Shown in pieces: positions 1-64,000 of a DNA stretch of 64,000 nt. The stretch is from positions 5,208,157 to 5,272,156 of the forward strand of contig NZ_ARVW01000001.1 of NCBI RefSeq assembly GCF_000384315.1, given 5' to 3'. This DNA comes from Amycolatopsis nigrescens CSC17Ta-90. GTDB taxonomy: Bacteria > Actinomycetota > Actinomycetes > Mycobacteriales > Pseudonocardiaceae. The first letter of the stretch is position 1; every line of letters starts with the position of its first letter. The position numbers were made by a program, and so were the translations under genes. The notes under the pieces are model-generated. The model had not been told where the DNA came from. It saw nothing but the letters and a program-made list of their open reading frames with translations, and did no database searches.

Positions 1-187
1 GCGTGCGGACCAGCTCCAGCCGTTCCGGCATGGTCATCCGGTTGATCTCCTCGGCGCCGCAGTCCAGGCTCGCCGCGCACTGGGCGGGCGTGCGGTGCTC
101 TGCTGCTGCGGCGAGCGCCGGTGCGAAGGCGCAAAGCAGCACGGAGACCAGGAAAGTGGCAACGGCGGACCGCGCTCGTGTCATCAT
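1..187 (-). CDS. Secreted protein of unknown function, N-terminal part
   Basis: Reading leftward from ATG at 187 (a second ATG follows directly) gives 62 codons that run off the window. The N-terminus is a classic signal peptide: two arginines, a hydrophobic stretch (VATFLVSVLLCAFAPALA) and an Ala-rich cleavage region (AAAAEH). The visible mature part has two cysteines (QCAASLDCG) and an acidic/basic helix (EEINRMTMPERLELVR). Export is therefore well supported but the family is not recognisable from so short a piece. It is divergent from rph, with about 110 bases between. Confidence 0.7.
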   Translation of the reverse strand, partial: MMTRARSAVATFLVSVLLCAFAPALAAAAEHRTPAQCAASLDCGAEEINRMTMPERLELVRT

Positions 188-299
188 TCGCCCCAGTGTC
201 GTAGATCACATTCGGCACCCTAGCGTGTTGGCTCGATGTCAACAAGCTCTTGGCGCGACCGCTACCCGGCGCCTTCCGGGAGGGTTCTAGAGTGCAGCC

Positions 300-1079
300 G
301 TGGCGAGAAAAGATGGCAGGAACGACGACCAGCTCCGGGACGTGAAGATCACGCGCGGATACCAGCAGTGGCCGGCCGGTTCGGTGCTGATCGAGTTCGG
401 CAACACGCGCGTGCTGTGCGCGGCCAGCGTTACCGAGGGGGTGCCGCGCTGGCGTTCCGGCTCCGGCCTCGGCTGGGTCACCGCGGAGTACGCGATGCTG
501 CCCTCGGCGACCAACACGCGGAGCGACCGCGAGTCGGTGAAGGGCCGGATCGGCGGCCGCACGCACGAGATCTCCCGGCTGATCGGGCGTTCCCTGCGGG
601 CCTGCATCGACCTCGCCGCGCTCGGCGAGAACACCATCGTGATCGACTGCGACGTGATCCAGGCCGACGGCGGCACCAGGACCGCGGCGATCACCGGCGG
701 CTATGTCGCACTCGCCGACGCGGTCACCTGGCTCGGCGCCGCCAACCGGCTCGCGGATCCGCAGCCGCTGTCCTCGTCGGTGGCCGCGATCAGCGTCGGC
801 GTGGTGGACGGCCGGGTCCGGCTGGACCTGCCGTACGAAGAGGACTCGCGGGCCGAGGTGGACATGAACGTTGTCGCCACCGACGCCGGCACGCTGATCG
901 AGGTGCAGGGCACCGGCGAGGGCGCCACCTTCGCGCGGTCCACTTTGGACACCATGCTGGACATGGCGCTGGCGGGCTGCGCCGAGCTCACCCGGCAGCA
1001 GGTGGCGGCGTTGGCCGCCCCGTATCCCGGCGAGCTGCCCGAACCGCGTCCGGACAAGAAGTCGAAGGGCTCGAAATGA
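300..1079 (+). CDS. rph: Ribonuclease PH
   Basis: Phosphorolytic 3'-5' exoribonuclease that trims tRNA 3' ends, cytoplasmic, normally hexameric. The 259 residues match the family's usual length. Visible hallmarks are the N-terminal RNA-binding segment, the [15 protein letters not shown] segment with the conserved arginines, and [18 protein letters not shown], the phosphate-binding and catalytic core. The C-terminus is a lysine-rich tail (PDKKSKGSK). A GTG start at 300 gives the family N-terminus; a GGGAGGG stretch at 278-284 is the only nearby ribosome-binding candidate and is rather distant. The stop overlaps the start of the next gene (ATGA), so translation of the pair is probably coupled. 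Confidence 0.97.
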
Positions 1080-1693
1080 CCCGCCTCCTGCTGGCCACCC
1101 GCAACGCCAAGAAGCTGGAAGAGCTGCGCCGGATACTGGCCGCCGAGGGGATCGAAGGGCTCGAGGTGGTCGGCCTGGTCGATGTGGACGAGTTCGAAGA
1201 GGCGCCCGAGATCGGTGCCACCTTCGAGGAGAACGCGCTCGCCAAGGCCAGGGATGCGGCGGAGGCGACCGGCCTGCCGTCGATCGCGGACGACTCCGGG
1301 CTGAGCGTGGACGCGCTGAACGGGATGCCCGGCGTGCTCTCCGCGCGCTGGTCCGGCCGGCACGGTGACGACCAGGCCAACCTGGAGCTGGTGCTCGCCC
1401 AGCTCGCCGACGTGCCGGACGAACGCCGCGGCGCCGGCTTCGTGTGCGCCGCCGCGCTGGTCGATCCGGACGGCGACGAGGTCGTCGTGCACGGCGACTG
1501 GGGTGGCACTCTGGCCAGGAAACCCAGCGGTACCAACGGTTTCGGCTACGACCCGATCTTCGTGCCGGACGATGAGGAGCGCACCTCCGCCGAACTGGAC
1601 CCGGCGGAAAAGGACGCGCTGTCCCACCGCGGCATCGCCCTGCGCGCCCTGCTTCCCCACCTACGCGAGCTGGCCGACGAGGTCAGGCGGTGA
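1076..1693 (+). CDS. rdgB: XTP/dITP diphosphatase (RdgB/HAM1)
   Basis: House-cleaning nucleotidase that hydrolyses XTP, dITP and ITP to monophosphates. The 205-residue product begins [18 protein letters not shown], the family's T-x-N-x-x-K-x-x-E substrate motif. It continues with [10 protein letters not shown], the [13 protein letters not shown] active-site loop, [10 protein letters not shown] and the [11 protein letters not shown] segment. The start ATG at 1076 overlaps the rph stop by four bases, the arrangement common in Actinobacteria. It runs convergent with bcp, and the two 3' ends overlap by 11 bases (1683-1693). Confidence 0.97.
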
Positions 1694-2162
1694 GTTTGAG
1701 GTCCTTGAGCAGCTTGGCCACGTGCCCGGTGGCGCGGACGTTGTACTGCGCGACCGCGATCTCGCCCTCCGGGTCGACCACGAAGGTGGACCGGATGACG
1801 CCCTGCACCACGCGGCCGTAGTTCTTCTTCTCGCCGAACGCGCCCCACTCGGTGAGCACGGTCTTCTCCGGGTCGCTCAGCAGCGGGAAGGTCAGCTGCT
1901 CGGCTTCGACGAACTTGGCCAGCTTCGCGGGCTTGTCCGGCGAAATGCCGAGCACCTGGTAGCCGGCGCCGTTGAGCTGGGCGAGGCTGTCGCGGAAGTC
2001 GCAGGCCTGCTTGGTGCAGCCGGGTGTGCCGGCCGCCGGGTAGAAGTAGACGACGACGTGCTTGCCGCGGAAGTCGGACAGCGAGACGTCGTTGCCTTCG
2101 CTGTCCGGCAGGGTGAACCCGGGTGCCTTGTCGCCGGCGGAAAGCCGTTGCTGCTCACTCAT
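1683..2162 (-). CDS. bcp: Thioredoxin-dependent peroxiredoxin, BCP/PrxQ type
   Basis: Reduces hydrogen and organic peroxides using thioredoxin-like donors. The 159-residue protein carries the peroxidatic motif PAAGTPGCTKQACDFRD, with peroxidatic Cys49 and a second cysteine five residues later (Cys54), the atypical 2-Cys spacing of the BCP/PrxQ group. DPEKTVLTEWGAFGEKKNYG and RSTFVVDPEGEI are further family segments. The start is ATG at 2162. It is convergent with rdgB. Bcp, a tRNA and a DUF3618 gene lying within 4 kb recalls an arrangement I remember from other Actinobacteria; that synteny is from memory. Confidence 0.96.
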   Translation of the reverse strand: MSEQQRLSAGDKAPGFTLPDSEGNDVSLSDFRGKHVVVYFYPAAGTPGCTKQACDFRDSLAQLNGAGYQVLGISPDKPAKLAKFVEAEQLTFPLLSDPEKTVLTEWGAFGEKKNYGRVVQGVIRSTFVVDPEGEIAVAQYNVRATGHVAKLLKDLKLTA

Positions 2163-2188
2163 GCGGTGAGCGTATCCGGAGGGGAACC

Positions 2189-2728
2189 TCAGGCCGGACC
2201 GGAGTAGGTCACGACCACCGGGCTGGTGGCCTCCGGCCGGATGGTCAGTTCCAGGTCGGCCGGCTCGGGGGTGACCGCGAAGGCGAGGTTCATCCTGACG
2301 TTGCGGGCCGGCGGAACGTCCTTGCCGGCCTCTACGATGCCGCTGAAGCCCTGGGTGGCGTCGACCACCTGCTTGGCCTGGGTGCCCGCGACGGTGGCGA
2401 CCACGGAAAAACCGGACAACCGGTATGGTTGTGCGCCATCATTACGGACCACGATTTCGAAGGCGGCTGCCCTTTCGCTCTGCGGGTACGCGGTGGCGCT
2501 GGGGCGGAAGGACTTCGGGGTGGACACCGAGACCACCACCCCGTTGTCGAACCGGTAGTCCCCGCCGAAGGTCACCGTCGCCTTCACCGGCGCGACCGCG
2601 CCGCGGGCCACCGGGTTGACCCCGAGCGCCGCGTTGGTCTCGCCGCCTTCCACCGCCGCCGCGCAGGCTCCGCAGGCGAGCGACGCGAGCAGCGCGCAGG
2701 CGGCGAGCACGTGCCTGGGGGTGCGCAC
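2189..2728 (-). CDS. Secreted or lipid-anchored protein, DUF4352-like
   Basis: I place the start at the GTG at 2728 (MRTPRHVLAACALLASLACGAC), because AAAGGAG sits eight bases upstream; longer readings lack a ribosome-binding site. The 179-residue product has a signal peptide with a Cys-containing, slightly non-canonical lipobox (SLAC or CGAC). The rest is a beta-rich domain (TFGGDYRFDNGVVVSVSTPKSFRP, FEIVVRNDGAQPYRL) resembling the DUF4352/telokin-like Ig fold of exported lipoproteins. Substrate or partner is unknown. It stands alone, reading in the same direction as bcp, 26 bases upstream of that gene's start. Confidence 0.75.
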   Translation of the reverse strand: MRTPRHVLAACALLASLACGACAAAVEGGETNAALGVNPVARGAVAPVKATVTFGGDYRFDNGVVVSVSTPKSFRPSATAYPQSERAAAFEIVVRNDGAQPYRLSGFSVVATVAGTQAKQVVDATQGFSGIVEAGKDVPPARNVRMNLAFAVTPEPADLELTIRPEATSPVVVTYSGPA

Positions 2729-2929
2729 AGGCGCCACTCCTTTACTCCAACCGGCGGAAGCTTGGGTCCGTTCGGGGTAGGTACTTCTGCCGAACCCGAC
2801 CCACTGTGGACTCAGCCGGGCGCGCGTGCGAGCTACCTGACCGGGTTGACGCGGAGCTGGTGTAAGCCTGTGTCCGATCCGTGATCGGATTGGCACGACG
2901 GGTGAGGGTTCTGCCGTTTAACCGTCTTT

Positions 2930-3109
2930 TCAGGCGGCGAGCGCGAAGAACAGGATGAAGACGGCGAGCCCGACCAGCCACACCACGATGAGCCAGCCGA
3001 AGTCACGCCACGGATCGATGGTCCGGTTGTCCTCGCCGGGCACGTAGACGCCGCGCATCTCGAACCAGTCCACCCAGTGCAGCAGCCACCGGATGGGGTT
3101 GCGAGCCAT
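2930..3109 (-). CDS. Small single-pass membrane protein (59 residues)
   Basis: Starts at ATG 3109, seven bases after a good GGAGG; a longer in-frame reading exists but has no site. The first half is a polar, tryptophan-rich segment (MARNPIRWLLHWVDWFEMRG, then a short charged stretch). The second half is one strongly hydrophobic helix (GWLIVVWLVGLAVFILFFALA) ending at the C-terminus, so it is predicted to be a one-pass protein with its polar part on one face of the membrane. No family or function is recognised. Confidence 0.75.
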   Translation of the reverse strand: MARNPIRWLLHWVDWFEMRGVYVPGEDNRTIDPWRDFGWLIVVWLVGLAVFILFFALAA

Positions 3110-3239
3110 GGCCGGGCCTCCAAGCGGTGCGGGCGGATCTCCAACGGTGCCACAGTACGACCGCGCCGGCACACGGCCGGGCGAGCGGCCGTGCGTGTCG
3201 CCGCCCTAGTACGGTCTACGAGAGTTGGGAGGAGCTGCG

Positions 3240-3998
3240 ATGCCGAGCACCGCCGCGCACAACGGGGACGAGATCTACTTCGAGGCGCACGGGGAGGGCC
3301 CGGTCGTGCTGCTCTACAACGCTGACCCGCGGGTGCCGGAGCATCCGCTGAAGGCGCAGGCGACCGGGCTGCGCGAGGCGCTCGTCGAAGAGCTGTCCGG
3401 CCGCTACCGGGTGGTGCTGCTGAGCTATCCGGGCAAGCCGAAGGACGACAGCCTCACCCCGGAGACCGTGACCACCGATCTGCTCGCTGTCGCGGACGCC
3501 GCGGGGGCGGACCGGTTCGCCTGGTGGGGGTACTCGTGGGGCGGTGTCATCGGGCTGCAGCTGGCGATCCGCACTGACCGGCTGACCGCGCTGGCGATGA
3601 CCGGTTTCCCGCCGGTGGACGGGCCCTATTCGGAGATGCTGCACTGCAGCCGGGTCATCGCCGCTGCCGATCCGGCCGCGCTCGGGATTCCGGCGGAGCT
3701 GGCCGTCCAGTACCCGCAGTTCGTCAAGTACTACGAAGGGCTTCAGGGCTTCGACGACCGCGCCGCGCAGCGCGACGTGTCCTGCCCGAAACTGTGCTTC
3801 GTCGGCGGGGCGGACGAACTGAGCCTTGGCGGCGAGTTCATCACGCACCTCGGTGACACCGTCGCCGGGCGGCGGGACGAGCTGGAGTCGCTCGGCTGGG
3901 AGGTCGACATCGTGCCCGGCGAGGACCACGTCGGCGCCTGCCGCGCCGACGTGGTGGTGCCGAGGCTTTCCGCCTTCTTCGACGAGCACCTGCGCTGA
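3240..3998 (+). CDS. Alpha/beta-fold hydrolase
   Basis: The 252-residue protein starts at ATG 3240 behind GGGAGGAG. It has an alpha/beta hydrolase layout: N-terminal strand and oxyanion region (GPVVLLYN), nucleophile elbow GYSWGG around residue 103 with Ser as the nucleophile, and a C-terminal catalytic His in GEDHVGA. VVLLSYPGKPKDDSLTPETVTTDLLAVADAAG resembles the proline-iminopeptidase/haloalkane-dehalogenase-like branch. The substrate cannot be read from sequence. It is monocistronic and faces a convergent DinB-like gene 13 bases away. Confidence 0.85.
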   Translation: MPSTAAHNGDEIYFEAHGEGPVVLLYNADPRVPEHPLKAQATGLREALVEELSGRYRVVLLSYPGKPKDDSLTPETVTTDLLAVADAAGADRFAWWGYSWGGVIGLQLAIRTDRLTALAMTGFPPVDGPYSEMLHCSRVIAAADPAALGIPAELAVQYPQFVKYYEGLQGFDDRAAQRDVSCPKLCFVGGADELSLGGEFITHLGDTVAGRRDELESLGWEVDIVPGEDHVGACRADVVVPRLSAFFDEHLR

Positions 3999-4011
3999 GC
4001 GATCCGGCGGG

Positions 4012-4557
4012 CTACATGCCGGTCGCCCCGTCGATCCGCTCCCGGAGCAGGTCCGCGTGGCCGTTGTGCCTGGCGTACTCGGCGATCATGCTCACCACGA
4101 TCCGGCGCAGCGAGACCGGCTCGCCGGTGCTCAGCTGGACGCCGGTGTCGTCCAGCGAAGCCGCGGCCAGGATCTCGTTGGCGCGGCGGCATTCCGCCCG
4201 CCACACCTCGAGTGCCTCGCCGGGATCCCCGTCCAGCGCTTCGAAGTCCTGTTCGGGGTCGTCGTCGGTGTAGTAGAGCATCGGCACGTCCTCGCCGGCG
4301 AACTGGATCCGGAACCACCAGCGCTCCGTCCCGGCCAGATGCCGCAGCAAACCGTGCAGGGAAAGGGAAGACGGCGGCACGGCCCGTTCGGAGAGCCGCT
4401 CCGGCGGGACGCCGGCGCACTTGAGCTCGAAGGTCTGGCGGTGCCAGTCCAGGTAGGCGGTCAGGGTTTCGCGCTCGTCGCCGACCGCCGGTGGGGTGGC
4501 GCGGGTGTCCGCGGCCCACTTCGGCGCGTAGTGGTGGGGAACGGGGACGCTGGTCAT
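4012..4557 (-). CDS. DinB-family (DUF664-type) protein
   Basis: The 181-residue product starts at ATG 4557, six bases after GGAAGG. It has the DinB/DUF664 four-helix features: ERETLTAYLDWHRQTFELK, then SLHGLLRHLAGTERWWF with the conserved His of the metal site, and IVVSMIAEYARHNGHADLLRERIDG with two further histidines of the usual three-His metal set. Such proteins are thought to be metal-dependent thiol transferases in mycothiol- or bacillithiol-using bacteria. The ending 'LRERIDGATGM' is typical of the actinobacterial subgroup. It is divergent from the SnoaL-like gene. Confidence 0.88.
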   Translation of the reverse strand: MTSVPVPHHYAPKWAADTRATPPAVGDERETLTAYLDWHRQTFELKCAGVPPERLSERAVPPSSLSLHGLLRHLAGTERWWFRIQFAGEDVPMLYYTDDDPEQDFEALDGDPGEALEVWRAECRRANEILAAASLDDTGVQLSTGEPVSLRRIVVSMIAEYARHNGHADLLRERIDGATGM

Positions 4558-4656
4558 GGGCTGCCTTCCGGTCCGGGAACCAGGAGTGTGGCAGCCGGCA
4601 CCGACAAATTTCCGGCGGCGGCGATGAGTTCCCGCCTCGGCACGGGTACCAGTGAC

Positions 4657-5058
4657 ATGACTACCGACGAACAGCAGATCCGCACCCTGATCGAACAATG
4701 GGCCGCCGCGGTGCACCGGGGAGACCTGCCCGGTGTGCTGACCGGCCACGCCGACGACATCGTGATGTTCGACGTCCCACCGCCTTACCAGGGCATTCGC
4801 GGTATCGACGGGTACCGCGAATGCTGGCCGCCGTTCTTCGAATGGCAGGCGCAGGGCGCCACCTTCGACATCGAGTCCCTCGACATCACCGCCGGGTCGG
4901 ACGTCGCCTACGCCCAGGCCCTGTTGCGCTGTGGAACCTCGAAGGAGTTCGCCGAGAACCCGGACAACCGCCTGCGGCTGACGCTCGGCCTGCGCAAGGA
5001 ACAGGGCCGCTGGGTGGTCGCCCACGAACACCACTCGTTCCCGCTCACCGGGAACTGA
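4657..5058 (+). CDS. SnoaL/DUF4440-like (NTF2-fold) protein
   Basis: A 133-residue protein starting MTTDEQQIRTLIEQWAAAVHRGD, the usual opening of the SgcJ/EcaC or DUF4440 group of NTF2-like folds, with 'HADDIVMFDVPPPYQGIRGIDGYRECW' forming the pocket. The family includes small-molecule-binding and ketosteroid-isomerase-like proteins; no catalytic set is diagnostic here. Start is uncertain: ATG at 4657 gives the family N-terminus, ATG at 4624 is also in frame, and neither has a strong ribosome-binding site. Confidence 0.8.
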   Translation: MTTDEQQIRTLIEQWAAAVHRGDLPGVLTGHADDIVMFDVPPPYQGIRGIDGYRECWPPFFEWQAQGATFDIESLDITAGSDVAYAQALLRCGTSKEFAENPDNRLRLTLGLRKEQGRWVVAHEHHSFPLTGN

Positions 5059-5088
5059 AAGGGACTGCGCCGCAGGTCAGGGTCGGAG

Positions 5089-5162
5089 TGGGCCCGGTGA
5101 GACTCGAACTCACACTGGCACGGACCTAAACCGTGTGCCTCTGCCAATTGGGCTACGGGCCC
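5089..5162 (-). tRNA. tRNA with anticodon UAG (Leu by codon), class I shape
   Basis: A 74-base cloverleaf can be drawn by eye. The acceptor arms GGGCCCG/CGGGCCC pair perfectly, discriminator A is at 5089, and there is a D arm (GCC/GGC with AATTGG loop). The anticodon stem is CACGG/CCGTG around loop TTTAGGT, and the T arm is GTGAG/CTCAC with TTCGAGT. The anticodon UAG (complement of 5126-5128) reads CUA, a leucine codon. The variable loop is only CCAGT (5 bases), whereas bacterial leucine tRNAs normally have a long class II variable arm. CCA is not encoded. Confidence 0.93.
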
Positions 5163-5281
5163 CGACCGGACAAGCCTAGCTGGCCGGGAACCGGCCTTGC
5201 TCGGCGTGGCCGGTGCGACGGGCGGGGCGCGGGTGATCTACCGTGGTGCCTCTGCGAACGCTTGCCTGGCAAGGAGGACCC

Positions 5282-5503
5282 GTGGCCCGCGACCCGGAGA
5301 CCATCGAGCGTGAGATCGAGAAGGCGCGCGACGCGCTGGCATCGACCTTGGATCAGCTCGGCACCAAGGCCAGTCCGAAGCGGCTCGCCGACTCGGCCAA
5401 GACCAGTGTGCGGTCGAAGCTGGACGAGCCCAAGGTGAAGTTCCCGCTGATCGGCATCGGTGCGCTGATCGGCTTTCTGCTACTGCGCAAACTGTTCCGC
5501 TAG
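5282..5503 (+). CDS. DUF3618 small membrane protein
   Basis: 73 residues from GTG at 5282, five bases after AAGGAGG. The sequence ARDPETIEREIEKARDALAS opens the DUF3618 family: a helical acidic/basic N-terminus likely to be a short coiled coil, followed by a linker (DEPKVKF) and one membrane helix (LIGIGALIGFLLLRKLF) at the C-terminus. The function of the family is not established; its members often sit in membrane-stress neighbourhoods. The stop overlaps the convergent gene's stop by four bases. Confidence 0.9.
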   Translation: MARDPETIEREIEKARDALASTLDQLGTKASPKRLADSAKTSVRSKLDEPKVKFPLIGIGALIGFLLLRKLFR

Positions 5504-6066
5504 GCCCGAGCCACCGGTGGGGTCACCGAGCCGCCGACGGTCACCGAACCGGCGACCGGCCCCGGTGACTTCACCGGCTTGGCGCCCTTCGTGGTGTTCA
5601 GCGCGTCCGCGATCGGCGCCATCTTGCCGTTGGACAGGTCCACGTTCGGGCCCTTCGGCTTCTCCTTGACCGGTTCGGCCACCTCGTCCGCCGACGCGGC
5701 GCTCTCCGTGGCCGGCGTCGTGGAGTCGCTGCCGGACCCGGCGGGCTCCTTTCCGGACGCCTCGGATGTTTCAGCCGTCTCAGCCGCTTCAGGGGCCTCC
5801 GGAGCCTCCGGGGCCGCAGCGGTCTCAGGGCGGGTCAACCTGGCGGTCATGTACACGGTGGTGAACTCGAGGGCGCTGCCGTTCAGCAGGTGCACCACGG
5901 TCGCGTCCTTACCCGCCGTGTTCAGCTTCTCGACCAGCTGGTCGGTCCTGTCCCGTGCGGCGATTATTCCGGGCGCACGCGCGGTCATCGTCTTGCCGAA
6001 GCCGGTGACCGTGATCGTCCAGTCCTCGTCTTCCTGCACATAGACGGCGGTGATCGGTTCCATCAT
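5500..6066 (-). CDS. Hypothetical protein with Ala/Glu/Pro low-complexity middle
   Basis: 188 residues from ATG 6066 (or the next codon), nine bases after GGGAGGGG. Residues 1-75 form a compact alpha/beta domain (ITAVYVQEDEDWTITVTGFG, ARDRTDQLVEKLNTAGKDAT). Residues 80-130 are a repetitive acidic linker (EAPEAPEAAETAETSEASG). The tail is Lys/Pro-rich and ends in a Val/Thr/Gly segment. No signal peptide or membrane helix is seen. I do not recognise a characterised family; the linker may tether the N-terminal domain to a partner. Confidence 0.72.
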   Translation of the reverse strand: MMEPITAVYVQEDEDWTITVTGFGKTMTARAPGIIAARDRTDQLVEKLNTAGKDATVVHLLNGSALEFTTVYMTARLTRPETAAAPEAPEAPEAAETAETSEASGKEPAGSGSDSTTPATESAASADEVAEPVKEKPKGPNVDLSNGKMAPIADALNTTKGAKPVKSPGPVAGSVTVGGSVTPPVARA

Positions 6067-6268
6067 CGGGTCTCACCCCTCCCTGCTGGATGCTCCATCT
6101 ACGGGGACTACCTCACCGCCACTTCATGACGGCAACTGGCAGTTAACCCGATCGGGCGTGCCAACGCCGCCGTTTTGTCGAACTTCCCACCTGGTATATC
6201 GATACATCAACACGACTCTGTGTCACAAGTGACCGAAGAGAATGTGCTGTGCGTGACGACCAGATGGC

Positions 6269-6913
6269 CTAATCCGGGTCGCTCGTGCCGGCTCGGCGGG
6301 CCAGTCCGCCCCACAGCATGTCCATCGCGTACCCGGTCGCCAGCTCCGGAGTGATTTCGTCGTTGCGCTCGCACCAGATCGCGAGCCGCTCGCAGGCGCC
6401 GACCACGATCTCCGCGGACGCCTCCACCTGCTGGCTCGAGTCGGCGTCGAAATAGCCGCTCATCAGCGCGCCGATGAGGTCGGTCTGCTGCTGCCGGGTC
6501 TGCTCGATCGCGTCCGCCGCGCTGGTGCCGATCAACGCCATCTCGTGTCGCAGCAGCGACCAGGACTGGCGGTGCTCGCGGATGAACACGAAGAACGCGT
6601 GCAGCCCCCTGCGCAGCGCGTCCTCGGCGCCGGCCGCGCCCGTCACGGCCTGTTCGGTGACCTTGCGCAGCTCCGAGCGCGACTCCGCGATACAGGCCAC
6701 GAGCAGGCCTTCCTTGGAGTTGAAGTACTCGTAGAGCATCGGCTTCGAGACGCCGACCCGCTCCGCGATCTCGTCCATCGACGCCGACACGTAGCCGCGC
6801 TCGGAGAAGACCGCCTCGGCGATTTCGATCATCTGCCGCTCCCGCTCGGCCCTGGGCATGCGCTTGCGGCGCGCCGGGACACCTTCGGCGGTGGGCTTCG
6901 GGGAGGCGGTCAC
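6269..6913 (-). CDS. TetR-family transcriptional regulator
   Basis: 214 residues with an N-terminal TetR helix-turn-helix: MIEIAEAVFSERGYVSASMDEIAERVGVSKPMLYEYFNSKEGLL (residues ~28-72). The rest is an all-helical ligand-binding domain. The start is GTG at 6913. It is divergent from the Baeyer-Villiger-type monooxygenase at 7026, with palindromes in the shared promoter region at 6931-6948, so it probably represses the monooxygenase and itself until a ketone or related ligand binds. That regulatory link is inferred from the gene order. Confidence 0.93.
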   Translation of the reverse strand: MTASPKPTAEGVPARRKRMPRAERERQMIEIAEAVFSERGYVSASMDEIAERVGVSKPMLYEYFNSKEGLLVACIAESRSELRKVTEQAVTGAAGAEDALRRGLHAFFVFIREHRQSWSLLRHEMALIGTSAADAIEQTRQQQTDLIGALMSGYFDADSSQQVEASAEIVVGACERLAIWCERNDEITPELATGYAMDMLWGGLARRAGTSDPD

Positions 6914-6930
6914 GAAGCTACTCTACCGGA

Positions 6931-6948
6931 AGTAACCTACTATGAGTA
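6931..6948. promoter_or_regulatory. Candidate TetR operator in the divergent promoter
   Basis: Two overlapping palindromes share a half-site: AGTAACCTACT (6931-6941, AGTA-N3-TACT) and TACTATGAGTA (6938-6948, TACT-N3-AGTA). They lie 18-35 bases upstream of the TetR start and about 80 bases upstream of the monooxygenase start, where an operator controlling both would be expected. No binding data can be seen from sequence. Confidence 0.5.
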
Positions 6949-7025
6949 AGATGGACTCCGGGTAACAGTAAACCTGCGGGCCGAAAAGCCCCGGGACCAG
7001 CAGTGACGTCATGGAGGACGGGCAG

Positions 7026-8522
7026 ATGGGCAAGCGCACCGAGACGGGCGTGGTGATCGTCGGGACCGGCTTTTCCGGGCTCGGCATGGCGATCCAGCTC
7101 CGCAAGGAAGGCCGTACGGACTTCGTGATCCTGGAGAAGGCCGACGACGTCGGCGGCACCTGGCGGGACAACACGTACCCAGGCTGTGCCTGCGACATCC
7201 AGTCGCACATGTACTCGTTCTCCTTCGAGCAGAACCCGGACTGGAGCAGGTCGTTCTCCCCGCAGCCGGAGATCTGGGACTACCTGCGCCGAGTCGCGGA
7301 GAAGTACGACATCTACTCCCACGTGCGGTTCGGCCAGGAGATGACCGGGGCGCGCTGGGACGCCGACGAGAACCGCTGGCACGTGGCCACCAAGGGCGGC
7401 GACGAGTTCGTCGGCCAGTTCCTGGTGGCCGGGGTCGGCGCGCTGCACCTTCCGCAGATCCCCGCGCTGCCGGGCATCGAGCGGTTCGCCGGCCGGTCCT
7501 TCCACTCCGCGGAGTGGGACCACGACTACGACCTGCGCGGCAAGCGGGTGGCCGTGATCGGCACCGGCGCCAGCGCGGTCCAGTTCGTGCCGCAGATCGC
7601 CAAGGACGTGCGGAGCCTGCACCTGTTCCAGCGCACCCCGCCGTGGATCATGCCGAAACCGGACCACGCGATGCCGGGCTGGGCGAGGAAGCTGTTCGCC
7701 AAAGTGCCCGGCACCCAGCGGGCCTACCGGAGCGCGCTGTACTGGATGCTGGAAGCCCGCGCGATCGGCTTCAACGGCCACCCCGGCCTGATGAAGCTGG
7801 GGCAGAAGCTCGCGAAGCGGAACATCGACAAGAGCGTCAAGGACCCCGGGCTGCGGGCCAAGCTCACCCCGGACTACGTCATGGGCTGCAAGCGGGTGCT
7901 CATCTCCAACGACTACTACCCGGCGCTGAACAGGGACAACGTGGACGTGGTCACCGACGGCGTGGCGGAGGTCAAGGAACACAGCATTGTGGACACCGCC
8001 GGGGTGGAGCACGAGGTGGACGCGATCATCTACGGCACCGGTTTCCACGTCACCGACGCCTTCGACGACCTGGACCTGACCGGGGTGGACGGCCGCAACC
8101 TCGGCAAGGAGTGGGCCACCGAGGGCATGCGGACCCATCTCGGCATCAACGTGTCCGGGTTCCCGAACCTGTTCTTCCTGCTGGGACCGAACACCGGGCT
8201 CGGGCACAACTCGGTGGTGTTCATGATCGAATCCCAGATCCGTTATGTGGCGGACGCTATCCGGCTGGTGGAGAAGTCATCGGCCGCCGCGATCGACCCG
8301 CGCGCGGAGGCGCAGGAGAAGTTCAATGTGGACATCCAGCGGAAGCTCGACAAGGGCATCTGGACGCAGGGCGGCTGCAAGAGCTGGTACCTGGATGCGA
8401 AGGGGGTGAACCGGACCATCTGGCCCGGATTCACCTGGCGCTACTGGCTGAACACCCGGCGGATCACCGCCGCGGACTTCCAGCTCGTCGGCTCCGCCGA
8501 CCGCGCTCGCGTTAACTCCTAA
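7026..8522 (+). CDS. Flavin-containing Baeyer-Villiger-type monooxygenase
   Basis: 498 residues from ATG 7026, placed eight bases after GGAGG; an ATG at 7011 overlaps that site. The protein has an FAD Rossmann motif (VVIVGTGFSGLG), the Baeyer-Villiger fingerprint F-x-G-x-x-x-H-x-x-x-W (FAGRSFHSAEWD), and an NADPH Rossmann motif (RVAVIGTGASAVQ). Enzymes of this type insert oxygen next to ketones or oxidise soft nucleophiles using NADPH and O2. The active-site GGTWRDNTYPGCACD segment is intact. It is probably controlled by the divergent TetR gene. The natural substrate is unknown; related enzymes act on steroid, cyclic and aryl ketones. Confidence 0.95.
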   Translation: MGKRTETGVVIVGTGFSGLGMAIQLRKEGRTDFVILEKADDVGGTWRDNTYPGCACDIQSHMYSFSFEQNPDWSRSFSPQPEIWDYLRRVAEKYDIYSHVRFGQEMTGARWDADENRWHVATKGGDEFVGQFLVAGVGALHLPQIPALPGIERFAGRSFHSAEWDHDYDLRGKRVAVIGTGASAVQFVPQIAKDVRSLHLFQRTPPWIMPKPDHAMPGWARKLFAKVPGTQRAYRSALYWMLEARAIGFNGHPGLMKLGQKLAKRNIDKSVKDPGLRAKLTPDYVMGCKRVLISNDYYPALNRDNVDVVTDGVAEVKEHSIVDTAGVEHEVDAIIYGTGFHVTDAFDDLDLTGVDGRNLGKEWATEGMRTHLGINVSGFPNLFFLLGPNTGLGHNSVVFMIESQIRYVADAIRLVEKSSAAAIDPRAEAQEKFNVDIQRKLDKGIWTQGGCKSWYLDAKGVNRTIWPGFTWRYWLNTRRITAADFQLVGSADRARVNS

Positions 8523-8528
8523 CCCGCT

Positions 8529-8583
8529 GTCCGTGAAGGGCACCTTGCCTACCTTCAACGTAGGCAAGGTGCCCTTCACGGAC
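8529..8583. terminator. Perfect 24-bp hairpin between convergent genes
   Basis: Two 24-base arms (8529-8552 and 8560-8583) pair without mismatch around a 7-base loop (CTTCAAC). The arms contain GTGAAGGGCACCTTGCC. It starts seven bases after the monooxygenase stop and faces the convergent regulator gene, so it can serve as a bidirectional terminator, although there is no U-tract. I recall similar GTGAAGG-type hairpins being repeated in Amycolatopsis genomes; that is memory, not a search. Confidence 0.75.
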
Positions 8584-8653
8584 GAGCAGGGGTGCGAGGG
8601 GAAGGGAGGACCGGCGCGGTCATCGGGGGCGGGGACCACCGCGCCGGTGGTTT

Positions 8654-9130
8654 TCAGGCGGCCGGGCCGGCCAGTGCGCGCAGCCTGGCCAGCAGGTCCA
8701 CCGTGGGGATGCCGCACAGCTCGGCCATCCGCTCCACCGCGGCCAGGTCGAGCTGGATCTCCGCGGACGCCTGCTCGCCGGTCTGGGCGAGCCTGCCTTC
8801 GGCCCACCGCCGCAGCGGCAGCAGCTCGGGCTGGCTGTCCGCGATCACTCTGGTCAGGTCCAGCCGGACCCGGCCGGGCTCGTCGGTGAACACCCGGCGG
8901 TGCACCTTCGCGAGCAGGTCCTGCGGCAGCTCGTCCATCGCCAGGCACAGCTCGACCAGGCGCACCACCGAGCACTGCCGGGTGCCCAGTTCGTAGGTGG
9001 CCAGCGTCTGCAGCGAGATCTCGCTCTGCAGGTGCTGGTTCAGCTCCTTGCGCGTCCAGCCGCGCCGCCTGCGTAGTTTGCGGAGCTCTTCGCCGAGAAC
9101 TCGTTGATAGGTATCGCCGTCGAACCGCAC
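8654..9130 (-). CDS. XRE-type helix-turn-helix regulator
   Basis: 158 residues from GTG 9130 (MRFDGDTYQRVLGEELRKLR) with purines GGACGAGGA immediately upstream. The N-terminal 75 residues form an XRE/Cro helix-turn-helix (LRKLRRRRGWTRKELNQHL, then LQTLATYELGTRQCSVVRLVELC). The C-terminal half (residues ~80-158) is helical with no recognised ligand domain. It is of a type common as orphan regulators in Pseudonocardiaceae. A small inverted repeat lies about 55 bases upstream of the start. Confidence 0.88.
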   Translation of the reverse strand: MRFDGDTYQRVLGEELRKLRRRRGWTRKELNQHLQSEISLQTLATYELGTRQCSVVRLVELCLAMDELPQDLLAKVHRRVFTDEPGRVRLDLTRVIADSQPELLPLRRWAEGRLAQTGEQASAEIQLDLAAVERMAELCGIPTVDLLARLRALAGPAA

Positions 9131-9184
9131 TCCTCGTCCCCTGCCTCGACTATGCGTCGTGTCGCACCCCTGCACCGCTACGCG

Positions 9185-9200
9185 AGTCGTCTTCACGACT
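9185..9200. promoter_or_regulatory. Small inverted repeat upstream of the XRE gene
   Basis: AGTCGT-CTTC-ACGACT, a perfect 6-base inverted repeat with a 4-base centre, in the 174-base gap between the XRE gene and the LCP gene. Its place in the XRE promoter makes autoregulation possible. It could equally be a short hairpin; the evidence is position and symmetry only. Confidence 0.35.
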
Positions 9201-9304
9201 ATGAAAGTCGCTAGGTACGCGGCTCTTACGCAACTTCGGCCGAGAGTTTGAGGACAAAAAGGAATACTACGCCGATCGGGCTAATGAGACGGGGCTGAAC
9301 GGCG

Positions 9305-10969
9305 TCAGTTGACGCAGGTGACCCCGTCCGCGGTGATCGGCTGGTCACCGGTGGGGGACTGCGCGGGGGCTTCCTGCGACTGTGACCCCGACTGCGACGA
9401 AGCCGATGACGGCGGCGAGGACTGGCCGGCGTTCGAGGTCCCGCCGCTGTAGTCCGAGCCGAGGTAGACCGTGACGTGGCCCTTCGCGACCGTCGGGTCC
9501 GCCTCCACGGCGAGCCCGCCGAGCGACTCGGCCACGGCCTGCGCGGCCGCCTTGCCGTCCCCGCCGTAGCGCACCGTGCTCGTCTTCCTCGGTGCGGAGT
9601 TCGCCGTCTCACCGGGGGTGAAACCCTGACCGGCCAGTGTCTGCGCCACGTTCGCGGCCAGCCCGGTCTTGCCGGAGGAGTTGCGCACGTCCACAGTGGT
9701 CGCCTTGTTGTCCTGGGCGGGCGGCGGCTGCGCCGCTGCCGGCTGCGGGGCGAGACCCTGCACGAAGGCGGACACCTGCTTCGGGTCGACCTGGATGGCC
9801 GACTCGCCGTCCGGGGTCTTGTAGTCCATGTTGACCACCGGGATCGTGCGGAACTCCAGCTGCCCGCCGGTGAGGCCCTTGAGCTGCTGGGCGAAGCCGA
9901 AGATGTCCCAGCCCTGGTTGAGCACCACGGACTTCTTGATCGCGTCGATCAGGCCGGTCAGCTTGCCGGGGTCGGTGAGCGTGCCCGCGGAGAGCACCTT
10001 GCCGGCCAGCCCGGCCATGAACACCTGCTGGCGGACCACTCGGTCGAGGTCGCCGTTCGGCAGGCCGTGCCGCTGCCGGACGAAGGCCAGCGCGTCCGCG
10101 CCGGACACGGTCTGCTTGCCCGCCTTGAAGTCGGCCCCGGAGTAGGTGTCTCTGACCGCCTTGTTCAGGCAGACGTCCACGCCGCCGATCGCCTGGGTGA
10201 TCTCGCTGAAGCCGAGCAGGTTGATCGCGGCGTAGTTGTCGATGGTCGAGCCGGTGAGCTTCTCCACGGTCGCGATCAGCGTCTTCGCCCCGGCCTGGTT
10301 GCTCTTGAGCTCGATCTCCTTGGCATCGGTGACGCCCTGCTCCTGCAGGTCCTTGGCCGCGGAGGTCTTGGCGCGCGCGTACGCGGAGTTGATCTTGTGC
10401 TTGCCGTAGCCGCCGGGAATGTCCACGTAGGAGTCCCGGGGCAGCGAGATGGCCACCGCCTTGCCGCCGTCGTTCGGAATGTGCACGAAGATCAGCGTGT
10501 CGGTGTTCAGCTCGCCGTCGGAGACCCCGGCGCGCAGCTGGGCGAGCAGCTCCTTGGACAGCGGGTTGCCCTGCGCGTCGGTGCGGCTGTCCAGGCCGAC
10601 CAGCAGGATGTCCCTGGCGCCGTCGGCGGGCTTGTCGCCGCCGGCGCCCTGGCCGATCACGTCGGTGAAGCTCAGTCCGCTCACCAGGCCCTGCATGGCC
10701 GCCCAGGCGTAGCCGGTGAGGCTCATCACGAGCAGTGAGACGATCGCGAGGGCGATCTTCGGGCCGCGCGCCGGGCGGCGCCTCGGTGGCGTCGGCATGG
10801 GCCGCCTTCGCGGCGGTTGACCGGGCGGCGGACCGGAGCGCCGGGCGTCCTGCGGCGCACCGCGCGGGCCGGCTGGCCTCGGCCGGGTCTCCCGGATCGG
10901 TCCGGCCGAACCCTCCTGCCACGGGCGCGCGGGACGGTTCCCGCGCTCATTCCGTGGCGGGTAGTCCAT
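9305..10969 (-). CDS. LytR-CpsA-Psr (LCP) protein with C-terminal LytR_C domain
   Basis: 554 residues from ATG 10969, eight bases after GAGGAG. Order: a basic, proline-rich cytoplasmic segment (1-75), one membrane helix (KIALAIVSLLVMSLTGYAWA), then an extracellular LCP catalytic domain. That domain contains ILLVGLDSRTD, LNTDTLIFVHI, AISLPRDSYVDIPG, HKINSAYA, LGFSEITQAIGGVDVCL and FVRQRHGLPNGDLDRVVRQQ. A LytR_C domain (TTVDVRNSSGKTGLAANVAQTL) and a Ser/Gln-rich tail follow. LCP enzymes attach phosphoprenyl-linked glycopolymers such as arabinogalactan or teichoic acid to peptidoglycan; the Asp and Arg residues binding the pyrophosphate are present. Two cysteines (VDVCL and the terminal TCVN) could pair. 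Confidence 0.95.
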   Translation of the reverse strand: MDYPPRNERGNRPARPWQEGSAGPIRETRPRPAGPRGAPQDARRSGPPPGQPPRRRPMPTPPRRRPARGPKIALAIVSLLVMSLTGYAWAAMQGLVSGLSFTDVIGQGAGGDKPADGARDILLVGLDSRTDAQGNPLSKELLAQLRAGVSDGELNTDTLIFVHIPNDGGKAVAISLPRDSYVDIPGGYGKHKINSAYARAKTSAAKDLQEQGVTDAKEIELKSNQAGAKTLIATVEKLTGSTIDNYAAINLLGFSEITQAIGGVDVCLNKAVRDTYSGADFKAGKQTVSGADALAFVRQRHGLPNGDLDRVVRQQVFMAGLAGKVLSAGTLTDPGKLTGLIDAIKKSVVLNQGWDIFGFAQQLKGLTGGQLEFRTIPVVNMDYKTPDGESAIQVDPKQVSAFVQGLAPQPAAAQPPPAQDNKATTVDVRNSSGKTGLAANVAQTLAGQGFTPGETANSAPRKTSTVRYGGDGKAAAQAVAESLGGLAVEADPTVAKGHVTVYLGSDYSGGTSNAGQSSPPSSASSQSGSQSQEAPAQSPTGDQPITADGVTCVN

Positions 10970-11150
10970 GCCGGCGTCTCCTCTCTCGCACACGTACGGT
11001 CGGCCGGGTTAACCCAATCAGGGCAGCACCCGGCCCAACAGTCCGGACGTATGGTCCCGCGCTCGGGTTGCCGTAGCGTCGCATATCGATCTCCGAGTGT
11101 GCCCGACAACACCCTCCCGAGCTGCGCGACCACGCAGCCGGGCGACGTGC

Positions 11151-13346
11151 TCACCCGGCGTTCACGGCCACCGCTCTGGTCTGCAGGCCGGCGCTCACCG
11201 CGGCCGCGACGGCGAACAGCGCGGTCAGCCCGTGCACCGCGAGTGCCACCTGATCTGGCACAGGTCCGCTGGTAGCTGACAACAACGGTGGCACACAGGC
11301 CAGCGCGGTGACCACCCAGGTGCTGGGCGCCGCGCCGTTGCCGATCCGCACCGCGTGCAGCAGGAAGACGCCGAGCAGCAACTGCACCAGGTTCTGGATC
11401 GGGTCCAGCTGCAGGCCGAGCATGGTGGCCCCGGTCTCGCCGCCGAACCTGGTCAGCGCGAATCCGAACACCCCGATGGTGGCGTAGCCGATGCCCAGCA
11501 CGACCCCGGCGTGCGCGAGCAGTGCGCCCAGCCGCCCGGCCGGCTGCGCGCCGATGAGCGACGGGCCAGGGCTGGCGGCGTGCCGTTCGAACCACCAGAA
11601 CACCAGTGCGGCCGGCCCGGCCAGCAGCGCCAGCGCGACCAGCGGCCGCGGCTCGGTGAGCCAGGTGAGCACGTCCATCAGCCGTCCCGGCAGGTAGACC
11701 AGCGCGACCAGCAGCAGCATGGCGGCCAGGAAACCGAGGTACAGGCTCATCGGGGCGCGCACCACCAGCCGGACCGCCACGATCAGACGCGGCCGTCCGG
11801 CCAGCGTGGCGAGGCGGCGCGCGAAGAGACCGGTCAGGCCGAGCTGCACCGCGCCGAGCAGCAGCACCGGCAGCGTGGCCGCGGACAGCGCGGGTGCCGC
11901 GGCGGGGTCGCCGAGCAGGGTCGGCGGGCCGGTCCCGGTCACGCTCAGCAGGACCAGCCCGGCGGCACCGGCGGCCGTGCCCGTCACCAGCCAGCCGGTC
12001 CGCACCCCGCGCCCGGCCTGCCAGAAGGCGAGTTGCTGGGCCAGCAGCGCCAGCCCGAACGCCCCGGCGTGGCGGGGCAGCGAAGAGTCGAGCCAGCCCG
12101 CGCCGAACTCGGCCAGCACCACCAGGCCGAGCAGCGCGGCCAGGGTGCTCCTCGGGGCCAGCCGGTGCAGTTTGAGCAGCGCCGGCGCGGCCACCATGGT
12201 CAGCAGGTAGACGCCGATCAGCCAGAGCGGGTGCAGCGCGATCCGCATCACGGTCGCGTTGGTGCCGGCCGGAATGCCAAGCAGCTCCAGCGCGAGCGGC
12301 ACCACCAGCGCCACCACCACGAAGATCAGCGCGGGACGCAGCAGCCGGCTCGCCCGGTGCGCCAGGTACTGGCGATAACCACCGCCCGCGTCCAGCTCGG
12401 CCTGCCAGCCCGCCGCGTTGGCCCGGCCGCAGGCGAAGAAGAACAGCGGCGCGAGCTGGGCCAGCCAGGTCAGCGGCCACAGCCACTCGTGGCCAGCCCC
12501 GGCCCAGTTGGCCAGCGCGATCGCGGACTCGCCGAGCACCAGCAGCACCATGCTGGCCGCACCGAGCATCGCCCACGGCGTGAGCGGCCGGGCAGCGGCG
12601 GTTTCGGCGGCGGTTCCCGCTGTCCGCACTGTCCGCGCTGCCCACGGCTGCGGTGCCGGGCGGACACGCCTGGCGCGCAGCCAGTCACGCAGCCGGAAGA
12701 CCAGCAGGCAGCCGATCACGACCACTCCGGCCAGCATCGGGCCGACCGGCTCGCCGACCGGCGGGCCCCAGCGCTGGTGCCAGGAGTTCACCACCAGCCC
12801 GGCGGTGTAGAGCGACGCGACCATCCCGCAGGTCTTCGCCGAGTCCATCGGATTGATCGAGCACATCGCGTGCATGTCCGCGGACAGCCGATCGTCCAAC
12901 GCGGCCCTGACCTGCTGACCCAGCGGCTGGCCCTGCTTTTCCGCGTACCGGAGCAGGTCGTAGCCGAGGTCGTGCGCCTTGCACGGCACCGCGTAGTCCC
13001 ACTTGCTGTTGTCCTCACCCCACGGCGTGGAGCAGCCGCCGTCCGTGTGCACCGCGCGCACCGTGCCGTCCCTGGCCGACATCGCACTCGGTGTGACGCC
13101 GGTCACCTGGGTGAAGTCGGCGGGCAGCTCGTTCAGCGCCTCGGCCGAAGGCCCGGGGTTCAGCAGTGCGTCCACCGCGCGCTGGGCGGCGGCCGGCCCG
13201 CCGGTCAGCGGGCCGTGCTCAATCGGGGCCGCGGAACGGGACGCGACCAGGCCGAACCCGATCACGACCAGTGCGAGCAACAGCATCCAGGCCGAGGTCC
13301 ACAGTGGCCGCCGGACGCGCGGAAGGGTCTCTGCGGTGGCGGTCAT
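11151..13346 (-). CDS. Phospholipase A2-like domain fused to acyltransferase-3-like membrane domain
   Basis: 731 residues from ATG 13346 (GGAGA just upstream; a GTG at 13373 without a site is less likely). After one N-terminal membrane helix comes an extracellular stretch. It contains CSTPWGEDNSKWDYAVPCKAHDLGY, matching the prokaryotic phospholipase A2 core Cys-x-x-His-Asp-x-x-Tyr, with His125-Asp126 as the catalytic dyad, followed by MHAMC. The protein then has about eleven further hydrophobic helices with the character of acyltransferase-3 (FFFACGRANAAGW, RASRLLRPAL, HPLWLIGVYLL). A lipid-cleaving ectodomain joined to a multi-pass acyl-transfer domain suggests deacylation and reacylation of envelope lipids. 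This is inference; no pathway neighbours support it. Confidence 0.75.
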   Translation of the reverse strand: MTATAETLPRVRRPLWTSAWMLLLALVVIGFGLVASRSAAPIEHGPLTGGPAAAQRAVDALLNPGPSAEALNELPADFTQVTGVTPSAMSARDGTVRAVHTDGGCSTPWGEDNSKWDYAVPCKAHDLGYDLLRYAEKQGQPLGQQVRAALDDRLSADMHAMCSINPMDSAKTCGMVASLYTAGLVVNSWHQRWGPPVGEPVGPMLAGVVVIGCLLVFRLRDWLRARRVRPAPQPWAARTVRTAGTAAETAAARPLTPWAMLGAASMVLLVLGESAIALANWAGAGHEWLWPLTWLAQLAPLFFFACGRANAAGWQAELDAGGGYRQYLAHRASRLLRPALIFVVVALVVPLALELLGIPAGTNATVMRIALHPLWLIGVYLLTMVAAPALLKLHRLAPRSTLAALLGLVVLAEFGAGWLDSSLPRHAGAFGLALLAQQLAFWQAGRGVRTGWLVTGTAAGAAGLVLLSVTGTGPPTLLGDPAAAPALSAATLPVLLLGAVQLGLTGLFARRLATLAGRPRLIVAVRLVVRAPMSLYLGFLAAMLLLVALVYLPGRLMDVLTWLTEPRPLVALALLAGPAALVFWWFERHAASPGPSLIGAQPAGRLGALLAHAGVVLGIGYATIGVFGFALTRFGGETGATMLGLQLDPIQNLVQLLLGVFLLHAVRIGNGAAPSTWVVTALACVPPLLSATSGPVPDQVALAVHGLTALFAVAAAVSAGLQTRAVAVNAG

Positions 13347-13403
13347 GCTCTCCAGGGTCCCAGGCCGGATCACGACCGGACATCCGGATATCCCCCGGTT
13401 GTG

Positions 13404-14840
13404 TCACGGGCTGTCCGGAGTGTCCGCCAGCTTCTCGGCCGCTATCCGCACCTGGTTGCGGCCGTTCTCCTTGGCTTCGTAGACCGCCGCGTCGGCGGCC
13501 TGCATCAGGATGTCCAAAGTGTCGCCGTGGTCCGGATAGACCGCGACGCCGATCGAAGTGGTGCGCCCGGCGATGGTGGTCTGCGCGCCGCGCTTGTCCG
13601 TGGTGACTATGCGCAGCTCGGCGATGGTGCCGCGGATTCGCTCCGCCGCGCCGGCCGCGGTGATCTCGTCGGTGTCCGGCAGCAGCACCAGGAACTCCTC
13701 GCCGCCGTACCGGCCGACCACGTCCGTCGGCCTGGTCGCCTCGTCTATCGCCTGCGCCACCCGGCGCAGCACGTCGTCCCCGGCGGGGTGGCCGTGCGAG
13801 TCGTTGATCCACTTGAAGTGGTCGAGGTCGATCATCAGCAGGGCGAGGTTGCCGCGCGATCTGGTCGCCCTGCCGAAGGCCCGCTCGGCGGACTCGCTCC
13901 AGCCCCGCATGTTGTAGACCGCGGTCTTGGGGTCGGTGCGCGCGTCGTTCTGCAACTGGTCAAGTTCGGCGAGCCGGTTGAACACGACGGTCACCACGGC
14001 CATGATCGCGACCGCCGGCGGCATGGTGATCAGCAGGATCGCGGTCACCGCGCCGAGCCCGGTGGTGATCGCTTCGAGAAGGTTGTCCGCCTTGCTTCCC
14101 AGGATGCTGGACAGGGTCGGCCTCGATGGGCCCGCCAATGAGAGGATGCCGCCCACGTAAACGATTTGCACGGCCTCGTAAACCAGCGCGGTGATGATTA
14201 ATGCCGCGAATTCCCGAAGGGAGCCCAATAGGGTGAGCGAGGACCAGACGTGCGGGCCGAGGGAGTCGAATGTCAGGTGCGCCAGCGATGCTGCCAGACA
14301 GTGGGAGACGGTGGAGTAGATGAAGTTGTGCGCCGGCCGGCGGGCGGTGAACCAGCGTTGTGCCCTGATGATCAGGATCAGCAGTACGGTGAGTTCCGCC
14401 GGAATGATCAATACCGCGGGGAAGACCCAGACCGCGGTGAGATCGATAAGCACCGTGCGGGTCCGGCTGCGCCGCCGCTCTTCCTGTCGCTGGGTTAGCT
14501 GGATATGTGCGGTTGCCCCCGCGGTCAAAATCGCGAAACCGAACCATTCCAACCGGTTCGGCAGTCCGGAGCCGGCGAACGCGAGCGCGAAACCCGGGAT
14601 TGAGAGGGCTTCCATCAGCAGCAGAAAGACGATGAACGGCTTCGGCCGCCGCCACAGCGCCCAGCCGCGGATGCCGGTCGGCTGTGCGCGCTCGACACTC
14701 GGTTCGTCACTCACCGAATCCGGCGGCCCCTGCTCCGAATGGGCGGACGTGACCTGCGGTTCGGTAACGGTGTCCTCACTCTCAGGCGTCGCGTCGCCGG
14801 GCGGAGGGGGCGGCGGTCGGTCGCGGGGTACGAGTGCCAC
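13404..14840 (-). CDS. Membrane-bound diguanylate cyclase (GGDEF)
   Basis: 478 residues. I use GTG at 14840 because AAAGGAGGT lies six bases before it; an ATG 21 bases upstream would bury that site inside the gene. After a Pro-rich head there are about six membrane helices (IVFLLLMEALSIPGFALAFAG, LIDLTAVWVFPAVLIIPAEL and others), resembling a MASE-like sensor. A GGDEF domain follows: TDPKTAVYNMRGW, LLMIDLDHFKWINDSHGHPAGDDVLRRVA and the active-site GGEEF. GGEEF is a functional variant, so c-di-GMP synthesis is expected. The input signal is unknown. Confidence 0.93.
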   Translation of the reverse strand: MALVPRDRPPPPPPGDATPESEDTVTEPQVTSAHSEQGPPDSVSDEPSVERAQPTGIRGWALWRRPKPFIVFLLLMEALSIPGFALAFAGSGLPNRLEWFGFAILTAGATAHIQLTQRQEERRRSRTRTVLIDLTAVWVFPAVLIIPAELTVLLILIIRAQRWFTARRPAHNFIYSTVSHCLAASLAHLTFDSLGPHVWSSLTLLGSLREFAALIITALVYEAVQIVYVGGILSLAGPSRPTLSSILGSKADNLLEAITTGLGAVTAILLITMPPAVAIMAVVTVVFNRLAELDQLQNDARTDPKTAVYNMRGWSESAERAFGRATRSRGNLALLMIDLDHFKWINDSHGHPAGDDVLRRVAQAIDEATRPTDVVGRYGGEEFLVLLPDTDEITAAGAAERIRGTIAELRIVTTDKRGAQTTIAGRTTSIGVAVYPDHGDTLDILMQAADAAVYEAKENGRNQVRIAAEKLADTPDSP

Positions 14841-15024
14841 TCGGCTACCTCCTTTCGACATCCGCCGCCGCGGTTGAGTAATCTCCCTGGTACCCGCTCG
14901 ACCGCCGTTCGCTTTCTGCGACCGGTATCATCTCATCGCACCGGATGTGTGTGTAGGCGAGGACGTAGCCCGAACTGCGGAGGCCGCTTCCTTGGACCGT
15001 GTGTACCGATCGGAGGTGCTTCCC

Positions 15025-15045
15025 GTGTCGGCTCGCGATTTCTGA
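15025..15045 (+). CDS. Hexapeptide ORF 1, MSARDF
   Basis: GTG TCG GCT CGC GAT TTC TGA, preceded by GGAGGTG (15012-15018) and a six-base spacer. The Arg codon CGC differs from the other units' CGT, a silent change. First unit of the array; its own promoter is not identified. Function unknown. Confidence 0.6.
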   Translation: MSARDF

Positions 15046-15097
15046 TCCCCTGCTGCGTCGAAGTTGTTCCGCCCCATTGCGAGAAGAGGTGTTCCGC

Positions 15098-15118
15098 GTG
15101 GCTGCTCGTGATTTCTGA
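15098..15118 (+). CDS. Hexapeptide ORF 2, MAARDF
   Basis: GTG GCT GCT CGT GAT TTC TGA, preceded by AAGAGGTG ending at 15091 and a six-base spacer. The second codon is Ala; codons 3-6 and the stop match the array consensus exactly. Function unknown. Confidence 0.6.
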   Translation: MAARDF

Positions 15119-15171
15119 TCTCGCCGGATGGCCCAATCCCGTCGTCTCGCGTTGCGCAGGAGGTGTTGAGC

Positions 15172-15192
15172 GTGCAGGCTCGTGATTTCTGA
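15172..15192 (+). CDS. Hexapeptide ORF 3, MQARDF
   Basis: GTG CAG GCT CGT GAT TTC TGA, preceded by AGGAGGTG (15158-15165), the best ribosome-binding site of the array, and a six-base spacer. The second residue is Gln here. Function unknown. Confidence 0.6.
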   Translation: MQARDF

Positions 15193-15245
15193 TCCGTCGC
15201 TCGTCGGTGAACGTGTTCCGCCCCGTTGTGAGAGAGGTGCCCACC

Positions 15246-15266
15246 GTGTCCGCTCGTGATTTCTGA
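15246..15266 (+). CDS. Hexapeptide ORF 4, MSARDF
   Basis: GTG TCC GCT CGT GAT TTC TGA, preceded by AGAGAGGTG (15231-15239) and a six-base spacer. It encodes the same peptide as unit 1 with different Ser and Arg codons, which argues for selection on the peptide rather than the DNA. Confidence 0.6.
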   Translation: MSARDF

Positions 15267-15315
15267 TCCGGCAACCGAACAAGTTTTCGAACCGGCCCAC
15301 AGGGAGGTGCTTTCG

Positions 15316-15336
15316 GTGACGGCCCGTGACTTCTGA
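15316..15336 (+). CDS. Hexapeptide ORF 5, MTARDF
   Basis: GTG ACG GCC CGT GAC TTC TGA, preceded by GGGAGGTG (15302-15309) and a six-base spacer. Both departures from consensus (GCC, GAC) are silent. Last unit of the array, 17 bases before a small hairpin. Confidence 0.6.
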   Translation: MTARDF

Positions 15337-15352
15337 TCTGGTTCCAACCCAA

Positions 15353-15370
15353 GACTCGGCAATTCGAGTC
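15353..15370. terminator. Short hairpin between the peptide array and the MFS gene
   Basis: GACTCG-GCAATT-CGAGTC, a perfect 6-base stem with a 6-base loop. It is 17 bases after the last peptide stop and about 38 bases beyond the convergent MFS stop, so it could act in either direction. There is no U-tract, and it is weak on its own. Confidence 0.4.
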
Positions 15371-15407
15371 GCCCGCCCGATACGCGCGGTAAGCGGTGCG
15401 ACATGAC

Positions 15408-16619
15408 TTACTCGGCTGTTTCGCTGTTCGCGGCGTTCACCCGGGACCAGGAGATCGCGACCGGGATGGCCAGCAGCACGCCGATCCCGCCCGCGATGGC
15501 GATCGCCGTGGTGGCGGACCCGGCCAGCTGCGCGATTATTCCGCCTAGAGCGACCCCGATGCCCTGTGCCACCCGGAGTCCGGTCCGGTACAGACCCCCA
15601 GCCCCGCCGCGAAGTTCGTTCGGCACCCAGGTGATGAACGTGGCGCTGACCGTGATCAGGTAGGCGCCGGTGGCTCCCGCGAGTGCCAGCAGTACCAGCG
15701 CGAGCGCGAGGTTGGGCTGGAAGATGAAGGCAACCAGCGTCAGCAGTGGCGCGATCGCCAGCACGCCGAGGATCCGGCGACGGGCGGCCGCCGAGAGGTA
15801 CCTGGAGAGCACGAAGGCGCCGACCACGAACCCCAGCGGGTCGGCGGCCAGCAGCCAGCCGACCGCGCCGTCCGAGGCGCCGATCTGATGGGCCAGCGGA
15901 GCCGCCAGGCCCTCCGGGATGACCGCCAGGCCGACCAGCCAGGAAAGCCCGATTAATACCCGGAGCCGGCGCTGCCGGGCCACCCAGCGGATCGCGCCGA
16001 ACCAGCCGTCGCCGGGGTTCCCCGCCGCCGGCCGCCGCCGCACCCACCGGCGCACCACCAGCGCGCTGACCAGGAAGCTGACCGCGTCGATGGCTAGTGC
16101 CCATGAGGTGCCGAGCTGTGCGACCAGCAGCCCACCGCCGGCGAGCCCGAGCAGCATCGCCGTGTTGGTGGTGATTCCCCGGATGTCCTGACTGCGCAGG
16201 TAGAGATCGTCATCGGTGAAAACCTCCCTGGTCAGCGCGTTCTGCGCGGCATTGCCGGGAGCGCCGACCAGCCGGGCGAGCACCACGATTATGCACAGCA
16301 CCGGCAGCGGCGTGCCCGGAATCGCCATCGCGCCGATCAGCACCGCCTGGATCACCGCGGAGAGGCTGAGCACGGTTCGCCGCGGGAAGCGGTCCGCGAG
16401 CTGGGCGAGCCCGAGCCCGCCGGCCAGCGCGGGCAGGAAGGTCAGCGAGTACACCACCGCGGACCAGAGGGCGGAGCCGGTCTGGCTGTAGACCATGATC
16501 GCCAGTGCGACCGTGGTGAGCTGGTCCCCGATCAGGGACTGCGCTTCGGCGAACCACAGGGCGCGGAACTCGGTGTTGCCGAGTGCGGCACTCATGGGCG
16601 GTCGCGTGTTGGTCTTCAC
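15408..16619 (-). CDS. MFS transporter
   Basis: 403 residues from GTG 16619; GGGGGAAG about ten bases upstream is the likely site. Around twelve hydrophobic helices, with the MFS loop motif ADRFPRR after helix 2 and a central cytoplasmic loop (VRRWVRRRPAAGNPGDGW). It resembles the enterobactin-exporter/macrolide-efflux-like MFS group (RALWFAEAQSLIGDQLTTVALAIMVY). The substrate is unknown; efflux is likely. Its 3' end faces the hexapeptide array, so the two are not co-transcribed, although an array transcript reading through would be antisense to it. Confidence 0.9.
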   Translation of the reverse strand: MKTNTRPPMSAALGNTEFRALWFAEAQSLIGDQLTTVALAIMVYSQTGSALWSAVVYSLTFLPALAGGLGLAQLADRFPRRTVLSLSAVIQAVLIGAMAIPGTPLPVLCIIVVLARLVGAPGNAAQNALTREVFTDDDLYLRSQDIRGITTNTAMLLGLAGGGLLVAQLGTSWALAIDAVSFLVSALVVRRWVRRRPAAGNPGDGWFGAIRWVARQRRLRVLIGLSWLVGLAVIPEGLAAPLAHQIGASDGAVGWLLAADPLGFVVGAFVLSRYLSAAARRRILGVLAIAPLLTLVAFIFQPNLALALVLLALAGATGAYLITVSATFITWVPNELRGGAGGLYRTGLRVAQGIGVALGGIIAQLAGSATTAIAIAGGIGVLLAIPVAISWSRVNAANSETAE

Positions 16620-17009
16620 CTTCTGTCCACTTCCCCCCGATCGGGTGAACGTGCCCGTGCCCCTACATTGTGTCGATCATCGTCGTACTAGTCGTGACCG
16701 GACTCACCTAACCCCTTCGGCAATCAACGGTAAGTATGCCTTCGGCTACACGGAGACGAACAGCCAACCTCGACCGTATCGGCCTAGTGCGGTAGTTGGG
16801 TCACGATCGGTGACCGCGTCGGTTCGGCCCGTGCCGACCCGCGCGGGGGTACCACCGCGCCGATCAGATCTCACTCGTTCGGCGCATCGAGGTAACCGCT
16901 CGTCGCCATCGGGGGCGGCCGATCGCCCATCCCCGTCAACACTGGACGCAGGAGCCAGCAGCAGCGATGAACGGGGCTGTGTCGGGGCTGGCGGTGGGAG
17001 TGACGTGCG
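16620..17009. other. 390-base divergent intergenic region
   Basis: It separates the MFS gene (leftward) from the SDR gene (rightward). I see no supported ORF. A near-palindrome TCACGATCGGTGA lies at about 16800-16812, and a somewhat AT-richer part at 16660-16750 probably holds the promoters. No clear riboswitch or terminator. Confidence 0.5.
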
Positions 17010-17918
17010 ATGGACAGGCTCTTGCAGGACAAGGCAGTGGTGGTGACCGGCGCCGGACGAGGACTCGGTGAGGCGTTCGCGGTGCACGTGGCGCACGCCG
17101 GTGCCGCGGTGGTGGTCAACGACGTGGACGCCGAGCTCGCCGAGCGCACCGCGGCCGGTATCCGGCAGCACGGCGGCCGTGCGGTGGCCAACGGTCACTC
17201 GGTGACCGACCCGGCCGGCGCGCAGGCGATCGTCGACGAGTGCGTCGCGGAGTTCGGCAAGCTCGACGGGCTGGTCAACAACGCCGGGGTGAACTACGAG
17301 GCGCTGCCGTGGGAGGACGAGCCGGACCAGATGCGGGAACTGGTCGAGGTGAACCTGCTCGGCGTGCTGTACACCGGCACCGCGGCCGCGAAGGCGATGG
17401 TGGCCGCCGGTTCCGGCGGGTCGATCGTGAACGTCTCCTCCGGCGCGTCGCTCGGCCAGCGCAAGCTCGCCGCGTACGCCGCGAGCAAGGGCGCGGTCGC
17501 GTCGCTGACTTATTCCTGGGCGCTGGACATGGAAGAGGTCGGCATCCGGGTCAACGCGGTCTGCCCGCTGGCGCACACCAGGATGGTCTGGAAGTCCGAA
17601 CGTTCGCTGCGCAACTGCCCGCCGGACCGGACCCCGTCCCGGATCGCGCCGCTGGTGCTGTTCCTGCTCGGCGCCGGCTCCGAGGGCATCACCGGCCAGC
17701 TGATCCGGTGCAACGGGCCGCAGCTGCACATCGTCGGCCAGCCGTACCTGAAGGCACCCATCCTGGAGCGGGCGACCTGGGACACCGAAAGCGTGCAGCG
17801 CGCCTTCGACGAGGTGTTCAGCGCGCATCTGGAGCCTTACGGGCTGGAGAAACGGGTACCGCCACGACTGCGCAAGTGGACCGAGAGCCCTTCGGCTCCG
17901 CCCCTGCGCAGCGCCTGA
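17010..17918 (+). CDS. Short-chain dehydrogenase/reductase (SDR)
   Basis: 302 residues from ATG 17010. Classical SDR features: cofactor motif TGAGRGLGEAF, the NNAG motif (LVNNAGVNYEAL), catalytic Ser in IVNVSSGASLG and Tyr-x-x-x-Lys in YAASKG. IRVNAVCPLAHTRM follows. The tail beyond ~240 (QLHIVGQPYLKAPILERATWDTESVQRAFDEVF) is longer than in minimal SDRs and resembles members acting on acyl-CoA or steroid substrates. The substrate is not determinable. It is convergent with the acyl-CoA synthetase, suggesting lipid metabolism, though the link is weak. Confidence 0.92.
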   Translation: MDRLLQDKAVVVTGAGRGLGEAFAVHVAHAGAAVVVNDVDAELAERTAAGIRQHGGRAVANGHSVTDPAGAQAIVDECVAEFGKLDGLVNNAGVNYEALPWEDEPDQMRELVEVNLLGVLYTGTAAAKAMVAAGSGGSIVNVSSGASLGQRKLAAYAASKGAVASLTYSWALDMEEVGIRVNAVCPLAHTRMVWKSERSLRNCPPDRTPSRIAPLVLFLLGAGSEGITGQLIRCNGPQLHIVGQPYLKAPILERATWDTESVQRAFDEVFSAHLEPYGLEKRVPPRLRKWTESPSAPPLRSA

Positions 17919-17924
17919 GGGGGA

Positions 17925-17979
17925 CCGGCCCAACGTGACGTTCGGTCCCTAGAACGAGCCAAACGTCACGTTGGGCCGG
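17925..17979. terminator. 18-bp hairpin between SDR and acyl-CoA synthetase genes
   Basis: Arms CCGGCCCAACGTGACGTT (17925-17942) and its exact complement (17962-17979) enclose 19 bases. It starts seven bases after the SDR stop and ends 22 bases before the convergent gene's stop. Bidirectional terminator or repeated intergenic element; no U-tract. Confidence 0.7.
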
Positions 17980-18001
17980 GCGTGCCGGGGCAAATAGTCG
18001 G

Positions 18002-19855
18002 CTATTTGCCGGTTGGGTTGGTGGCGGGTTCGTAGAGCGAGCTGATCCGCGGCTGGTAGCGCTCGGCGATCACCCGGCGCTTGAGCTTCAGGGTGGGGGT
18101 GAGCTCGCCGCTCTCCGGGGTCCACGCCTTCGGGAGCAGGTGGTAGCGCTTGATCTGCTCCACCCGCGCCAGCCTGCTGTTCGCGGACTCCACCGCACGG
18201 TCGATCTCGGCGCGGATCTCCGGGTGCTCGGCGAGCTCGGCCACGTCCCCGGCCTCGATCCCGTTCGCCGCCGCCCAGCCGGGCGCGATCTCGTCGTCCA
18301 GCACGATCAGCGCGGTGATGTAGGGCCGGTTGTCCCCGATCGCCACCGCCTGCCCGACCAGCGCGTGCTCCTTGAGCAGGCCCTCGATCCTGGTCGGCGC
18401 GATGTTCTTGCCGCCGGAGGTGATGATCAGCTCCTTCTTGCGGTCGGTGATCGTGACGAAGCCGTCCTCGTCGATGGTGCCGATGTCCCCGGTGGCCAGC
18501 CAGCCGTCCTGGTCGGTGACCGACTTGATCGAACCGTCCTCCTGCAGGTAGCCGAGGAAGACGATCGGGCCGCGCACGAGCAGCTCGCCGTCCTCGCCGG
18601 TCTTGACCTCCAGATCGGCCAGCGGCCGTCCGACGGTGCCCGCCTTGAAGGCCGACGCGGTGTTCGAGGTGACCGCGCCGGTGGTCTCGGAAAGGCCCCA
18701 GACCTCCTGGATCTCCACCCCGAGCCCGGCGATGAAGTACAGCACCTCGACCGGCAGCGCGGCGGCCCCGCTGGAGGCCAGCGCCAGCTTGTCCAGCCCG
18801 AGCAGCGCACGCACCGGGGCGAGCACCTTCTCGTCCGTCTCGGCGATCCGCGCCGCCAGCTCGGCCGGCACCTCCTCGCCCGCACTGCGCAGCTTGTAGC
18901 CCTCCTGGAGCAGCTGGTTCGCGCCGAGCAGCGCTTCCCGCCGTTCCTCCGGCAGCCCGCCGAGCATGTTCTTCAGCCCGGCCACCATCTTTTCCCACAC
19001 CCGTGGCACGCCGAAGAAGACCTGCGGGTGCACCCGGCCGAGCGCGCCGACCACCGCGGTCGGGTCGGCCAGGGTGTGCACGTGCGAGGCGTACACGATC
19101 GGGATGTAGATGGACAGCTCGCGTTCGGCGATGTGCGCCAGCGGCAGGTAGGCGATGCTGGTGGTGTGCCATGGGCTGCCGTGCACGCCGTGCACCGCCA
19201 TCGCTTCGTGGATCACGCTGCGGTGGGAGAGCACCACGCCCTTCGGGTCGCCGGTGGTGCCCGAGGTGTAGATCATCGCCAGCGGGTCGTCCGGCAGGAT
19301 GCCGGCCCAGGCGCGGTGGAAGGCCTCGGGGTCGGCGGTATGCGCGGCGGCGCCCTTCGCGAGGACGTCGGCGTAACTGAGGAAACGGTCGTCGCCGGCT
19401 GGAATGGCGTCCGCCTCCATCACCACGATCCATTTCAGCGCGGGCAGATCGTCCAGCACCGGCAGCCAGCGGGCAACTTCGGCGGCACCTTCGAGCACCA
19501 CGACCGGCGCCGCGCTGTGCCGGGCGACGAAGCGGATCTGGTCCGGGCTGAGCGTGCTGTACGCGGTGCAGGAAATGACCGCGAGATGGGTGGCCGCCAG
19601 ATCGGCGACGAAATGCTCCGGCCTGCTCGCACCCATGATCAGCATTCGGTTGCCGGGGCGGAGGCCGAGCCCGGCGAGGCCACGGGACAGTGCGGCGATC
19701 TCGTCCCGGAGCTCCCGCCAGCTCAGCGTCGGCATGCCCTCGGCGTCGAGCGAGGTCAATGCCGGAAGGTCCCCGTACTCCTCCGCGTTGCGCTGCAGGA
19801 GCTTGGGAATGGTCAGTCCTTCGGTCTCACTCGCGATGGACGTTCGGCTGGTCAC
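18002..19855 (-). CDS. Long-chain fatty acid-CoA ligase (FadD-type)
   Basis: Activates fatty acids to acyl-CoA through an acyl-adenylate. 617 residues from GTG 19855, six bases after AGGAGG; a much longer open frame continues upstream but lacks such a site. Family motifs are clear: P-loop YTSGTTGDPKGVVLSHRS, the L-motif region VWGLSETTGAVTSNT, DGWLATGDIGTIDEDGFVTITDRKKELIITSGGKNIAP, and the C-terminal catalytic Lys in TPTLKLKRRVI. It belongs to the larger ~600-residue long-chain group (similar to mycobacterial FadD15). Confidence 0.95.
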   Translation of the reverse strand: MTSRTSIASETEGLTIPKLLQRNAEEYGDLPALTSLDAEGMPTLSWRELRDEIAALSRGLAGLGLRPGNRMLIMGASRPEHFVADLAATHLAVISCTAYSTLSPDQIRFVARHSAAPVVVLEGAAEVARWLPVLDDLPALKWIVVMEADAIPAGDDRFLSYADVLAKGAAAHTADPEAFHRAWAGILPDDPLAMIYTSGTTGDPKGVVLSHRSVIHEAMAVHGVHGSPWHTTSIAYLPLAHIAERELSIYIPIVYASHVHTLADPTAVVGALGRVHPQVFFGVPRVWEKMVAGLKNMLGGLPEERREALLGANQLLQEGYKLRSAGEEVPAELAARIAETDEKVLAPVRALLGLDKLALASSGAAALPVEVLYFIAGLGVEIQEVWGLSETTGAVTSNTASAFKAGTVGRPLADLEVKTGEDGELLVRGPIVFLGYLQEDGSIKSVTDQDGWLATGDIGTIDEDGFVTITDRKKELIITSGGKNIAPTRIEGLLKEHALVGQAVAIGDNRPYITALIVLDDEIAPGWAAANGIEAGDVAELAEHPEIRAEIDRAVESANSRLARVEQIKRYHLLPKAWTPESGELTPTLKLKRRVIAERYQPRISSLYEPATNPTGK

Positions 19856-20075
19856 CTTAGGCCTCCTAAACGCTCGCTGGTCCGGCCACCCTAAGCGCTC
19901 CCGCTCGTTCGGGATAGAGAATCGAGGCCACCGGTATGGCCGCCAAATCGTCACCCGGTTCCGGCGTGACCGGTGGAAATGTCCCGATCCGCCGCCGTTC
20001 GGGCGCTGCCCGCGCGCGTATCCGGGCGTTAGGCTTTCCGCACGGATCGACGAAACGGAAGGGAAGTCGCACCCG

Positions 20076-20729
20076 ATGACCGGCTCGGCACGTGAACTGC
20101 TGTCCGAAGTGCAGGAAGAACTGGCGCCGCAGGAGGACGGCAACCGGCTGGTGTCGCTGATCGCGTCGGGCGCCGCGTCGCGGTCGGTGTTCGGGCTGAT
20201 CGCCGCCGAGGAGCACCGGATCGTGCCGAGCGACTGGCGGAGCTTCCTGCACCTCGCGGCCAGGTCCGAGGAACGCGGCGCGCGAGAGTTCTTCGCCGGG
20301 CTGGCCGCTGGCGAAGGCGAGGCGCTCAACCGACTGTCCACATTGGCCACGGCGACCGGGATGGACGACGTGCAACTGCGGGCCTACGAGCCGCTTTCCG
20401 GCTGCCAGGCCTATCCGTCGTTCCTGGCCTGGATGGCGCTCAACGGCGAGCCGGCGGACGTGCTGGTCGCGCTCACCGCGAACTTCGCGGCCTGGGGCTC
20501 CTACTGCGCGACGATCGCCGGTGCGATGCGCGAGCACTACGGGTTCGACGACGATGCCTGTGGTTTCTTCGACTTCTTCGCCACCCCGGTGCCGGGCGCC
20601 GACGAGCAGGCCGTCGCCGCGGTGCAGGCCGGGATCGAGGCAGGCAGGCTGACCGCCGAAGCCCGCCGTTACGCCCGCCTCTTCCAGGACTACGAACTGC
20701 TCTTCTGGAACACCCTCGCCGACGCTTGA
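20076..20729 (+). CDS. TenA/heme-oxygenase-fold-like helical protein
   Basis: 217 residues from ATG 20076, with GGAAGGGAAG upstream. All-helical, with segments such as AAEEHRIVPSDWRSFLHLA, YEPLSGCQAYPSFLAWMAL, CATIAGAMREHYGFDDDACGFFDFF and YARLFQDYELLFWN. The spacing and acidic/aromatic residues resemble the TenA/PqqC heme-oxygenase-like fold, but the canonical thiaminase cysteine pattern is not obvious. No pathway neighbours. Its stop abuts the end of the convergent GGDEF/HD-GYP gene with no gap. Confidence 0.65.
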   Translation: MTGSARELLSEVQEELAPQEDGNRLVSLIASGAASRSVFGLIAAEEHRIVPSDWRSFLHLAARSEERGAREFFAGLAAGEGEALNRLSTLATATGMDDVQLRAYEPLSGCQAYPSFLAWMALNGEPADVLVALTANFAAWGSYCATIAGAMREHYGFDDDACGFFDFFATPVPGADEQAVAAVQAGIEAGRLTAEARRYARLFQDYELLFWNTLADA

Positions 20730-22790
20730 TCACGGCACGTTGAGGTTGGGGAGTGGGCCGAGGTGGCCGCGGGCGTGCAGGGCGAGGAAGGCGGTGACGA
20801 CGTCCGGGTCGTACCGCGAGCCGCGGCCGGTCCGCAGTTCGCGCGCGGCGTCCTCCTCCGCCATGGCGGGCTGGTAGACGCGGTCGGCCAGCATCGCGGC
20901 CCAGGAGTCGCAGACGGCCACGATGCGCGCTTCGATCCGGATGCCGGTGCCGGCGATCCCGTCCGGGTAGCCGGTGCCGTCGAACCGTTCGTGGTGCTGC
21001 CGGACCACCTCGGCGACCTCGCCGAGCCCCGGCACCGAGCCGACCAGCGCGGCGCCGTGGCCGGGATGGCGGCGGACCAGCTCCCATTCCGGTTCGGACA
21101 GTGCGCCCGGTTTGGTCCAGACCCCGGCCGGGATCAGCGCCTTGCCCACGTCGTGCAGCCGGCCGGCCAGCTCCGCCCGCCGCGCGGCCGTCGGGTCGAG
21201 GCCGAGCGAACGGGCCACCTGCCCGGCCCAGCGCCCCACCGCCCGGCTGTGCTCGTGCCCGGACACCCACGAGTCCACCTCGTCGGCCAGCGCGACCAGG
21301 TCCAGTGACGGCTCCGGCAGCTCGCCGTGCTGCCCCTTCGCCGGCACGACCTGGTCGCGGCCGTGCGCCTTGGCCGCGTACAGCGCGCGGTCGGCGGCGG
21401 TGACCAGTTCGGCGGGAGTGCTGCCGTGCAACGGATAGCTCGCCGTGCCCAGCGAGATGGTGACGTCCAGCCAGGTGTCGCCGGAGACCACGATCGGCCG
21501 TTCGGCGACCTGGCGGCGCAGCCGTTCGGCGATCAGCGCCGGTTCGTCGCGGCCGATGTCGCGGATCAGCACGGCGAACTCCTCACCGCCGTAGCGGGCC
21601 AGCAGGTCGCTGTCGCGGGTTGCCTCCTTCAGCCGCTCCGCGATCTCGGTCAGCACCTTGTCGCCGGCCGGGTGGCCGTAGCGGTCGTTGACCGACTTGA
21701 AGCGGTCCACGTCCGCGATCAGCACGGCCAGCCCGCCGTGCGCGCGGTGCGCCCTGGTGACCTCCACGGCGAGCTGGTGCTCGAAATGGCGGCGGGTGCG
21801 CAGGCCGGTCAGCGCGTCGGTGATGGCGAGCCGGCGCTGTTCGCTGACCAGCCCGGCCAGCCGCGCGATGGTGAGCACGAACAGCACCGCGCAGGCGCAG
21901 GCGGCGACCGGGATGTCCGGGTAGGAACCGTTGGCGTACTGGATGAGCAGGACCGCGGGGGCGATCAGCGCGGCCGCGCAGAGCCCGGCGATCCGGCCGG
22001 GGCCCGGCGCGGGCGCGGCTTCTTCAGCCTGTTCGGCGATCTTGCCCATCGCCGGGTGCAGCGCGGCCGCACCGAGCGCCAGGTTGCCGGAAAGCCAGAT
22101 CGCGTCCAGGAAGTTGCCCGCGCCGTAGGTGCCGTTGAGCTGCTGGAAGACATAGATGCTGTCCGCGGCGAGGAACGCGAGCAGGTTCGTGGACAGCAGG
22201 AAGAACGGCACCGGCCGCGGCCCGGTGCCGAGGATCAGCCGCAGGGCCACGGCGAACATGGCCAGGTCCATCATCGGATAGCCGACCGACACGATCTTCA
22301 CCAGCGCGGGTGAGTCGGCCTGCGCCTGCGGCGCGATCAGGTAGAGCCAGGACAGCATCCCGGCGACCACCGCGAGCAGTGCGGCGTCGAGCAGCCCCGG
22401 CAGGTCGCGGCCAGGGGAGCGCAGCCGGATCAGCGCGACCAGGCCGGCCACCACCAGCGGGTAGTGCGACAGGTAGAGGACGTCGGCCGGAGCCGGGAAG
22501 GAGGTGTCGCCGAGTACGAAGTGCGAGACGTAGAAGCCGGTGTCGGCGGTCGAGTAGATCAGCTGGCTGGCGCCGAGCAGGATCCACGGCAGCGGCGCGG
22601 CGGGCCGGTTCCGCAGGCAGCCGTAGAGCACGGCGACCGCGGCCGAGATGCTCACCGCGCAGTACAGCCCGACCCGGACCGCGGCCGGCGCGCCGGCCGC
22701 GACGGTGACGTAGTACGCGGCCATGGTGAGCAGACCGCCGGCCAGGTAGCCGGACCACAGCCAGCGGCCGGACGCCGGCTTCCTGATCAC
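20730..22790 (-). CDS. GGDEF and HD-GYP hybrid c-di-GMP enzyme, membrane bound
   Basis: 686 residues from GTG 22790, with GAAGGGA upstream. About nine N-terminal membrane helices (residues ~10-300), then a GGDEF domain: TDALTGLRTRRHFEHQL, VLIADVDRFKSVNDRYGHPAGDKVL and active GGEEF. A C-terminal HD-GYP phosphodiesterase domain follows: RLHDVGKALIPAGV, HPGHGAALVGS, and HHERFDGTGYPDG, the defining HHE-x-x-DG-x-GYP. Both active sites look intact, so it may make and break c-di-GMP depending on signal. HD-GYP domains are uncommon in Actinobacteria. The 5' leader has two hairpins (22814-22884). Confidence 0.94.
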   Translation of the reverse strand: MIRKPASGRWLWSGYLAGGLLTMAAYYVTVAAGAPAAVRVGLYCAVSISAAVAVLYGCLRNRPAAPLPWILLGASQLIYSTADTGFYVSHFVLGDTSFPAPADVLYLSHYPLVVAGLVALIRLRSPGRDLPGLLDAALLAVVAGMLSWLYLIAPQAQADSPALVKIVSVGYPMMDLAMFAVALRLILGTGPRPVPFFLLSTNLLAFLAADSIYVFQQLNGTYGAGNFLDAIWLSGNLALGAAALHPAMGKIAEQAEEAAPAPGPGRIAGLCAAALIAPAVLLIQYANGSYPDIPVAACACAVLFVLTIARLAGLVSEQRRLAITDALTGLRTRRHFEHQLAVEVTRAHRAHGGLAVLIADVDRFKSVNDRYGHPAGDKVLTEIAERLKEATRDSDLLARYGGEEFAVLIRDIGRDEPALIAERLRRQVAERPIVVSGDTWLDVTISLGTASYPLHGSTPAELVTAADRALYAAKAHGRDQVVPAKGQHGELPEPSLDLVALADEVDSWVSGHEHSRAVGRWAGQVARSLGLDPTAARRAELAGRLHDVGKALIPAGVWTKPGALSEPEWELVRRHPGHGAALVGSVPGLGEVAEVVRQHHERFDGTGYPDGIAGTGIRIEARIVAVCDSWAAMLADRVYQPAMAEEDAARELRTGRGSRYDPDVVTAFLALHARGHLGPLPNLNVP

Positions 22791-22813
22791 GTTGTTCCCT
22801 TCTGGCGCTGCCC

Positions 22814-22884
22814 GGTGGGATGGAGAGGATCCCACCCGAGGGCTACAAGTTAGAAAGCCCCTCCCGGTGGTAGCCGAAGAGGGG
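22814..22884 (-). promoter_or_regulatory. Two hairpins in the leader of the GGDEF/HD-GYP gene
   Basis: Hairpin one pairs GGTGGGAT (22814-22821) with ATCCCACC (22829-22836) around seven bases. Hairpin two pairs CCCCTC (22858-22863) with GAGGGG (22879-22884). They lie 24-94 bases upstream of the gene's GTG. The sequence does not match the c-di-GMP riboswitch consensus as I remember it, so the structure is unassigned. Confidence 0.4.
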
Positions 22885-23039
22885 TACTAGTTCACCCGAA
22901 GAGACGAGTTCGGAAGTGCTCCTGGCTCCTCCGCGGCAAAGAGTGCGTCGTCGGTAGTCGCGGCCGGTTGCGCGGGCCGCCCGCCGGTGCCGCTACCATC
23001 GGCCGGCGCCGGGCCTCGGCGCGTGTGGAGCGGAGGGTC

Positions 23040-24209
23040 ATGTCGCTGTCGGAACGAGCCGCCGAACTGGACGCCCTCGATCCCCTCGCCGGTAAGCGCG
23101 CCGAGTTCGACCTCGACCCCGAGCTGTCCTATTTGGACGGGAACTCGCTCGGCGCGCCGCCGAGGGTGGTCGCCGAGCGGGTGGCCGACGTGGTCCGGCG
23201 GCAGTGGGGCGGCAGGCTCATCCGGTCGTGGGGCGAGGGCTGGTGGGAGGCGCCGGAGCGGATCGGCGACCGGATCGCGCCGCTGGTCGGCGCGGCGCCG
23301 GGCCAGCTCGTGGTCGGCGACTCGACCAGCGTGAACCTGTTCAAGGTGCTGGCCGCGGCGGTCCGGCTGCGGCCAGGCCGGGACGAGATTCTGGTGGACG
23401 GCAACACTTTCCCCACCGACGGGTACGTCGCCGAAGGGGTGGCCGGGCTGACCGGGCACACCGTGCGCCGGGTGCCGGCCGGGGAACTGGCCGGTGCGGT
23501 GACCGAGCGGACGGCCGTCGCGCTGGTGAACCACGTGGACTACGTGACGGGCGCGCTGCACGATCTGCCTTCGATCACCGCGGCGCTGCACCGCTCCGGC
23601 GCGCTGGCGGTCTGGGACCTGTGCCACAGCGTGGGCGCGGTGCCGTCGTACCTGGACGAGGCCGGGGTGGACCTGGCCGTCGGCTGCACCTACAAGTTCC
23701 TCAACGGTGGCCCCGGTTCGCCCGCTTTCGTCTACGTGGCAAGGAAATGGCAGGACGACTTCGCGCAGCCGCTGCCCGGCTGGGCCGGTCACCGCGAGCC
23801 GTTCGCGATGAGTGCGGACTACACCGGCGGCCAGGGGATCACCAAGGTGCGCACCGGCACCCCGGACATCCTGTCCATGCTGGCACTTGACGCCGCGCTG
23901 GACGTGTGGGAAACCGGCACGTTGGCGGAGGTCCGGCGAAAAGCGCTGGCGCTGGGTGATTTCTTTCTGTCCTGTTTGGACGAACTGGTGCCGGGTGTGC
24001 GGGTGCTGACGCCGCGCGACCACGCCCGCGGCAACCAGATCTCGGTGGCCTGGCCGGACGCGGAGCGGGCGACGGCGGCGTTGATCGACCGTGGAGTCAT
24101 CGGGGATTTCCGCCCTCCCAACGTAATGCGGTTCGGCCTCGCGGCTATGTACACCCGGTACTCCGACGTGCTGCGGGCGGCGGAAGGGCTTCGTGAACTC
24201 ACTCGATAG
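23040..24209 (+). CDS. kynU: Kynureninase
   Basis: PLP enzyme cleaving kynurenine to anthranilate and alanine. 389 residues from ATG 23040, with GGAGG close upstream. Family hallmarks: SYLDGNSLGAPP, VGDSTSVNLFK, NVDY-like NHVDYVTGALHDL, AVWDLCHSVGAVP, and the PLP lysine in CTYKFLNGGPGSPAF. GWAGHREPFAM and the C-terminal MRFGLAAMYTRYSDV also fit. No tryptophan dioxygenase or formamidase gene is nearby, so the upstream steps must be encoded elsewhere. Confidence 0.95.
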   Translation: MSLSERAAELDALDPLAGKRAEFDLDPELSYLDGNSLGAPPRVVAERVADVVRRQWGGRLIRSWGEGWWEAPERIGDRIAPLVGAAPGQLVVGDSTSVNLFKVLAAAVRLRPGRDEILVDGNTFPTDGYVAEGVAGLTGHTVRRVPAGELAGAVTERTAVALVNHVDYVTGALHDLPSITAALHRSGALAVWDLCHSVGAVPSYLDEAGVDLAVGCTYKFLNGGPGSPAFVYVARKWQDDFAQPLPGWAGHREPFAMSADYTGGQGITKVRTGTPDILSMLALDAALDVWETGTLAEVRRKALALGDFFLSCLDELVPGVRVLTPRDHARGNQISVAWPDAERATAALIDRGVIGDFRPPNVMRFGLAAMYTRYSDVLRAAEGLRELTR

Positions 24210-24312
24210 TGGGTGATCCGGGCCGGCCGGGACCCGGGAGGCGCCTTTCTGTCGGAGTCCGTCCGTAGGCTCGGCGGCAAAGATCAGTCACATTCGCGGA
24301 GACGGGGGACCC

Positions 24313-25041
24313 ATGCCCGATCAGGACGCACTGCTCGCCAGGGTGCGAAAACTACTGGCCAAAGCGGAGGATCCGGCCGTCACCGAAGCGGAGGCCGAGC
24401 TCTACAACACCAAGGCGGCCGAGCTGATCGCGCGGCACGGCATCGACAACGCGATGCTGGCCGCGGAAGACCGCGACGCGGACGAGATCACCAGCGTGCG
24501 GATTTCGGTGGAGAACCCGTACAGCCGGGACAAGGCGAGCCTGCTCGCCAAGGTCGCCCACCCGCTCCGGTGCCGCGCGATCTTCCTGCGAGCTGGCAAT
24601 TTCGTCTACGCGGTGACCGTGTTCGGTTTCCGTTCCGACCTCGAGCGGGCCCAGCTGCTGTACACGAGCCTGCTGCTGCAGGCGACCACCCAGCTCGGCC
24701 GGGTGCGGCCCGAGGTGCCGTGGCAGTCGGTCGCCGCGTACCGGCGGACCTGGCTGCACGGTTTCGCCACCGCGGTACAGCAGCGGCTGACCAGTGCCGA
24801 GCAGCGGGCCGCCGTGGAGCACGGCAGTACCACCACCGCCGGCCGGTCCACCGAGCTGGTGCTGCGCGACCGGGTGGACATGGTCGATGAGGCGTACCAA
24901 CAGGAATACGGGGACCTGCACGTCATGCGCCGTCGGCGGCTCTCCGGCGGCGGCTACCTCGACGGCCATCTCGCGGGCAGGCGGGCCGATCTCGGCGCGA
25001 CCCCCGTTTCCGCTGCGCGTCCCGGGCTGCACATCACCTGA
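24313..25041 (+). CDS. DUF2786-domain protein
   Basis: 242 residues. The N-terminus LLARVRKLLAKAEDPAVTEAEAELYNTKAAELIARHGID is the DUF2786 domain of Actinobacteria, a short helical module. The C-terminal part (residues ~60-240) is the associated domain with a conserved RTWLHGFATAVQQRL helix and VDEAYQQEYGDLH. The function of the family is unknown. No membrane segment or signal peptide. It lies alone between kynU and the sugar/ubiquitin-like cluster, 163 bases from that cluster's leader ORF. Confidence 0.85.
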   Translation: MPDQDALLARVRKLLAKAEDPAVTEAEAELYNTKAAELIARHGIDNAMLAAEDRDADEITSVRISVENPYSRDKASLLAKVAHPLRCRAIFLRAGNFVYAVTVFGFRSDLERAQLLYTSLLLQATTQLGRVRPEVPWQSVAAYRRTWLHGFATAVQQRLTSAEQRAAVEHGSTTTAGRSTELVLRDRVDMVDEAYQQEYGDLHVMRRRRLSGGGYLDGHLAGRRADLGATPVSAARPGLHIT

Positions 25042-25204
25042 ATGCGCCCGCGCACATGCATTTTCACGAACATCCGGACGAAATGGGGCATTCGAAAGTC
25101 GCGGACGCGGGAATCCCGGGGCCCGTTCGGCCGCTGGTGCGGGATAGCTCGGTGCACATAAAGTAGTAGCTTGCTTTCGGACCGTTCTCAGCCAGGGGAG
25201 CGCC

Positions 25205-25255
25205 ATGAACGTGCAGCGACGGCATCGGGATCCACGTTTCGCGGGGGCAGCCTGA
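25205..25255 (+). CDS. Leader peptide MNVQRRHRDPRFAGAA
   Basis: A 16-codon ORF with a good site (GGGGAG, four bases before ATG). Its TGA ends one base before the ATG of the fusion gene, so translation of the two is likely linked. The RRH-x-D-x-R-x-A-x-A pattern recalls the RRHVDL...SA leader peptides found upstream of sulfur-metabolism genes in Actinobacteria (from memory), but this one lacks their cysteine. Confidence 0.55.
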   Translation: MNVQRRHRDPRFAGAA

Positions 25256-25256
25256 G

Positions 25257-28241
<2,985 letters not shown>

Positions 28242-28254
28242 AAGGCAGGTGCAC

Positions 28255-28548
28255 GTGGTCACCTTCACCCTGGCGGCTTCACTCGCCGGTTTTCTGCCCG
28301 AACGGGAAAGAGCCGGGATGCCGGCGCACTGCTCGCTGACCATCGACGCGAACAACTGGCCCGAAGCGGTGGCTCAACTCCGAAGCCGGTGTGAGCGTCT
28401 CGGTGAGCACGTCTTCGATGGGGCGGGGCGGCTGCGCCCCGGTTTCCTGGTCGCGGTCAACGATGTGGTGGCCTCGCGCCGGGAAGGACCGGGCCGGCTC
28501 CGGCCCGGCGACGAACTGTTCCTGTTCGCGCAGATCGCGGGCGGTTAG
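28255..28548 (+). CDS. MoaD/ThiS-like ubiquitin-fold protein ending in Gly-Gly
   Basis: 97 residues; GTG at 28255 is nine bases after AAAGG, and GTG at 28249 is an alternative. The layout is that of a beta-grasp sulfur carrier: a first strand (VTFTLAASLAGFL), a helix (NWPEAVAQLRSRC), a middle strand (GFLVAVNDVVAS), and the ending RPGDELFLFAQIAGG, as in MoaD (…LFPPVAGG). The exposed C-terminal GG is the site that E1-like enzymes adenylate and thiocarboxylate or conjugate. It follows the JAMM-containing fusion by 13 bases and precedes the aldolase by two. No E1 (MoeB/ThiF) is in the window. Confidence 0.85.
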   Translation: MVTFTLAASLAGFLPERERAGMPAHCSLTIDANNWPEAVAQLRSRCERLGEHVFDGAGRLRPGFLVAVNDVVASRREGPGRLRPGDELFLFAQIAGG

Positions 28549-28550
28549 CG

Positions 28551-29453
28551 ATGCCACCGTCGCTGCACGGGCTCGGCCTCGGCACCGGGAAGAAGGCCAG
28601 GCTGCACCGGATCCTCTACCAGCACGGCGCCGGGAACGGCACCGGCCTGTTCCTGCCGTACGACCACGGCCTGGAGCACGGCCCGCGCGACTTCTTCGTG
28701 AACCAGGACGCGGCCGACCCGGCTTACCTGGTGCGGCTCGCCGTCGAGGGCGGGTTCAACGGGGTGGTGCTGCAGATCGGCAACGCCAGGAAGTTCTACT
28801 GGGAGTTCGCCGGTGAGGTGCCGCTGGTGCTCAAGCTGAACGGCAAGACCGAGCTGCCGCCGGACGGCGATCCGATCTCCCCGCTGAACGCCACCGTGGC
28901 CGACGCCGTGGCGCTCGGTGCCGACGCGGTCGGCTACACGCTCTACGTCGGCTCGCCCCGGCAGGCCGAGGACTTCGTGCAGTTCCGCGGCGTTCGCGGG
29001 GACGCGGAGCGCTACGGCATGCCGGTGATCGTGTGGGCCTATCCGCGTGGTTCCGCGGTCGCCGCGAAAGGTGGCCGTGACTCCTTCTACGCGGTGGACT
29101 ACGCCGCCCGTGTCGCCGCCGAACTCGGCGCGGACGTGGTGAAGCTGACCTGGCCGGTCTCGCGGACCGAACAGGTCCGGCCCGAATACGAAAGGGACTT
29201 CACCGAGCAGCAGATGCTGCCGGCGTTGGTCCGCTCGGCCGGGCGGGCGCTGGTGCTGCTTTCCGGCGGTGCGAAAACGGATCTCGACGAGGTCTTCGAC
29301 CGGGCGAAGCAGGCGATGGATGCCGGTGCCGCCGGGCTCATCTTCGGCCGCAACATCTGGCAGTGGCCGCACGACGAGTCCTTGCGCATCGCGGCGGAGC
29401 TGCGTGCCCTGCTCGCTCAATACCCGGCGGCCCGAGGCGAGCGCGGGAACTGA
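28551..29453 (+). CDS. Class I fructose-bisphosphate aldolase (FbaB/DeoC-like)
   Basis: 300 residues, starting two bases after the ubiquitin-like gene's stop. A Schiff-base aldolase of the FbaB type: LFLPYDHGLEHGPRDFF near the start, catalytic Lys in GADVVKLTWPVS, and phosphate-binding LLSGGAKTDLDEVF and AGLIFGRNIWQW near the end. Likely cleaves or condenses ketose phosphates. Placed with an isomerase domain and a glycosyltransferase, it suggests a sugar-phosphate pathway. Its stop codon lies within a 15-base tandem duplication. Confidence 0.9.
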   Translation: MPPSLHGLGLGTGKKARLHRILYQHGAGNGTGLFLPYDHGLEHGPRDFFVNQDAADPAYLVRLAVEGGFNGVVLQIGNARKFYWEFAGEVPLVLKLNGKTELPPDGDPISPLNATVADAVALGADAVGYTLYVGSPRQAEDFVQFRGVRGDAERYGMPVIVWAYPRGSAVAAKGGRDSFYAVDYAARVAAELGADVVKLTWPVSRTEQVRPEYERDFTEQQMLPALVRSAGRALVLLSGGAKTDLDEVFDRAKQAMDAGAAGLIFGRNIWQWPHDESLRIAAELRALLAQYPAARGERGN

Positions 29454-29469
29454 CAGCGCGGGAACTGAC
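29440..29469. repeat. 15-base tandem duplication at the aldolase stop
   Basis: AGCGCGGGAACTGAC occurs twice in direct succession (29440-29454 and 29455-29469), spanning the aldolase TGA. It is probably a recent slippage product with no evident function. Confidence 0.7.
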
Positions 29470-29546
29470 ACTGCCCGGGCGGCTGGGGTCGCCGAATCAT
29501 GCGAAGGTATCCGCGACTCTGCGCACGAGGAAGCTGCGAGGACGTG

Positions 29547-30911
29547 ATGGACGTGGTGGGTACCGGGTTCCCAGTCAGCCTGGTCGAGGTGGAGACCGCG
29601 CCGGGGGTCACCGTCGGCGCCGGGCCGGCGGGCCTGGCAGGGTCGGTGCGGGAGCGGCTCGGTGCCGCCAGGATCCGGCACGTGAGCAGTACCGCGACCG
29701 GTGGCGGGGTGGCGGAACTGCTGCGCGGCTCGATCGGCCGTCAGCGGTTGCTCGGCCTGCCGGCGGACTGGCTGGTCGCGGATGAGGCACCGGAGTTCTT
29801 CCAGCTCACCAAACGGATCCACCACGGCCTGCACGGCAGGCACAGCGCGGGCGGGTTCACCGCCGCCGACCGCGAGTTCTACCGCGCGGTGACCGAGCGG
29901 GCCGCCCGGCGGCTGCTCGCCGTGCTGGGCCCCGAAGACCTGGTGGTGCTGCACGATCCGCAGACCCTCGGCACCGCCGGGCACCTGCTGGCCGCGGGGC
30001 GGCGGGTGGCTTGGCGATGCCATATCGGCACCTGGTCGGACAGCCCGGCGGCCGAGGAGACCTGGGAGCTGCTGCGGCCCTACGCCGAACGGGTGCCGCA
30101 GTGCGTTTTCACCATGAAGGAGTACGTGCCCTCGTATCTCTCACCCGCACAGGTGGTCGTCATCCGCCCGTCGATCGATCCCTTCGCGGCGAAGAACCGC
30201 GAGCTGGCGCCGTCCCGGCAGCAGGAACTGCTCGCCGCCGTGGGGCTGACCGCGCCAGGGGCCGCCGGGAACCCGGTAGGAAGTACGCTGCAGAGCGACT
30301 TCCTGCCGTCCGATGCACCGGCCGTGGTGCAGGTGTCGCGGTGGGATCCGCTGAAGGACATGGGCGGGGTGCTGCGTGCCTTCGCCGATCACGTCGCACC
30401 GGTGACCGGCGCGCATCTCCTGCTGGCCGGGCCGGATCCGGCGGACATCCCGGACGACCCGGAAGGTGCGCGAATCTTCGCCGAGGTGCGGCGTCAGCGT
30501 GAGCTGCTGCCCGAGGACATCCGCCGCCGGGTACACCTGATCGTGTTGTCCCTCGGCGATTTCGAGCTCAACGGCCTGGTGGTCAACGCCATTCAGCGCC
30601 GTGCCACCGTCGTGGTGCAGAAGAGCCTGGAAGAGGGTTTCGGCCTGACCGCGACCGAAGCGATGTGGAAGGCGCGGCCGATCGTTGCCGCGCGGACGGG
30701 CGGGTTGACCGCGCAGCTCACCGATCAGGTGCACGGGTTGCTGGTGGAGCCGGCGGACCTGGCCGGTTTCGGCGCCGCGGTGACCGGGCTGCTCACCGAC
30801 CCGGCGACCGCGGCCAGGCTCGGCGCGGCCGCGCGGGAAAGGTGCGAGGCGGAGTTCCTCGCCGACCGCGAGCTCGCGGACTACCTGCGGCTATATCTGT
30901 CGATGCTTTGA
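29547..30911 (+). CDS. TreT-like glycosyltransferase (GT4 family)
   Basis: 454 residues; ATG 29547 follows GAGGAC, and GTG 29544 is possible. The N-terminal half matches trehalose glycosyltransferring synthase (IRHVSSTATGGGVAELL, LVADEAPEFFQLTKRIHHGLHG, LHDPQTLG). The C-terminal half has the GT-B nucleotide-sugar site (VQVSRWDPLKDMGGVL, VVVQKSLEEGFGLTATEAMWKARPIVA, GGLTAQL). TreT makes trehalose from NDP-glucose and glucose; the acceptor here could be another sugar from this cluster. No signal peptide, so cytoplasmic. It lies 93 bases after the aldolase. Confidence 0.88.
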   Translation: MDVVGTGFPVSLVEVETAPGVTVGAGPAGLAGSVRERLGAARIRHVSSTATGGGVAELLRGSIGRQRLLGLPADWLVADEAPEFFQLTKRIHHGLHGRHSAGGFTAADREFYRAVTERAARRLLAVLGPEDLVVLHDPQTLGTAGHLLAAGRRVAWRCHIGTWSDSPAAEETWELLRPYAERVPQCVFTMKEYVPSYLSPAQVVVIRPSIDPFAAKNRELAPSRQQELLAAVGLTAPGAAGNPVGSTLQSDFLPSDAPAVVQVSRWDPLKDMGGVLRAFADHVAPVTGAHLLLAGPDPADIPDDPEGARIFAEVRRQRELLPEDIRRRVHLIVLSLGDFELNGLVVNAIQRRATVVVQKSLEEGFGLTATEAMWKARPIVAARTGGLTAQLTDQVHGLLVEPADLAGFGAAVTGLLTDPATAARLGAAARERCEAEFLADRELADYLRLYLSML

Positions 30912-30928
30912 TGGCCTGATCGGGTGAC

Positions 30929-30970
30929 ATTGTTTTCATTAGCGGGAAACCGTTGCAAATCAGAAACAAT
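30929..30970. promoter_or_regulatory. AT-rich region with inverted repeat upstream of the ROK gene
   Basis: ATTGTTT (30929-30935) is repeated inverted as AAACAAT (30964-30970), 28 bases apart, in a stretch much lower in GC than its surroundings (30925-31030). GGGAAACCGTTGCAAATC lies between. A likely promoter-operator region for the ROK regulator; the binding protein is unknown. Confidence 0.4.
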
Positions 30971-31030
30971 CGGTCTCACTGAATGCGGTCCGGCTTAAAT
31001 TTGAAGAAATCGCGTGCTAATCTTCTTCGC

Positions 31031-32281
31031 ATGCTCGAAGCGCGTGATCTGCTCGGTCCCGCCACCGGGACCCGTGAGCTGAACCGCAAGAAAATGATCA
31101 TCGAGATCATGATCAAGGCGGACCGGCAGTCGCGGATCGCCCGGCGCAGCGGACTGTCCCAGGCATCGGTCTCCACCGCCGTGCAGGAACTGGCGGAGGC
31201 GGGCATCGTCGAGGCGGAGAAGGGCACCGAGGTCAGGGGGCGCGGCCGCAGTGCGCAGGTGCGGCTGCGGCCGGTCCGCGGGGTGGCGGTCGGGGTGGAC
31301 CTCAGCCACGACCACGTGACCGTGGTGGCCAGGCGGGTGGACCAGCACTTCGACCGGATCCGGGTGCAGCAGCGCCAGGACGGCGCGCACGGCGGGCTGC
31401 GGCGGCTGCTGCCGTCGATCGTCGGCATGATCGGCGACGCGGTGGAGGAAACCGGGCAGACGCTGGACGACGTGGTCGCCGCCGGTATCTCGGTGCCCCG
31501 GATGATCGACCCGAGGACCGGCCGGTTCACCACCCCGGTGCTGCCGCCGTGGACCGAGCACGACCAGCCCGCTGAAGAACTGGGCCGGTTGCTTGGCGTG
31601 CACTTCGCGATCGACAACGACGCGAACCTCGGCGCGATGGCCGAGCAGACCTACGGGATGGACGAGCCCGCGGAGACCGTGGTCTACGTGAAGGCCACCA
31701 CCGGCGTCGGCGTCGGCATCATGATCGGCGACAAGCTGCTGCGCGGGCAGCGCGGCATGGCTGGCGAGATCGGCCACCTCACCATGGACCGCTACGGCGA
31801 GGTGTGCCAGTGCGGCGGGCGCGGCTGCCTGGACAGCATCGTGGGCGCGGAGTCGCTGATCGCCGAGGTCCGGCAGGCGCTGCGCGGCAACACCATCGAC
31901 GTGCCGGTCACGCTGGCTTCGCTGATCGAGAAGGCGCACGCGGGAGACGCCGTGTGCGCGCGGGTGCTCAAGGACGCCGGCCGCACGATCGGGCTGGCGC
32001 TGGCCCAGTTGTGCAATCTGTTCAACCCGCACCTGGTGGTGCTCGGTGGTGAGCTGGCCACCGGCCGCGAGCTGATCCTCGGTCCGTGCCGGCAGGAGCT
32101 GCAGCGGTACGCGCTGGCCGGGGCGGTGAACCCGGCGGAGGGGTTCGTGCTGCGGCTCAGCCAGCTCGGCGCGCTGGCCGAGGCGCAGGGCGCGCTGATC
32201 CTCGGCCTCCGTTCCTGCCACGGCGACGAGGGCGGCCGAACGGTCAACAGGGCCGTGGGCAGCGGCGTCTCATCGAGTTGA
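31031..32281 (+). CDS. ROK-family transcriptional regulator
   Basis: 416 residues. I choose ATG 31031: the frame is open to 30983, but those 16 codons are AT-rich and include the rare TTA, unlike coding sequence here. There is an N-terminal winged helix-turn-helix (SRIARRSGLSQASVSTAVQELAEAGIV), then a sugar-kinase-like ROK domain with VAVGVDLSHDHV, AIDNDANLGAMAEQTYG and the zinc motif GHLTMDRYGEVCQCGGRGCLDS. Typically represses sugar-pathway genes until a sugar binds. It probably controls the adjoining isomerase/aldolase/glycosyltransferase cluster. Confidence 0.93.
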   Translation: MLEARDLLGPATGTRELNRKKMIIEIMIKADRQSRIARRSGLSQASVSTAVQELAEAGIVEAEKGTEVRGRGRSAQVRLRPVRGVAVGVDLSHDHVTVVARRVDQHFDRIRVQQRQDGAHGGLRRLLPSIVGMIGDAVEETGQTLDDVVAAGISVPRMIDPRTGRFTTPVLPPWTEHDQPAEELGRLLGVHFAIDNDANLGAMAEQTYGMDEPAETVVYVKATTGVGVGIMIGDKLLRGQRGMAGEIGHLTMDRYGEVCQCGGRGCLDSIVGAESLIAEVRQALRGNTIDVPVTLASLIEKAHAGDAVCARVLKDAGRTIGLALAQLCNLFNPHLVVLGGELATGRELILGPCRQELQRYALAGAVNPAEGFVLRLSQLGALAEAQGALILGLRSCHGDEGGRTVNRAVGSGVSSS

Positions 32282-32498
32282 AGCGGCCATCCGCGTTTTC
32301 CCGCCGGACATTGTTCGAATAGATAGAGACGTGACGAATCCGAATAAACTTCGGCGGCACTTCTCGAATGCCGCATTTGGTGGCGCTTCGCCACGCCGGA
32401 AAGCGGTACGCTAGGGTTTCGCTCTCCTGCCGCGGTGAGCACCGCAAATCGCGCGGCGGCCCGGTAGCATGACGACCATCGACCTTTGAGGCGCAGCC

Positions 32499-32672
32499 AT
32501 GAACTTTGCCCAGGTACTCCAGGACAAGCCGGTCAGGCCGCATGCGATTACCGCGGGGGACGAGCCCGACTACGAATCGCCGTTGCTGATCGACCTCGGG
32601 CATGTCCGGGACGTCACCCTCGGCAGTTCGTCCAGCGGCAGCGCCGACGCGAATTCGCAGTACTACTGGTGA
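32499..32672 (+). CDS. Lasso peptide precursor
   Basis: 57 residues from ATG 32499, seven bases after GAGG. The leader carries the lasso recognition pattern Y-x-x-P-x-L-x3-G-x5-T in YESPLLIDLGHVRDVT. Thr40 sits at position -2, where the peptidase requires it, giving a predicted core GSSSSGSADANSQYYW (32622-32669). Gly1 would form the macrolactam with Asp9, making a nine-residue Ser-rich ring and a seven-residue tail whose Tyr14, Tyr15 and Trp16 could lock the thread. There is no Cys, so class II. The cyclase gene follows by 15 bases. Confidence 0.88.
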   Translation: MNFAQVLQDKPVRPHAITAGDEPDYESPLLIDLGHVRDVTLGSSSSGSADANSQYYW

Positions 32673-32687
32673 GACCGGCCGGATCCG

Positions 32688-34520
32688 GTGAAACCCGAGT
32701 CGTGGTCGGCCGGACTGGCCGGTGTGTTCCCGTCCACCGCCGAGCTGCGAAGCTGGGGCGGCGGCCATCCCGGTGAAATCCGCGGGCTGCGCTGCGGCGG
32801 AGCGCGGCTGATCGTGCTCGGGCAGTGCCTGGTGGACGAGTGGCGGCTGCGCGCCGACTTCCTGCGGGCACTGGAAACCGGCAGGCTGGAGACGCTGACC
32901 GAATGGCCGGGCAGCTATCTCACCCTGGTGTTCCGGGACCGGGAGCTCACCGCGTTCGTCGACCTGGCCGGCCAGTTTCCGTTGTACTACCGGCAAACTG
33001 CCGGCCGCACCGCGTTCGGCACCCAGGCCGCGGCCACCGCCGCGGCGGCCGGGGTGCCGCGGCGGCCGGATACGCGGGTGCTCGCCGCCAATATCGTCTG
33101 CCCGGATGTGCCCGCCCTGACCGGCGACCGGTCGGTGCTCGACGGGGTGCGCCGGCTCGGCGGCGGCCAGGCGATCAGGGTGACCGAGTCGGGGCGCTGC
33201 ACCGTGTGGACCTACCAGCCGCTCCGGCCCGACCCGGCCGCTTCTTTAGCCGAAGCAGGGGAAGAACTTCGCGCGTCGCTGGACGACGCCGTCCGGGCCA
33301 GGACCGCGATGGGCACCCGGCTGACCGCGGACTTCAGCGGTGGGCTGGATTCCAGCTCGCTGGCCTTTCTCGCGGCCGGGCACCTGGCGGCTCCGCTGCC
33401 GGTGTGCACCTACCACCATCCGGGGGCCCCGGCCGCCGACCTGGAGCACGCCGAGCGGTTCGCGTCGCTGGACCGGCGGCTGCGCCGGCATCTGGTGCTC
33501 GGCACCGAACAAACGCTGAGCTATCAGGATCTCGGCCGGGTGCCCGCCGGTGACGGGCCAGACCCGGCCGCGGTGGCGGTGGCCCGGTCGCGGCTGCGGC
33601 TGGACGCAGCGGCCGGGCTCGGCGCCGGGGTGCACCTCGGCGGTGAAGGTGCGGACGCCCTGCTCGTCGCCCCGCCCGGCTATCTCGCCGATCTGCCCCG
33701 GCGTGCCGAGTTGGGCAGGCACTGCCGGGTGCTTGCCGGGCAGCGGCACGAGTCGCCGGCCGCCGTGTTCGCCAAGGCCGTCCGGCTTTCCCGGACCTCG
33801 TACACCAAGGCATTGCGTGGGCTCGCCGGCACACTGGCCGCGCCGGCCGAACGGGATCGGCGCTGGCTGGACGCGATCGCCTGGTGGCCGGAACCCGGCG
33901 TGGAGGCGACCTGGCTGACCCGGCGGACGCGGGTCGAACTGGCCGGGCTCGCCGAGAGCGCGAACCCGGATCTCACCGACGGACTCGGCGTCGGGGATTT
34001 CGCGGCACTGGGTGAACTCCGCGCTTCGGCCACCGTGCAACGACATCTGATCGAGACCGCCAGGCCATACCGGGTCTGGCCGCACGCGCCCTTTCTGGAC
34101 AACGACGTCGTGCGCGCCTGCCTGCGGGTGCCGGCGCACCGGCGCGCGGAACCCGGCGGCTACAAGCCGTTGCTCGGGAGGGCACTGGCCGGGCTGGTAC
34201 CGGCGCCGGTGCTGGCCCGGCGCACCAAGGGCGACTACGCGGCCGAGGAATACCGGGGCGCGCGGCGGAACGCGGCCGGGCTGCGGGCGCTGATCACCGG
34301 TTCCCGGCTGGCCGGGCTCGGCGTGCTCGAACCGGCGGCGGTGCTCGCCTCGCTCGAACGCGGGCTGGCCGGCGGCCGGGCGCCGTTTCCCGCGCTGAAC
34401 CGGCTGATCGCCACCGAACTCTGGCTGCACACCTTCGAGGAGAACGATCCATGGCCGGTCTGCGCATCCCCGCCCACGTACACGTCAGCGCCGGAGCGCA
34501 CGGCGGTACCGTGCTGCTGA
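32688..34520 (+). CDS. Lasso peptide macrolactam synthetase (asparagine synthetase-like)
   Basis: 610 residues from GTG 32688 with no strong ribosome-binding site, so it may depend on translation of the precursor. It resembles asparagine synthetase B with a degenerate N-terminal glutaminase half lacking the catalytic Cys2. The ATP-pyrophosphatase motif is intact: DFSGGLDSSSLAFLA with Ser217 starting the P-loop. LGGEGADALLVAP, HAPFLDNDVVRACLRVPAHRR and RRTKGDYAAEEY also match lasso cyclases. It adenylates the core Asp side chain for ring closure. It overlaps the next gene by 70 bases. Confidence 0.92.
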   Translation: MKPESWSAGLAGVFPSTAELRSWGGGHPGEIRGLRCGGARLIVLGQCLVDEWRLRADFLRALETGRLETLTEWPGSYLTLVFRDRELTAFVDLAGQFPLYYRQTAGRTAFGTQAAATAAAAGVPRRPDTRVLAANIVCPDVPALTGDRSVLDGVRRLGGGQAIRVTESGRCTVWTYQPLRPDPAASLAEAGEELRASLDDAVRARTAMGTRLTADFSGGLDSSSLAFLAAGHLAAPLPVCTYHHPGAPAADLEHAERFASLDRRLRRHLVLGTEQTLSYQDLGRVPAGDGPDPAAVAVARSRLRLDAAAGLGAGVHLGGEGADALLVAPPGYLADLPRRAELGRHCRVLAGQRHESPAAVFAKAVRLSRTSYTKALRGLAGTLAAPAERDRRWLDAIAWWPEPGVEATWLTRRTRVELAGLAESANPDLTDGLGVGDFAALGELRASATVQRHLIETARPYRVWPHAPFLDNDVVRACLRVPAHRRAEPGGYKPLLGRALAGLVPAPVLARRTKGDYAAEEYRGARRNAAGLRALITGSRLAGLGVLEPAAVLASLERGLAGGRAPFPALNRLIATELWLHTFEENDPWPVCASPPTYTSAPERTAVPCC

Positions 34521-35170
34521 ACTGGCGCTCCGGCCAGTGGTACGCGCTGAACGCCACGGCGTTCGCGCTCTGGCGGGAGTGGCATCGCACCGGCGATTTC
34601 GAGGACGCGGTGCGCACCGTGTCCCTGGGATACCGGCCGGAGCACGCCGCGCGGCTGCGGGCCGACGCCGAGCGGCTGCTGGCGGAACTGGTGGCCCGTG
34701 GCCTGATCAGCGAAGGGGCCGCCGACGTGTCCCCGGCGATCCCTTGGGGCGTACCGGAAATCCCCGTCTCACGGGACGGGGTGCCGTCCGGGTGGCGGTT
34801 GCGGCTCGCCGCGTGCACCGGGTTTCTGCTCACCATGGTGGTGCTGCGGCTGCCGTTCCGCCGGACCGTGCGGTTCGTGTCGTGGCTCGGCCGCGTGCGG
34901 TGCCGGGAGACGGCGACCGTCGCGCAACTGAGGGCCACGCTGGCCGCGGTGGACGCGGTGGCCCGGCGTTATCCCGGCCGGGCCGCCTGCCTGGAACTGT
35001 CCGTGGCCGCGGTGGTCACGATGGCGCTGCTCCGGCGGCGGGCCGGCTGGGCGGTGGGCATCGCGGACGATCCGTACCGCTTCCACGCCTGGGTCGAAGC
35101 CGGCGGCTGCCCGGTGCTGCGTCCCGGCGAGCCGCGGGCCGGACACTTCCGCCGCGTGCTGGTGTTCTGA
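34451..35170 (+). CDS. Fused lasso RRE (B1) and leader peptidase (B2)
   Basis: 239 residues. Residues ~1-88 are a PqqD-like RiPP recognition element (VLLNWRSGQWYALNATAFALW, LLAELVARGLI) that binds the precursor leader. Residues ~110-239 are the transglutaminase-like B2 peptidase (GRAACLELSVAAVVTMALL with Cys180, YRFHAWVEAGG with His212). In many actinobacterial lasso loci B1 and B2 are separate genes; here they are one. A third triad residue is not obvious. The gene starts inside the cyclase gene's 3' end. A 13-base-stem terminator follows. Confidence 0.88.
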   Translation: MAGLRIPAHVHVSAGAHGGTVLLNWRSGQWYALNATAFALWREWHRTGDFEDAVRTVSLGYRPEHAARLRADAERLLAELVARGLISEGAADVSPAIPWGVPEIPVSRDGVPSGWRLRLAACTGFLLTMVVLRLPFRRTVRFVSWLGRVRCRETATVAQLRATLAAVDAVARRYPGRAACLELSVAAVVTMALLRRRAGWAVGIADDPYRFHAWVEAGGCPVLRPGEPRAGHFRRVLVF

Positions 35171-35184
35171 ACCGCGGTCGTGAC

Positions 35185-35216
35185 GAAGGACGCCTCGAAC
35201 CCCCGAGGCGTCCTTC
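35185..35216. terminator. Hairpin after the lasso operon
   Basis: GAAGGACGCCTCG (35185-35197) pairs perfectly with CGAGGCGTCCTTC (35204-35216) around six bases. It lies 15 bases after the lasB stop and seven bases before the convergent small gene's stop, so it probably terminates both. Confidence 0.75.
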
Positions 35217-35222
35217 ACCGGG

Positions 35223-35366
35223 TCAGCCGAGCAGTGCGTCGAGCAACGGCGGCTCCGCGGACTTCAGCACGAACAGGACCAAGATGACCACTACCACGGC
35301 GATCTGGGCGTGCCGGAATCTGACCGGGAGTGTGCAGTCGGCGCAGACCCTGATCTCGAAACCCAC
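35223..35366 (-). CDS. Small CxxC membrane protein (47 residues)
   Basis: GTG at 35366 follows a strong AAAGGAG by six bases; the longer reading has no site. The peptide has a short N-terminal part with two cysteines in VCADC, then a basic stretch (VRFRHAQ), one membrane helix (IAVVVVILVLFVL) and a short acidic tail. It could bind metal or form a disulfide. It is convergent with the lasso operon and shares its terminator. No known family. Confidence 0.65.
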   Translation of the reverse strand: MGFEIRVCADCTLPVRFRHAQIAVVVVILVLFVLKSAEPPLLDALLG

Positions 35367-35789
35367 GAGTTTCTCCTTTCGGGTTTTCCTTGCGATGCTT
35401 CGAGTTTGTCCCCTTTCCTGGTGTCCCGCAACGCCGTCGAGAGCGCGGAACAGCCCGCTGAACACGCTGTTTCCGCCGATCTTCTTGAATCTTCGGACCT
35501 GCCGGAATTCGAACTGAACTCCGGGCCGGGAAAACCGGCGTTCCCGGTACGGAATTGAACCGGGAACGAGGAATCCGGGGTGGCTTTCGCGGTCACCGCG
35601 GCACCGGGCGGACGGCGGTGGCCGTCGTGCCGCCCACCGCCGGCGGCGTCGGTCGGGCTCGCGCGGCGCCAGGCCGGTCCGGTCGAAGAATTGAAGGGAC
35701 CCGGGCGGCCGGGCCGGGGGTGCGGGTCAAAAGTGACGGTTCCGCGCCGGGACCGGCAGCTTCGGCCGTGCGGGAAAAAATCATGGAAA
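35367..35789. other. 423-base intergenic region with a hairpin
   Basis: Between the small CxxC gene's start and the end of the AfsR-like gene. I see no supported ORF. The notable element is a perfect 9-base stem GTTCCCGGT (35540-35548)/ACCGGGAAC (35559-35567) with a 10-base loop. The part near 35367-35500 should hold the promoter of the small gene. Confidence 0.5.
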
Positions 35790-38687
35790 TCACCGAAAAC
35801 TTTCCGGCTCCGGTCCGCCCGGCACGGCGTCGGGTAGCGCCAGCAGGTCGGCCATCTCGGTCCAGCTCAGCCGTTCACCCGCGGCCCGGGCCGCCGGGTC
35901 GGGCTCGGCCGCCGCCGGTGCTGAGCCCGACCCGGCGGCGTGCGCGTCGAGTTCCGCCCTGCCCGGCCGGAAAATGCGCTCCGGGTGCATGCCGAGGCGT
36001 TCCGCGTGCCGCCGCACCGCCGCGCGCAGCATCGCCGCGCGGCGGGGCTGCCCGGCGGCGTCGAAGGCGATGGTGGCGATCTGGAGCACGACGAGCGCGC
36101 CGGTATGCGCTTCGGCGCGGCGGAACGGCCGCAGCGCGCGCCGCAGCCCGTTGATCGCCTCGGCGGCCAGCTTGGTGCGGTCCTGCCCCGTCTGGTCAGC
36201 TAAGGCCCGGTGGAGCTGTACCTCTGCGAGCATCACCTCGGAAAGCCCTTCGGCTTCCACATGTCCGCACCGGGCACCGAGTTCGGCGCCCAGCCGGAGC
36301 TGCTCCTCGCCTTCGGGAATCTGGCCGCGCAGCACCAGCGCGGTGCCCAGCGCCATGTGCCCGCACGCGATGAGCCAGTCCACCCCGGTCTCCCGCCCGG
36401 CCGCCAGCGAACGGCTCGCACTCCGCACCGCGAGGTCGATTTCACCGGTGCCGGACTCCTGAATCGCGTGGTAGCACATCAGCAGGCCGTACAGCAGCGC
36501 GCGGGTGTGGCCGCCGGGCTTGTCCAGGATCGCGGCCGCCTGGTCGAGCAGGCCGGCCGCCTTGCGCAGCGAACCGCTGGCGTAGGAAAGGCAGCCCAGT
36601 GCCAGCTGCGCGCGGGCGCGGTCCATCCCCGGCGCGTGGGGGGCGCGCTGAAGCGCCTTCTCCAGCAGGTCTTGTCCCTCGGCGATATGACCGGACCTGG
36701 TCCAGAACCAATCCAGCAGACCTGCGCCCCGCAACGCGGCTTCGGGGCGGTGCACCAGATCGTGCGCGAAAGCGGCACGAAGGTTCGGCAGCTCCCGTCG
36801 CAGCACTCGCCCGGCCCGGCCCGCGTGGTCACTGGCCAGCTCGTCCGCGCAGCGCTCCACCAGCCGGTGCACCCAGGCGAGCGCGGCCGCACGGGACGCC
36901 GCCGGATCCTCGTCGTTCGCCCTGCAGTACGCGCGCACGGTTTCCAGCAGGCGGTAGCGGGTCGGCGTCACCGCGGTGTCCGCGATCAGCAGCGACCGGC
37001 TCACCAGCGAGGACAGCACCTGGAGCGCGAACACCCTGTCGCCGGGCGCCCGGCCGTGGTTCAGCACGGCGTCCGCCGCGTCCAGCTCGAACCCGCCCTC
37101 GAACGGCCAAAGCCGCAGCAGTGCGCGGCGGTCGGCGTCGTCGAGCAGGTCCACGCTCCACGAGATGGCGGCGGTCAGCGTGGCGTGCGGGGTCACCGAA
37201 CCGCGCGGCACCGGGCCCAGCAGGGTGAACCGGTCGTGCAGCCGGCCGGCGATCTCACCGAGCCCCATCGCGTGCGCGCGGCCGCCGGCCAGCTCCAGCG
37301 CCAGCGGCAAACCGTCCACCGCGGCACAGATCCGCCGCGCGTCACCGAGTTCGGCCTCCGTGGGATGCCAGCCGGGCCGGACCGCGCGGACCCGGTCCAG
37401 CAGCAGGCCGACCGCGGGACCGTCCAGCCCGGCCTCGGTCCGCACCGGCAGCGGCGGTACCGCGAGCAGATGTTCGCCGTCCACCTGGAGCTGCTGCCTG
37501 CTGGTGGTCAGGATGTGCAGCTCCTGGCAGTTCTCCAACAGCCCGGCACACAGCTCGGCGACCGGGTTCACCAGGTGCTCGCAGTTGTCCAGCACCAGCA
37601 GCCCGCAGCGTTGCGCCAGCGCCGAGGTGACCGCGTGCAGCGGATCACCGGTCACTTCGGCCAGGCCGGCCGCGTCGGCGACCGCGAGTGCCAGGTCCGC
37701 CGGCTTCTGCACGTCGGCCAGCCTGGCCAGCCAGGGTCCGTCCTGGTCCCGCCTGGTCACCAGGTGCTCCACGGCGACCCGGCTCTTGCCGACCCCGGCG
37801 GGCCCGAAGAGGGTCACCAGCCGATGCTTCGCGGTGACTTCGCCGATTTCGGCGAGCAGTCCGTCCCGGCCGAAGAGGGTGGACGGCGGTTTGCCGAAAC
37901 TGCGACCTCGCTCCTTCCGCGGCGGCCTCCTTGGCGCGTGATTCCCCGCGGTGGGCGTGCGGATCCACTTGGCCAGCCGGAGCAGGGCCGGTCCCGGCTC
38001 GGTGCCGAGCTCACGGGCGAGCAGCTCGCGCACCCGGTCCAGTGCGGCCAGCGCCTCGGCCTGCCGTCCGGCCTGCTGCAGGGCGAGTACCAGCAGCTCC
38101 CACCGGCGCTCGCGGTACGGCGCGGCCAGCACCGCCTCTTCCAGGTCCGCGACCGCCCGTGCGGTGTCGCCGACACCGAGCAGGGCGGCCAGCCGCTCCT
38201 CGACCACCGCCTGTCGGAACTCCTCCAGCCTGGCGCGGAGCGCGGACACCGCAGGCGAGTCGGAACCGTCCGCGTAGGCGGGCCCGCGCCACAGGTCCAG
38301 CGCTTCGGTGAGCACGTCGACCGCTTCGCCGGCCCGTCCGTTCGCGAAAAGCCGCCGGCCTTCTTCGCCCAAACGAGTGAAAAGCCCGGCATCCGTGGAT
38401 TCCGCGTCCACCCTGAACCGATAACCGGCGCCGCTGCGTTCCAGCAGTGCCGCCGTCGGCTGCCCCAAAGCGCGGCGCAACCGGGAAATGTAAACCTGAA
38501 GGGTGCCGCCCGCTCCCGGCGGCGGGTTTTCGCCCCAGATCTCGTCGGCCAGCCGGTCGCTGGTGACCACCTGGCCGTCCGCGGCGATCAGCGCGGTGAG
38601 CAGCCGCCTCGGCAGGCGGCCGCCGAAGGCGATCCGGCGGCCGTCCGTCTCGACCTCGGTGGGTCCGAGCACCCTGCAGAACAGCAC
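35790..38687 (-). CDS. AfsR/SARP-type regulator with NB-ARC ATPase domain
   Basis: 965 residues from GTG 38687. Order: OmpR-like winged helix DNA-binding domain (1-95: RLPRRLLTALIAADGQVVTSDRLADEIWG, LQVYISRLRRALG); bacterial transcriptional activator domain (~100-245); NB-ARC ATPase with P-loop FGPAGVGKSRVA and Walker B LLVLDNCEHLV; then a helical TPR-like region to ~900. SARPs activate antibiotic and RiPP clusters. It lies 620 bases from the lasso operon and is a reasonable candidate activator, but nothing in the sequence proves that. Confidence 0.93.
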   Translation of the reverse strand: MLFCRVLGPTEVETDGRRIAFGGRLPRRLLTALIAADGQVVTSDRLADEIWGENPPPGAGGTLQVYISRLRRALGQPTAALLERSGAGYRFRVDAESTDAGLFTRLGEEGRRLFANGRAGEAVDVLTEALDLWRGPAYADGSDSPAVSALRARLEEFRQAVVEERLAALLGVGDTARAVADLEEAVLAAPYRERRWELLVLALQQAGRQAEALAALDRVRELLARELGTEPGPALLRLAKWIRTPTAGNHAPRRPPRKERGRSFGKPPSTLFGRDGLLAEIGEVTAKHRLVTLFGPAGVGKSRVAVEHLVTRRDQDGPWLARLADVQKPADLALAVADAAGLAEVTGDPLHAVTSALAQRCGLLVLDNCEHLVNPVAELCAGLLENCQELHILTTSRQQLQVDGEHLLAVPPLPVRTEAGLDGPAVGLLLDRVRAVRPGWHPTEAELGDARRICAAVDGLPLALELAGGRAHAMGLGEIAGRLHDRFTLLGPVPRGSVTPHATLTAAISWSVDLLDDADRRALLRLWPFEGGFELDAADAVLNHGRAPGDRVFALQVLSSLVSRSLLIADTAVTPTRYRLLETVRAYCRANDEDPAASRAAALAWVHRLVERCADELASDHAGRAGRVLRRELPNLRAAFAHDLVHRPEAALRGAGLLDWFWTRSGHIAEGQDLLEKALQRAPHAPGMDRARAQLALGCLSYASGSLRKAAGLLDQAAAILDKPGGHTRALLYGLLMCYHAIQESGTGEIDLAVRSASRSLAAGRETGVDWLIACGHMALGTALVLRGQIPEGEEQLRLGAELGARCGHVEAEGLSEVMLAEVQLHRALADQTGQDRTKLAAEAINGLRRALRPFRRAEAHTGALVVLQIATIAFDAAGQPRRAAMLRAAVRRHAERLGMHPERIFRPGRAELDAHAAGSGSAPAAAEPDPAARAAGERLSWTEMADLLALPDAVPGGPEPESFR

Positions 38688-38814
38688 CCGGTCAGCCTAC
38701 GAAGATTCCGCCATTGCTGTAAGTGGTTTGTATGCGCGCTGGGCAGAATGGCGGTGGGGAGAGCAAGGCGCTCGTGTTATGGCGGGTGTTGAGCGGTACG
38801 GAGGGGAGTCTGTC

Positions 38815-38853
38815 ATGTTCGAACATGCCCGAAGACGCCGGCGCCAGTCATGA
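38815..38853 (+). CDS. Arg-rich leader ORF MFEHARRRRRQS
   Basis: Twelve codons behind a strong GGAGGGG (about seven bases before ATG). Its stop overlaps the LuxR start (ATGA at 38850-38853). It contains five Arg codons in a row (CGA AGA CGC CGG CGC), including AGA, rare in such genomes. The first four codons coincide with a 12-base palindrome ATGTTCGAACAT (38815-38826). Possible translational attenuator. Confidence 0.5.
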   Translation: MFEHARRRRRQS

Positions 38854-39893
38854 TTCTGAATCCGGAGCGGCTTGGCCGTGATCTGCCGGAGTTGCCAAAG
38901 GGAAACCTGGCACCGGATGAGATAGGTGAACTGGTTTCGGCCAGTATCGGCGGTTCGATACCGCACGACTGCCTGCGGCTGACCGGGATGAATCCCGATT
39001 TGGGCCTGACCGCTTTCGATTTCCGCCACCACTATCAAGCCGATCTTGGTTTCGCGCAGCTGGTCGGCGGATATGCCGGCGACGACCCGTGCGAGCCGGC
39101 GAATCTCGCCCGGCTGCCGACCCCGGTCGGGATCACCGTCGAGCCGGCGAAGAACGGCCGGCCCGCCACCCGCGCGCAGGAAATACTGTCCGGGCACGGG
39201 CTCGGCAGCGAATTGCGACTGCTGCTGCGCGATTCGACCGGAGTCTGGGGAATGCTGGCCCTGCTGCGGGAGGTGGGCCGCGCGCCGTTCGGCCGGGCAG
39301 ATGCCGAGCGGGCGGCCGCGCTGACGAAGCCCCTGCTGGGCACCCTGCGGTCGTACGTGACCGCGGCGCCAGTGCGGGTGACCACGCCGAACCCGCCGCC
39401 GGGGGTGCTCATGGTCGGCGCCGACCACCGGGTGCGGGCGCTCACCCAGGAGGCGCGGGACTGGCTCGAGCGGTTGCGGCAGCCTCGGCCGGACCAGCTG
39501 GCCGGCACGCTCACCACGCAGGTGGCGTTGGCGGCACGACGGGCCGCGGCCGAGGGCCGCTCCACCAGTGCGCTGGTCGGCGTGCCCACCTCGTATGTCG
39601 GGCAGTGGCTGGCCGTGCACGCCCAGCCGGTGCTCGGCGACGACAGCGGGGACGTCGCGGTGATCGTGCAGGCGGCGGGCGGGGAGCTGCTGCTGTCCAT
39701 GGTCGCACCCTGGTACGGCATCACCGCCCGCGAACAGGTGGTGGCGAAGTACGTCTACGAAGGGCTGGCGCCGAAGCAGATCGCGCGCCGGCTGAACCTT
39801 TCCGTCTACACCGTCAACGACTACCTGAAGGCACTGTTCCGCAAGACGGGCACCCACGGCCGTGACGAGTTCGTCGCGGTGGTCAGCGCCTGA
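38850..39893 (+). CDS. LuxR-type transcriptional regulator
   Basis: 347 residues from ATG 38850. The C-terminus is a LuxR helix-turn-helix: ITAREQVVAKYVYEGLAPKQIARRLNLSVYTVNDYLKALFRKTGTHGRDEFVA. The N-terminal ~270 residues form a GAF/PAS-like region (VWGMLALLREVGRAPFGRADAERAAALTKPL, PPGVLMVGADHRVRALTQEARDWL) seen in actinobacterial LuxR regulators of unknown ligand. It is divergent from the AfsR-like gene. A short Arg-rich ORF overlaps its start and may control its translation. Confidence 0.92.
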   Translation: MILNPERLGRDLPELPKGNLAPDEIGELVSASIGGSIPHDCLRLTGMNPDLGLTAFDFRHHYQADLGFAQLVGGYAGDDPCEPANLARLPTPVGITVEPAKNGRPATRAQEILSGHGLGSELRLLLRDSTGVWGMLALLREVGRAPFGRADAERAAALTKPLLGTLRSYVTAAPVRVTTPNPPPGVLMVGADHRVRALTQEARDWLERLRQPRPDQLAGTLTTQVALAARRAAAEGRSTSALVGVPTSYVGQWLAVHAQPVLGDDSGDVAVIVQAAGGELLLSMVAPWYGITAREQVVAKYVYEGLAPKQIARRLNLSVYTVNDYLKALFRKTGTHGRDEFVAVVSA

Positions 39894-39939
39894 GGAGCGA
39901 CCGGGCCGCCGCGGTGGCGGCCCGGTCACACCCCCAGTC

Positions 39940-40800
39940 CTACTGCGGAACCTTGTCCTCCTGCTTCAAGCGTTCCGCCTGCTCGTCCACGATCCGCTGG
40001 GCGAGGTCGGTCGGTAGTGCGTCCATGATCTCCTGGGCCAGCTTGGCCCGCTGCTCGTTGTCGATCTCCAGCACGGGTGCCTGGTTCGGCCTGGCCACCA
40101 GCTGGCTGAGCAGGTCCTTGATGGTCGCGATCTCGTACACCAGGCCGGCCTTGAGCGGGTTCTCCCCGCCGCCGAGGAACATCGCGCCCCAGGTACTGAT
40201 CACCGCGTTGCGTTCGTCGTCCTTCATTATTTCCTCCTGTTCGGACCAACTCGAGTCGATGGGCTTGAAGAACAAGTTCCGGTCGCAGAGCACACCGCCC
40301 ACGTGCACCTGCGTGTTGTTGTCCTGCCAGACATGCGTATGGCCACGGACGTCGGCCCGGCGGCCCGCCTGCCAGAAGTAGGTCGCATGCCCGCGGGCCA
40401 GGTCCATCGCGTTGCCGAACCCGTACGCGCCGATCCGGCCGGGGCCGAGCACCGAAGCCGCACCGTCCAAATAGGACTTCCATGCGTTCGCGTTGTGCAC
40501 GGTGGTGCGGTCGTTGGTGAAGAAGATCGGCCCGGTGTAGCCGAGCATGTCCGCACCGGCCTTGGCGCGCCTGGCGTTGCTCACGCCACCGTCCCAGCCC
40601 CGGTCCGCGTCGTCCACGTCGTTCTGCATGACCAGCAGCACGCCGAGCCCATGTGCTTTGTGGTCGCGGTACTCCGCGAGCGTGGTGTGCTTGTGCCGGA
40701 GCTTGTTGGGAGCGTCGATGTAGCGGATCACCCCGCCGTATCCGGCCGCCTTGATCGTCGCGCCGGACAGTGTGGTCCTGGAGTAGTCGAGCCAGTACAT
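39940..40800 (-). CDS. DUF1906 glycoside hydrolase-like protein
   Basis: 286 residues from ATG 40800, four bases after GAGG. Residues 1-190 form the DUF1906 TIM-barrel-like domain (YWLDYSRTTLSGATIKAAGYGGVIRYID, EYRDHKAHGLGVLLVMQND, RAKAGADMLGYTGPIFFTNDRT, GAYGFGNAMDL), related to mycobacterial Rv2525c and to phage-type lysins. The C-terminal 90 residues are polar and helical. There is no signal peptide, unlike Rv2525c. It is second in a two-gene operon after the TcA-like gene (18-base gap), a pairing that hints at a cell-surface or injection-type role. Confidence 0.85.
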   Translation of the reverse strand: MYWLDYSRTTLSGATIKAAGYGGVIRYIDAPNKLRHKHTTLAEYRDHKAHGLGVLLVMQNDVDDADRGWDGGVSNARRAKAGADMLGYTGPIFFTNDRTTVHNANAWKSYLDGAASVLGPGRIGAYGFGNAMDLARGHATYFWQAGRRADVRGHTHVWQDNNTQVHVGGVLCDRNLFFKPIDSSWSEQEEIMKDDERNAVISTWGAMFLGGGENPLKAGLVYEIATIKDLLSQLVARPNQAPVLEIDNEQRAKLAQEIMDALPTDLAQRIVDEQAERLKQEDKVPQ

Positions 40801-40818
40801 GTCACCTCGTTTCTCGAA

Positions 40819-41538
40819 TCAGTCGCGGGTTCGCAACCTGAAGATCCGCAGCCGCGCCACGAAGTCGACGGCTTCGCCGGGGCTCGTCGCGCTGATCACG
40901 TTCTGGTCTGCCGCCGTGCCCAGCGCCCAGCGGAGCTCGGCGGCGGTCAGCCCGGCCAGTTCGGGCAGGCGGGCGGGCAGGCACTGGCGCAGCAGGCCGT
41001 AGAACAGCTCGGCCGGCAGGCCGGTGTCGGTGGCGTATCGGTGCGCCAGCGCGAGGCAGCCCACCTGGGTCAGGTCGCGGCCGCTCGCGCCGGCCAGCTC
41101 GCCGAGGTCGCGGTGCGCCCGGCGCTCGGCCAGGGTGGCGGTGCCCAGCAGGGGCACGATGTCCGCGAGCAGCTCTTCGTACTCGCTCCGCCGCTCGCCC
41201 GGAACGGTCAGGACGGTCAGGTCCACGGTCTGCGCCGACGGCGGCACCAGTACCTCGATCGTGTGGTGCGCGTCCAAATTGGCCCGCACGAGAAGCCCGG
41301 CTCGGTCGACGGCGGTGTAGGCGAGTTCGTACCGGCCCTGTTCGTCCGTTCTCGTTTCACCGAGCGGAACTCCGGCCTGCGGCCGTCCAAGGCCGATCCT
41401 GACCGGCACCCCGGCCAGGCCCGCGCCGTCCTGGCGCATGACCCGGCCGCGGATCACCCGCCGGCCGGGGCCGCCCGGCGGGCGGCCCTGTTCATCGGGC
41501 GTCCGCACCCTTTCCAAGGCGCAAACGGTTTCATTCAC
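40819..41538 (-). CDS. Short protein with Ig-like domain and TcA N-terminal-like helices
   Basis: 239 residues; GTG 41538 lies seven bases after GGGGGAG. Residues ~25-105 form a carboxypeptidase-regulatory-like beta sandwich (VIRGRVMRQDGAGLAGVPVRI, ETRTDEQGRYELAY). Residues ~115-210 are helical (SEYEELLADIVPLLG, AHRDLGELAGASGRDL, LAHRYATDTGLPAELFYGLLRQ). They resemble the N-terminal region of very large Tc-toxin-A-like proteins; this gene stops where those continue for over a thousand residues. It could be a free-standing variant or a remnant. Confidence 0.7.
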   Translation of the reverse strand: MNETVCALERVRTPDEQGRPPGGPGRRVIRGRVMRQDGAGLAGVPVRIGLGRPQAGVPLGETRTDEQGRYELAYTAVDRAGLLVRANLDAHHTIEVLVPPSAQTVDLTVLTVPGERRSEYEELLADIVPLLGTATLAERRAHRDLGELAGASGRDLTQVGCLALAHRYATDTGLPAELFYGLLRQCLPARLPELAGLTAAELRWALGTAADQNVISATSPGEAVDFVARLRIFRLRTRD

Positions 41539-41688
41539 AGACAAGCTCCCCCTCCGGACCTTCTCTGTGCTCCAGGATGTGCCAGACCGCCGCCAGTCCC
41601 CATCCCCAGATCTTGGGGGTGCGCGGGTGCCCACTGATTTGCTATACGCGTCACCGGACCCGCGGGCGGTCGGAAGTAGGGTTTGTCC

Positions 41689-42957
41689 GTGGACGCAGCC
41701 GCGATGGAAGAGGACGACACCGCACGGGCGACGCCATCGGCGGTGCCCACCGGGGTCAAGATCGACATGTCGGCCGCCGTGCCGAGGATGGCCCCTGGCC
41801 ACCGGCTGCGGGTGCTGCTGGTCGAGGACGACGACGGCGACGCGCTGCTGGTGCAGGAGATGCTCGAGGAAGTCGGCACCCCGGTGACGCTCGAGCGGAT
41901 GCGCACCATGGCCGAGGCGCTCAGCGGCCCGGTCCGTGCCGACTGCGTGCTGCTCGACCTGCAACTTCCCGACGCGGTCGGGCTGACCGGGCTCGGCAGG
42001 CTGCGCCGGCACGCGCCGAGCACCGCGGTGGTGGTGCTGACCGGGCAGCGCGACGAGTTGACCGGGGTCGCCGCGGTGGCCTCCGGCGCCCAGGACTATC
42101 TGGTCAAGGACCAGGTGGACGGCCCGCTGTTGATCAAGGCCCTGCGGTACGCCTGGGAGCGCAAGCGCGCCGAGGAGGTCGGCCACGAGCTTCGCGAGCA
42201 GCAACTGCTGGCCAGGGAGAACGCCAGGCTGGAACGCGGCCTGCTGCCCACCCCGCTGCTGACCGACCCCGGACTGACCCTGGCCACCCGGTACCGGCCC
42301 GGCCGGGACGGCTCGCAGCTCGGCGGCGACTTCTACGACGCGGTGGAACTGCCGGACGGCACCGTCCAGATGATGGTCGGCGACGTCTGTGGGCACGGCC
42401 CGGACGAGGCCGCGCTGGGAGTGGCCCTGCGGATCGCCTGGCGGTCGCTGGTGCTGGCCGGCCTGCCGACCCGCGAGGTGCTGGCCACGGTCCAGCGGGT
42501 TCTGGTGCACGAGCGGATCGAGCCGATCTTCGCCACCCTGTGCATGGTCGGCATCGCCGCTGACCGGAGTTCGCTGCGGATGTGGCTGGCCGGTCATCCG
42601 CCGCCGCTGCTGATCAACGGCGAGCGGGGGCGGCTGCTGCCGGGTGACCGGCTCGGCGTGCCGCTCGGGGTGGTCGACGACGCCGGCTGGCAGCCGCTGG
42701 AGGTGGCGCTGGAGCCGGACTGGTCGCTGCTGCTCTACACCGACGGGTTGTTCGAGGGCAGGGTCGGTGCCGGGGACGAACGGCTCGGCCACGAGAACAT
42801 GGCCGCGCTGGTGCTGGACATCCTGCGGGCGGACCCCGGTTGGCGGCGGAACCAGGGCGCCGTGCTGGACCAGCTGATCGGCTCGGTGGAACGGCTCAAC
42901 CGGGGCAGGCTGGACGACGACATCGCGATCGCGCTGCTGAGCCGGGGCGGCCGGTGA
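41689..42957 (+). CDS. Response regulator with PP2C (RsbU/SpoIIE) phosphatase domain
   Basis: 422 residues from GTG 41689 (TTG 41683 possible). Residues ~40-160 are a receiver domain (RVLLVEDDDGDALLVQEML, CVLLDLQLPDAVGL with the phospho-acceptor Asp, AQDYLVKDQ). A coiled linker (ELREQQLLARENARLERGLLP) leads to a SpoIIE/RsbU PP2C domain (LGGDFYDAVELPDG, VGDVCGHGPDEAAL, LLLYTDGLFEG, LDDDIAIALLSRG) with all metal-binding Asp residues. It likely dephosphorylates an anti-sigma antagonist. It heads a three-gene signalling set with the kinase and regulator downstream. Confidence 0.94.
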   Translation: MDAAAMEEDDTARATPSAVPTGVKIDMSAAVPRMAPGHRLRVLLVEDDDGDALLVQEMLEEVGTPVTLERMRTMAEALSGPVRADCVLLDLQLPDAVGLTGLGRLRRHAPSTAVVVLTGQRDELTGVAAVASGAQDYLVKDQVDGPLLIKALRYAWERKRAEEVGHELREQQLLARENARLERGLLPTPLLTDPGLTLATRYRPGRDGSQLGGDFYDAVELPDGTVQMMVGDVCGHGPDEAALGVALRIAWRSLVLAGLPTREVLATVQRVLVHERIEPIFATLCMVGIAADRSSLRMWLAGHPPPLLINGERGRLLPGDRLGVPLGVVDDAGWQPLEVALEPDWSLLLYTDGLFEGRVGAGDERLGHENMAALVLDILRADPGWRRNQGAVLDQLIGSVERLNRGRLDDDIAIALLSRGGR

Positions 42958-43081
42958 GGGGCATGCACTATCCAGTTGACGGGGGCCGCCCGGAGGGTGG
43001 CTCGCGGCGGCTGGATGCGGGTGACGCATGGACGGCGGGTGCACCGGTGAGCGTGCATGACACTCATTCGAGTAAGACACC

Positions 43082-44637
<1,556 letters not shown>

Positions 44638-44641
<4 letters not shown>

Positions 44642-45075
44642 ACGACCAGCTGAGCTCCATCGACATCCTGCTCGTCGAGGACGACCCAGGCGACGTGCTG
44701 ATGACGAAGGAGGCCTTCGAGCACCACAAGATCCGCAACTCGCTGCACGTGGTGAGCGATGGCGTGGAGGCGCTGCAGTTCCTGCGCCGGGAGGCCCCGT
44801 ACGAGGACGCGCCGAGGCCGGGGCTGGTCCTGCTCGATCTGAACCTGCCGCGCAAGGACGGCCGCGAGGTGCTGGCCGAGATCAAGGCCACCGCGGACCT
44901 GCGGACGATTCCGGTGGTCGTGCTCACCACGTCGGAGGCGGAAGAGGACATCCTGCGCAGTTACGATCTGCACGCGAACGCCTATGTGGCCAAGCCGGTC
45001 GACTTCGAGCGTTTCGTCGAAGTGGTGCGTCAGATCGACGATTTCTTCGTCACCGTGGTGAAGCTGCCACGTTGA
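44638..45075 (+). CDS. Single-domain response regulator (Rcp1-like)
   Basis: 145 residues, a receiver domain only: [37 protein letters not shown] with the acceptor Asp, [14 protein letters not shown] and [11 protein letters not shown]. It belongs to the Rcp1/CheY-like group that partners phytochrome-type kinases. It overlaps the kinase gene by four bases. With no output domain it probably relays phosphate or acts by protein contact. Confidence 0.95.
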
Positions 45076-45202
45076 AATCAGGCTGTGTCGGTGAGGTGAA
45101 CAGAATCGCACCGCCCGGCCGGTGCGTGCGGGATCCGGCGGTAATCCCACAGTGTGCGACGGGTACCGGAACGGTCATCTGACGGCGCTAAGTTGCCGTT
45201 TC

Positions 45203-45802
45203 ATGACGAGCGAGGGTGAACTGCGGGTGACCGCCTTGGCGCTGGCCGCGCGGGACGGCGACGACCTGGCGCGTGCGGAGTTCGTCCGTGCCACCCGGCG
45301 TGACCTGTGGCGGTTCAACGCCCGGCTCGCCGGCGCTGCGGTGGCGGACGACCTCACCCAGGAGACCTACCTGCGGGCGCTCACCGGGCTGCCCCGGTTC
45401 GCCGGCCGTTCCTCGGCGCGAACCTGGCTGTTCGCCATCGCCCGCCGCGTCGCGGTGGACCAGATCCGCGCGGTGCGGGTGCGTCCCCGGCAGGTGCTGC
45501 GGGACGACTGGCAGCAGCTGGTCGAATGGGCCCAGCCGCGTGGCCTGCCCGGTTTCGATGACGGCGTCGTGCTGGACGAACTGCTGGACGCCCTGGACGC
45601 GGATCGCCGCGACGCCTTCGTGCTGACCCAGCTGTTCGGCCTGTCCTACGCCGAAACCGCCGCGCACTGCGACTGCGCGATCGGCACCATTCGCTCCCGG
45701 GTCGCCAGGGCCCGCGCCGACCTCATCCGCATGGTCCAGCCCCCCGAAGACGAACCACCACGCGCGCGCCGCCTACACGCCGTCCCCCCAGATTCCCCTT
45801 AG
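45203..45802 (+). CDS. ECF RNA polymerase sigma factor
   Basis: 199 residues from ATG 45203. Region 2: EFVRATRRDLWRFNARLAG, VADDLTQETYLRALTGLPRFAGRSSARTWLFAIARRVAVDQIR. Region 4: LDADRRDAFVLTQLFGLSYAETAAHCDCAIGTIRSRVARARADLIRM. It resembles actinobacterial SigC-type ECF factors. No anti-sigma gene is adjacent. It follows the kinase/regulator pair by 127 bases and may or may not belong to that signalling set. Confidence 0.94.
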   Translation: MTSEGELRVTALALAARDGDDLARAEFVRATRRDLWRFNARLAGAAVADDLTQETYLRALTGLPRFAGRSSARTWLFAIARRVAVDQIRAVRVRPRQVLRDDWQQLVEWAQPRGLPGFDDGVVLDELLDALDADRRDAFVLTQLFGLSYAETAAHCDCAIGTIRSRVARARADLIRMVQPPEDEPPRARRLHAVPPDSP

Positions 45803-45807
45803 CCCGC

Positions 45808-46527
45808 TTTCAACGACGTCTCGAACGCGGAACTCGCACTGCCGGAACGTAGAACTCGCGCGACGCGAACGTGGGACTCGCGCAGTTCTGCGTTCGCGCG
45901 GGGCGAGTCGAACGTTGGGGGTGGGCGAGTTCCACGTTCGGGCCCGTCGGTGTTCTTCGACGACAGGAACGGCTGCCCGCGGGACCTGATCTTTCCGGTG
46001 CGGGGTGAAATTTCGCTGGTGACCAGCGGCGGAAGGTGATGCGGGGAGCGAAATTTTGCCTCGCGTCGCCTGCAAGGCGACCACCACCCTCGATGCCGGA
46101 TGGCTAGAAGGGCGGAGGCTCGTCGTCGTTTTTCGACGACGTCTCGAACGCAGGACTCGCACTGCCGGAACGTGGAACTCGCGGGAGGCGAACGTGGGAC
46201 TCGCGCTGCTGGAAGGTGGGACTCGCGCAGTTCTGCGTTCGCGCGGGGCGAGTCGAACGTTGGGGGTGGGCGAGTTCCACGTTCGGGCTCGTCGGTGTTT
46301 TTCGACGACAGGAACCTCCGAACAGAACTCGCATTAGGGCCTTCGCAGCGGGAGTGGCTGCCCGCGGGACCTGATCTTTCCGGTGCGGGGTGAAATTTCG
46401 CTGGTGACCAGCGGCGGAAGGTGATGCGGGGAGCGAAATTTTGCCTCGCGTCGCCTGCAAGGCGACCACCCACCCTCGAACCCGGATGGTTAGAAGGGTG
46501 GGGGTTCGTCGTCGTTTTTCGACGACG
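45808..46527. repeat. Tandem duplication (~320 and ~395 bases) beside the HNH gene
   Basis: Two copies (45808-46130 and 46131-46527) are nearly identical over most of their length. The second has two insertions of roughly 20 and 45 bases. Each contains several copies of a 16-base element close to GAACGTGGGACTCGCG in both orientations, and ends with TAGAAGGG(C/T)GG(A/G)GG(C/T)TCGTCGTCG. That end is the HNH gene's 3' end with its TCGTCGTCG hairpin (CGTCGTCG-TTTTT-CGACGACG at 46121-46141 and 46507-46527). So the gene's tail has been copied downstream. No independent ORF is supported here. Confidence 0.8.
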
Positions 46528-47749
46528 GCACCGCTGGATCGACGAGAGGTTCGGGGCGGGTTGTGTAGGTGCGGCCGGTCGGAGTCGTGACGGTGAGGTC
46601 GGCGGTGTCCGGGTCGAAGTCGAAGGTCCAGCCGGGTTGGTCTTTCAGCCGGTGGTGGTAGCGGCATAGGCAGCAGAGATTGTGCTCGCAGGTCTGGCCA
46701 TCGGCGGACCAGGCGGTGCAGTGGTCGGTATCGCACCGCTGCGCGGGGCGGTTGCAGCCGGGGGCGCGGCAGGTGCGGTCGCGGACTTGGACCAACTCGG
46801 CCAGGTCGGCGGGTGGCCGGTAGCGAGTCCGGCCGACATCCCGGACGGTGCCGGACACCGGATCAGTGAGAACCTTCCGCCAGATCGAGTCGGGCTGGTT
46901 CATGAGGTGGCGGCCGATCTCGCCTGGGATGGGGCCGTGACCGACCAGCTCGCAGCCGTCTTCTCGGAGGCCGAGGGCGGTGTCGAGCGGGATGTGGATG
47001 AACACCTGAGCGGCCACACCATCGATACCGCCATGCTGACCCAGCAGCAACTCGGTGCACACATCCGCGCGAAGCTGATCCATCGTGCGCGACTCATCCC
47101 GGGTGTGGAGCTTGCGGGCCAGAGCATCCACCCGCGCATACACCGCCGCGGCGATCTCGGCCGGAAGATACGCCCACAGCGACGCCATCGCATCCGGCTC
47201 GTGGATCAACTCCACCTTCCGATCCAGCCGACGAGCCGCAGCACGAGACTTCTGCCCCTCAGGATCCAACCCAGCCACCACATGCGTCACCGCCTTACGC
47301 CAATTCGACGGACTCTTCTGACCAATCCGCTCCGCCAGCAAACGATCCGCCTCACCCACCAACTCATCCGGCAGAACAGCGATACCATCGAACGCCTGGC
47401 GGGCCTTACCGATATCCAGCTCACCCGCCTCCATCGCCGCCAACAAACACGGCAACCGGCTCACCAACGCCACCGACAAAGCCACCCGAGTCGCAGTAGC
47501 TTCACGCGACAACCGCAGCTCCGGCGCCAGCTCATCGACAACGGATCGCACCCCACCCCGCAGCGCGGAAAACCGCGCGATAAAACGAACTTCCACCGCA
47601 TCCAACTGACACCGCAACCGGCGAGAAGCCACCACGGCAGCCACCGACCCAGCGTCATCGAACCCGTCGATCGCCTCCGCGGACAACCCGAAAAATCGAG
47701 ACGGCGACAACGTCTCATCACCCGGCTCCGGTCCCAAACGACGTAACAT
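46490..47749 (-). CDS. DUF222/HNH endonuclease-like protein (13E12 repeat family)
   Basis: 419 residues from ATG 47749, five bases after GGGGG. An N-terminal DUF222 helical region (FFGLSAEAIDGFDDAGSVAAVVASRRLRCQLDAVEVRFIARF, LSREATATRVALSVAL) is followed by a C-terminal HNH nuclease motif (TCRAPGCNRPAQRCDTDHCTAWSADGQTCEHNLCCLCRYHHRLK) with paired zinc cysteines and the DH..H catalytic residues. This family is multicopy in Actinobacteria and often associated with repeats. Its 3' end is duplicated immediately downstream. The upstream flank (47750-47870) is AT-rich. Confidence 0.92.
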   Translation of the reverse strand: MLRRLGPEPGDETLSPSRFFGLSAEAIDGFDDAGSVAAVVASRRLRCQLDAVEVRFIARFSALRGGVRSVVDELAPELRLSREATATRVALSVALVSRLPCLLAAMEAGELDIGKARQAFDGIAVLPDELVGEADRLLAERIGQKSPSNWRKAVTHVVAGLDPEGQKSRAAARRLDRKVELIHEPDAMASLWAYLPAEIAAAVYARVDALARKLHTRDESRTMDQLRADVCTELLLGQHGGIDGVAAQVFIHIPLDTALGLREDGCELVGHGPIPGEIGRHLMNQPDSIWRKVLTDPVSGTVRDVGRTRYRPPADLAELVQVRDRTCRAPGCNRPAQRCDTDHCTAWSADGQTCEHNLCCLCRYHHRLKDQPGWTFDFDPDTADLTVTTPTGRTYTTRPEPLVDPAVPSSKNDDEPPPF

Positions 47750-47958
47750 GAAAACCCCCTGAAAAGTATCGGACCAACACCTCAATAATACCGCGAAGCA
47801 AAAACAAGCCCCGCAATTTCACCCGAAAGAATAATCGGTTTCCATGTATTGGATAGAACCGTCATCGGCGCGCTGTGACCAACTTGTTACTGTCACCGTG
47901 GTCACGAACGGCCACCGCTGACCAGGCGGTTTCGGTACCCATCTGGCAGCGTGTGGTC

Positions 47959-49059
47959 ATGACCAAGCCGATCCGAGTCTCGATGCGGCAGTGGACCACC
48001 TGGGTACCGCTGGTCGCGGTGGTGGCGTTGTTGCTGTCCTGGGGTCGCACCTTGCCGGCGTTCGCCGTGGTGCTGGTCGCGATCTGCCTGGCGGGTGCGG
48101 TGCTGGCCGCCGTGCACCATGCCGAGGTGGTCGCGCACCGGGTCGGGGAGCCGTTCGGCTCGCTGGTCCTCGCGGTGGCGGTGACGGTGATCGAGGTGGC
48201 GCTGATCGTCACCCTGATGGTCGACGGCGGGCCGAAGTCCGCGTCGCTGGCCCGCGACACCGTGTTCGCCGCCGTGATGATCACCTGCAACGGCATCGTG
48301 GGGCTTGCCCTGCTGGTCGGCGCCCTGCGGCACCGGGTGGTGGTGTTCAACGCCGAGGGCACCGGCGGCGCGCTGGCCACGGTGGCCACGCTGGCCGTGC
48401 TGAGCCTGGTGCTGCCCACGTTCACCACCAGCAGGCCAGGCCCGGAGTTCTCGGCCGGGCAGCTGGCCTTCGCGGCGGTCGCGTCGCTGTGCCTGTACGG
48501 GCTGTTCGTCGCCATGCAGACCGTGCGGCACCGCGACTACTTCCTCCCGGTGAACGACGACGGCGACGTGATCGACAGCGAGGAGCACGCCGCCCCGCCG
48601 AGCACGGGCGTCACCCTGATGAGCCTCGGGCTGCTGGTGGTGGCGCTGGTCGCGGTGGTGGGCAACGCGAAGGCGGTCTCACCCGCGATCGAGTCGGGCG
48701 TGGCCGCGGCCGGGCTGCCGCCGTCCGTGGTCGGTGTGGTGATCGCGCTGCTGGTGCTGCTGCCGGAGACCCTCGCCGCGGTGCGCGCGGCCAAGCGCGA
48801 CCGGATCCAGACCAGCCTCAACCTGGCGCTCGGCTCGGCGATGGCCAGCATCGGGCTGACCATTCCGGCGATCGCGGTCGCGTCGGTGTGGCTGCAGGGT
48901 CCGCTGACGCTCGGCCTTGGCGCCACGCACATGGTGATGCTGGCGCTGACCATGGTGGTCGGCGTGCTGACCGTGGTGCCAGGCCGGGCGACCGTGCTGC
49001 AGGGCGGGGTGCACCTGGCGCTGTTCGCCGGCTTCGTCTTCCTCGCCGTCAGCCCCTGA
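47959..49059 (+). CDS. chaA: Calcium:proton antiporter (ChaA/CaCA family)
   Basis: 366 residues with about eleven membrane helices. The two CaCA repeats are visible. Repeat one has EPFGSLVLAVAVTVIEVALIVTLMV with its acidic residue. Repeat two has LPPSVVGVVIALLVLLPETLAAVRAAKRDRIQTSLNLALGSAMASIGLTIP, the strongly conserved alpha-repeat. An acidic cytoplasmic loop (NDDGDVIDSEEH) separates them. It exports Ca2+, or Na+/K+, in exchange for protons. I use ATG 47959; an upstream in-frame start at 47875 would add an unlikely 28 residues. Confidence 0.94.
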   Translation: MTKPIRVSMRQWTTWVPLVAVVALLLSWGRTLPAFAVVLVAICLAGAVLAAVHHAEVVAHRVGEPFGSLVLAVAVTVIEVALIVTLMVDGGPKSASLARDTVFAAVMITCNGIVGLALLVGALRHRVVVFNAEGTGGALATVATLAVLSLVLPTFTTSRPGPEFSAGQLAFAAVASLCLYGLFVAMQTVRHRDYFLPVNDDGDVIDSEEHAAPPSTGVTLMSLGLLVVALVAVVGNAKAVSPAIESGVAAAGLPPSVVGVVIALLVLLPETLAAVRAAKRDRIQTSLNLALGSAMASIGLTIPAIAVASVWLQGPLTLGLGATHMVMLALTMVVGVLTVVPGRATVLQGGVHLALFAGFVFLAVSP

Positions 49060-50650
49060 CCGGGTCACCGGCGACCCGGTAGAGCGCGCCTCCGGCGGAG
49101 ACGAGGACCTGGGGGCGCGCGGTGCCAGGTGCGGCGACCGCCTGCCAGCCGGCGCCGCCGGGCGCGCCGGGCCGGGTCAGCCCGGTGACGCCGCCACCGA
49201 CCACGGTCCCGTGCTCGTCGGTGACGAGCACGCAGTCCACATCGGAGCCGGAAACGGTGGCCCAGCCGGTGAGCAGCGCGCCATCGGATTCCACGGCACC
49301 CTTCGACGGCCAGGCCTGTGCGAGCTCGACGTGGCCGCCGAGTTCGAGCCCGTGGCAGCCGAGGGTGAAGTCGTCGGTGAAGGGGTACCCGCCGAGTGCC
49401 CGTGCGGCGGGGATGACCGACGGCTGGATGTGCAGTGCGGCAAGGGCTTCCGGTGCTTCGAGGCGCAGTGCGACGGCCGCGGTCCGAAGTGGCTCGTAGG
49501 CGCGCCGCACCGCGTCGGCCTTGGTGCCGCCGATGGCGTGGGTGACCAGGCCGACCGCCACCACCGCGATGACCACGTACCTGGTGGGTACCGCCGGACG
49601 GTGCAGCGCGGCGAGGGCGAGCAGGGCGCAGGTGGCCAGCGCGGCGACCAGTACGTACCGGCTGATCAGGCCGGCGTTGCCGGACGGCGCCTCCGCCGTG
49701 GTGCGGCCGAGCCCGAGCATCACCGCCAGCGCGACGGCGTAGGCTGCCAGCCCGATCCAGCCGGAATCGTTGGTGCGGAGCGGTTCGCCGTGCACCCGGC
49801 GGAGCACCGCGGACCGGCCCGGCAGCACCAGCAGGGCGAGGGTGAGGCCACCGGCCAGTACCGCGACGACCGCGACGTCGGCCGACCACAGACCGCCGAT
49901 GGCGGCGAGGACCACGGAAAGCCGCCCGTCGGGGTCGAACGCGGACGTGGCCAGCGACTGCTGCCCCGAAGGTTTGGTGAGGAACCAGAAGGCCAGCACG
50001 AGCACCCCCGCGACGGGGGGCACCAGCACCTTGTACCGGGCGTCGCGCCGCAGCCAGAAGATCAGCGCCAGCGCGAACCAGGCCCCGAACGCGGCGCTGA
50101 AACTCAGGCAGCCGAACGCCGCGGCCAGCACCGCGGGCCAGAACCGGCCGCGGTGCGCCAGCGCGATGGCCAGCACGCTGAGCAGCACCGCGGGGACCCA
50201 GCTGATGCCGTTGGTGCCCTGCGACCAGAGCTCGGCCGCATGCGAGGACAGCAGCAGGAAGGCGAAACCCGCGGTGAGCGCGGCCTTGCGCACCGGGGCC
50301 GTGGTGGCGGGCAGCATCAGGTGGAGCAGCACCACGACCGCCGCGACCATGGCGACGGTGAGCACGGTCAGCACGCGGTTGTCGCCGCCGAACCAGGCCG
50401 CGTCCGCCCAGAACAGCAGGGACGGCAGCACGAACGGCTGGTCGAGGTGATAGCCGAAGACCATCCCCGGCAGCAGCGAGCCGTCGTCGCCGGTGATCTT
50501 CGCCAGCACATGCCAGTAGTCGAGCAGGACGTGCATGCGGGGCGCGCGCAGGGCGAGCAGCAGCGCCAGGAACAGCGGGCACACCGCGAGCAGGTACAGC
50601 AGAACCGCCGGTGTGCGCCGGGATGGCCGCACCACTGAGGAGCCTGTCAC
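49049..50650 (-). CDS. Polytopic membrane protein of unknown function
   Basis: 533 residues from GTG 50650, four to six bases after CAGGAG. About ten to eleven hydrophobic helices occupy residues 15-390 (LLYLLAVCPLFLALLLAL, LTVLTVAMVAAVVVLLHLML, FLLLSSHAAELWSQGTNG). An extracytoplasmic C-terminal region (PSVIPAARALGGYPFTDDFTLGCHGLELGG, VLVTDEHGTVVGGG) follows. The layout resembles GT-C-type glycosyltransferase or YfhO-like membrane proteins, but I see no diagnostic acidic motif after helix 1. Its 3' end overlaps chaA by 11 bases, convergently. Confidence 0.78.
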   Translation of the reverse strand: MTGSSVVRPSRRTPAVLLYLLAVCPLFLALLLALRAPRMHVLLDYWHVLAKITGDDGSLLPGMVFGYHLDQPFVLPSLLFWADAAWFGGDNRVLTVLTVAMVAAVVVLLHLMLPATTAPVRKAALTAGFAFLLLSSHAAELWSQGTNGISWVPAVLLSVLAIALAHRGRFWPAVLAAAFGCLSFSAAFGAWFALALIFWLRRDARYKVLVPPVAGVLVLAFWFLTKPSGQQSLATSAFDPDGRLSVVLAAIGGLWSADVAVVAVLAGGLTLALLVLPGRSAVLRRVHGEPLRTNDSGWIGLAAYAVALAVMLGLGRTTAEAPSGNAGLISRYVLVAALATCALLALAALHRPAVPTRYVVIAVVAVGLVTHAIGGTKADAVRRAYEPLRTAAVALRLEAPEALAALHIQPSVIPAARALGGYPFTDDFTLGCHGLELGGHVELAQAWPSKGAVESDGALLTGWATVSGSDVDCVLVTDEHGTVVGGGVTGLTRPGAPGGAGWQAVAAPGTARPQVLVSAGGALYRVAGDPVRG

Positions 50651-50905
50651 GTTTCTCCTGTTTTCTGTCACCGATTGCCCGACGGGGTCGAGGAACCCTA
50701 GCGGACCCGAAGAATGGTTGTGCGACCACAAAGTCTGGTTCATGGCGGTTGGAATCACGGTTGGATAACCGACCGGGTGCTGTTGTGAGGTGCTGTAACG
50801 GCCACCTGACGGTTCCGATGGATGTCTCGGTGGGATCGATCAACTCCCGTTCGGCGCCAAAGCTGGTTTTGGTCGCGTCGTGGTTCGGGTGGGAAGCTGG
50901 CGGCG

Positions 50906-51340
50906 TTGAGGGCATTTGGGCGTGACCGTGTGTTCGACAACCCCTTGGTGGCGGTGCTCATGGATTATGTTTCCGCGCATCAGCCGGAGGAGGTCGCCAG
51001 GGTCGGCCACGAGGTGACCGGGCCCGATCGGCACGTGCTCAAGGTGGCTCCGCTCGGTCAGGCGCCCGCACTCGAGCTGCGGGTCACCGGTTCGGTGGCG
51101 GATTTTTTCATCGGCGAACTGCCTGCCATCGAGATCGACGCGCGGAACAACCGTGATCTTTCCGAACTCAGAAGCATTCTCGAAGCGCTTTCTCGCGGCG
51201 AGTTGTCCGTTCGTTACGTCCGGATATTCGGCCGGTGGCGGCCGCGCGCCGTCGAGTGCGATGCTGGTTCCTGGAGTTTCCCTGTTCCGCCGATGTCACG
51301 GAGGAGCAAAGAGCGTGTCGAGGTGCTAGGAACCCAGTAG
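50906..51340 (+). CDS. Hypothetical protein
   Basis: About 144 residues if TTG 50906 is used (GGGAAG upstream); GTG 50930 would give 136. The middle reads like a folded alpha/beta domain (NPLVAVLMDYVSAHQPEEVARVGHEV, VLKVAPLGQAPALELRVTGSVADFFIGELPAIEID, LSELRSILEALSRGELSVRYVRIFGRW) with normal codon use. It lacks a signal peptide, and I recognise no family. It is convergent with the LysR gene, overlapping it by 15 bases. Confidence 0.6.
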   Translation: MRAFGRDRVFDNPLVAVLMDYVSAHQPEEVARVGHEVTGPDRHVLKVAPLGQAPALELRVTGSVADFFIGELPAIEIDARNNRDLSELRSILEALSRGELSVRYVRIFGRWRPRAVECDAGSWSFPVPPMSRRSKERVEVLGTQ

Positions 51341-52231
51341 GTCCGGTGTGTGGTTGGCCAGCACCTTCAGGAACTCCGCCGCCGCCTGGCTCTGGTGGCC
51401 GGCGGTCCGGCGGACGGCGACGACCGGTATGCGCGCGTTCATGCTGGGCACATCGATCGTGCGAAGGCTGCCGATTCGCAGCTCCTCCCGGACACTGCTG
51501 ACGGGCATGAGCGCGACGCCGAGCCCGGCCTCGACCAGTCGCTTCTGCGCGGTGAGGCTGTCCACCGTGGTGATCGACGGGGGCGCCGCATCGGAATCGG
51601 TCAACTGGCGTTCGAGAAGCCGGCGGAACGAGTCATGGCGGCCGCGTTCCGCCGGAAAGCCGAGCCACTTCTCGTCCGCCAGCGGGCGCAGGTCCGGCAG
51701 CCGACGGGCGGTGATCCGGTGCGAGGCGGGCACCACGACGTAGAGCTTCTCCTCGCCGAGCGGGATCGACTCCAGTTTGGGGTCGGCATCGGGGTGGTAG
51801 CGCAGGCCGAGGTCCGCATCGCCGCTGCGGACCAGCGCGCTCACCTCGCGGCTGGTCGCGGTGCGCAGATCGACCGGGACCTCGGACTTCGACGTGAACT
51901 CGCGCAGCGCGTCGACGATGTGCGAGTCGGCCAGTGTGCCGACGATGGCAAGGCGGAAGGGCAGCGCGTCGCCGGGGCGGTCCCGGACGGCCCGCGCACC
52001 GTCGCGGATCGCGGCCAGTGCGGCCTCGGCGTGCGGCAGCAGGGCGCGCCCCGCGGCGGTGAGCGTTACCCGGCGGCCGACCCGCTCGAACAGCACCGCG
52101 TCGAGGGTGCGCTCCAGTTCGTGTATCCGCCGGCTGATCGCGGGCTGGGAACGGTGCAGCCGCCGGGATGCCTCGGTGAACCCGCCCACCTCGGCGATGC
52201 AGACGAAGGCTTCGATCTCGTCGAACGTCAT
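51326..52231 (-). CDS. LysR-family transcriptional regulator
   Basis: 301 residues from ATG 52231. An N-terminal LysR helix-turn-helix (IEAFVCIAEVGGFTEASRRLHRSQPAISRRIHELERTLDAVLFERVGRRVTLTAAG) is followed by a two-lobe co-inducer domain (FRLAIVGTLADSHIVDAL, DADLGLRYHPD, LVEAGLGVALMPVSSV). It is divergent from the PEP mutase-like gene with palindromes between them, the standard arrangement for a LysR regulator and its target. Confidence 0.94.
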   Translation of the reverse strand: MTFDEIEAFVCIAEVGGFTEASRRLHRSQPAISRRIHELERTLDAVLFERVGRRVTLTAAGRALLPHAEAALAAIRDGARAVRDRPGDALPFRLAIVGTLADSHIVDALREFTSKSEVPVDLRTATSREVSALVRSGDADLGLRYHPDADPKLESIPLGEEKLYVVVPASHRITARRLPDLRPLADEKWLGFPAERGRHDSFRRLLERQLTDSDAAPPSITTVDSLTAQKRLVEAGLGVALMPVSSVREELRIGSLRTIDVPSMNARIPVVAVRRTAGHQSQAAAEFLKVLANHTPDLLGS

Positions 52232-52233
52232 GC

Positions 52234-52277
52234 CATCAGCATTCCTGATGAGAATCGTCAGCACTATGCATTTGCAT
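52234..52277. promoter_or_regulatory. Candidate LysR operators between LysR and PEP mutase genes
   Basis: Two inverted repeats lie in the 104-base divergent gap: CATCAG-N5-CTGATG (52234-52250) and ATGCA-TT-TGCAT (52266-52277). LysR regulators commonly bind paired dyads in this position. The first sits almost on the LysR start, suggesting autorepression. Confidence 0.5.
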
Positions 52278-52335
52278 GACGGACGGACCGCGAGCACAGT
52301 GAGCCTGTCGCAGCACCCCTGGGAGGCCTCGTCCG

Positions 52336-53154
52336 ATGACCGATCAAGCAGCCAAAGCCGCGCGGTTCCGCGCCTTGCACGAACGGCCGGAGCCCTTTCT
52401 GCTCCCGAATCCCTGGGACGCCGGAACCGCCCGTCTGCTGGCCGGCCTCGGTTTCGAAGCCCTCGCCACCACGAGCCTCGGCGTGGCCAACCTGGCAGGC
52501 CGCACCCGCGTCGGCCGGCAGGAGATTCTGGACAACTGCCGGACGCTCAGCGAGGCGACGCCACTGCCGGTGAACGCCGATCTCGAGAACGGCTTCGCCG
52601 ACGACCCCGTGGACGCGGCGAAGATGATCGAGGCGGCCTGTGCGTCCGGCGTGGTCGGAGCGTCCATCGAGGACTACACGGGGGACCGTCGCACGCCGAT
52701 CTACGACTTCGGGTTGGCCGTCGACCGGGTGCGCGCGGCGGTGGAGGTGGCGCGCTCGCTGCCCCTGCCCTTCGTGCTCACCGCGAGGGCGGAGAACCTG
52801 CTGCACGGCGTCAACGATCTCGACGACACGATCGGGCGGTTGCAGGCATTCGAGGAAGCCGGCGCCGACGTGCTGTACGCGCCGGGACTTCGCACCCTGG
52901 CCGACATGCGCACGGTGGTCTCGTCGGTGGGCAAGCCCGTCAACGTCGTGATGGGCTTCGCGGATCCGTCGATCACGCTGGAGCAGCTGGCGGAGGTCGG
53001 GGTGCGGCGGGTGAGCATCGGCGGCGCGCTCTCCAGGATCGCGTTGAAGTCCTTTATGGACGCGGCGCGGCAGATGCGCGGGGGCAGGTTCGGGTTCGTG
53101 GCCGAGCTGCCGCCGATCTCCGAGCTGCACGAGGCGTTCACCCGCGACGAGTGA
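52336..53154 (+). CDS. Isocitrate lyase/PEP mutase-family enzyme
   Basis: 272 residues from ATG 52336. Family features: PFLLPNPWDAGTARLLAGLGFEALATTS, metal-site region VNADLENGFADDP, and GASIEDYTGDRRTPIYDF, then FVLTARAENLL and ADVLYAPGLRTLADM. The canonical isocitrate lyase catalytic KKCGH is absent, as in the PEP mutase/methylisocitrate-lyase-like and oxaloacetate-hydrolase-like subgroup, so the exact substrate is open. Probably controlled by the divergent LysR gene. Confidence 0.9.
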   Translation: MTDQAAKAARFRALHERPEPFLLPNPWDAGTARLLAGLGFEALATTSLGVANLAGRTRVGRQEILDNCRTLSEATPLPVNADLENGFADDPVDAAKMIEAACASGVVGASIEDYTGDRRTPIYDFGLAVDRVRAAVEVARSLPLPFVLTARAENLLHGVNDLDDTIGRLQAFEEAGADVLYAPGLRTLADMRTVVSSVGKPVNVVMGFADPSITLEQLAEVGVRRVSIGGALSRIALKSFMDAARQMRGGRFGFVAELPPISELHEAFTRDE

Positions 53155-53162
53155 GCAGAACG

Positions 53163-56100
53163 TCAGGGGGACGACTCGGTGCCGTGGGTGAACTCGGACT
53201 GGAAAAGCTCCTCGCCGAGGGCTTTTCGGGCGATGGCGGTGATGCGGTCGACGTCGAGGCGTTCCCGTGGGGGAAGTGGGGCGGACACCGAGTTCCTGGC
53301 GGCGGCGGCCGCGCCGAGCAGCCGGGCCGCTTGGCGGTGGTCGCCGCTGAGTGCCGCGGCACCGGCCATGCCTTCGAAGGCGAGTGCGATGGCTCGGGGA
53401 TCACCGGTGGCGCGGGCGGTTTCCAGTCCTTCGAGGTGCCTGGCCCGTGCGGTTTCGGCGTCACCGCGCAGTTCGGCGATGAAGCCGAGCTCGTTGAGCG
53501 CCTGCGCGATTCCCGGTTCGTAATGCACCTGGCGGTTCCATTCGAGGCCGCGCCGCACATGGGCTTCCGCGTCGTCGAGCCGGCCCTCCCGGCGGGCACC
53601 GAGGCCGAGGCCGACCTCGGCGAAGATCTCGCCGCCCTTGTAGCTCTGCTCGGCGGACAGCCGCGAGGCCCGTTCGTGCAGCAGCCGCGCCTGGCCGAGG
53701 TCGCCGGCCAGCAGCGCGAGCCTGCCGAGCCCGGCGAGTTTGTCCGCCACCGCCGGCCAGAGTCCCAGCTCCTCGGCCATCCGCAGGCCGTCCCGCTGCA
53801 GGCGCGCGGCCTGCTCGTAGTCGCCGGTGATCTCGGCCAGCGAGCCGAGCACGTTGGTGGCCCGCAGCTGTCCCCAGCGGTCGCCGAGCTCGCGGAACAG
53901 CTCGCCGCTGCGCTCACCGTCGCGTTCGAGCGCGACGAGATCCCCGCGCACCAACGCCTGCGACGCGCGGGCGCTCAACGCCGCGGCCACGCCCCAGCGG
54001 TCGTCCAGCTCGCGGAACCTGGCCAGCGCCCTGTTCACCAGCCACTCGCTGGTGGACAGGTCACCCGCGCCGAGCAGCACCTCGCCGACGAACCACTCGG
54101 CCCTGGCGCGGCGGCCGGGATCGGCGATCCGCTCGAACGCGACCGGCGTCGCCGCCGGGCCTGGCCGCTGCCCCATCAGCCCGATCCCGGACCGCCAGGC
54201 CGTGGCCTCGGCGACCCCGGGTTCCGCGTCGGCGCCCGCCAGCGCCAGCTCCAGCGACCGGGCGCCCTCGTCGAGCCGTCCGCGCAGGAACCAGTACCAC
54301 GCCAGCGCGTTGACCAGGCGCAGCGCCTCCGCCGGCTCGCCGCGGCGCAACGCGCCCTCCAGTGCGCCGCGCAGGTTCGCGGTCTCCGCGTCCAGCCGTT
54401 CCAGCCATTTCCGCTGCGCGCGCCCGCGCAGCTGCGGCTCGGCCTGCTCGGCCAGTTCGAGGTAGTAGCGGTTGTGCCGGTCCCGCACCCGTTCCAGCTC
54501 GTCCTCGTCGCGCAGCCGTTCGACGCAGTACGCCGCGACGGACTCGAGCAGCCGGTACCGGTGCCCGCCGCAGCCGTCCACCACCACGACCAGTGAGCGG
54601 TCCACCAGCCTGGCCAGCAGGTCGAGCACGTCCCCGGTGGCCACGCCGTCCCCGGCGCAGACCGCTTCGGCGGCCGCCAGCGTGCAGCCGTCGGCGTGCA
54701 CGGCCAGCCGGCGCAGCACCACCCGCTCGGGCACGGTCAGCAGCTGCCAGCTCCAGTCGATCATCGCGCGCAGCGTCTGCTGCCTTGCCGGTGCACCGCG
54801 ATGGCCGGCGGCGAGCAGCTGGAACCGGTCGTCCAGCCGGCGGTCCAGCTCGTGCACGCCCAGCGCGCGCACCCGGGTGGCGGCCAGCTCCAGCGCCAGC
54901 GGGATCCCGTCCAGCCGCCGGCAGATCGCGGCCACCGCCGCCGCGTTCTCCTCGTCCAGGGTGAAGCCCGGTGACGCGGCGGCGGCCCTGGTCACGAAAA
55001 GCTGCACCGAGCTGAACTCGCGCAGCGCGGCGGGGTCGGTTTCCGCGCCGGGACCGGGCAGCGCCAGCGGCGGCACCGGCCACACCACCTCACCCGCCAG
55101 CCCGAGCGGTTCCTGGCTGGTCGCCAGCAGCCGCAGCTCCGGCGCGGCCCGCAGCAGCAGCCCGGCCAGCTCGGCCACCGGCTCCACCACGTGCTCGCAG
55201 TTGTCCAGCACCAGCAGCATCCGCTTGCTGCGCAGGGCACTGCTCAGCCGTTCGGTCCTGCTCACCGGCCGCCCGGCCGGCAGCGGGCCGGACGCGGTCT
55301 CGTCGCGGATGCCGAGCGCGGCCATCACCACGTCCACCACGCTGGCGCAGTTCAGGTTCCGGCCGCGGTCGAAGGCGGCCAGCTCGGCCACCCACACCCC
55401 GTCCGGATGGGCGTCGACCAGCTCGCCCGCCGTTTCCATGGCCAGCCTGGTCTTGCCGACCCCGCCGGGGCCGGTCAGGGTGACCAGCCGGTCCCGTTCG
55501 AGCAGTGCGCGCACCTCGGCCACCGCGCCGTCCCGGCCGAGCAGTCCGGTGACCGCGGCCGGCAGGTTCGTCCGGCTCTTGGCCGGTGCGGCGGGCGTGG
55601 CGTCCAGCCGCGGATCCTGGGCGAGGATCGCGCCGTGCAACGCGACCAGGCCGGGACCGGGGTCGAGCCCGAGCTCGTCGCGCAGCCGGTCCCGCAGGTC
55701 GGTGTAGCTCTGCAGCGCCTCGCTCTGCCGTCCCGCCCGGTAGAGGGCGCGCAGCTGGGTGGCACGCAGCCGTTCCCGCAGCGGATAACGGGCCACCAGG
55801 TCACCGAGCTCACCGACCAGCACGGCGTGTTCACCGAGTTCGAGCCGCGCCTCGGCCTGCTCCTCCAGCGCGGAAAGGCGCAGTTCCTCCAGCTTCGAGA
55901 TGACCGGACCGGCGAACTCCTCGTCGGCGAAGTCGGCGAACGCCGGGCCGCGCCACAGCGCCAGCGCGTCCGCCAGCAGGGCCGCTTTCGCACGCGGGTC
56001 GCCGGTTTCGCCGGCGCGGGTCAGCAGTGCGGTGAACCGGCCGGAGTCCACCGCCTCGGGCCCGGCCTCCAGCAGATAGCCCGGCGCGCGGGACACCACC

Positions 56101-56351
56101 AGCCGCCTCGCCGACGGTTCGGCCTCGTCCAGCGCGCGGCGCAGCTGGGAGATCTTGGCCTGCAGCGCGCCGGCGGGATTGCCGGGCGGCCGGTCGCCCC
56201 ACAGATCCTCGACCAGCCGGTCCGCGGAAACCGTCTTCCCCTCGTGCGCGAGCAGGTCGGCCAGCAGCGCGCGGACCTTCAGGCCGGGAATGGTGACCGG
56301 ATCGCCGTCCCGCGTCCACACCGCGAGCGCCCCCAGCACTCCGAATCGCAT
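53163..56351 (-). CDS. AfsR/SARP-type regulator with NB-ARC and TPR regions
   Basis: 1062 residues from ATG 56351. Order: winged-helix DNA-binding domain (MRFGVLGALAVWTRDGDPV, VRALLADLLAHEGKTVSADRLVEDLWG, LQAKISQLRRALDEAE); BTAD (~95-245); NB-ARC (P-loop LTGPGGVGKTRLAMETA, LLVLDNCEHVVEPVAELAGLLL, LATSQEPLGL); then a long helical, TPR-like half (~600-1050) with repeated ARRLL/RARLEGL-type segments. It is the second of two such regulators in this window. Its targets cannot be told; neighbours are a PEP mutase gene and an FMN reductase gene. Confidence 0.93.
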   Translation of the reverse strand: MRFGVLGALAVWTRDGDPVTIPGLKVRALLADLLAHEGKTVSADRLVEDLWGDRPPGNPAGALQAKISQLRRALDEAEPSARRLVVSRAPGYLLEAGPEAVDSGRFTALLTRAGETGDPRAKAALLADALALWRGPAFADFADEEFAGPVISKLEELRLSALEEQAEARLELGEHAVLVGELGDLVARYPLRERLRATQLRALYRAGRQSEALQSYTDLRDRLRDELGLDPGPGLVALHGAILAQDPRLDATPAAPAKSRTNLPAAVTGLLGRDGAVAEVRALLERDRLVTLTGPGGVGKTRLAMETAGELVDAHPDGVWVAELAAFDRGRNLNCASVVDVVMAALGIRDETASGPLPAGRPVSRTERLSSALRSKRMLLVLDNCEHVVEPVAELAGLLLRAAPELRLLATSQEPLGLAGEVVWPVPPLALPGPGAETDPAALREFSSVQLFVTRAAAASPGFTLDEENAAAVAAICRRLDGIPLALELAATRVRALGVHELDRRLDDRFQLLAAGHRGAPARQQTLRAMIDWSWQLLTVPERVVLRRLAVHADGCTLAAAEAVCAGDGVATGDVLDLLARLVDRSLVVVVDGCGGHRYRLLESVAAYCVERLRDEDELERVRDRHNRYYLELAEQAEPQLRGRAQRKWLERLDAETANLRGALEGALRRGEPAEALRLVNALAWYWFLRGRLDEGARSLELALAGADAEPGVAEATAWRSGIGLMGQRPGPAATPVAFERIADPGRRARAEWFVGEVLLGAGDLSTSEWLVNRALARFRELDDRWGVAAALSARASQALVRGDLVALERDGERSGELFRELGDRWGQLRATNVLGSLAEITGDYEQAARLQRDGLRMAEELGLWPAVADKLAGLGRLALLAGDLGQARLLHERASRLSAEQSYKGGEIFAEVGLGLGARREGRLDDAEAHVRRGLEWNRQVHYEPGIAQALNELGFIAELRGDAETARARHLEGLETARATGDPRAIALAFEGMAGAAALSGDHRQAARLLGAAAAARNSVSAPLPPRERLDVDRITAIARKALGEELFQSEFTHGTESSP

Positions 56352-56553
56352 GGCGTCACCGTAACGCAGTGTTTAAGGCGGCTGGAGCGCTATGCACCCT
56401 CGTCGGTGCTCCTCCGCGTTGTGTCCCACCGGTATCGAGTCCTCCAGTGCTCGGGAAGCCGACCGTAAGCCGATCGGCAGTACCCGGTAAGTGCCGCTCG
56501 GCAGGGTGGAACTCAGCAAGGGAAACGGAAACGACGACCCGGAGGAGCACCTG

Positions 56554-57138
56554 ATGTCCGAGCACAACCCGTTGCGGCTGGCGGTGATCGTGGGCAGTAC
56601 CCGCAGGGGCCGGTTCGGTCCGGTGGCGGCCGACTGGTTCATCGGCCAGGCCCGCCGGCACGAGAAGATGACCGTCGACGTGATCGACCTGGCCGAGCTC
56701 CAGCTGCCCGAGGTGCTGGGCGCGGACGAGGAGGAGCCCCCGGCGAAGGTGCGGGCGCTGGCCGCCAGGGTGGCTGCGGCGGACGCGTTCGTGGTGGTGA
56801 CCCCGGAGTACAACCACAGTTTCCCGGCTTCGCTGAAGACCGCCATCGACTGGTTCTTCGACGAATGGCAGGCCAAGCCGGTCGCCTTCGTCTCCTACGG
56901 CGGGATCGGTGGCGGCCTGCGGGCGGTGGAGCACCTGCGCCTGGTTTTCGCCGAGGTGCACGCGACCACGGTCCGCGACACCATCAGCTTCCATTCCTAC
57001 GAGCGCCTGTTCGACGAGACCGGGCTGCCGAAGGACGCGGTGGGCGTCGGATCCGCCGCGAAGAAAATGCTCGACCAGCTCGGCTGGTGGGCGCACGCCC
57101 TTCGCGACGCCCGCGCCGTTCGTCCTTATGCCGCCTGA
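56554..57138 (+). CDS. NADPH-dependent FMN reductase
   Basis: 194 residues from ATG 56554 behind GGAGGAG. Flavodoxin-like fold: LRLAVIVGSTRRGRFGPVAADWF (phosphate loop), VIDLAELQLPEVL, AFVVVTPEYNHSFPASLKTAIDWFFDEW (FMN-binding) and KPVAFVSYGGIGGGLRAVEHLR. It supplies reduced flavin or reduces quinones and azo compounds. It probably shares an operon with the VOC gene 26 bases downstream. Confidence 0.95.
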   Translation: MSEHNPLRLAVIVGSTRRGRFGPVAADWFIGQARRHEKMTVDVIDLAELQLPEVLGADEEEPPAKVRALAARVAAADAFVVVTPEYNHSFPASLKTAIDWFFDEWQAKPVAFVSYGGIGGGLRAVEHLRLVFAEVHATTVRDTISFHSYERLFDETGLPKDAVGVGSAAKKMLDQLGWWAHALRDARAVRPYAA

Positions 57139-57164
57139 AACACCTACAGAAAAGGAGTTCCACC

Positions 57165-57587
57165 ATGTCCGTGCAGCTGAACCACACCATCGTCCCGGCC
57201 ACCGACAAGCACGCCTCCGCCGAGTTCCTCGCCGGCATCCTCGGCCTCGAAGTCGGCGCGCATGACTTCTTCGTGCCGATCGAGCTCGACCACGGGGTGC
57301 TGCTCGACTTCATGGATGCCGAGAACTTCGGCTGGCAGCACTACGCTTTTCTGGTCAGTGAAGCGGAGTTCGACGCGGCCTTCGCCAGGATCACCGCGGC
57401 CGGCGCCCGTTACTACGGCACTCCCGACAAGGCCGCGATGGGCGAGATCTACTTCCACAACGGCGGCCGCGGGGTCTATTTCGAGGACCCCGACGGGCAC
57501 GCCATGGAACTGCTCACCGTGCCGAACGCACCCGGTGAGGAATGGGTGACCGGCCCGTACGGCCCCAATCCGGCGCTGGCCAAGTAA
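57165..57587 (+). CDS. VOC-family (glyoxalase/dioxygenase-fold) protein
   Basis: 140 residues from ATG 57165 behind AAAGGAG. Paired beta-alpha-beta-beta-beta modules: LNHTIVPATDKHASAEFLAGILGLEVG with the first metal His, FGWQHYAFLVSEAEFDAAFARITAAGARYYG, and YFEDPDGHAMELLT with His and Glu metal ligands. It could be a lyase, isomerase or resistance protein; the substrate is unknown. A hairpin follows its stop. Confidence 0.9.
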   Translation: MSVQLNHTIVPATDKHASAEFLAGILGLEVGAHDFFVPIELDHGVLLDFMDAENFGWQHYAFLVSEAEFDAAFARITAAGARYYGTPDKAAMGEIYFHNGGRGVYFEDPDGHAMELLTVPNAPGEEWVTGPYGPNPALAK

Positions 57588-57602
57588 TCGGCCGTCAGTG
57601 AG

Positions 57603-57639
57603 AGTGTTGCCCGGTGTACTAGGGGTACCGGGCAACACT
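57603..57639. terminator. 13-bp hairpin between VOC and NmrA-like genes
   Basis: AGTGTTGCCCGGT (57603-57615) pairs exactly with ACCGGGCAACACT (57627-57639), loop 11 bases, followed by TTTACT. It lies between convergent genes, 15 bases after one stop and 11 before the other, so a bidirectional terminator is likely. Confidence 0.75.
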
Positions 57640-57650
57640 TTACTGTGCTG

Positions 57651-58472
57651 TCAGCGGAACTCGCCGGCGTGCTGGACCGCCCATGCCGCGAAGGTGGTGG
57701 CCGGGCGTCCGGTGAGTTCCCGCACGGTGGCCGTCGGCTGCTGCGGATGTGCCGCCAGTTCGGCCATTCCGTCCACGTACCAGCGGGCGTATTCGCCCAT
57801 GCTCGGGGTGAGCAGCTCGACCGCCTGCTCGTGGGTCAGCTCCTCGAACGGGATCTCCCGGCCGAGCGCGGCGCCGATGCAGCGGACCATCTCGGCCCGG
57901 CTGATCGTCTCCGGGCCGGTCAGCTCGTACGACCGGCCGAGATGGCCGTCTTCGAGCAGCACGGTGGCTGCCACCGCGGCGATGTCGTCGAGGTCGATCG
58001 GCGCGTTCGCCGAGCCGGGGTAGGCGTCCCGGACCACGCCCGTGGTCCGGATCTGCTCCGCCCACATCGTCGAGTTCAGCATGAACTCGCCCGGTTCGAG
58101 GTGGGTCGCGTCGATGCCAGACTCGTTCACCGCCTCCTGCACTCCGTACCACCAGCTGCCCTGCCCGCCGGACAACGCGACGACCCGGTCCACCCCGGCT
58201 TTTCCGGCCAGTGCCAGCACTTCGCGCGCGGTGCCGGGCAGCGGCGCCAGGTACATCCGGTCGACCCCGTCGAGCGCCGCCGGCATCGTCTCGGTCCGGC
58301 CGAGATAGCCCTGGACGACCTCGACGCCGTCCGGCAGCGCCGCCTTCGCCGGGTTGGTGGTCAGCGCCCGCACCTCGATCGTCCCCGCCGTCTCTGCTGT
58401 CCCCGCTGCCAGCAGGTGGTCGACCACCAGCCTGCCCACGTTCCCGGTCGCGCCGGTCACCAGAATCCGCAT
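57651..58472 (-). CDS. NmrA/SDR-like NAD(P)-binding oxidoreductase
   Basis: 273 residues from ATG 58472, three bases after GGAGGAG. N-terminal Rossmann motif MRILVTGATGNVGRLVVDHLL, then RALTTNPAKAALP and VVQGYLGRTETMPAALDGVDRMYLAP, and an atypical-SDR C-terminal half (YELTGPETISRAEMVRCIGAALGREIPFEELT). It belongs to the NmrA/azoreductase-like group, which act as redox sensors or quinone reductases. It is divergent from a TetR gene with a palindrome in the shared promoter. Confidence 0.92.
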   Translation of the reverse strand: MRILVTGATGNVGRLVVDHLLAAGTAETAGTIEVRALTTNPAKAALPDGVEVVQGYLGRTETMPAALDGVDRMYLAPLPGTAREVLALAGKAGVDRVVALSGGQGSWWYGVQEAVNESGIDATHLEPGEFMLNSTMWAEQIRTTGVVRDAYPGSANAPIDLDDIAAVAATVLLEDGHLGRSYELTGPETISRAEMVRCIGAALGREIPFEELTHEQAVELLTPSMGEYARWYVDGMAELAAHPQQPTATVRELTGRPATTFAAWAVQHAGEFR

Positions 58473-58522
58473 CCGCTCCTCCTCCGAGCCACCCATCTCG
58501 CCGGAACTGGATACTACCTTAA

Positions 58523-58540
58523 TGGAACGTTAAAGTTCCA
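58523..58540. promoter_or_regulatory. Candidate TetR operator
   Basis: TGGAAC-GTTAAA-GTTCCA, a perfect 6-base inverted repeat with a 6-base AT-rich centre, in the gap between the NmrA-like gene (start 58472) and the TetR gene (start 58591). Its position suits control of both genes by the TetR protein. Confidence 0.55.
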
Positions 58541-58590
58541 GTACGGTGTCATGGGGGCCCGATTGGGAAATCGGATAGTAAATTTGGGAC

Positions 58591-59163
58591 ATGAGCAGTG
58601 CCACCACTCCGGAGACCGGCGCCCGCGGCCGCACCAGGCGCGCCATTCTCAGCGCCGCCGCCTCGGTGCTCGCCCGCGACCATTACGCGACCCTCCCGGA
58701 CATCGCCGATGCGGCCGGGGTCGGCCGGACCACCCTGCACCGGTACTTCCCGGACCGGAAGGCGCTGATCGCGGCGGCCATCGACGACTCGGTCGAGGTG
58801 ATCGGGCATTCGGTGGCCGAGGCGGAGATCGAGCAGGGCTCACCGGCCGAGGCGATGCGCCGGCTGGTCGCGGCGATGGTCGCGGTCGGGGACCGGCTGA
58901 TGTTCCTCTTCGGCGATCCGCGGATCCTGGAAGGGCATGACGCCGACGAGGACGCGGCGCCGGACGACCCGGTGCTCGCGCTCATCGAGCGCGGCCAGGC
59001 GGCGGGGGTGTTCGATCCCGCGATGAGCGCGAAGTGGATCCAGCACGTGCTCTGGGCGCTGGTCTACACCGGCTGCGAGGAGGCCGACAAGGGCAGACTG
59101 CCCCGGCACGGCATCGTCCCGATGGTGACTCGCACGCTGGAGAACGGCATCCACGCCAGGTAG
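58591..59163 (+). CDS. TetR-family transcriptional regulator
   Basis: 190 residues from ATG 58591. N-terminal helix-turn-helix: RRAILSAAASVLARDHYATLPDIADAAGVGRTTLHRYFPDRKALI. The C-terminal ligand domain is typical of this subgroup (VAAMVAVGDRLMFLFGDPRILEG, WIQHVLWALVYTGCEEADKG). Divergent from the NmrA-like oxidoreductase, which it probably represses. Confidence 0.93.
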   Translation: MSSATTPETGARGRTRRAILSAAASVLARDHYATLPDIADAAGVGRTTLHRYFPDRKALIAAAIDDSVEVIGHSVAEAEIEQGSPAEAMRRLVAAMVAVGDRLMFLFGDPRILEGHDADEDAAPDDPVLALIERGQAAGVFDPAMSAKWIQHVLWALVYTGCEEADKGRLPRHGIVPMVTRTLENGIHAR

Positions 59164-59258
59164 GGCACCGTCCGCGGTCTTGACAGCGGGCGGACGGTCG
59201 CGTTGCATATCTGCTAACGAGCGTGTGCAGATGTACTCGGATCAAAGGAGATCGGACC

Positions 59259-60083
59259 ATGGACGCGGTGCGGGAGCAGGAGGCCGTTCTGGACGAGGCG
59301 ATGGTCGGGGCCGCCCTGCTCGCCGGGGGCGCGAACGTGATCATGCAGCTGGCCAGGCCGGGGGTCGGCTACGGCGTGGCCGAGAGCAGAGTGCACAGCG
59401 GCAGCCTCTTCCGGCACCCGGTCAAGCGGACCCGCACCACGCTGACCTATCTCGCGGTCGCGACGATGGGCACCGACGAGGAGAAGAAGCAGTACCGGCT
59501 CGGCGTGAACAAGGCGCACGCGCAGGTCTACTCCCGCGAGTCGAGCCCGGTGCAGTACAACGCCTTCGACCGCGATCTGCAGCTCTGGGTGGCCGCCTGC
59601 CTGTACCGCGGGGTGGAGGACACCTTCACCGCCTTCGTTGGACCGCCCGACCAGGAGACCGTGGACACCCTGTACCGCGCTTCGGCGACGCTCGGCACCA
59701 CCCTGCAGGTGCCACCCGAGCGCTGGCCCGCCGACCGCGACGCCTTCGAGAAGTACTGGAACGACGCGCTGGCCGAGGTTTCCATCGACGACGCGATCCG
59801 CCGCTACCTCTACGACCTCACCATGCTGCGGTTCCTGCCCCGCTTCCTGAGCGTGCCGCTCGGCCCGTTCAACCGGTTCGTCACCACCGGCTTCCTGCCG
59901 CCCCGGTTCCGGGCCGAGATGCGGCTCGACTGGTCGCCGCGGCAGCAACGGCGGTTCGACCGGCTGACCAAGGTGATCGCGAAGCTCGTCCAGTGGCAGC
60001 CAAGGGTGCTCCGCCAGTTCCCGTACAACCTGTGCATGTGGGACCTGCGCCGCCGGATCAAGGCGGGCCGCCCGCTGGTCTGA
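59259..60083 (+). CDS. DUF2236 (mpaB/latex-clearing-protein-like) oxygenase-fold protein
   Basis: 274 residues from ATG 59259 behind AAAGGAG. DUF2236 features: GGANVIMQLARPGVGYGVAESRVHSG, then RTRTTLTYLAVATMGTDEEKKQYRLGVNKAHAQV with the conserved Arg-x-x-x-Thr and His of the heme pocket. FDRDLQLWVAACLYRGVEDTF and YLYDLTMLRFLPRF follow. Related proteins include rubber oxygenase Lcp and fungal MpaB; most bacterial members are uncharacterised. It is monocistronic. Confidence 0.9.
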   Translation: MDAVREQEAVLDEAMVGAALLAGGANVIMQLARPGVGYGVAESRVHSGSLFRHPVKRTRTTLTYLAVATMGTDEEKKQYRLGVNKAHAQVYSRESSPVQYNAFDRDLQLWVAACLYRGVEDTFTAFVGPPDQETVDTLYRASATLGTTLQVPPERWPADRDAFEKYWNDALAEVSIDDAIRRYLYDLTMLRFLPRFLSVPLGPFNRFVTTGFLPPRFRAEMRLDWSPRQQRRFDRLTKVIAKLVQWQPRVLRQFPYNLCMWDLRRRIKAGRPLV

Positions 60084-60117
60084 CCGTTCTGTCGGTGCCC
60101 TGTGCTTTCCTGGTGCC

Positions 60118-60681
60118 ATGCGCAAGGTGATTCTGCAGGAGATCGTCTCGGTGGACGGATTCGCCGCCGGCCCGCAGGGCGAGCTGGGCTTCTTCGACGC
60201 GGTCGACGACTACAGCGAGGTGGACCAGGACAACCTGCGGATACTGGCGGAGGTGGACACCATCGTGCTCGGCGCCGAGACCTACCGGCTGTTCGTCGAG
60301 TACTGGCCGACCGCGGACGACGAGCCGGTCGCCAAGTCGGTGAACGCCATCCCGAAGCTGGTCTTCTCCTCCACAATGGACAGTGCGCCGTGGGGGCGGT
60401 GGCCCGCGGCGCGAGTCGTGCGCGGCCCGGCCACGGACGAGATCGCCGCGCTCAAGCGGAAACCCGGCGGGGACATCATGGTCTGGGGCAGCATCTCGCT
60501 GGCGCAGACGCTGCTACAGGCCGGGCTGGTGGACGAGATCCAGCTGCGGGTGTGCCCGGTCCTGCTTGGCAGGGGCCGGCGGCTGTTCGACGACGCCCCG
60601 GCCGGCCTCGAGCTGATCGAGGCCAAGCCGTACCGGACGGGCATGGTGTCGCTGCGCTACCTGCGTCCCGGCCGGGATTGA
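60118..60681 (+). CDS. RibD C-terminal/dihydrofolate reductase-like protein
   Basis: 187 residues from ATG 60118. MRKVILQEIVSVDGFAAGPQGELGFF, DTIVLGAETYRLFVEYWP and GGDIMVWGSISLAQTLLQAGLVDEIQLRVCPVLLGRGRRLFDD define the YyaP/RibD-C reductase-like family common in Actinobacteria. NADPH binding is expected; the substrate is not known. Its 3' end overlaps the convergent MFS gene by 25 bases. Confidence 0.93.
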   Translation: MRKVILQEIVSVDGFAAGPQGELGFFDAVDDYSEVDQDNLRILAEVDTIVLGAETYRLFVEYWPTADDEPVAKSVNAIPKLVFSSTMDSAPWGRWPAARVVRGPATDEIAALKRKPGGDIMVWGSISLAQTLLQAGLVDEIQLRVCPVLLGRGRRLFDDAPAGLELIEAKPYRTGMVSLRYLRPGRD

Positions 60682-62024
60682 CCGGGTGCGGCGAGGCGGC
60701 GGCGCTGCGTCGCGACGAGCAGCAGTCCGGCCGCCGCGGCCGCGGCGGTGAGCAGGAAGGCGATTCGGAAGTCCGCGTCGGCCGGCGCGGGGCCGAGTAC
60801 GAGCGTCAGCACGGCGACGGCGAGCGCGCTCGCGAGGTACTGGGCCGTGGTCAGCAGCGCACCCGCCGTGCCGTGGTGCTCCGGCGGCACGTCACGAGTG
60901 CCGAGGACGAACATCGACGTGAACACGATCCCGTTGCCGAGCCCGCTGATGACCAGCCCGATCAGCGAGACCGGCGCCAGTGCGAGCAGGAGCAGCCCCA
61001 GCCCGGCGGTGGCGAAACCGGCGATGAGCACACCGGCGGGGTCGAACCGTCGCAGGGCGCGGCCTGCCGTCGCGCTGCCCACCGTCACCATCAGCGCCAG
61101 CGGCAAAAACGCGAGTCCGGCCTGTAACGGTGAATATCCCCGCGCGGACTGCAGGAACAGGGTGAGCAGGTAGTACGCGGACCCGGCGCCCGCCATGTAG
61201 CACGCGGTCGCCGCGGCACCGACGAGCAGCGCGCGGATGCGCCGCAGCACGGGCTCGATCAGTACGTCTCGCGCGGTCTTCTCGTGGTGGACGAAGGCGA
61301 GCAGCAAGGCCGGCGCGAGACCGAGGCAGGCGAGTGCCGCGGCGGAGTCCCAGCCCTGTTCCGGGCCGAGGGTGAGGCCGAGGACCAGCGCCAGCGCGGT
61401 GCCGGTGCCGAGTACCGAGGAGAGCAACGGGATCCGGCCGGCCGGTTCGCGGTCGCGGGACGGCCGGATCCAGACGACCGCGCCGAGGGCGCACAGCAGG
61501 ACGAGCGGGACGTTGACGGCGAAGGTGAGCCGCCACGACAGCGCGGTGAGCAGGCCGCCGAGGATGGCGCCGGCGGCGAGACCGGACGCGCCGACCGAAC
61601 CCCAGACCGCCAGCGCGCGGGCGCGCGGCGGCCCGGCGGGGAACGTGGTGCCGATGAGGCCGAGTACGGCCGGCTGGAGCAGGGCCGCGGCGAACCCCTG
61701 CGCGCCACGCGCGGTGAGCAGCACGGCCCCGTCGCCGGCCACGGCGCCGGCCGCGCTGGCCGTGCCGAAGAGGACCAGTGCGAGCACGAACAGGCGCCGG
61801 GCGCCGAACCGGTCGGTCAGCCGGCCGCCCACCACGAGGAAGCCGGCGAAGAGCACCGCGTAGGCGCTGACCACCCACTGCGCGAGCGCCGGTTCGAGGC
61901 GCAGGTCGGCGGCGATGCTCGGCAGCGCTATGTAGAGGACCGAGAACTCGAGGGTGGTGGTGAACTGGGCTGTTGAAAGTACGGTAAGCACGGCAAACGT
62001 GGCGGACCGGTCAGCCAAGCGCAT
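60657..62024 (-). CDS. MFS drug/antibiotic exporter (DHA2-like)
   Basis: 455 residues from ATG 62024, which overlaps the 3' end of the truncated phosphotransferase gene by 14 bases. Around fourteen helices; ALPSIAADLRLEPALAQWVVSAYAVLFAGFLVVGGRLTDRFGARR is the N-terminal DHA2 pattern with motif A, and LGGLLTALSWRLTFAVNVPLVLL is the motif C region. It likely exports a drug or secondary metabolite by proton antiport. Confidence 0.92.
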   Translation of the reverse strand: MRLADRSATFAVLTVLSTAQFTTTLEFSVLYIALPSIAADLRLEPALAQWVVSAYAVLFAGFLVVGGRLTDRFGARRLFVLALVLFGTASAAGAVAGDGAVLLTARGAQGFAAALLQPAVLGLIGTTFPAGPPRARALAVWGSVGASGLAAGAILGGLLTALSWRLTFAVNVPLVLLCALGAVVWIRPSRDREPAGRIPLLSSVLGTGTALALVLGLTLGPEQGWDSAAALACLGLAPALLLAFVHHEKTARDVLIEPVLRRIRALLVGAAATACYMAGAGSAYYLLTLFLQSARGYSPLQAGLAFLPLALMVTVGSATAGRALRRFDPAGVLIAGFATAGLGLLLLALAPVSLIGLVISGLGNGIVFTSMFVLGTRDVPPEHHGTAGALLTTAQYLASALAVAVLTLVLGPAPADADFRIAFLLTAAAAAAGLLLVATQRRRLAAPGQSRPGRR

Positions 62025-62253
62025 CGCGGAAGAAGCCTTCGTGCCTGGCGATGTTGCCGGGCAGGAAGTCGAGGACTTCCCGGCCTTCGGCGTCGAAGCC
62101 GTGCGCACGCGGACTGCCGGTGAAACCGGCCGCGGCCAGCCGATCCAGCAGCGCGTGCACCGCCGGGGTCCAGTGCCCGGTCGGTCGCCGCACCGTGTTC
62201 CCGATCCGCACCAGTTGGTTGACAGCACCGGCCAGCGGCTGCTCCTCGGGCAC
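62011..62253 (-). pseudogene. Truncated aminoglycoside phosphotransferase-like gene
   Basis: An 80-codon frame from GTG 62253 resembles the beginning of APH-family kinases (VNQLVRIGNTVRRPTGHWTPAVHALLDRLAAAGFTGSPRAHGFDAEGREVLDFLPG). It then stops at 62011 after GFFRDALG, without the catalytic HGD…N and DFD segments. Intact relatives are about 250 residues. The downstream portion has been replaced by the MFS gene, whose ATG lies inside its last codons, so the remnant may only serve for translational coupling. Confidence 0.7.
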
Positions 62254-62394
62254 CCCACCTGGATAGCACGAGCGGAAGGCCGGGGTCGAACGATATTTCC
62301 CGCTTGCCGGGCCGGACACGCTCGGGTGAATCGGCGCGCAGCCGGGCCGGTGGCGGGCTTACCCTCGCGCCGGGCGGCGAAGGGAGCGTGCCGG

Positions 62395-64000
62395 ATGGCC
62401 GAGTCGGAGAGGCAGGCGGACGCGCCGCCCGAGCTGAGTGTCCGCGGGCGCAACCTGATTGTCGCCGCGATCATGCTGGGCATGCTGCTGGCCGCGCTGG
62501 ACCAGACCATCGTGGCCACCGCGCTGCCCACCATCGTCAGCGATCTCGGCGGCGGCAGCCACCTGTCCTGGGTGGTCACCGCCTACCTGCTCGCCGAGAC
62601 GATCATGACCGCGCTGATCGGCAAGTTCGGCGACCTGTACGGGCGCAAGAAGACCTTCATGCTCAGCGTGGTGCTGTTCCTGGTGGGCTCGTTCTTCTCC
62701 GGCTGGGCCGACTCGATGACCTTCCTGATCGTCTTCCGCGCGGTGCAGGGCCTCGGCGCCGGCGGGCTGATGGTCACCGCGGCCGCGGTGATCGCCGACG
62801 TGGTGCCGCTGCGGGAACGCGGCAAGTACCAGGGCGTGATGGGCTCGGTCTTCGGTGTGTCCACTGTGGTCGGTCCGCTGCTCGGCGGGTTGTTCGTGGA
62901 CCACCTCAGCTGGCGCTGGGCCTTCTATGTGAACATCCCACTCGGCGTGCTGGTGCTGGTGATCGCCGCGGCCGCGCTGCCCACCGTGCGGGCGAGCGCG
63001 CGGGTCACCATCGACTACCTCGGCATCATGCTGATCGCGCTCGCGGCCACCGGGCTGACGCTGGTCACCAGCTGGGGCGGGACCGAGTACGCCTGGGGTT
63101 CGCCGACCATTCTGTGGATGGCCGGGATTTCGGTGCTGCTGCTGGTCGCGTTCGTCTTCGTCGAACTGCGCGCGGCGGAGCCGATGCTGCCGATGCGGCT
63201 GTTCCGCGGCAGCGTGTTCACCGTGTCCGGCGTGCTCAGCTTCATCGTCGGGTTCGCCATGCTAGGCGGGATCACGTACCTGCCGACCTATCTGCAGTAC
63301 GTGCGGGGCGACACGGCGACCGAGTCCGGGCTGGCCATGCTGCCACTGGTGGTCGGGCTGCTGCTGTCCTCGCTGTTCACCGGCACGGTGGTCAGCCGGA
63401 CCGGGATCTACCGGATCTTCCCGATCGTCGGTTCGGTCCTGATCACCGGCGGCCTGCTCTTGCTGTCCCTTTTGGACGCTCACACCGGCTATCCGCTCGC
63501 CGCGGCGTACATGCTGGTGCTCGGCGCTGGGGTCGGCTGCACCATGCAGGTGCCGATGATCGTGGTGCAGAGCACCGCCGACTACCGCGACCTCGGGGTC
63601 GCCACGTCGGGGGTCAGCTTCCTGCGCACGATGGGAAGTTCCTTCGGGGTGGCCATCTTCGGCACGATCTACGCCGGTTCGCTGCCGGACAACCTTGCCG
63701 CCGCGCTGGCGTCGAACCCGCTGCCGGCCGGGGTCGACCCGAGGGTGGCGCAGAGCCCGCAGGGGCTGCACGCGCTGCCGGAGGCGGTGCGCGCGCCGAT
63801 CATCGGCGCCTATGTGGACACCCTGCAGATGATGTTCCTGCTCGCCGCGCCGGTCGGCGTGCTGGCGCTGCTGGTTGCGTTGCTGCTCAAGCAGGTCCCG
63901 CTGCGGGACACCTCGCGGGCCGGGGCGAGCGGCAACAGCGGGCTCGGCGAGGGGTTCGCCGCACCGTCCACGAACGACTCGCGACGGGAGCTGGAGAAGA
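62395..64000 (+). CDS. MFS multidrug exporter, EmrB/QacA type (3' end outside window)
   Basis: At least 535 residues from ATG 62395, eight bases after AAGGGAG; the frame is still open at the window edge. Fourteen-helix DHA2 layout: LGMLLAALDQTIVATALPTIVSDLGGG (motif D1), TALIGKFGDLYGRKK (motif A), RAVQGLGAGGLMVTAAAVIADVVPLRERGKYQG (motif B) and GVSTVVGPLLGGLFVDHLSWRWAFYVNIPLG (motif C). The end is Gly/Ser-rich and polar. Likely a proton-driven drug or metabolite exporter. It is divergent from the truncated phosphotransferase/MFS pair. Confidence 0.93.
   Translation, partial: MAESERQADAPPELSVRGRNLIVAAIMLGMLLAALDQTIVATALPTIVSDLGGGSHLSWVVTAYLLAETIMTALIGKFGDLYGRKKTFMLSVVLFLVGSFFSGWADSMTFLIVFRAVQGLGAGGLMVTAAAVIADVVPLRERGKYQGVMGSVFGVSTVVGPLLGGLFVDHLSWRWAFYVNIPLGVLVLVIAAAALPTVRASARVTIDYLGIMLIALAATGLTLVTSWGGTEYAWGSPTILWMAGISVLLLVAFVFVELRAAEPMLPMRLFRGSVFTVSGVLSFIVGFAMLGGITYLPTYLQYVRGDTATESGLAMLPLVVGLLLSSLFTGTVVSRTGIYRIFPIVGSVLITGGLLLLSLLDAHTGYPLAAAYMLVLGAGVGCTMQVPMIVVQSTADYRDLGVATSGVSFLRTMGSSFGVAIFGTIYAGSLPDNLAAALASNPLPAGVDPRVAQSPQGLHALPEAVRAPIIGAYVDTLQMMFLLAAPVGVLALLVALLLKQVPLRDTSRAGASGNSGLGEGFAAPSTNDSRRELEK

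Follow-up and report, generated by a model that had tools for sequence, protein, structure and literature searches.

The window analysed here, a stretch of 64,000 nucleotides from Amycolatopsis nigrescens CSC17Ta-90, contains an array of very short genes that fills the 546-base intergenic stretch 14862-15407 between a gene with a GGDEF domain and an MFS gene (Table 1). The array reads away from the GGDEF gene and toward the 3' end of the MFS gene, and no plus-strand gene with a domain hit follows it before 17010 in the window. The preliminary description of this DNA had reported five units, and the pattern GAGGTG-N6-GTG-NNN-GCN-CGN-GAY-TTC-TGA indeed matches exactly five times, at the plus-strand positions given in Table 1. 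The spacing, stated there as 70-74 bases, measures 73, 74, 74 and 70. The variable codon encodes Ser, Ala, Gln, Ser and Thr in units 1 to 5, and the three base differences within the conserved codons (CGC/CGT, GCC/GCT and GAC/GAT) are all silent, both as had been described. With three mismatches tolerated, the unit pattern had no match in 100 dinucleotide-preserving shuffles, and a genome-wide pattern search found only the five copies of MSARDF-type units at 15013-15336 in the whole 9.11 Mb genome. The first unit is set in the conserved context CGATCGGAGGTG (15007-15018), and unit 3 has an extra in-frame start (TTG) six bases upstream. Identity between the window units extends beyond the stop codon (TGATCY in all five), which is not general in the arrays of relatives.

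Table 1 Features of the array locus, in window positions.
Feature	Position	Strand	Basis
Membrane diguanylate cyclase (DGC; GGEEF, RxxD), proposed receptor	13404..14861	-	Pfam GGDEF, motif, about 6 hydrophobic helices
Conserved box GGTATCATC, candidate -10 element of array promoter	14924..14932	+	Alignment; inferred
Unit 1: SD, N6, GTG start, MSARDF, TGA	15013..15045	+	Pattern match
Unit 2: MAARDF	15086..15118	+	Pattern match
Unit 3: MQARDF	15160..15192	+	Pattern match
Unit 4: MSARDF	15234..15266	+	Pattern match
Unit 5: MTARDF	15304..15336	+	Pattern match
Six-pair perfect hairpin after last unit, possible terminator (weak)	15353..15370		Stem search
MFS transporter, proposed exporter, convergent with array	15408..16619	-	Pfam MFS_1 and MFS_3

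Of 109 regions, 51 have the conserved box GGTATCATC, plausibly the -10 element of the array, in the 300 nt that precede unit 1, and none has it in the 900 nt downstream. The box lies 72-186 bases ahead of the first unit's start (in the window, 101) and occurs in eight genera, chiefly g1, g15 and g26, the other genera being without it. A sigma-70 scan returned no promoter for the array, and nothing in Rfam matched within it. The best stems 3' of the last unit reached 5.06 versus 4.64 in shuffles (n = 109 regions), without clear enrichment. Beside the DGC start, at 14874-14894, are TTGAGTAATCTC and GGTACC, which are partly kept in relatives and are perhaps the promoter or operator of the DGC itself. 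Elsewhere in the window are an acyltransferase-3 domain protein with a phospholipase A2-like domain ahead of it (11151-13373, minus strand), a relative of which lies near 16 of 31 loci of the same family, and a second c-di-GMP protein with GGDEF and HD domains (20730-22835, minus strand), about 5 kb from the array.

To describe the relatives, we use f1 for the window's own family, f34, f24 and f21 for other actinomycete families, and g, G and L for genera, genomes and loci. The pattern of the preliminary description, exact or with a looser start or spacer, found nothing related outside its own genome in 80 genomes of the genus and 249 of the family; in the contigs of 84,980 species' genomes it gave four lone, unrelated matches, all in non-actinomycete records, and in viral contigs none. 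Variation at residue 3 and at the final residue explains why it misses the relatives. X-ARDF is not the family motif: this exact peptide is private to the genome, but the array is not. Searching relatives with the GGDEF gene gave a short-ORF array in the same position and orientation at 20 of 20 loci (the window and its 19 best relatives), with peptides including MSNRDF, MSSRDF, MSSRDW, M[A/T]GRDY and M[S/A]DRDF. More distant GGDEF orthologs are accompanied by MRDREA, MSDRAW, MxDRDL, MRDRDM, M[L/M]DREY, MRNREW and others, in some cases as single units, and the hexapeptides of the family mostly take the form (f)M-x-[D/S/G/N/A/V]-R-[D/E/A]-[F/W/Y/L/M/A]. Arrays in relatives hold 1-23 units.

A motif-relaxed pattern for tandem pairs matched 59 of the family's 249 genomes, which belong to 11 of its 46 genera, and its reversed control matched none of the 249. 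Among the matches listed, which were paired by eye, all 59 genomes have one within about 2 kb of an independently located DGC. The hexapeptide tandem pattern had no match outside the family in 391 genomes of the class. Ten of 245 other genomes of the class, all from family f34, contain relatives of the membrane part of the DGC (E up to 1e-15), and tandem short ORFs lie upstream of the DGC at 9 of 11 f34 loci, encoding MRANSWD, MRDNNWN, MRGNSWD, MRDNTWT, MRD[V/S]NWT and an octapeptide pair MRDAHW..; the f34 DGC loci L211 and L212 have no array. The same layout was found in f34, f24 and f21 with heptapeptides such as MRDTTWS, MRDNTWT and MRGNSWD. A heptapeptide tandem pattern matched 31 of 296 class genomes, of which, judged by eye, 17 f34 genomes (22 had been searched) and a single genome each from f24 and f21 are real and 12 are chance; the reversed control matched one genome, G380. 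A divergent GGDEF gene adjoins the array at all 20 array loci fetched from other families, that of L254 being a fragment at a contig end. A phylum-wide profile search with the membrane domain found only the own genome among 149, a sample that listed no f34 genome. At L066, L070 and L088 (g15, g24 and g20) the sequence CTAGAAC directly follows the first unit, with CTAGAAA in L069 and CTACAAC in L082 as its counterparts.

The preliminary description had taken the silent-only differences as a sign of translation and selection on the peptide and had proposed counting silent and non-silent changes in homologous arrays. We performed this count on a set of 526 units from 133 regions, leaving out a single-unit call in G110 that looked false. 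Between adjacent non-identical units, and at codons not used for picking units, position 3 of the hexamers shows 59 silent versus 1 non-silent change (194 comparisons; silent share by chance 0.19), and the heptamers show 38 silent versus 5 non-silent changes (220 comparisons). A count over all core codons, 303 silent to 7 non-silent, overstates the ratio, since units had been selected by their final three residues. Serine codons are swapped between AGC and TCC, each of which needs several base changes, and start codons (ATG 311, GTG 187, TTG 28) and stop codons (TGA 509, TAA 12, TAG 5) interchange. Of the N6 spacer bases ahead of the start, 49% of sites differ between adjacent units. Position 2 is relaxed (56 silent and 94 non-silent changes) and is uniform in 30 of the 83 arrays with at least two hexamers; position 3 is uniform within 82 of these 83, and its residue varies between lineages. 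Of 73 arrays with at least three units, 12 contain decayed-looking cores, at 27 places in all, although some are intact copies that were not called.

The strand of the array was compared with its opposite in 117 f1 regions upstream of DGCs. Units were found on the array strand in 109 regions, with at least two in 87, and on the opposite strand in 3, with two or more in none; 8 regions had no units. The figure of 109 of 117 is no prevalence, because of how the regions were chosen: 80 were new loci from the higher-scoring part of the DGC list, 19 were the best DGC hits in the genus, 17 were fetched mostly for their arrays and one was the window. The mostly silent changes and conserved peptides in the relatives bear out the proposal of peptide-level selection over a mere DNA repeat. 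We infer translation from these codon patterns, and the units are very probably micropeptide genes in multiple copies that are translated and under selection.

The two neighbouring genes, which the preliminary description had passed over, differ in how closely they accompany the arrays. The DGC of the window has a GGDEF domain at residues 308-470 (1.4e-44). GGEEF was found in it and at 77 of 79 loci, and RxxD at 74 of 79; the enzyme therefore looks active, judged from its motifs. Its first 300 residues matched no Pfam family and contain about six hydrophobic helices, with four to seven in the ten DGCs inspected. The MFS protein is weakly similar to an H+ antiporter family and to EntS (5.8e-16), both far below curated cut-offs. 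When ORFs were clustered at 45 selected array loci from two families, GGDEF was present at 45 and MFS at 43, and among the 16 most widespread gene families listed these alone were common to both families. The MFS gene lies on the DGC strand at 60 of the 64 loci with an MFS hit, including L253, where it is on the far side of the DGC, and the exceptions are four g45 loci. At L077 (g45; 9632-7121, minus strand), the MFS gene follows the array co-directionally, in contrast to the usual convergent layout. No MFS was found near eight fetched unit-bearing loci (G179, G108, G111, G122, G210, G275, G085 and G123). Because of these eight loci and the different place of the MFS in g45, the DGC is the tighter partner of the array. 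The membrane domain is not confined to the array system, since three DGC paralogs of the own genome that share it (L272, L273 and L274; C1:4553458, 8160131 and 1579127) have no array in the 1.5 kb upstream.

Genomes with more than one array suggest how peptide and DGC are paired. Six f34 genomes carry two cassettes each, with different peptides and a separate DGC and MFS per cassette, and the DGCs linked to MRGNSWD and to MRD..W. form separate clades, as do their MFSs. G351 (L251-L255) carries five arrays of two units each, with five heptapeptides (MRGNNWT, MRSVQWA, MRGVNWV, MRGVKWA and MRGADWA/C) and five DGCs. Taken as a whole, the sequence comparisons support coding, selection on the peptide, linkage to the DGC and multiplication of peptide/DGC units with distinct peptides.

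In the three g1 genomes that have -REA peptides, the membrane domain of the DGC shares 42-44% identity with that of the window, against 55-65% in the other g1 rows, and the MFS 67-69%, against 66-74%. Trees were built with the LG+G4 model on proteins whose starts came from ORFs called by an SD rule; such starts were over-extended upstream across the array in g45 and at some f34/f24 loci, probably including L252, L257 and L270, which is why the g45 labels in the tree show no units. The REA g1 DGCs fall in a clade (100/98) with those of g4 and g28, which go with REA, RAW and REY peptides. The MFS data reject this grouping with g4/g28 (p 2.2e-4), as well as REA g1 with g4 (p 1.5e-6), and the MFS tree places the three REA g1 loci weakly (84/71) beside the RDF core. 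The case for a peptide that tracks its DGC is no more than suggestive, because a species-like arrangement is compatible with the DGC data (not rejected, p 0.11), the species-like set named beforehand is rejected by the MFS data, too (p 0.0012), and the REA-linked DGCs alone do not form a single clade in their tree.

In combination, the copy number, the residues that are uniform within arrays and specific to lineages, the private membrane DGC and the MFS point to a peptide signal that is converted to c-di-GMP. The array would be a stand-alone transcript, started from the conserved box, of several tiny genes for an identical or near-identical leaderless hexapeptide, whose dosage would rise with copy number. 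The adjacent MFS would probably export the peptide, and the peptide would be the private ligand of the DGC encoded head-to-head with the array, whose membrane domain would sense it and change the c-di-GMP output, so that the whole may form a self-signalling cassette of the quorum type. We put a leaderless peptide signal of high dosage, which its own DGC would read and the MFS would probably export, at slightly under an even chance. Somewhat more tentative is the wider reading, that penta- to heptapeptide gene arrays are private pheromones, each converted directly to c-di-GMP by its own membrane DGC; it is with the same reserve, as part of this joint reading, that some genomes may run several such channels side by side, five in one. 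A signalling peptide was among the roles suggested in the preliminary description, and it fits best the context of an adjoining DGC and usually an MFS; the lineage-varying, array-uniform position 3 also resembles pheromone types.

Several known systems share features with these arrays. RRNPP, arbitrium and SHP/Rgg peptides are processed from longer precursors that are exported, and they are sensed by regulators in the cytosol. The arrays are like them in 5-7-residue active peptides, lineage-specific residues and one neighbouring receptor gene each, as proposed here, and unlike them in that each peptide is its own gene of 5-7 codons, in 1-23 copies, beside a membrane DGC. The units are complete ORFs with their own SD and stop, not precursors with an export signal, and no cytosolic TPR/HTH receptor is among the 16 gene families listed at the 45 loci; an XRE gene lies 6 kb from the array in the window and near only 15 of 31 f1 loci. 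Phenol-soluble modulins, which are amphipathic peptides of 20 or more residues, likewise come from several short leaderless genes in a row, with unrelated sequences. Microcin C has a single precursor gene, needs the nucleotide-adding enzyme MccB and has an MFS exporter, MccC. Its precursor gene mccA encodes a formylated heptapeptide, and its short length is reported to favour production and is related to reiterative ribosomal synthesis (PMC6495379). Heptapeptide-size genes with an MFS nearby are common to both systems, and the multi-copy arrays are not. The 18 bp biarylitide gene encodes an entire five-residue precursor, evades gene callers and works with a dedicated cytochrome P450; its gene size is close to that of our 5-7 codons, whereas the shared gene families at array loci include no P450 and biarylitide genes are not known to form arrays or to go with a DGC. 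In Streptomyces coelicolor, a BldK-imported small oligopeptide signal controls development (PMC11303876); this is also a small actinomycete oligopeptide but one taken up by an ABC transporter. A search of open-licence papers found no description of arrays of this type, and the array with its DGC looks like an undescribed peptide-signalling system.

The main rival is an intracellular ligand: the peptides would not leave the cell but would adjust the activity of the DGC by binding to it, or else bind c-di-GMP or another protein, with another substrate for the MFS. The units have no signal sequence, which counts against export and suits this role equally well; moreover, it is the DGC that constantly accompanies the arrays, eight unit-bearing loci have no MFS nearby, and the two protein trees conflict over the REA loci. 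The absent MFSs and the three array-less paralogs also weigh against the DGC-ligand reading. An MFS shared by two families, with one for each cassette, is nevertheless more than an intracellular regulator needs, and lineage-specific residues resemble signal specificity, and we consider this rival rather unlikely. A role as precursors of a modified, secreted compound, like biarylitide or microcin C, with the DGC as a regulator only, is less probable still: gene size and the nearby MFS exporter agree with it, while no modifying enzyme is found among the gene families common to the 45 loci, and one DGC per array, five in G351, exceeds what a regulator requires.

The peptide could also matter less than its translation or its DNA. 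As an attenuation device, the small ORFs would be ribosome-binding or stalling sites controlling a gene on the same transcript, for which their strong SD sites and the co-directional MFS of L077 speak. A multi-copy attenuator, another of the roles first suggested, is disfavoured because, in the window as in most relatives, the gene that comes next runs toward the array; with the MFS on the DGC strand in 60 of 64 loci, no co-directional gene directly follows the array there. The peptides also differ wholly between families under an unchanged layout, and we regard such a device as very improbable. Even harder to credit are repeats that serve as sites where a protein regulating the divergent DGC would bind, with incidental reading frames. 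Their regular spacing between divergent promoters and the TGATCY shared by the window units would suit such sites, but the silent-only pattern, the AGC/TCC swaps and the interchange of starts and stops would not, and the post-stop sequence is not kept in relatives.

The signal of a private peptide for each DGC, as preferred here, would bear on a long-standing question, the signals of orphan membrane DGCs. Genes so small easily escape annotation, yet these are conserved, reach 23 copies, are tied to one enzyme class and span four actinomycete families. The cassettes name, by sequence, a candidate ligand for each of dozens of DGCs, and the multi-cassette genomes come with specificity controls of their own; since synthetic hexapeptides cost little, the idea is directly testable. 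If true, this would be a new kind of bacterial communication, in which the level of a peptide is converted straight to c-di-GMP.
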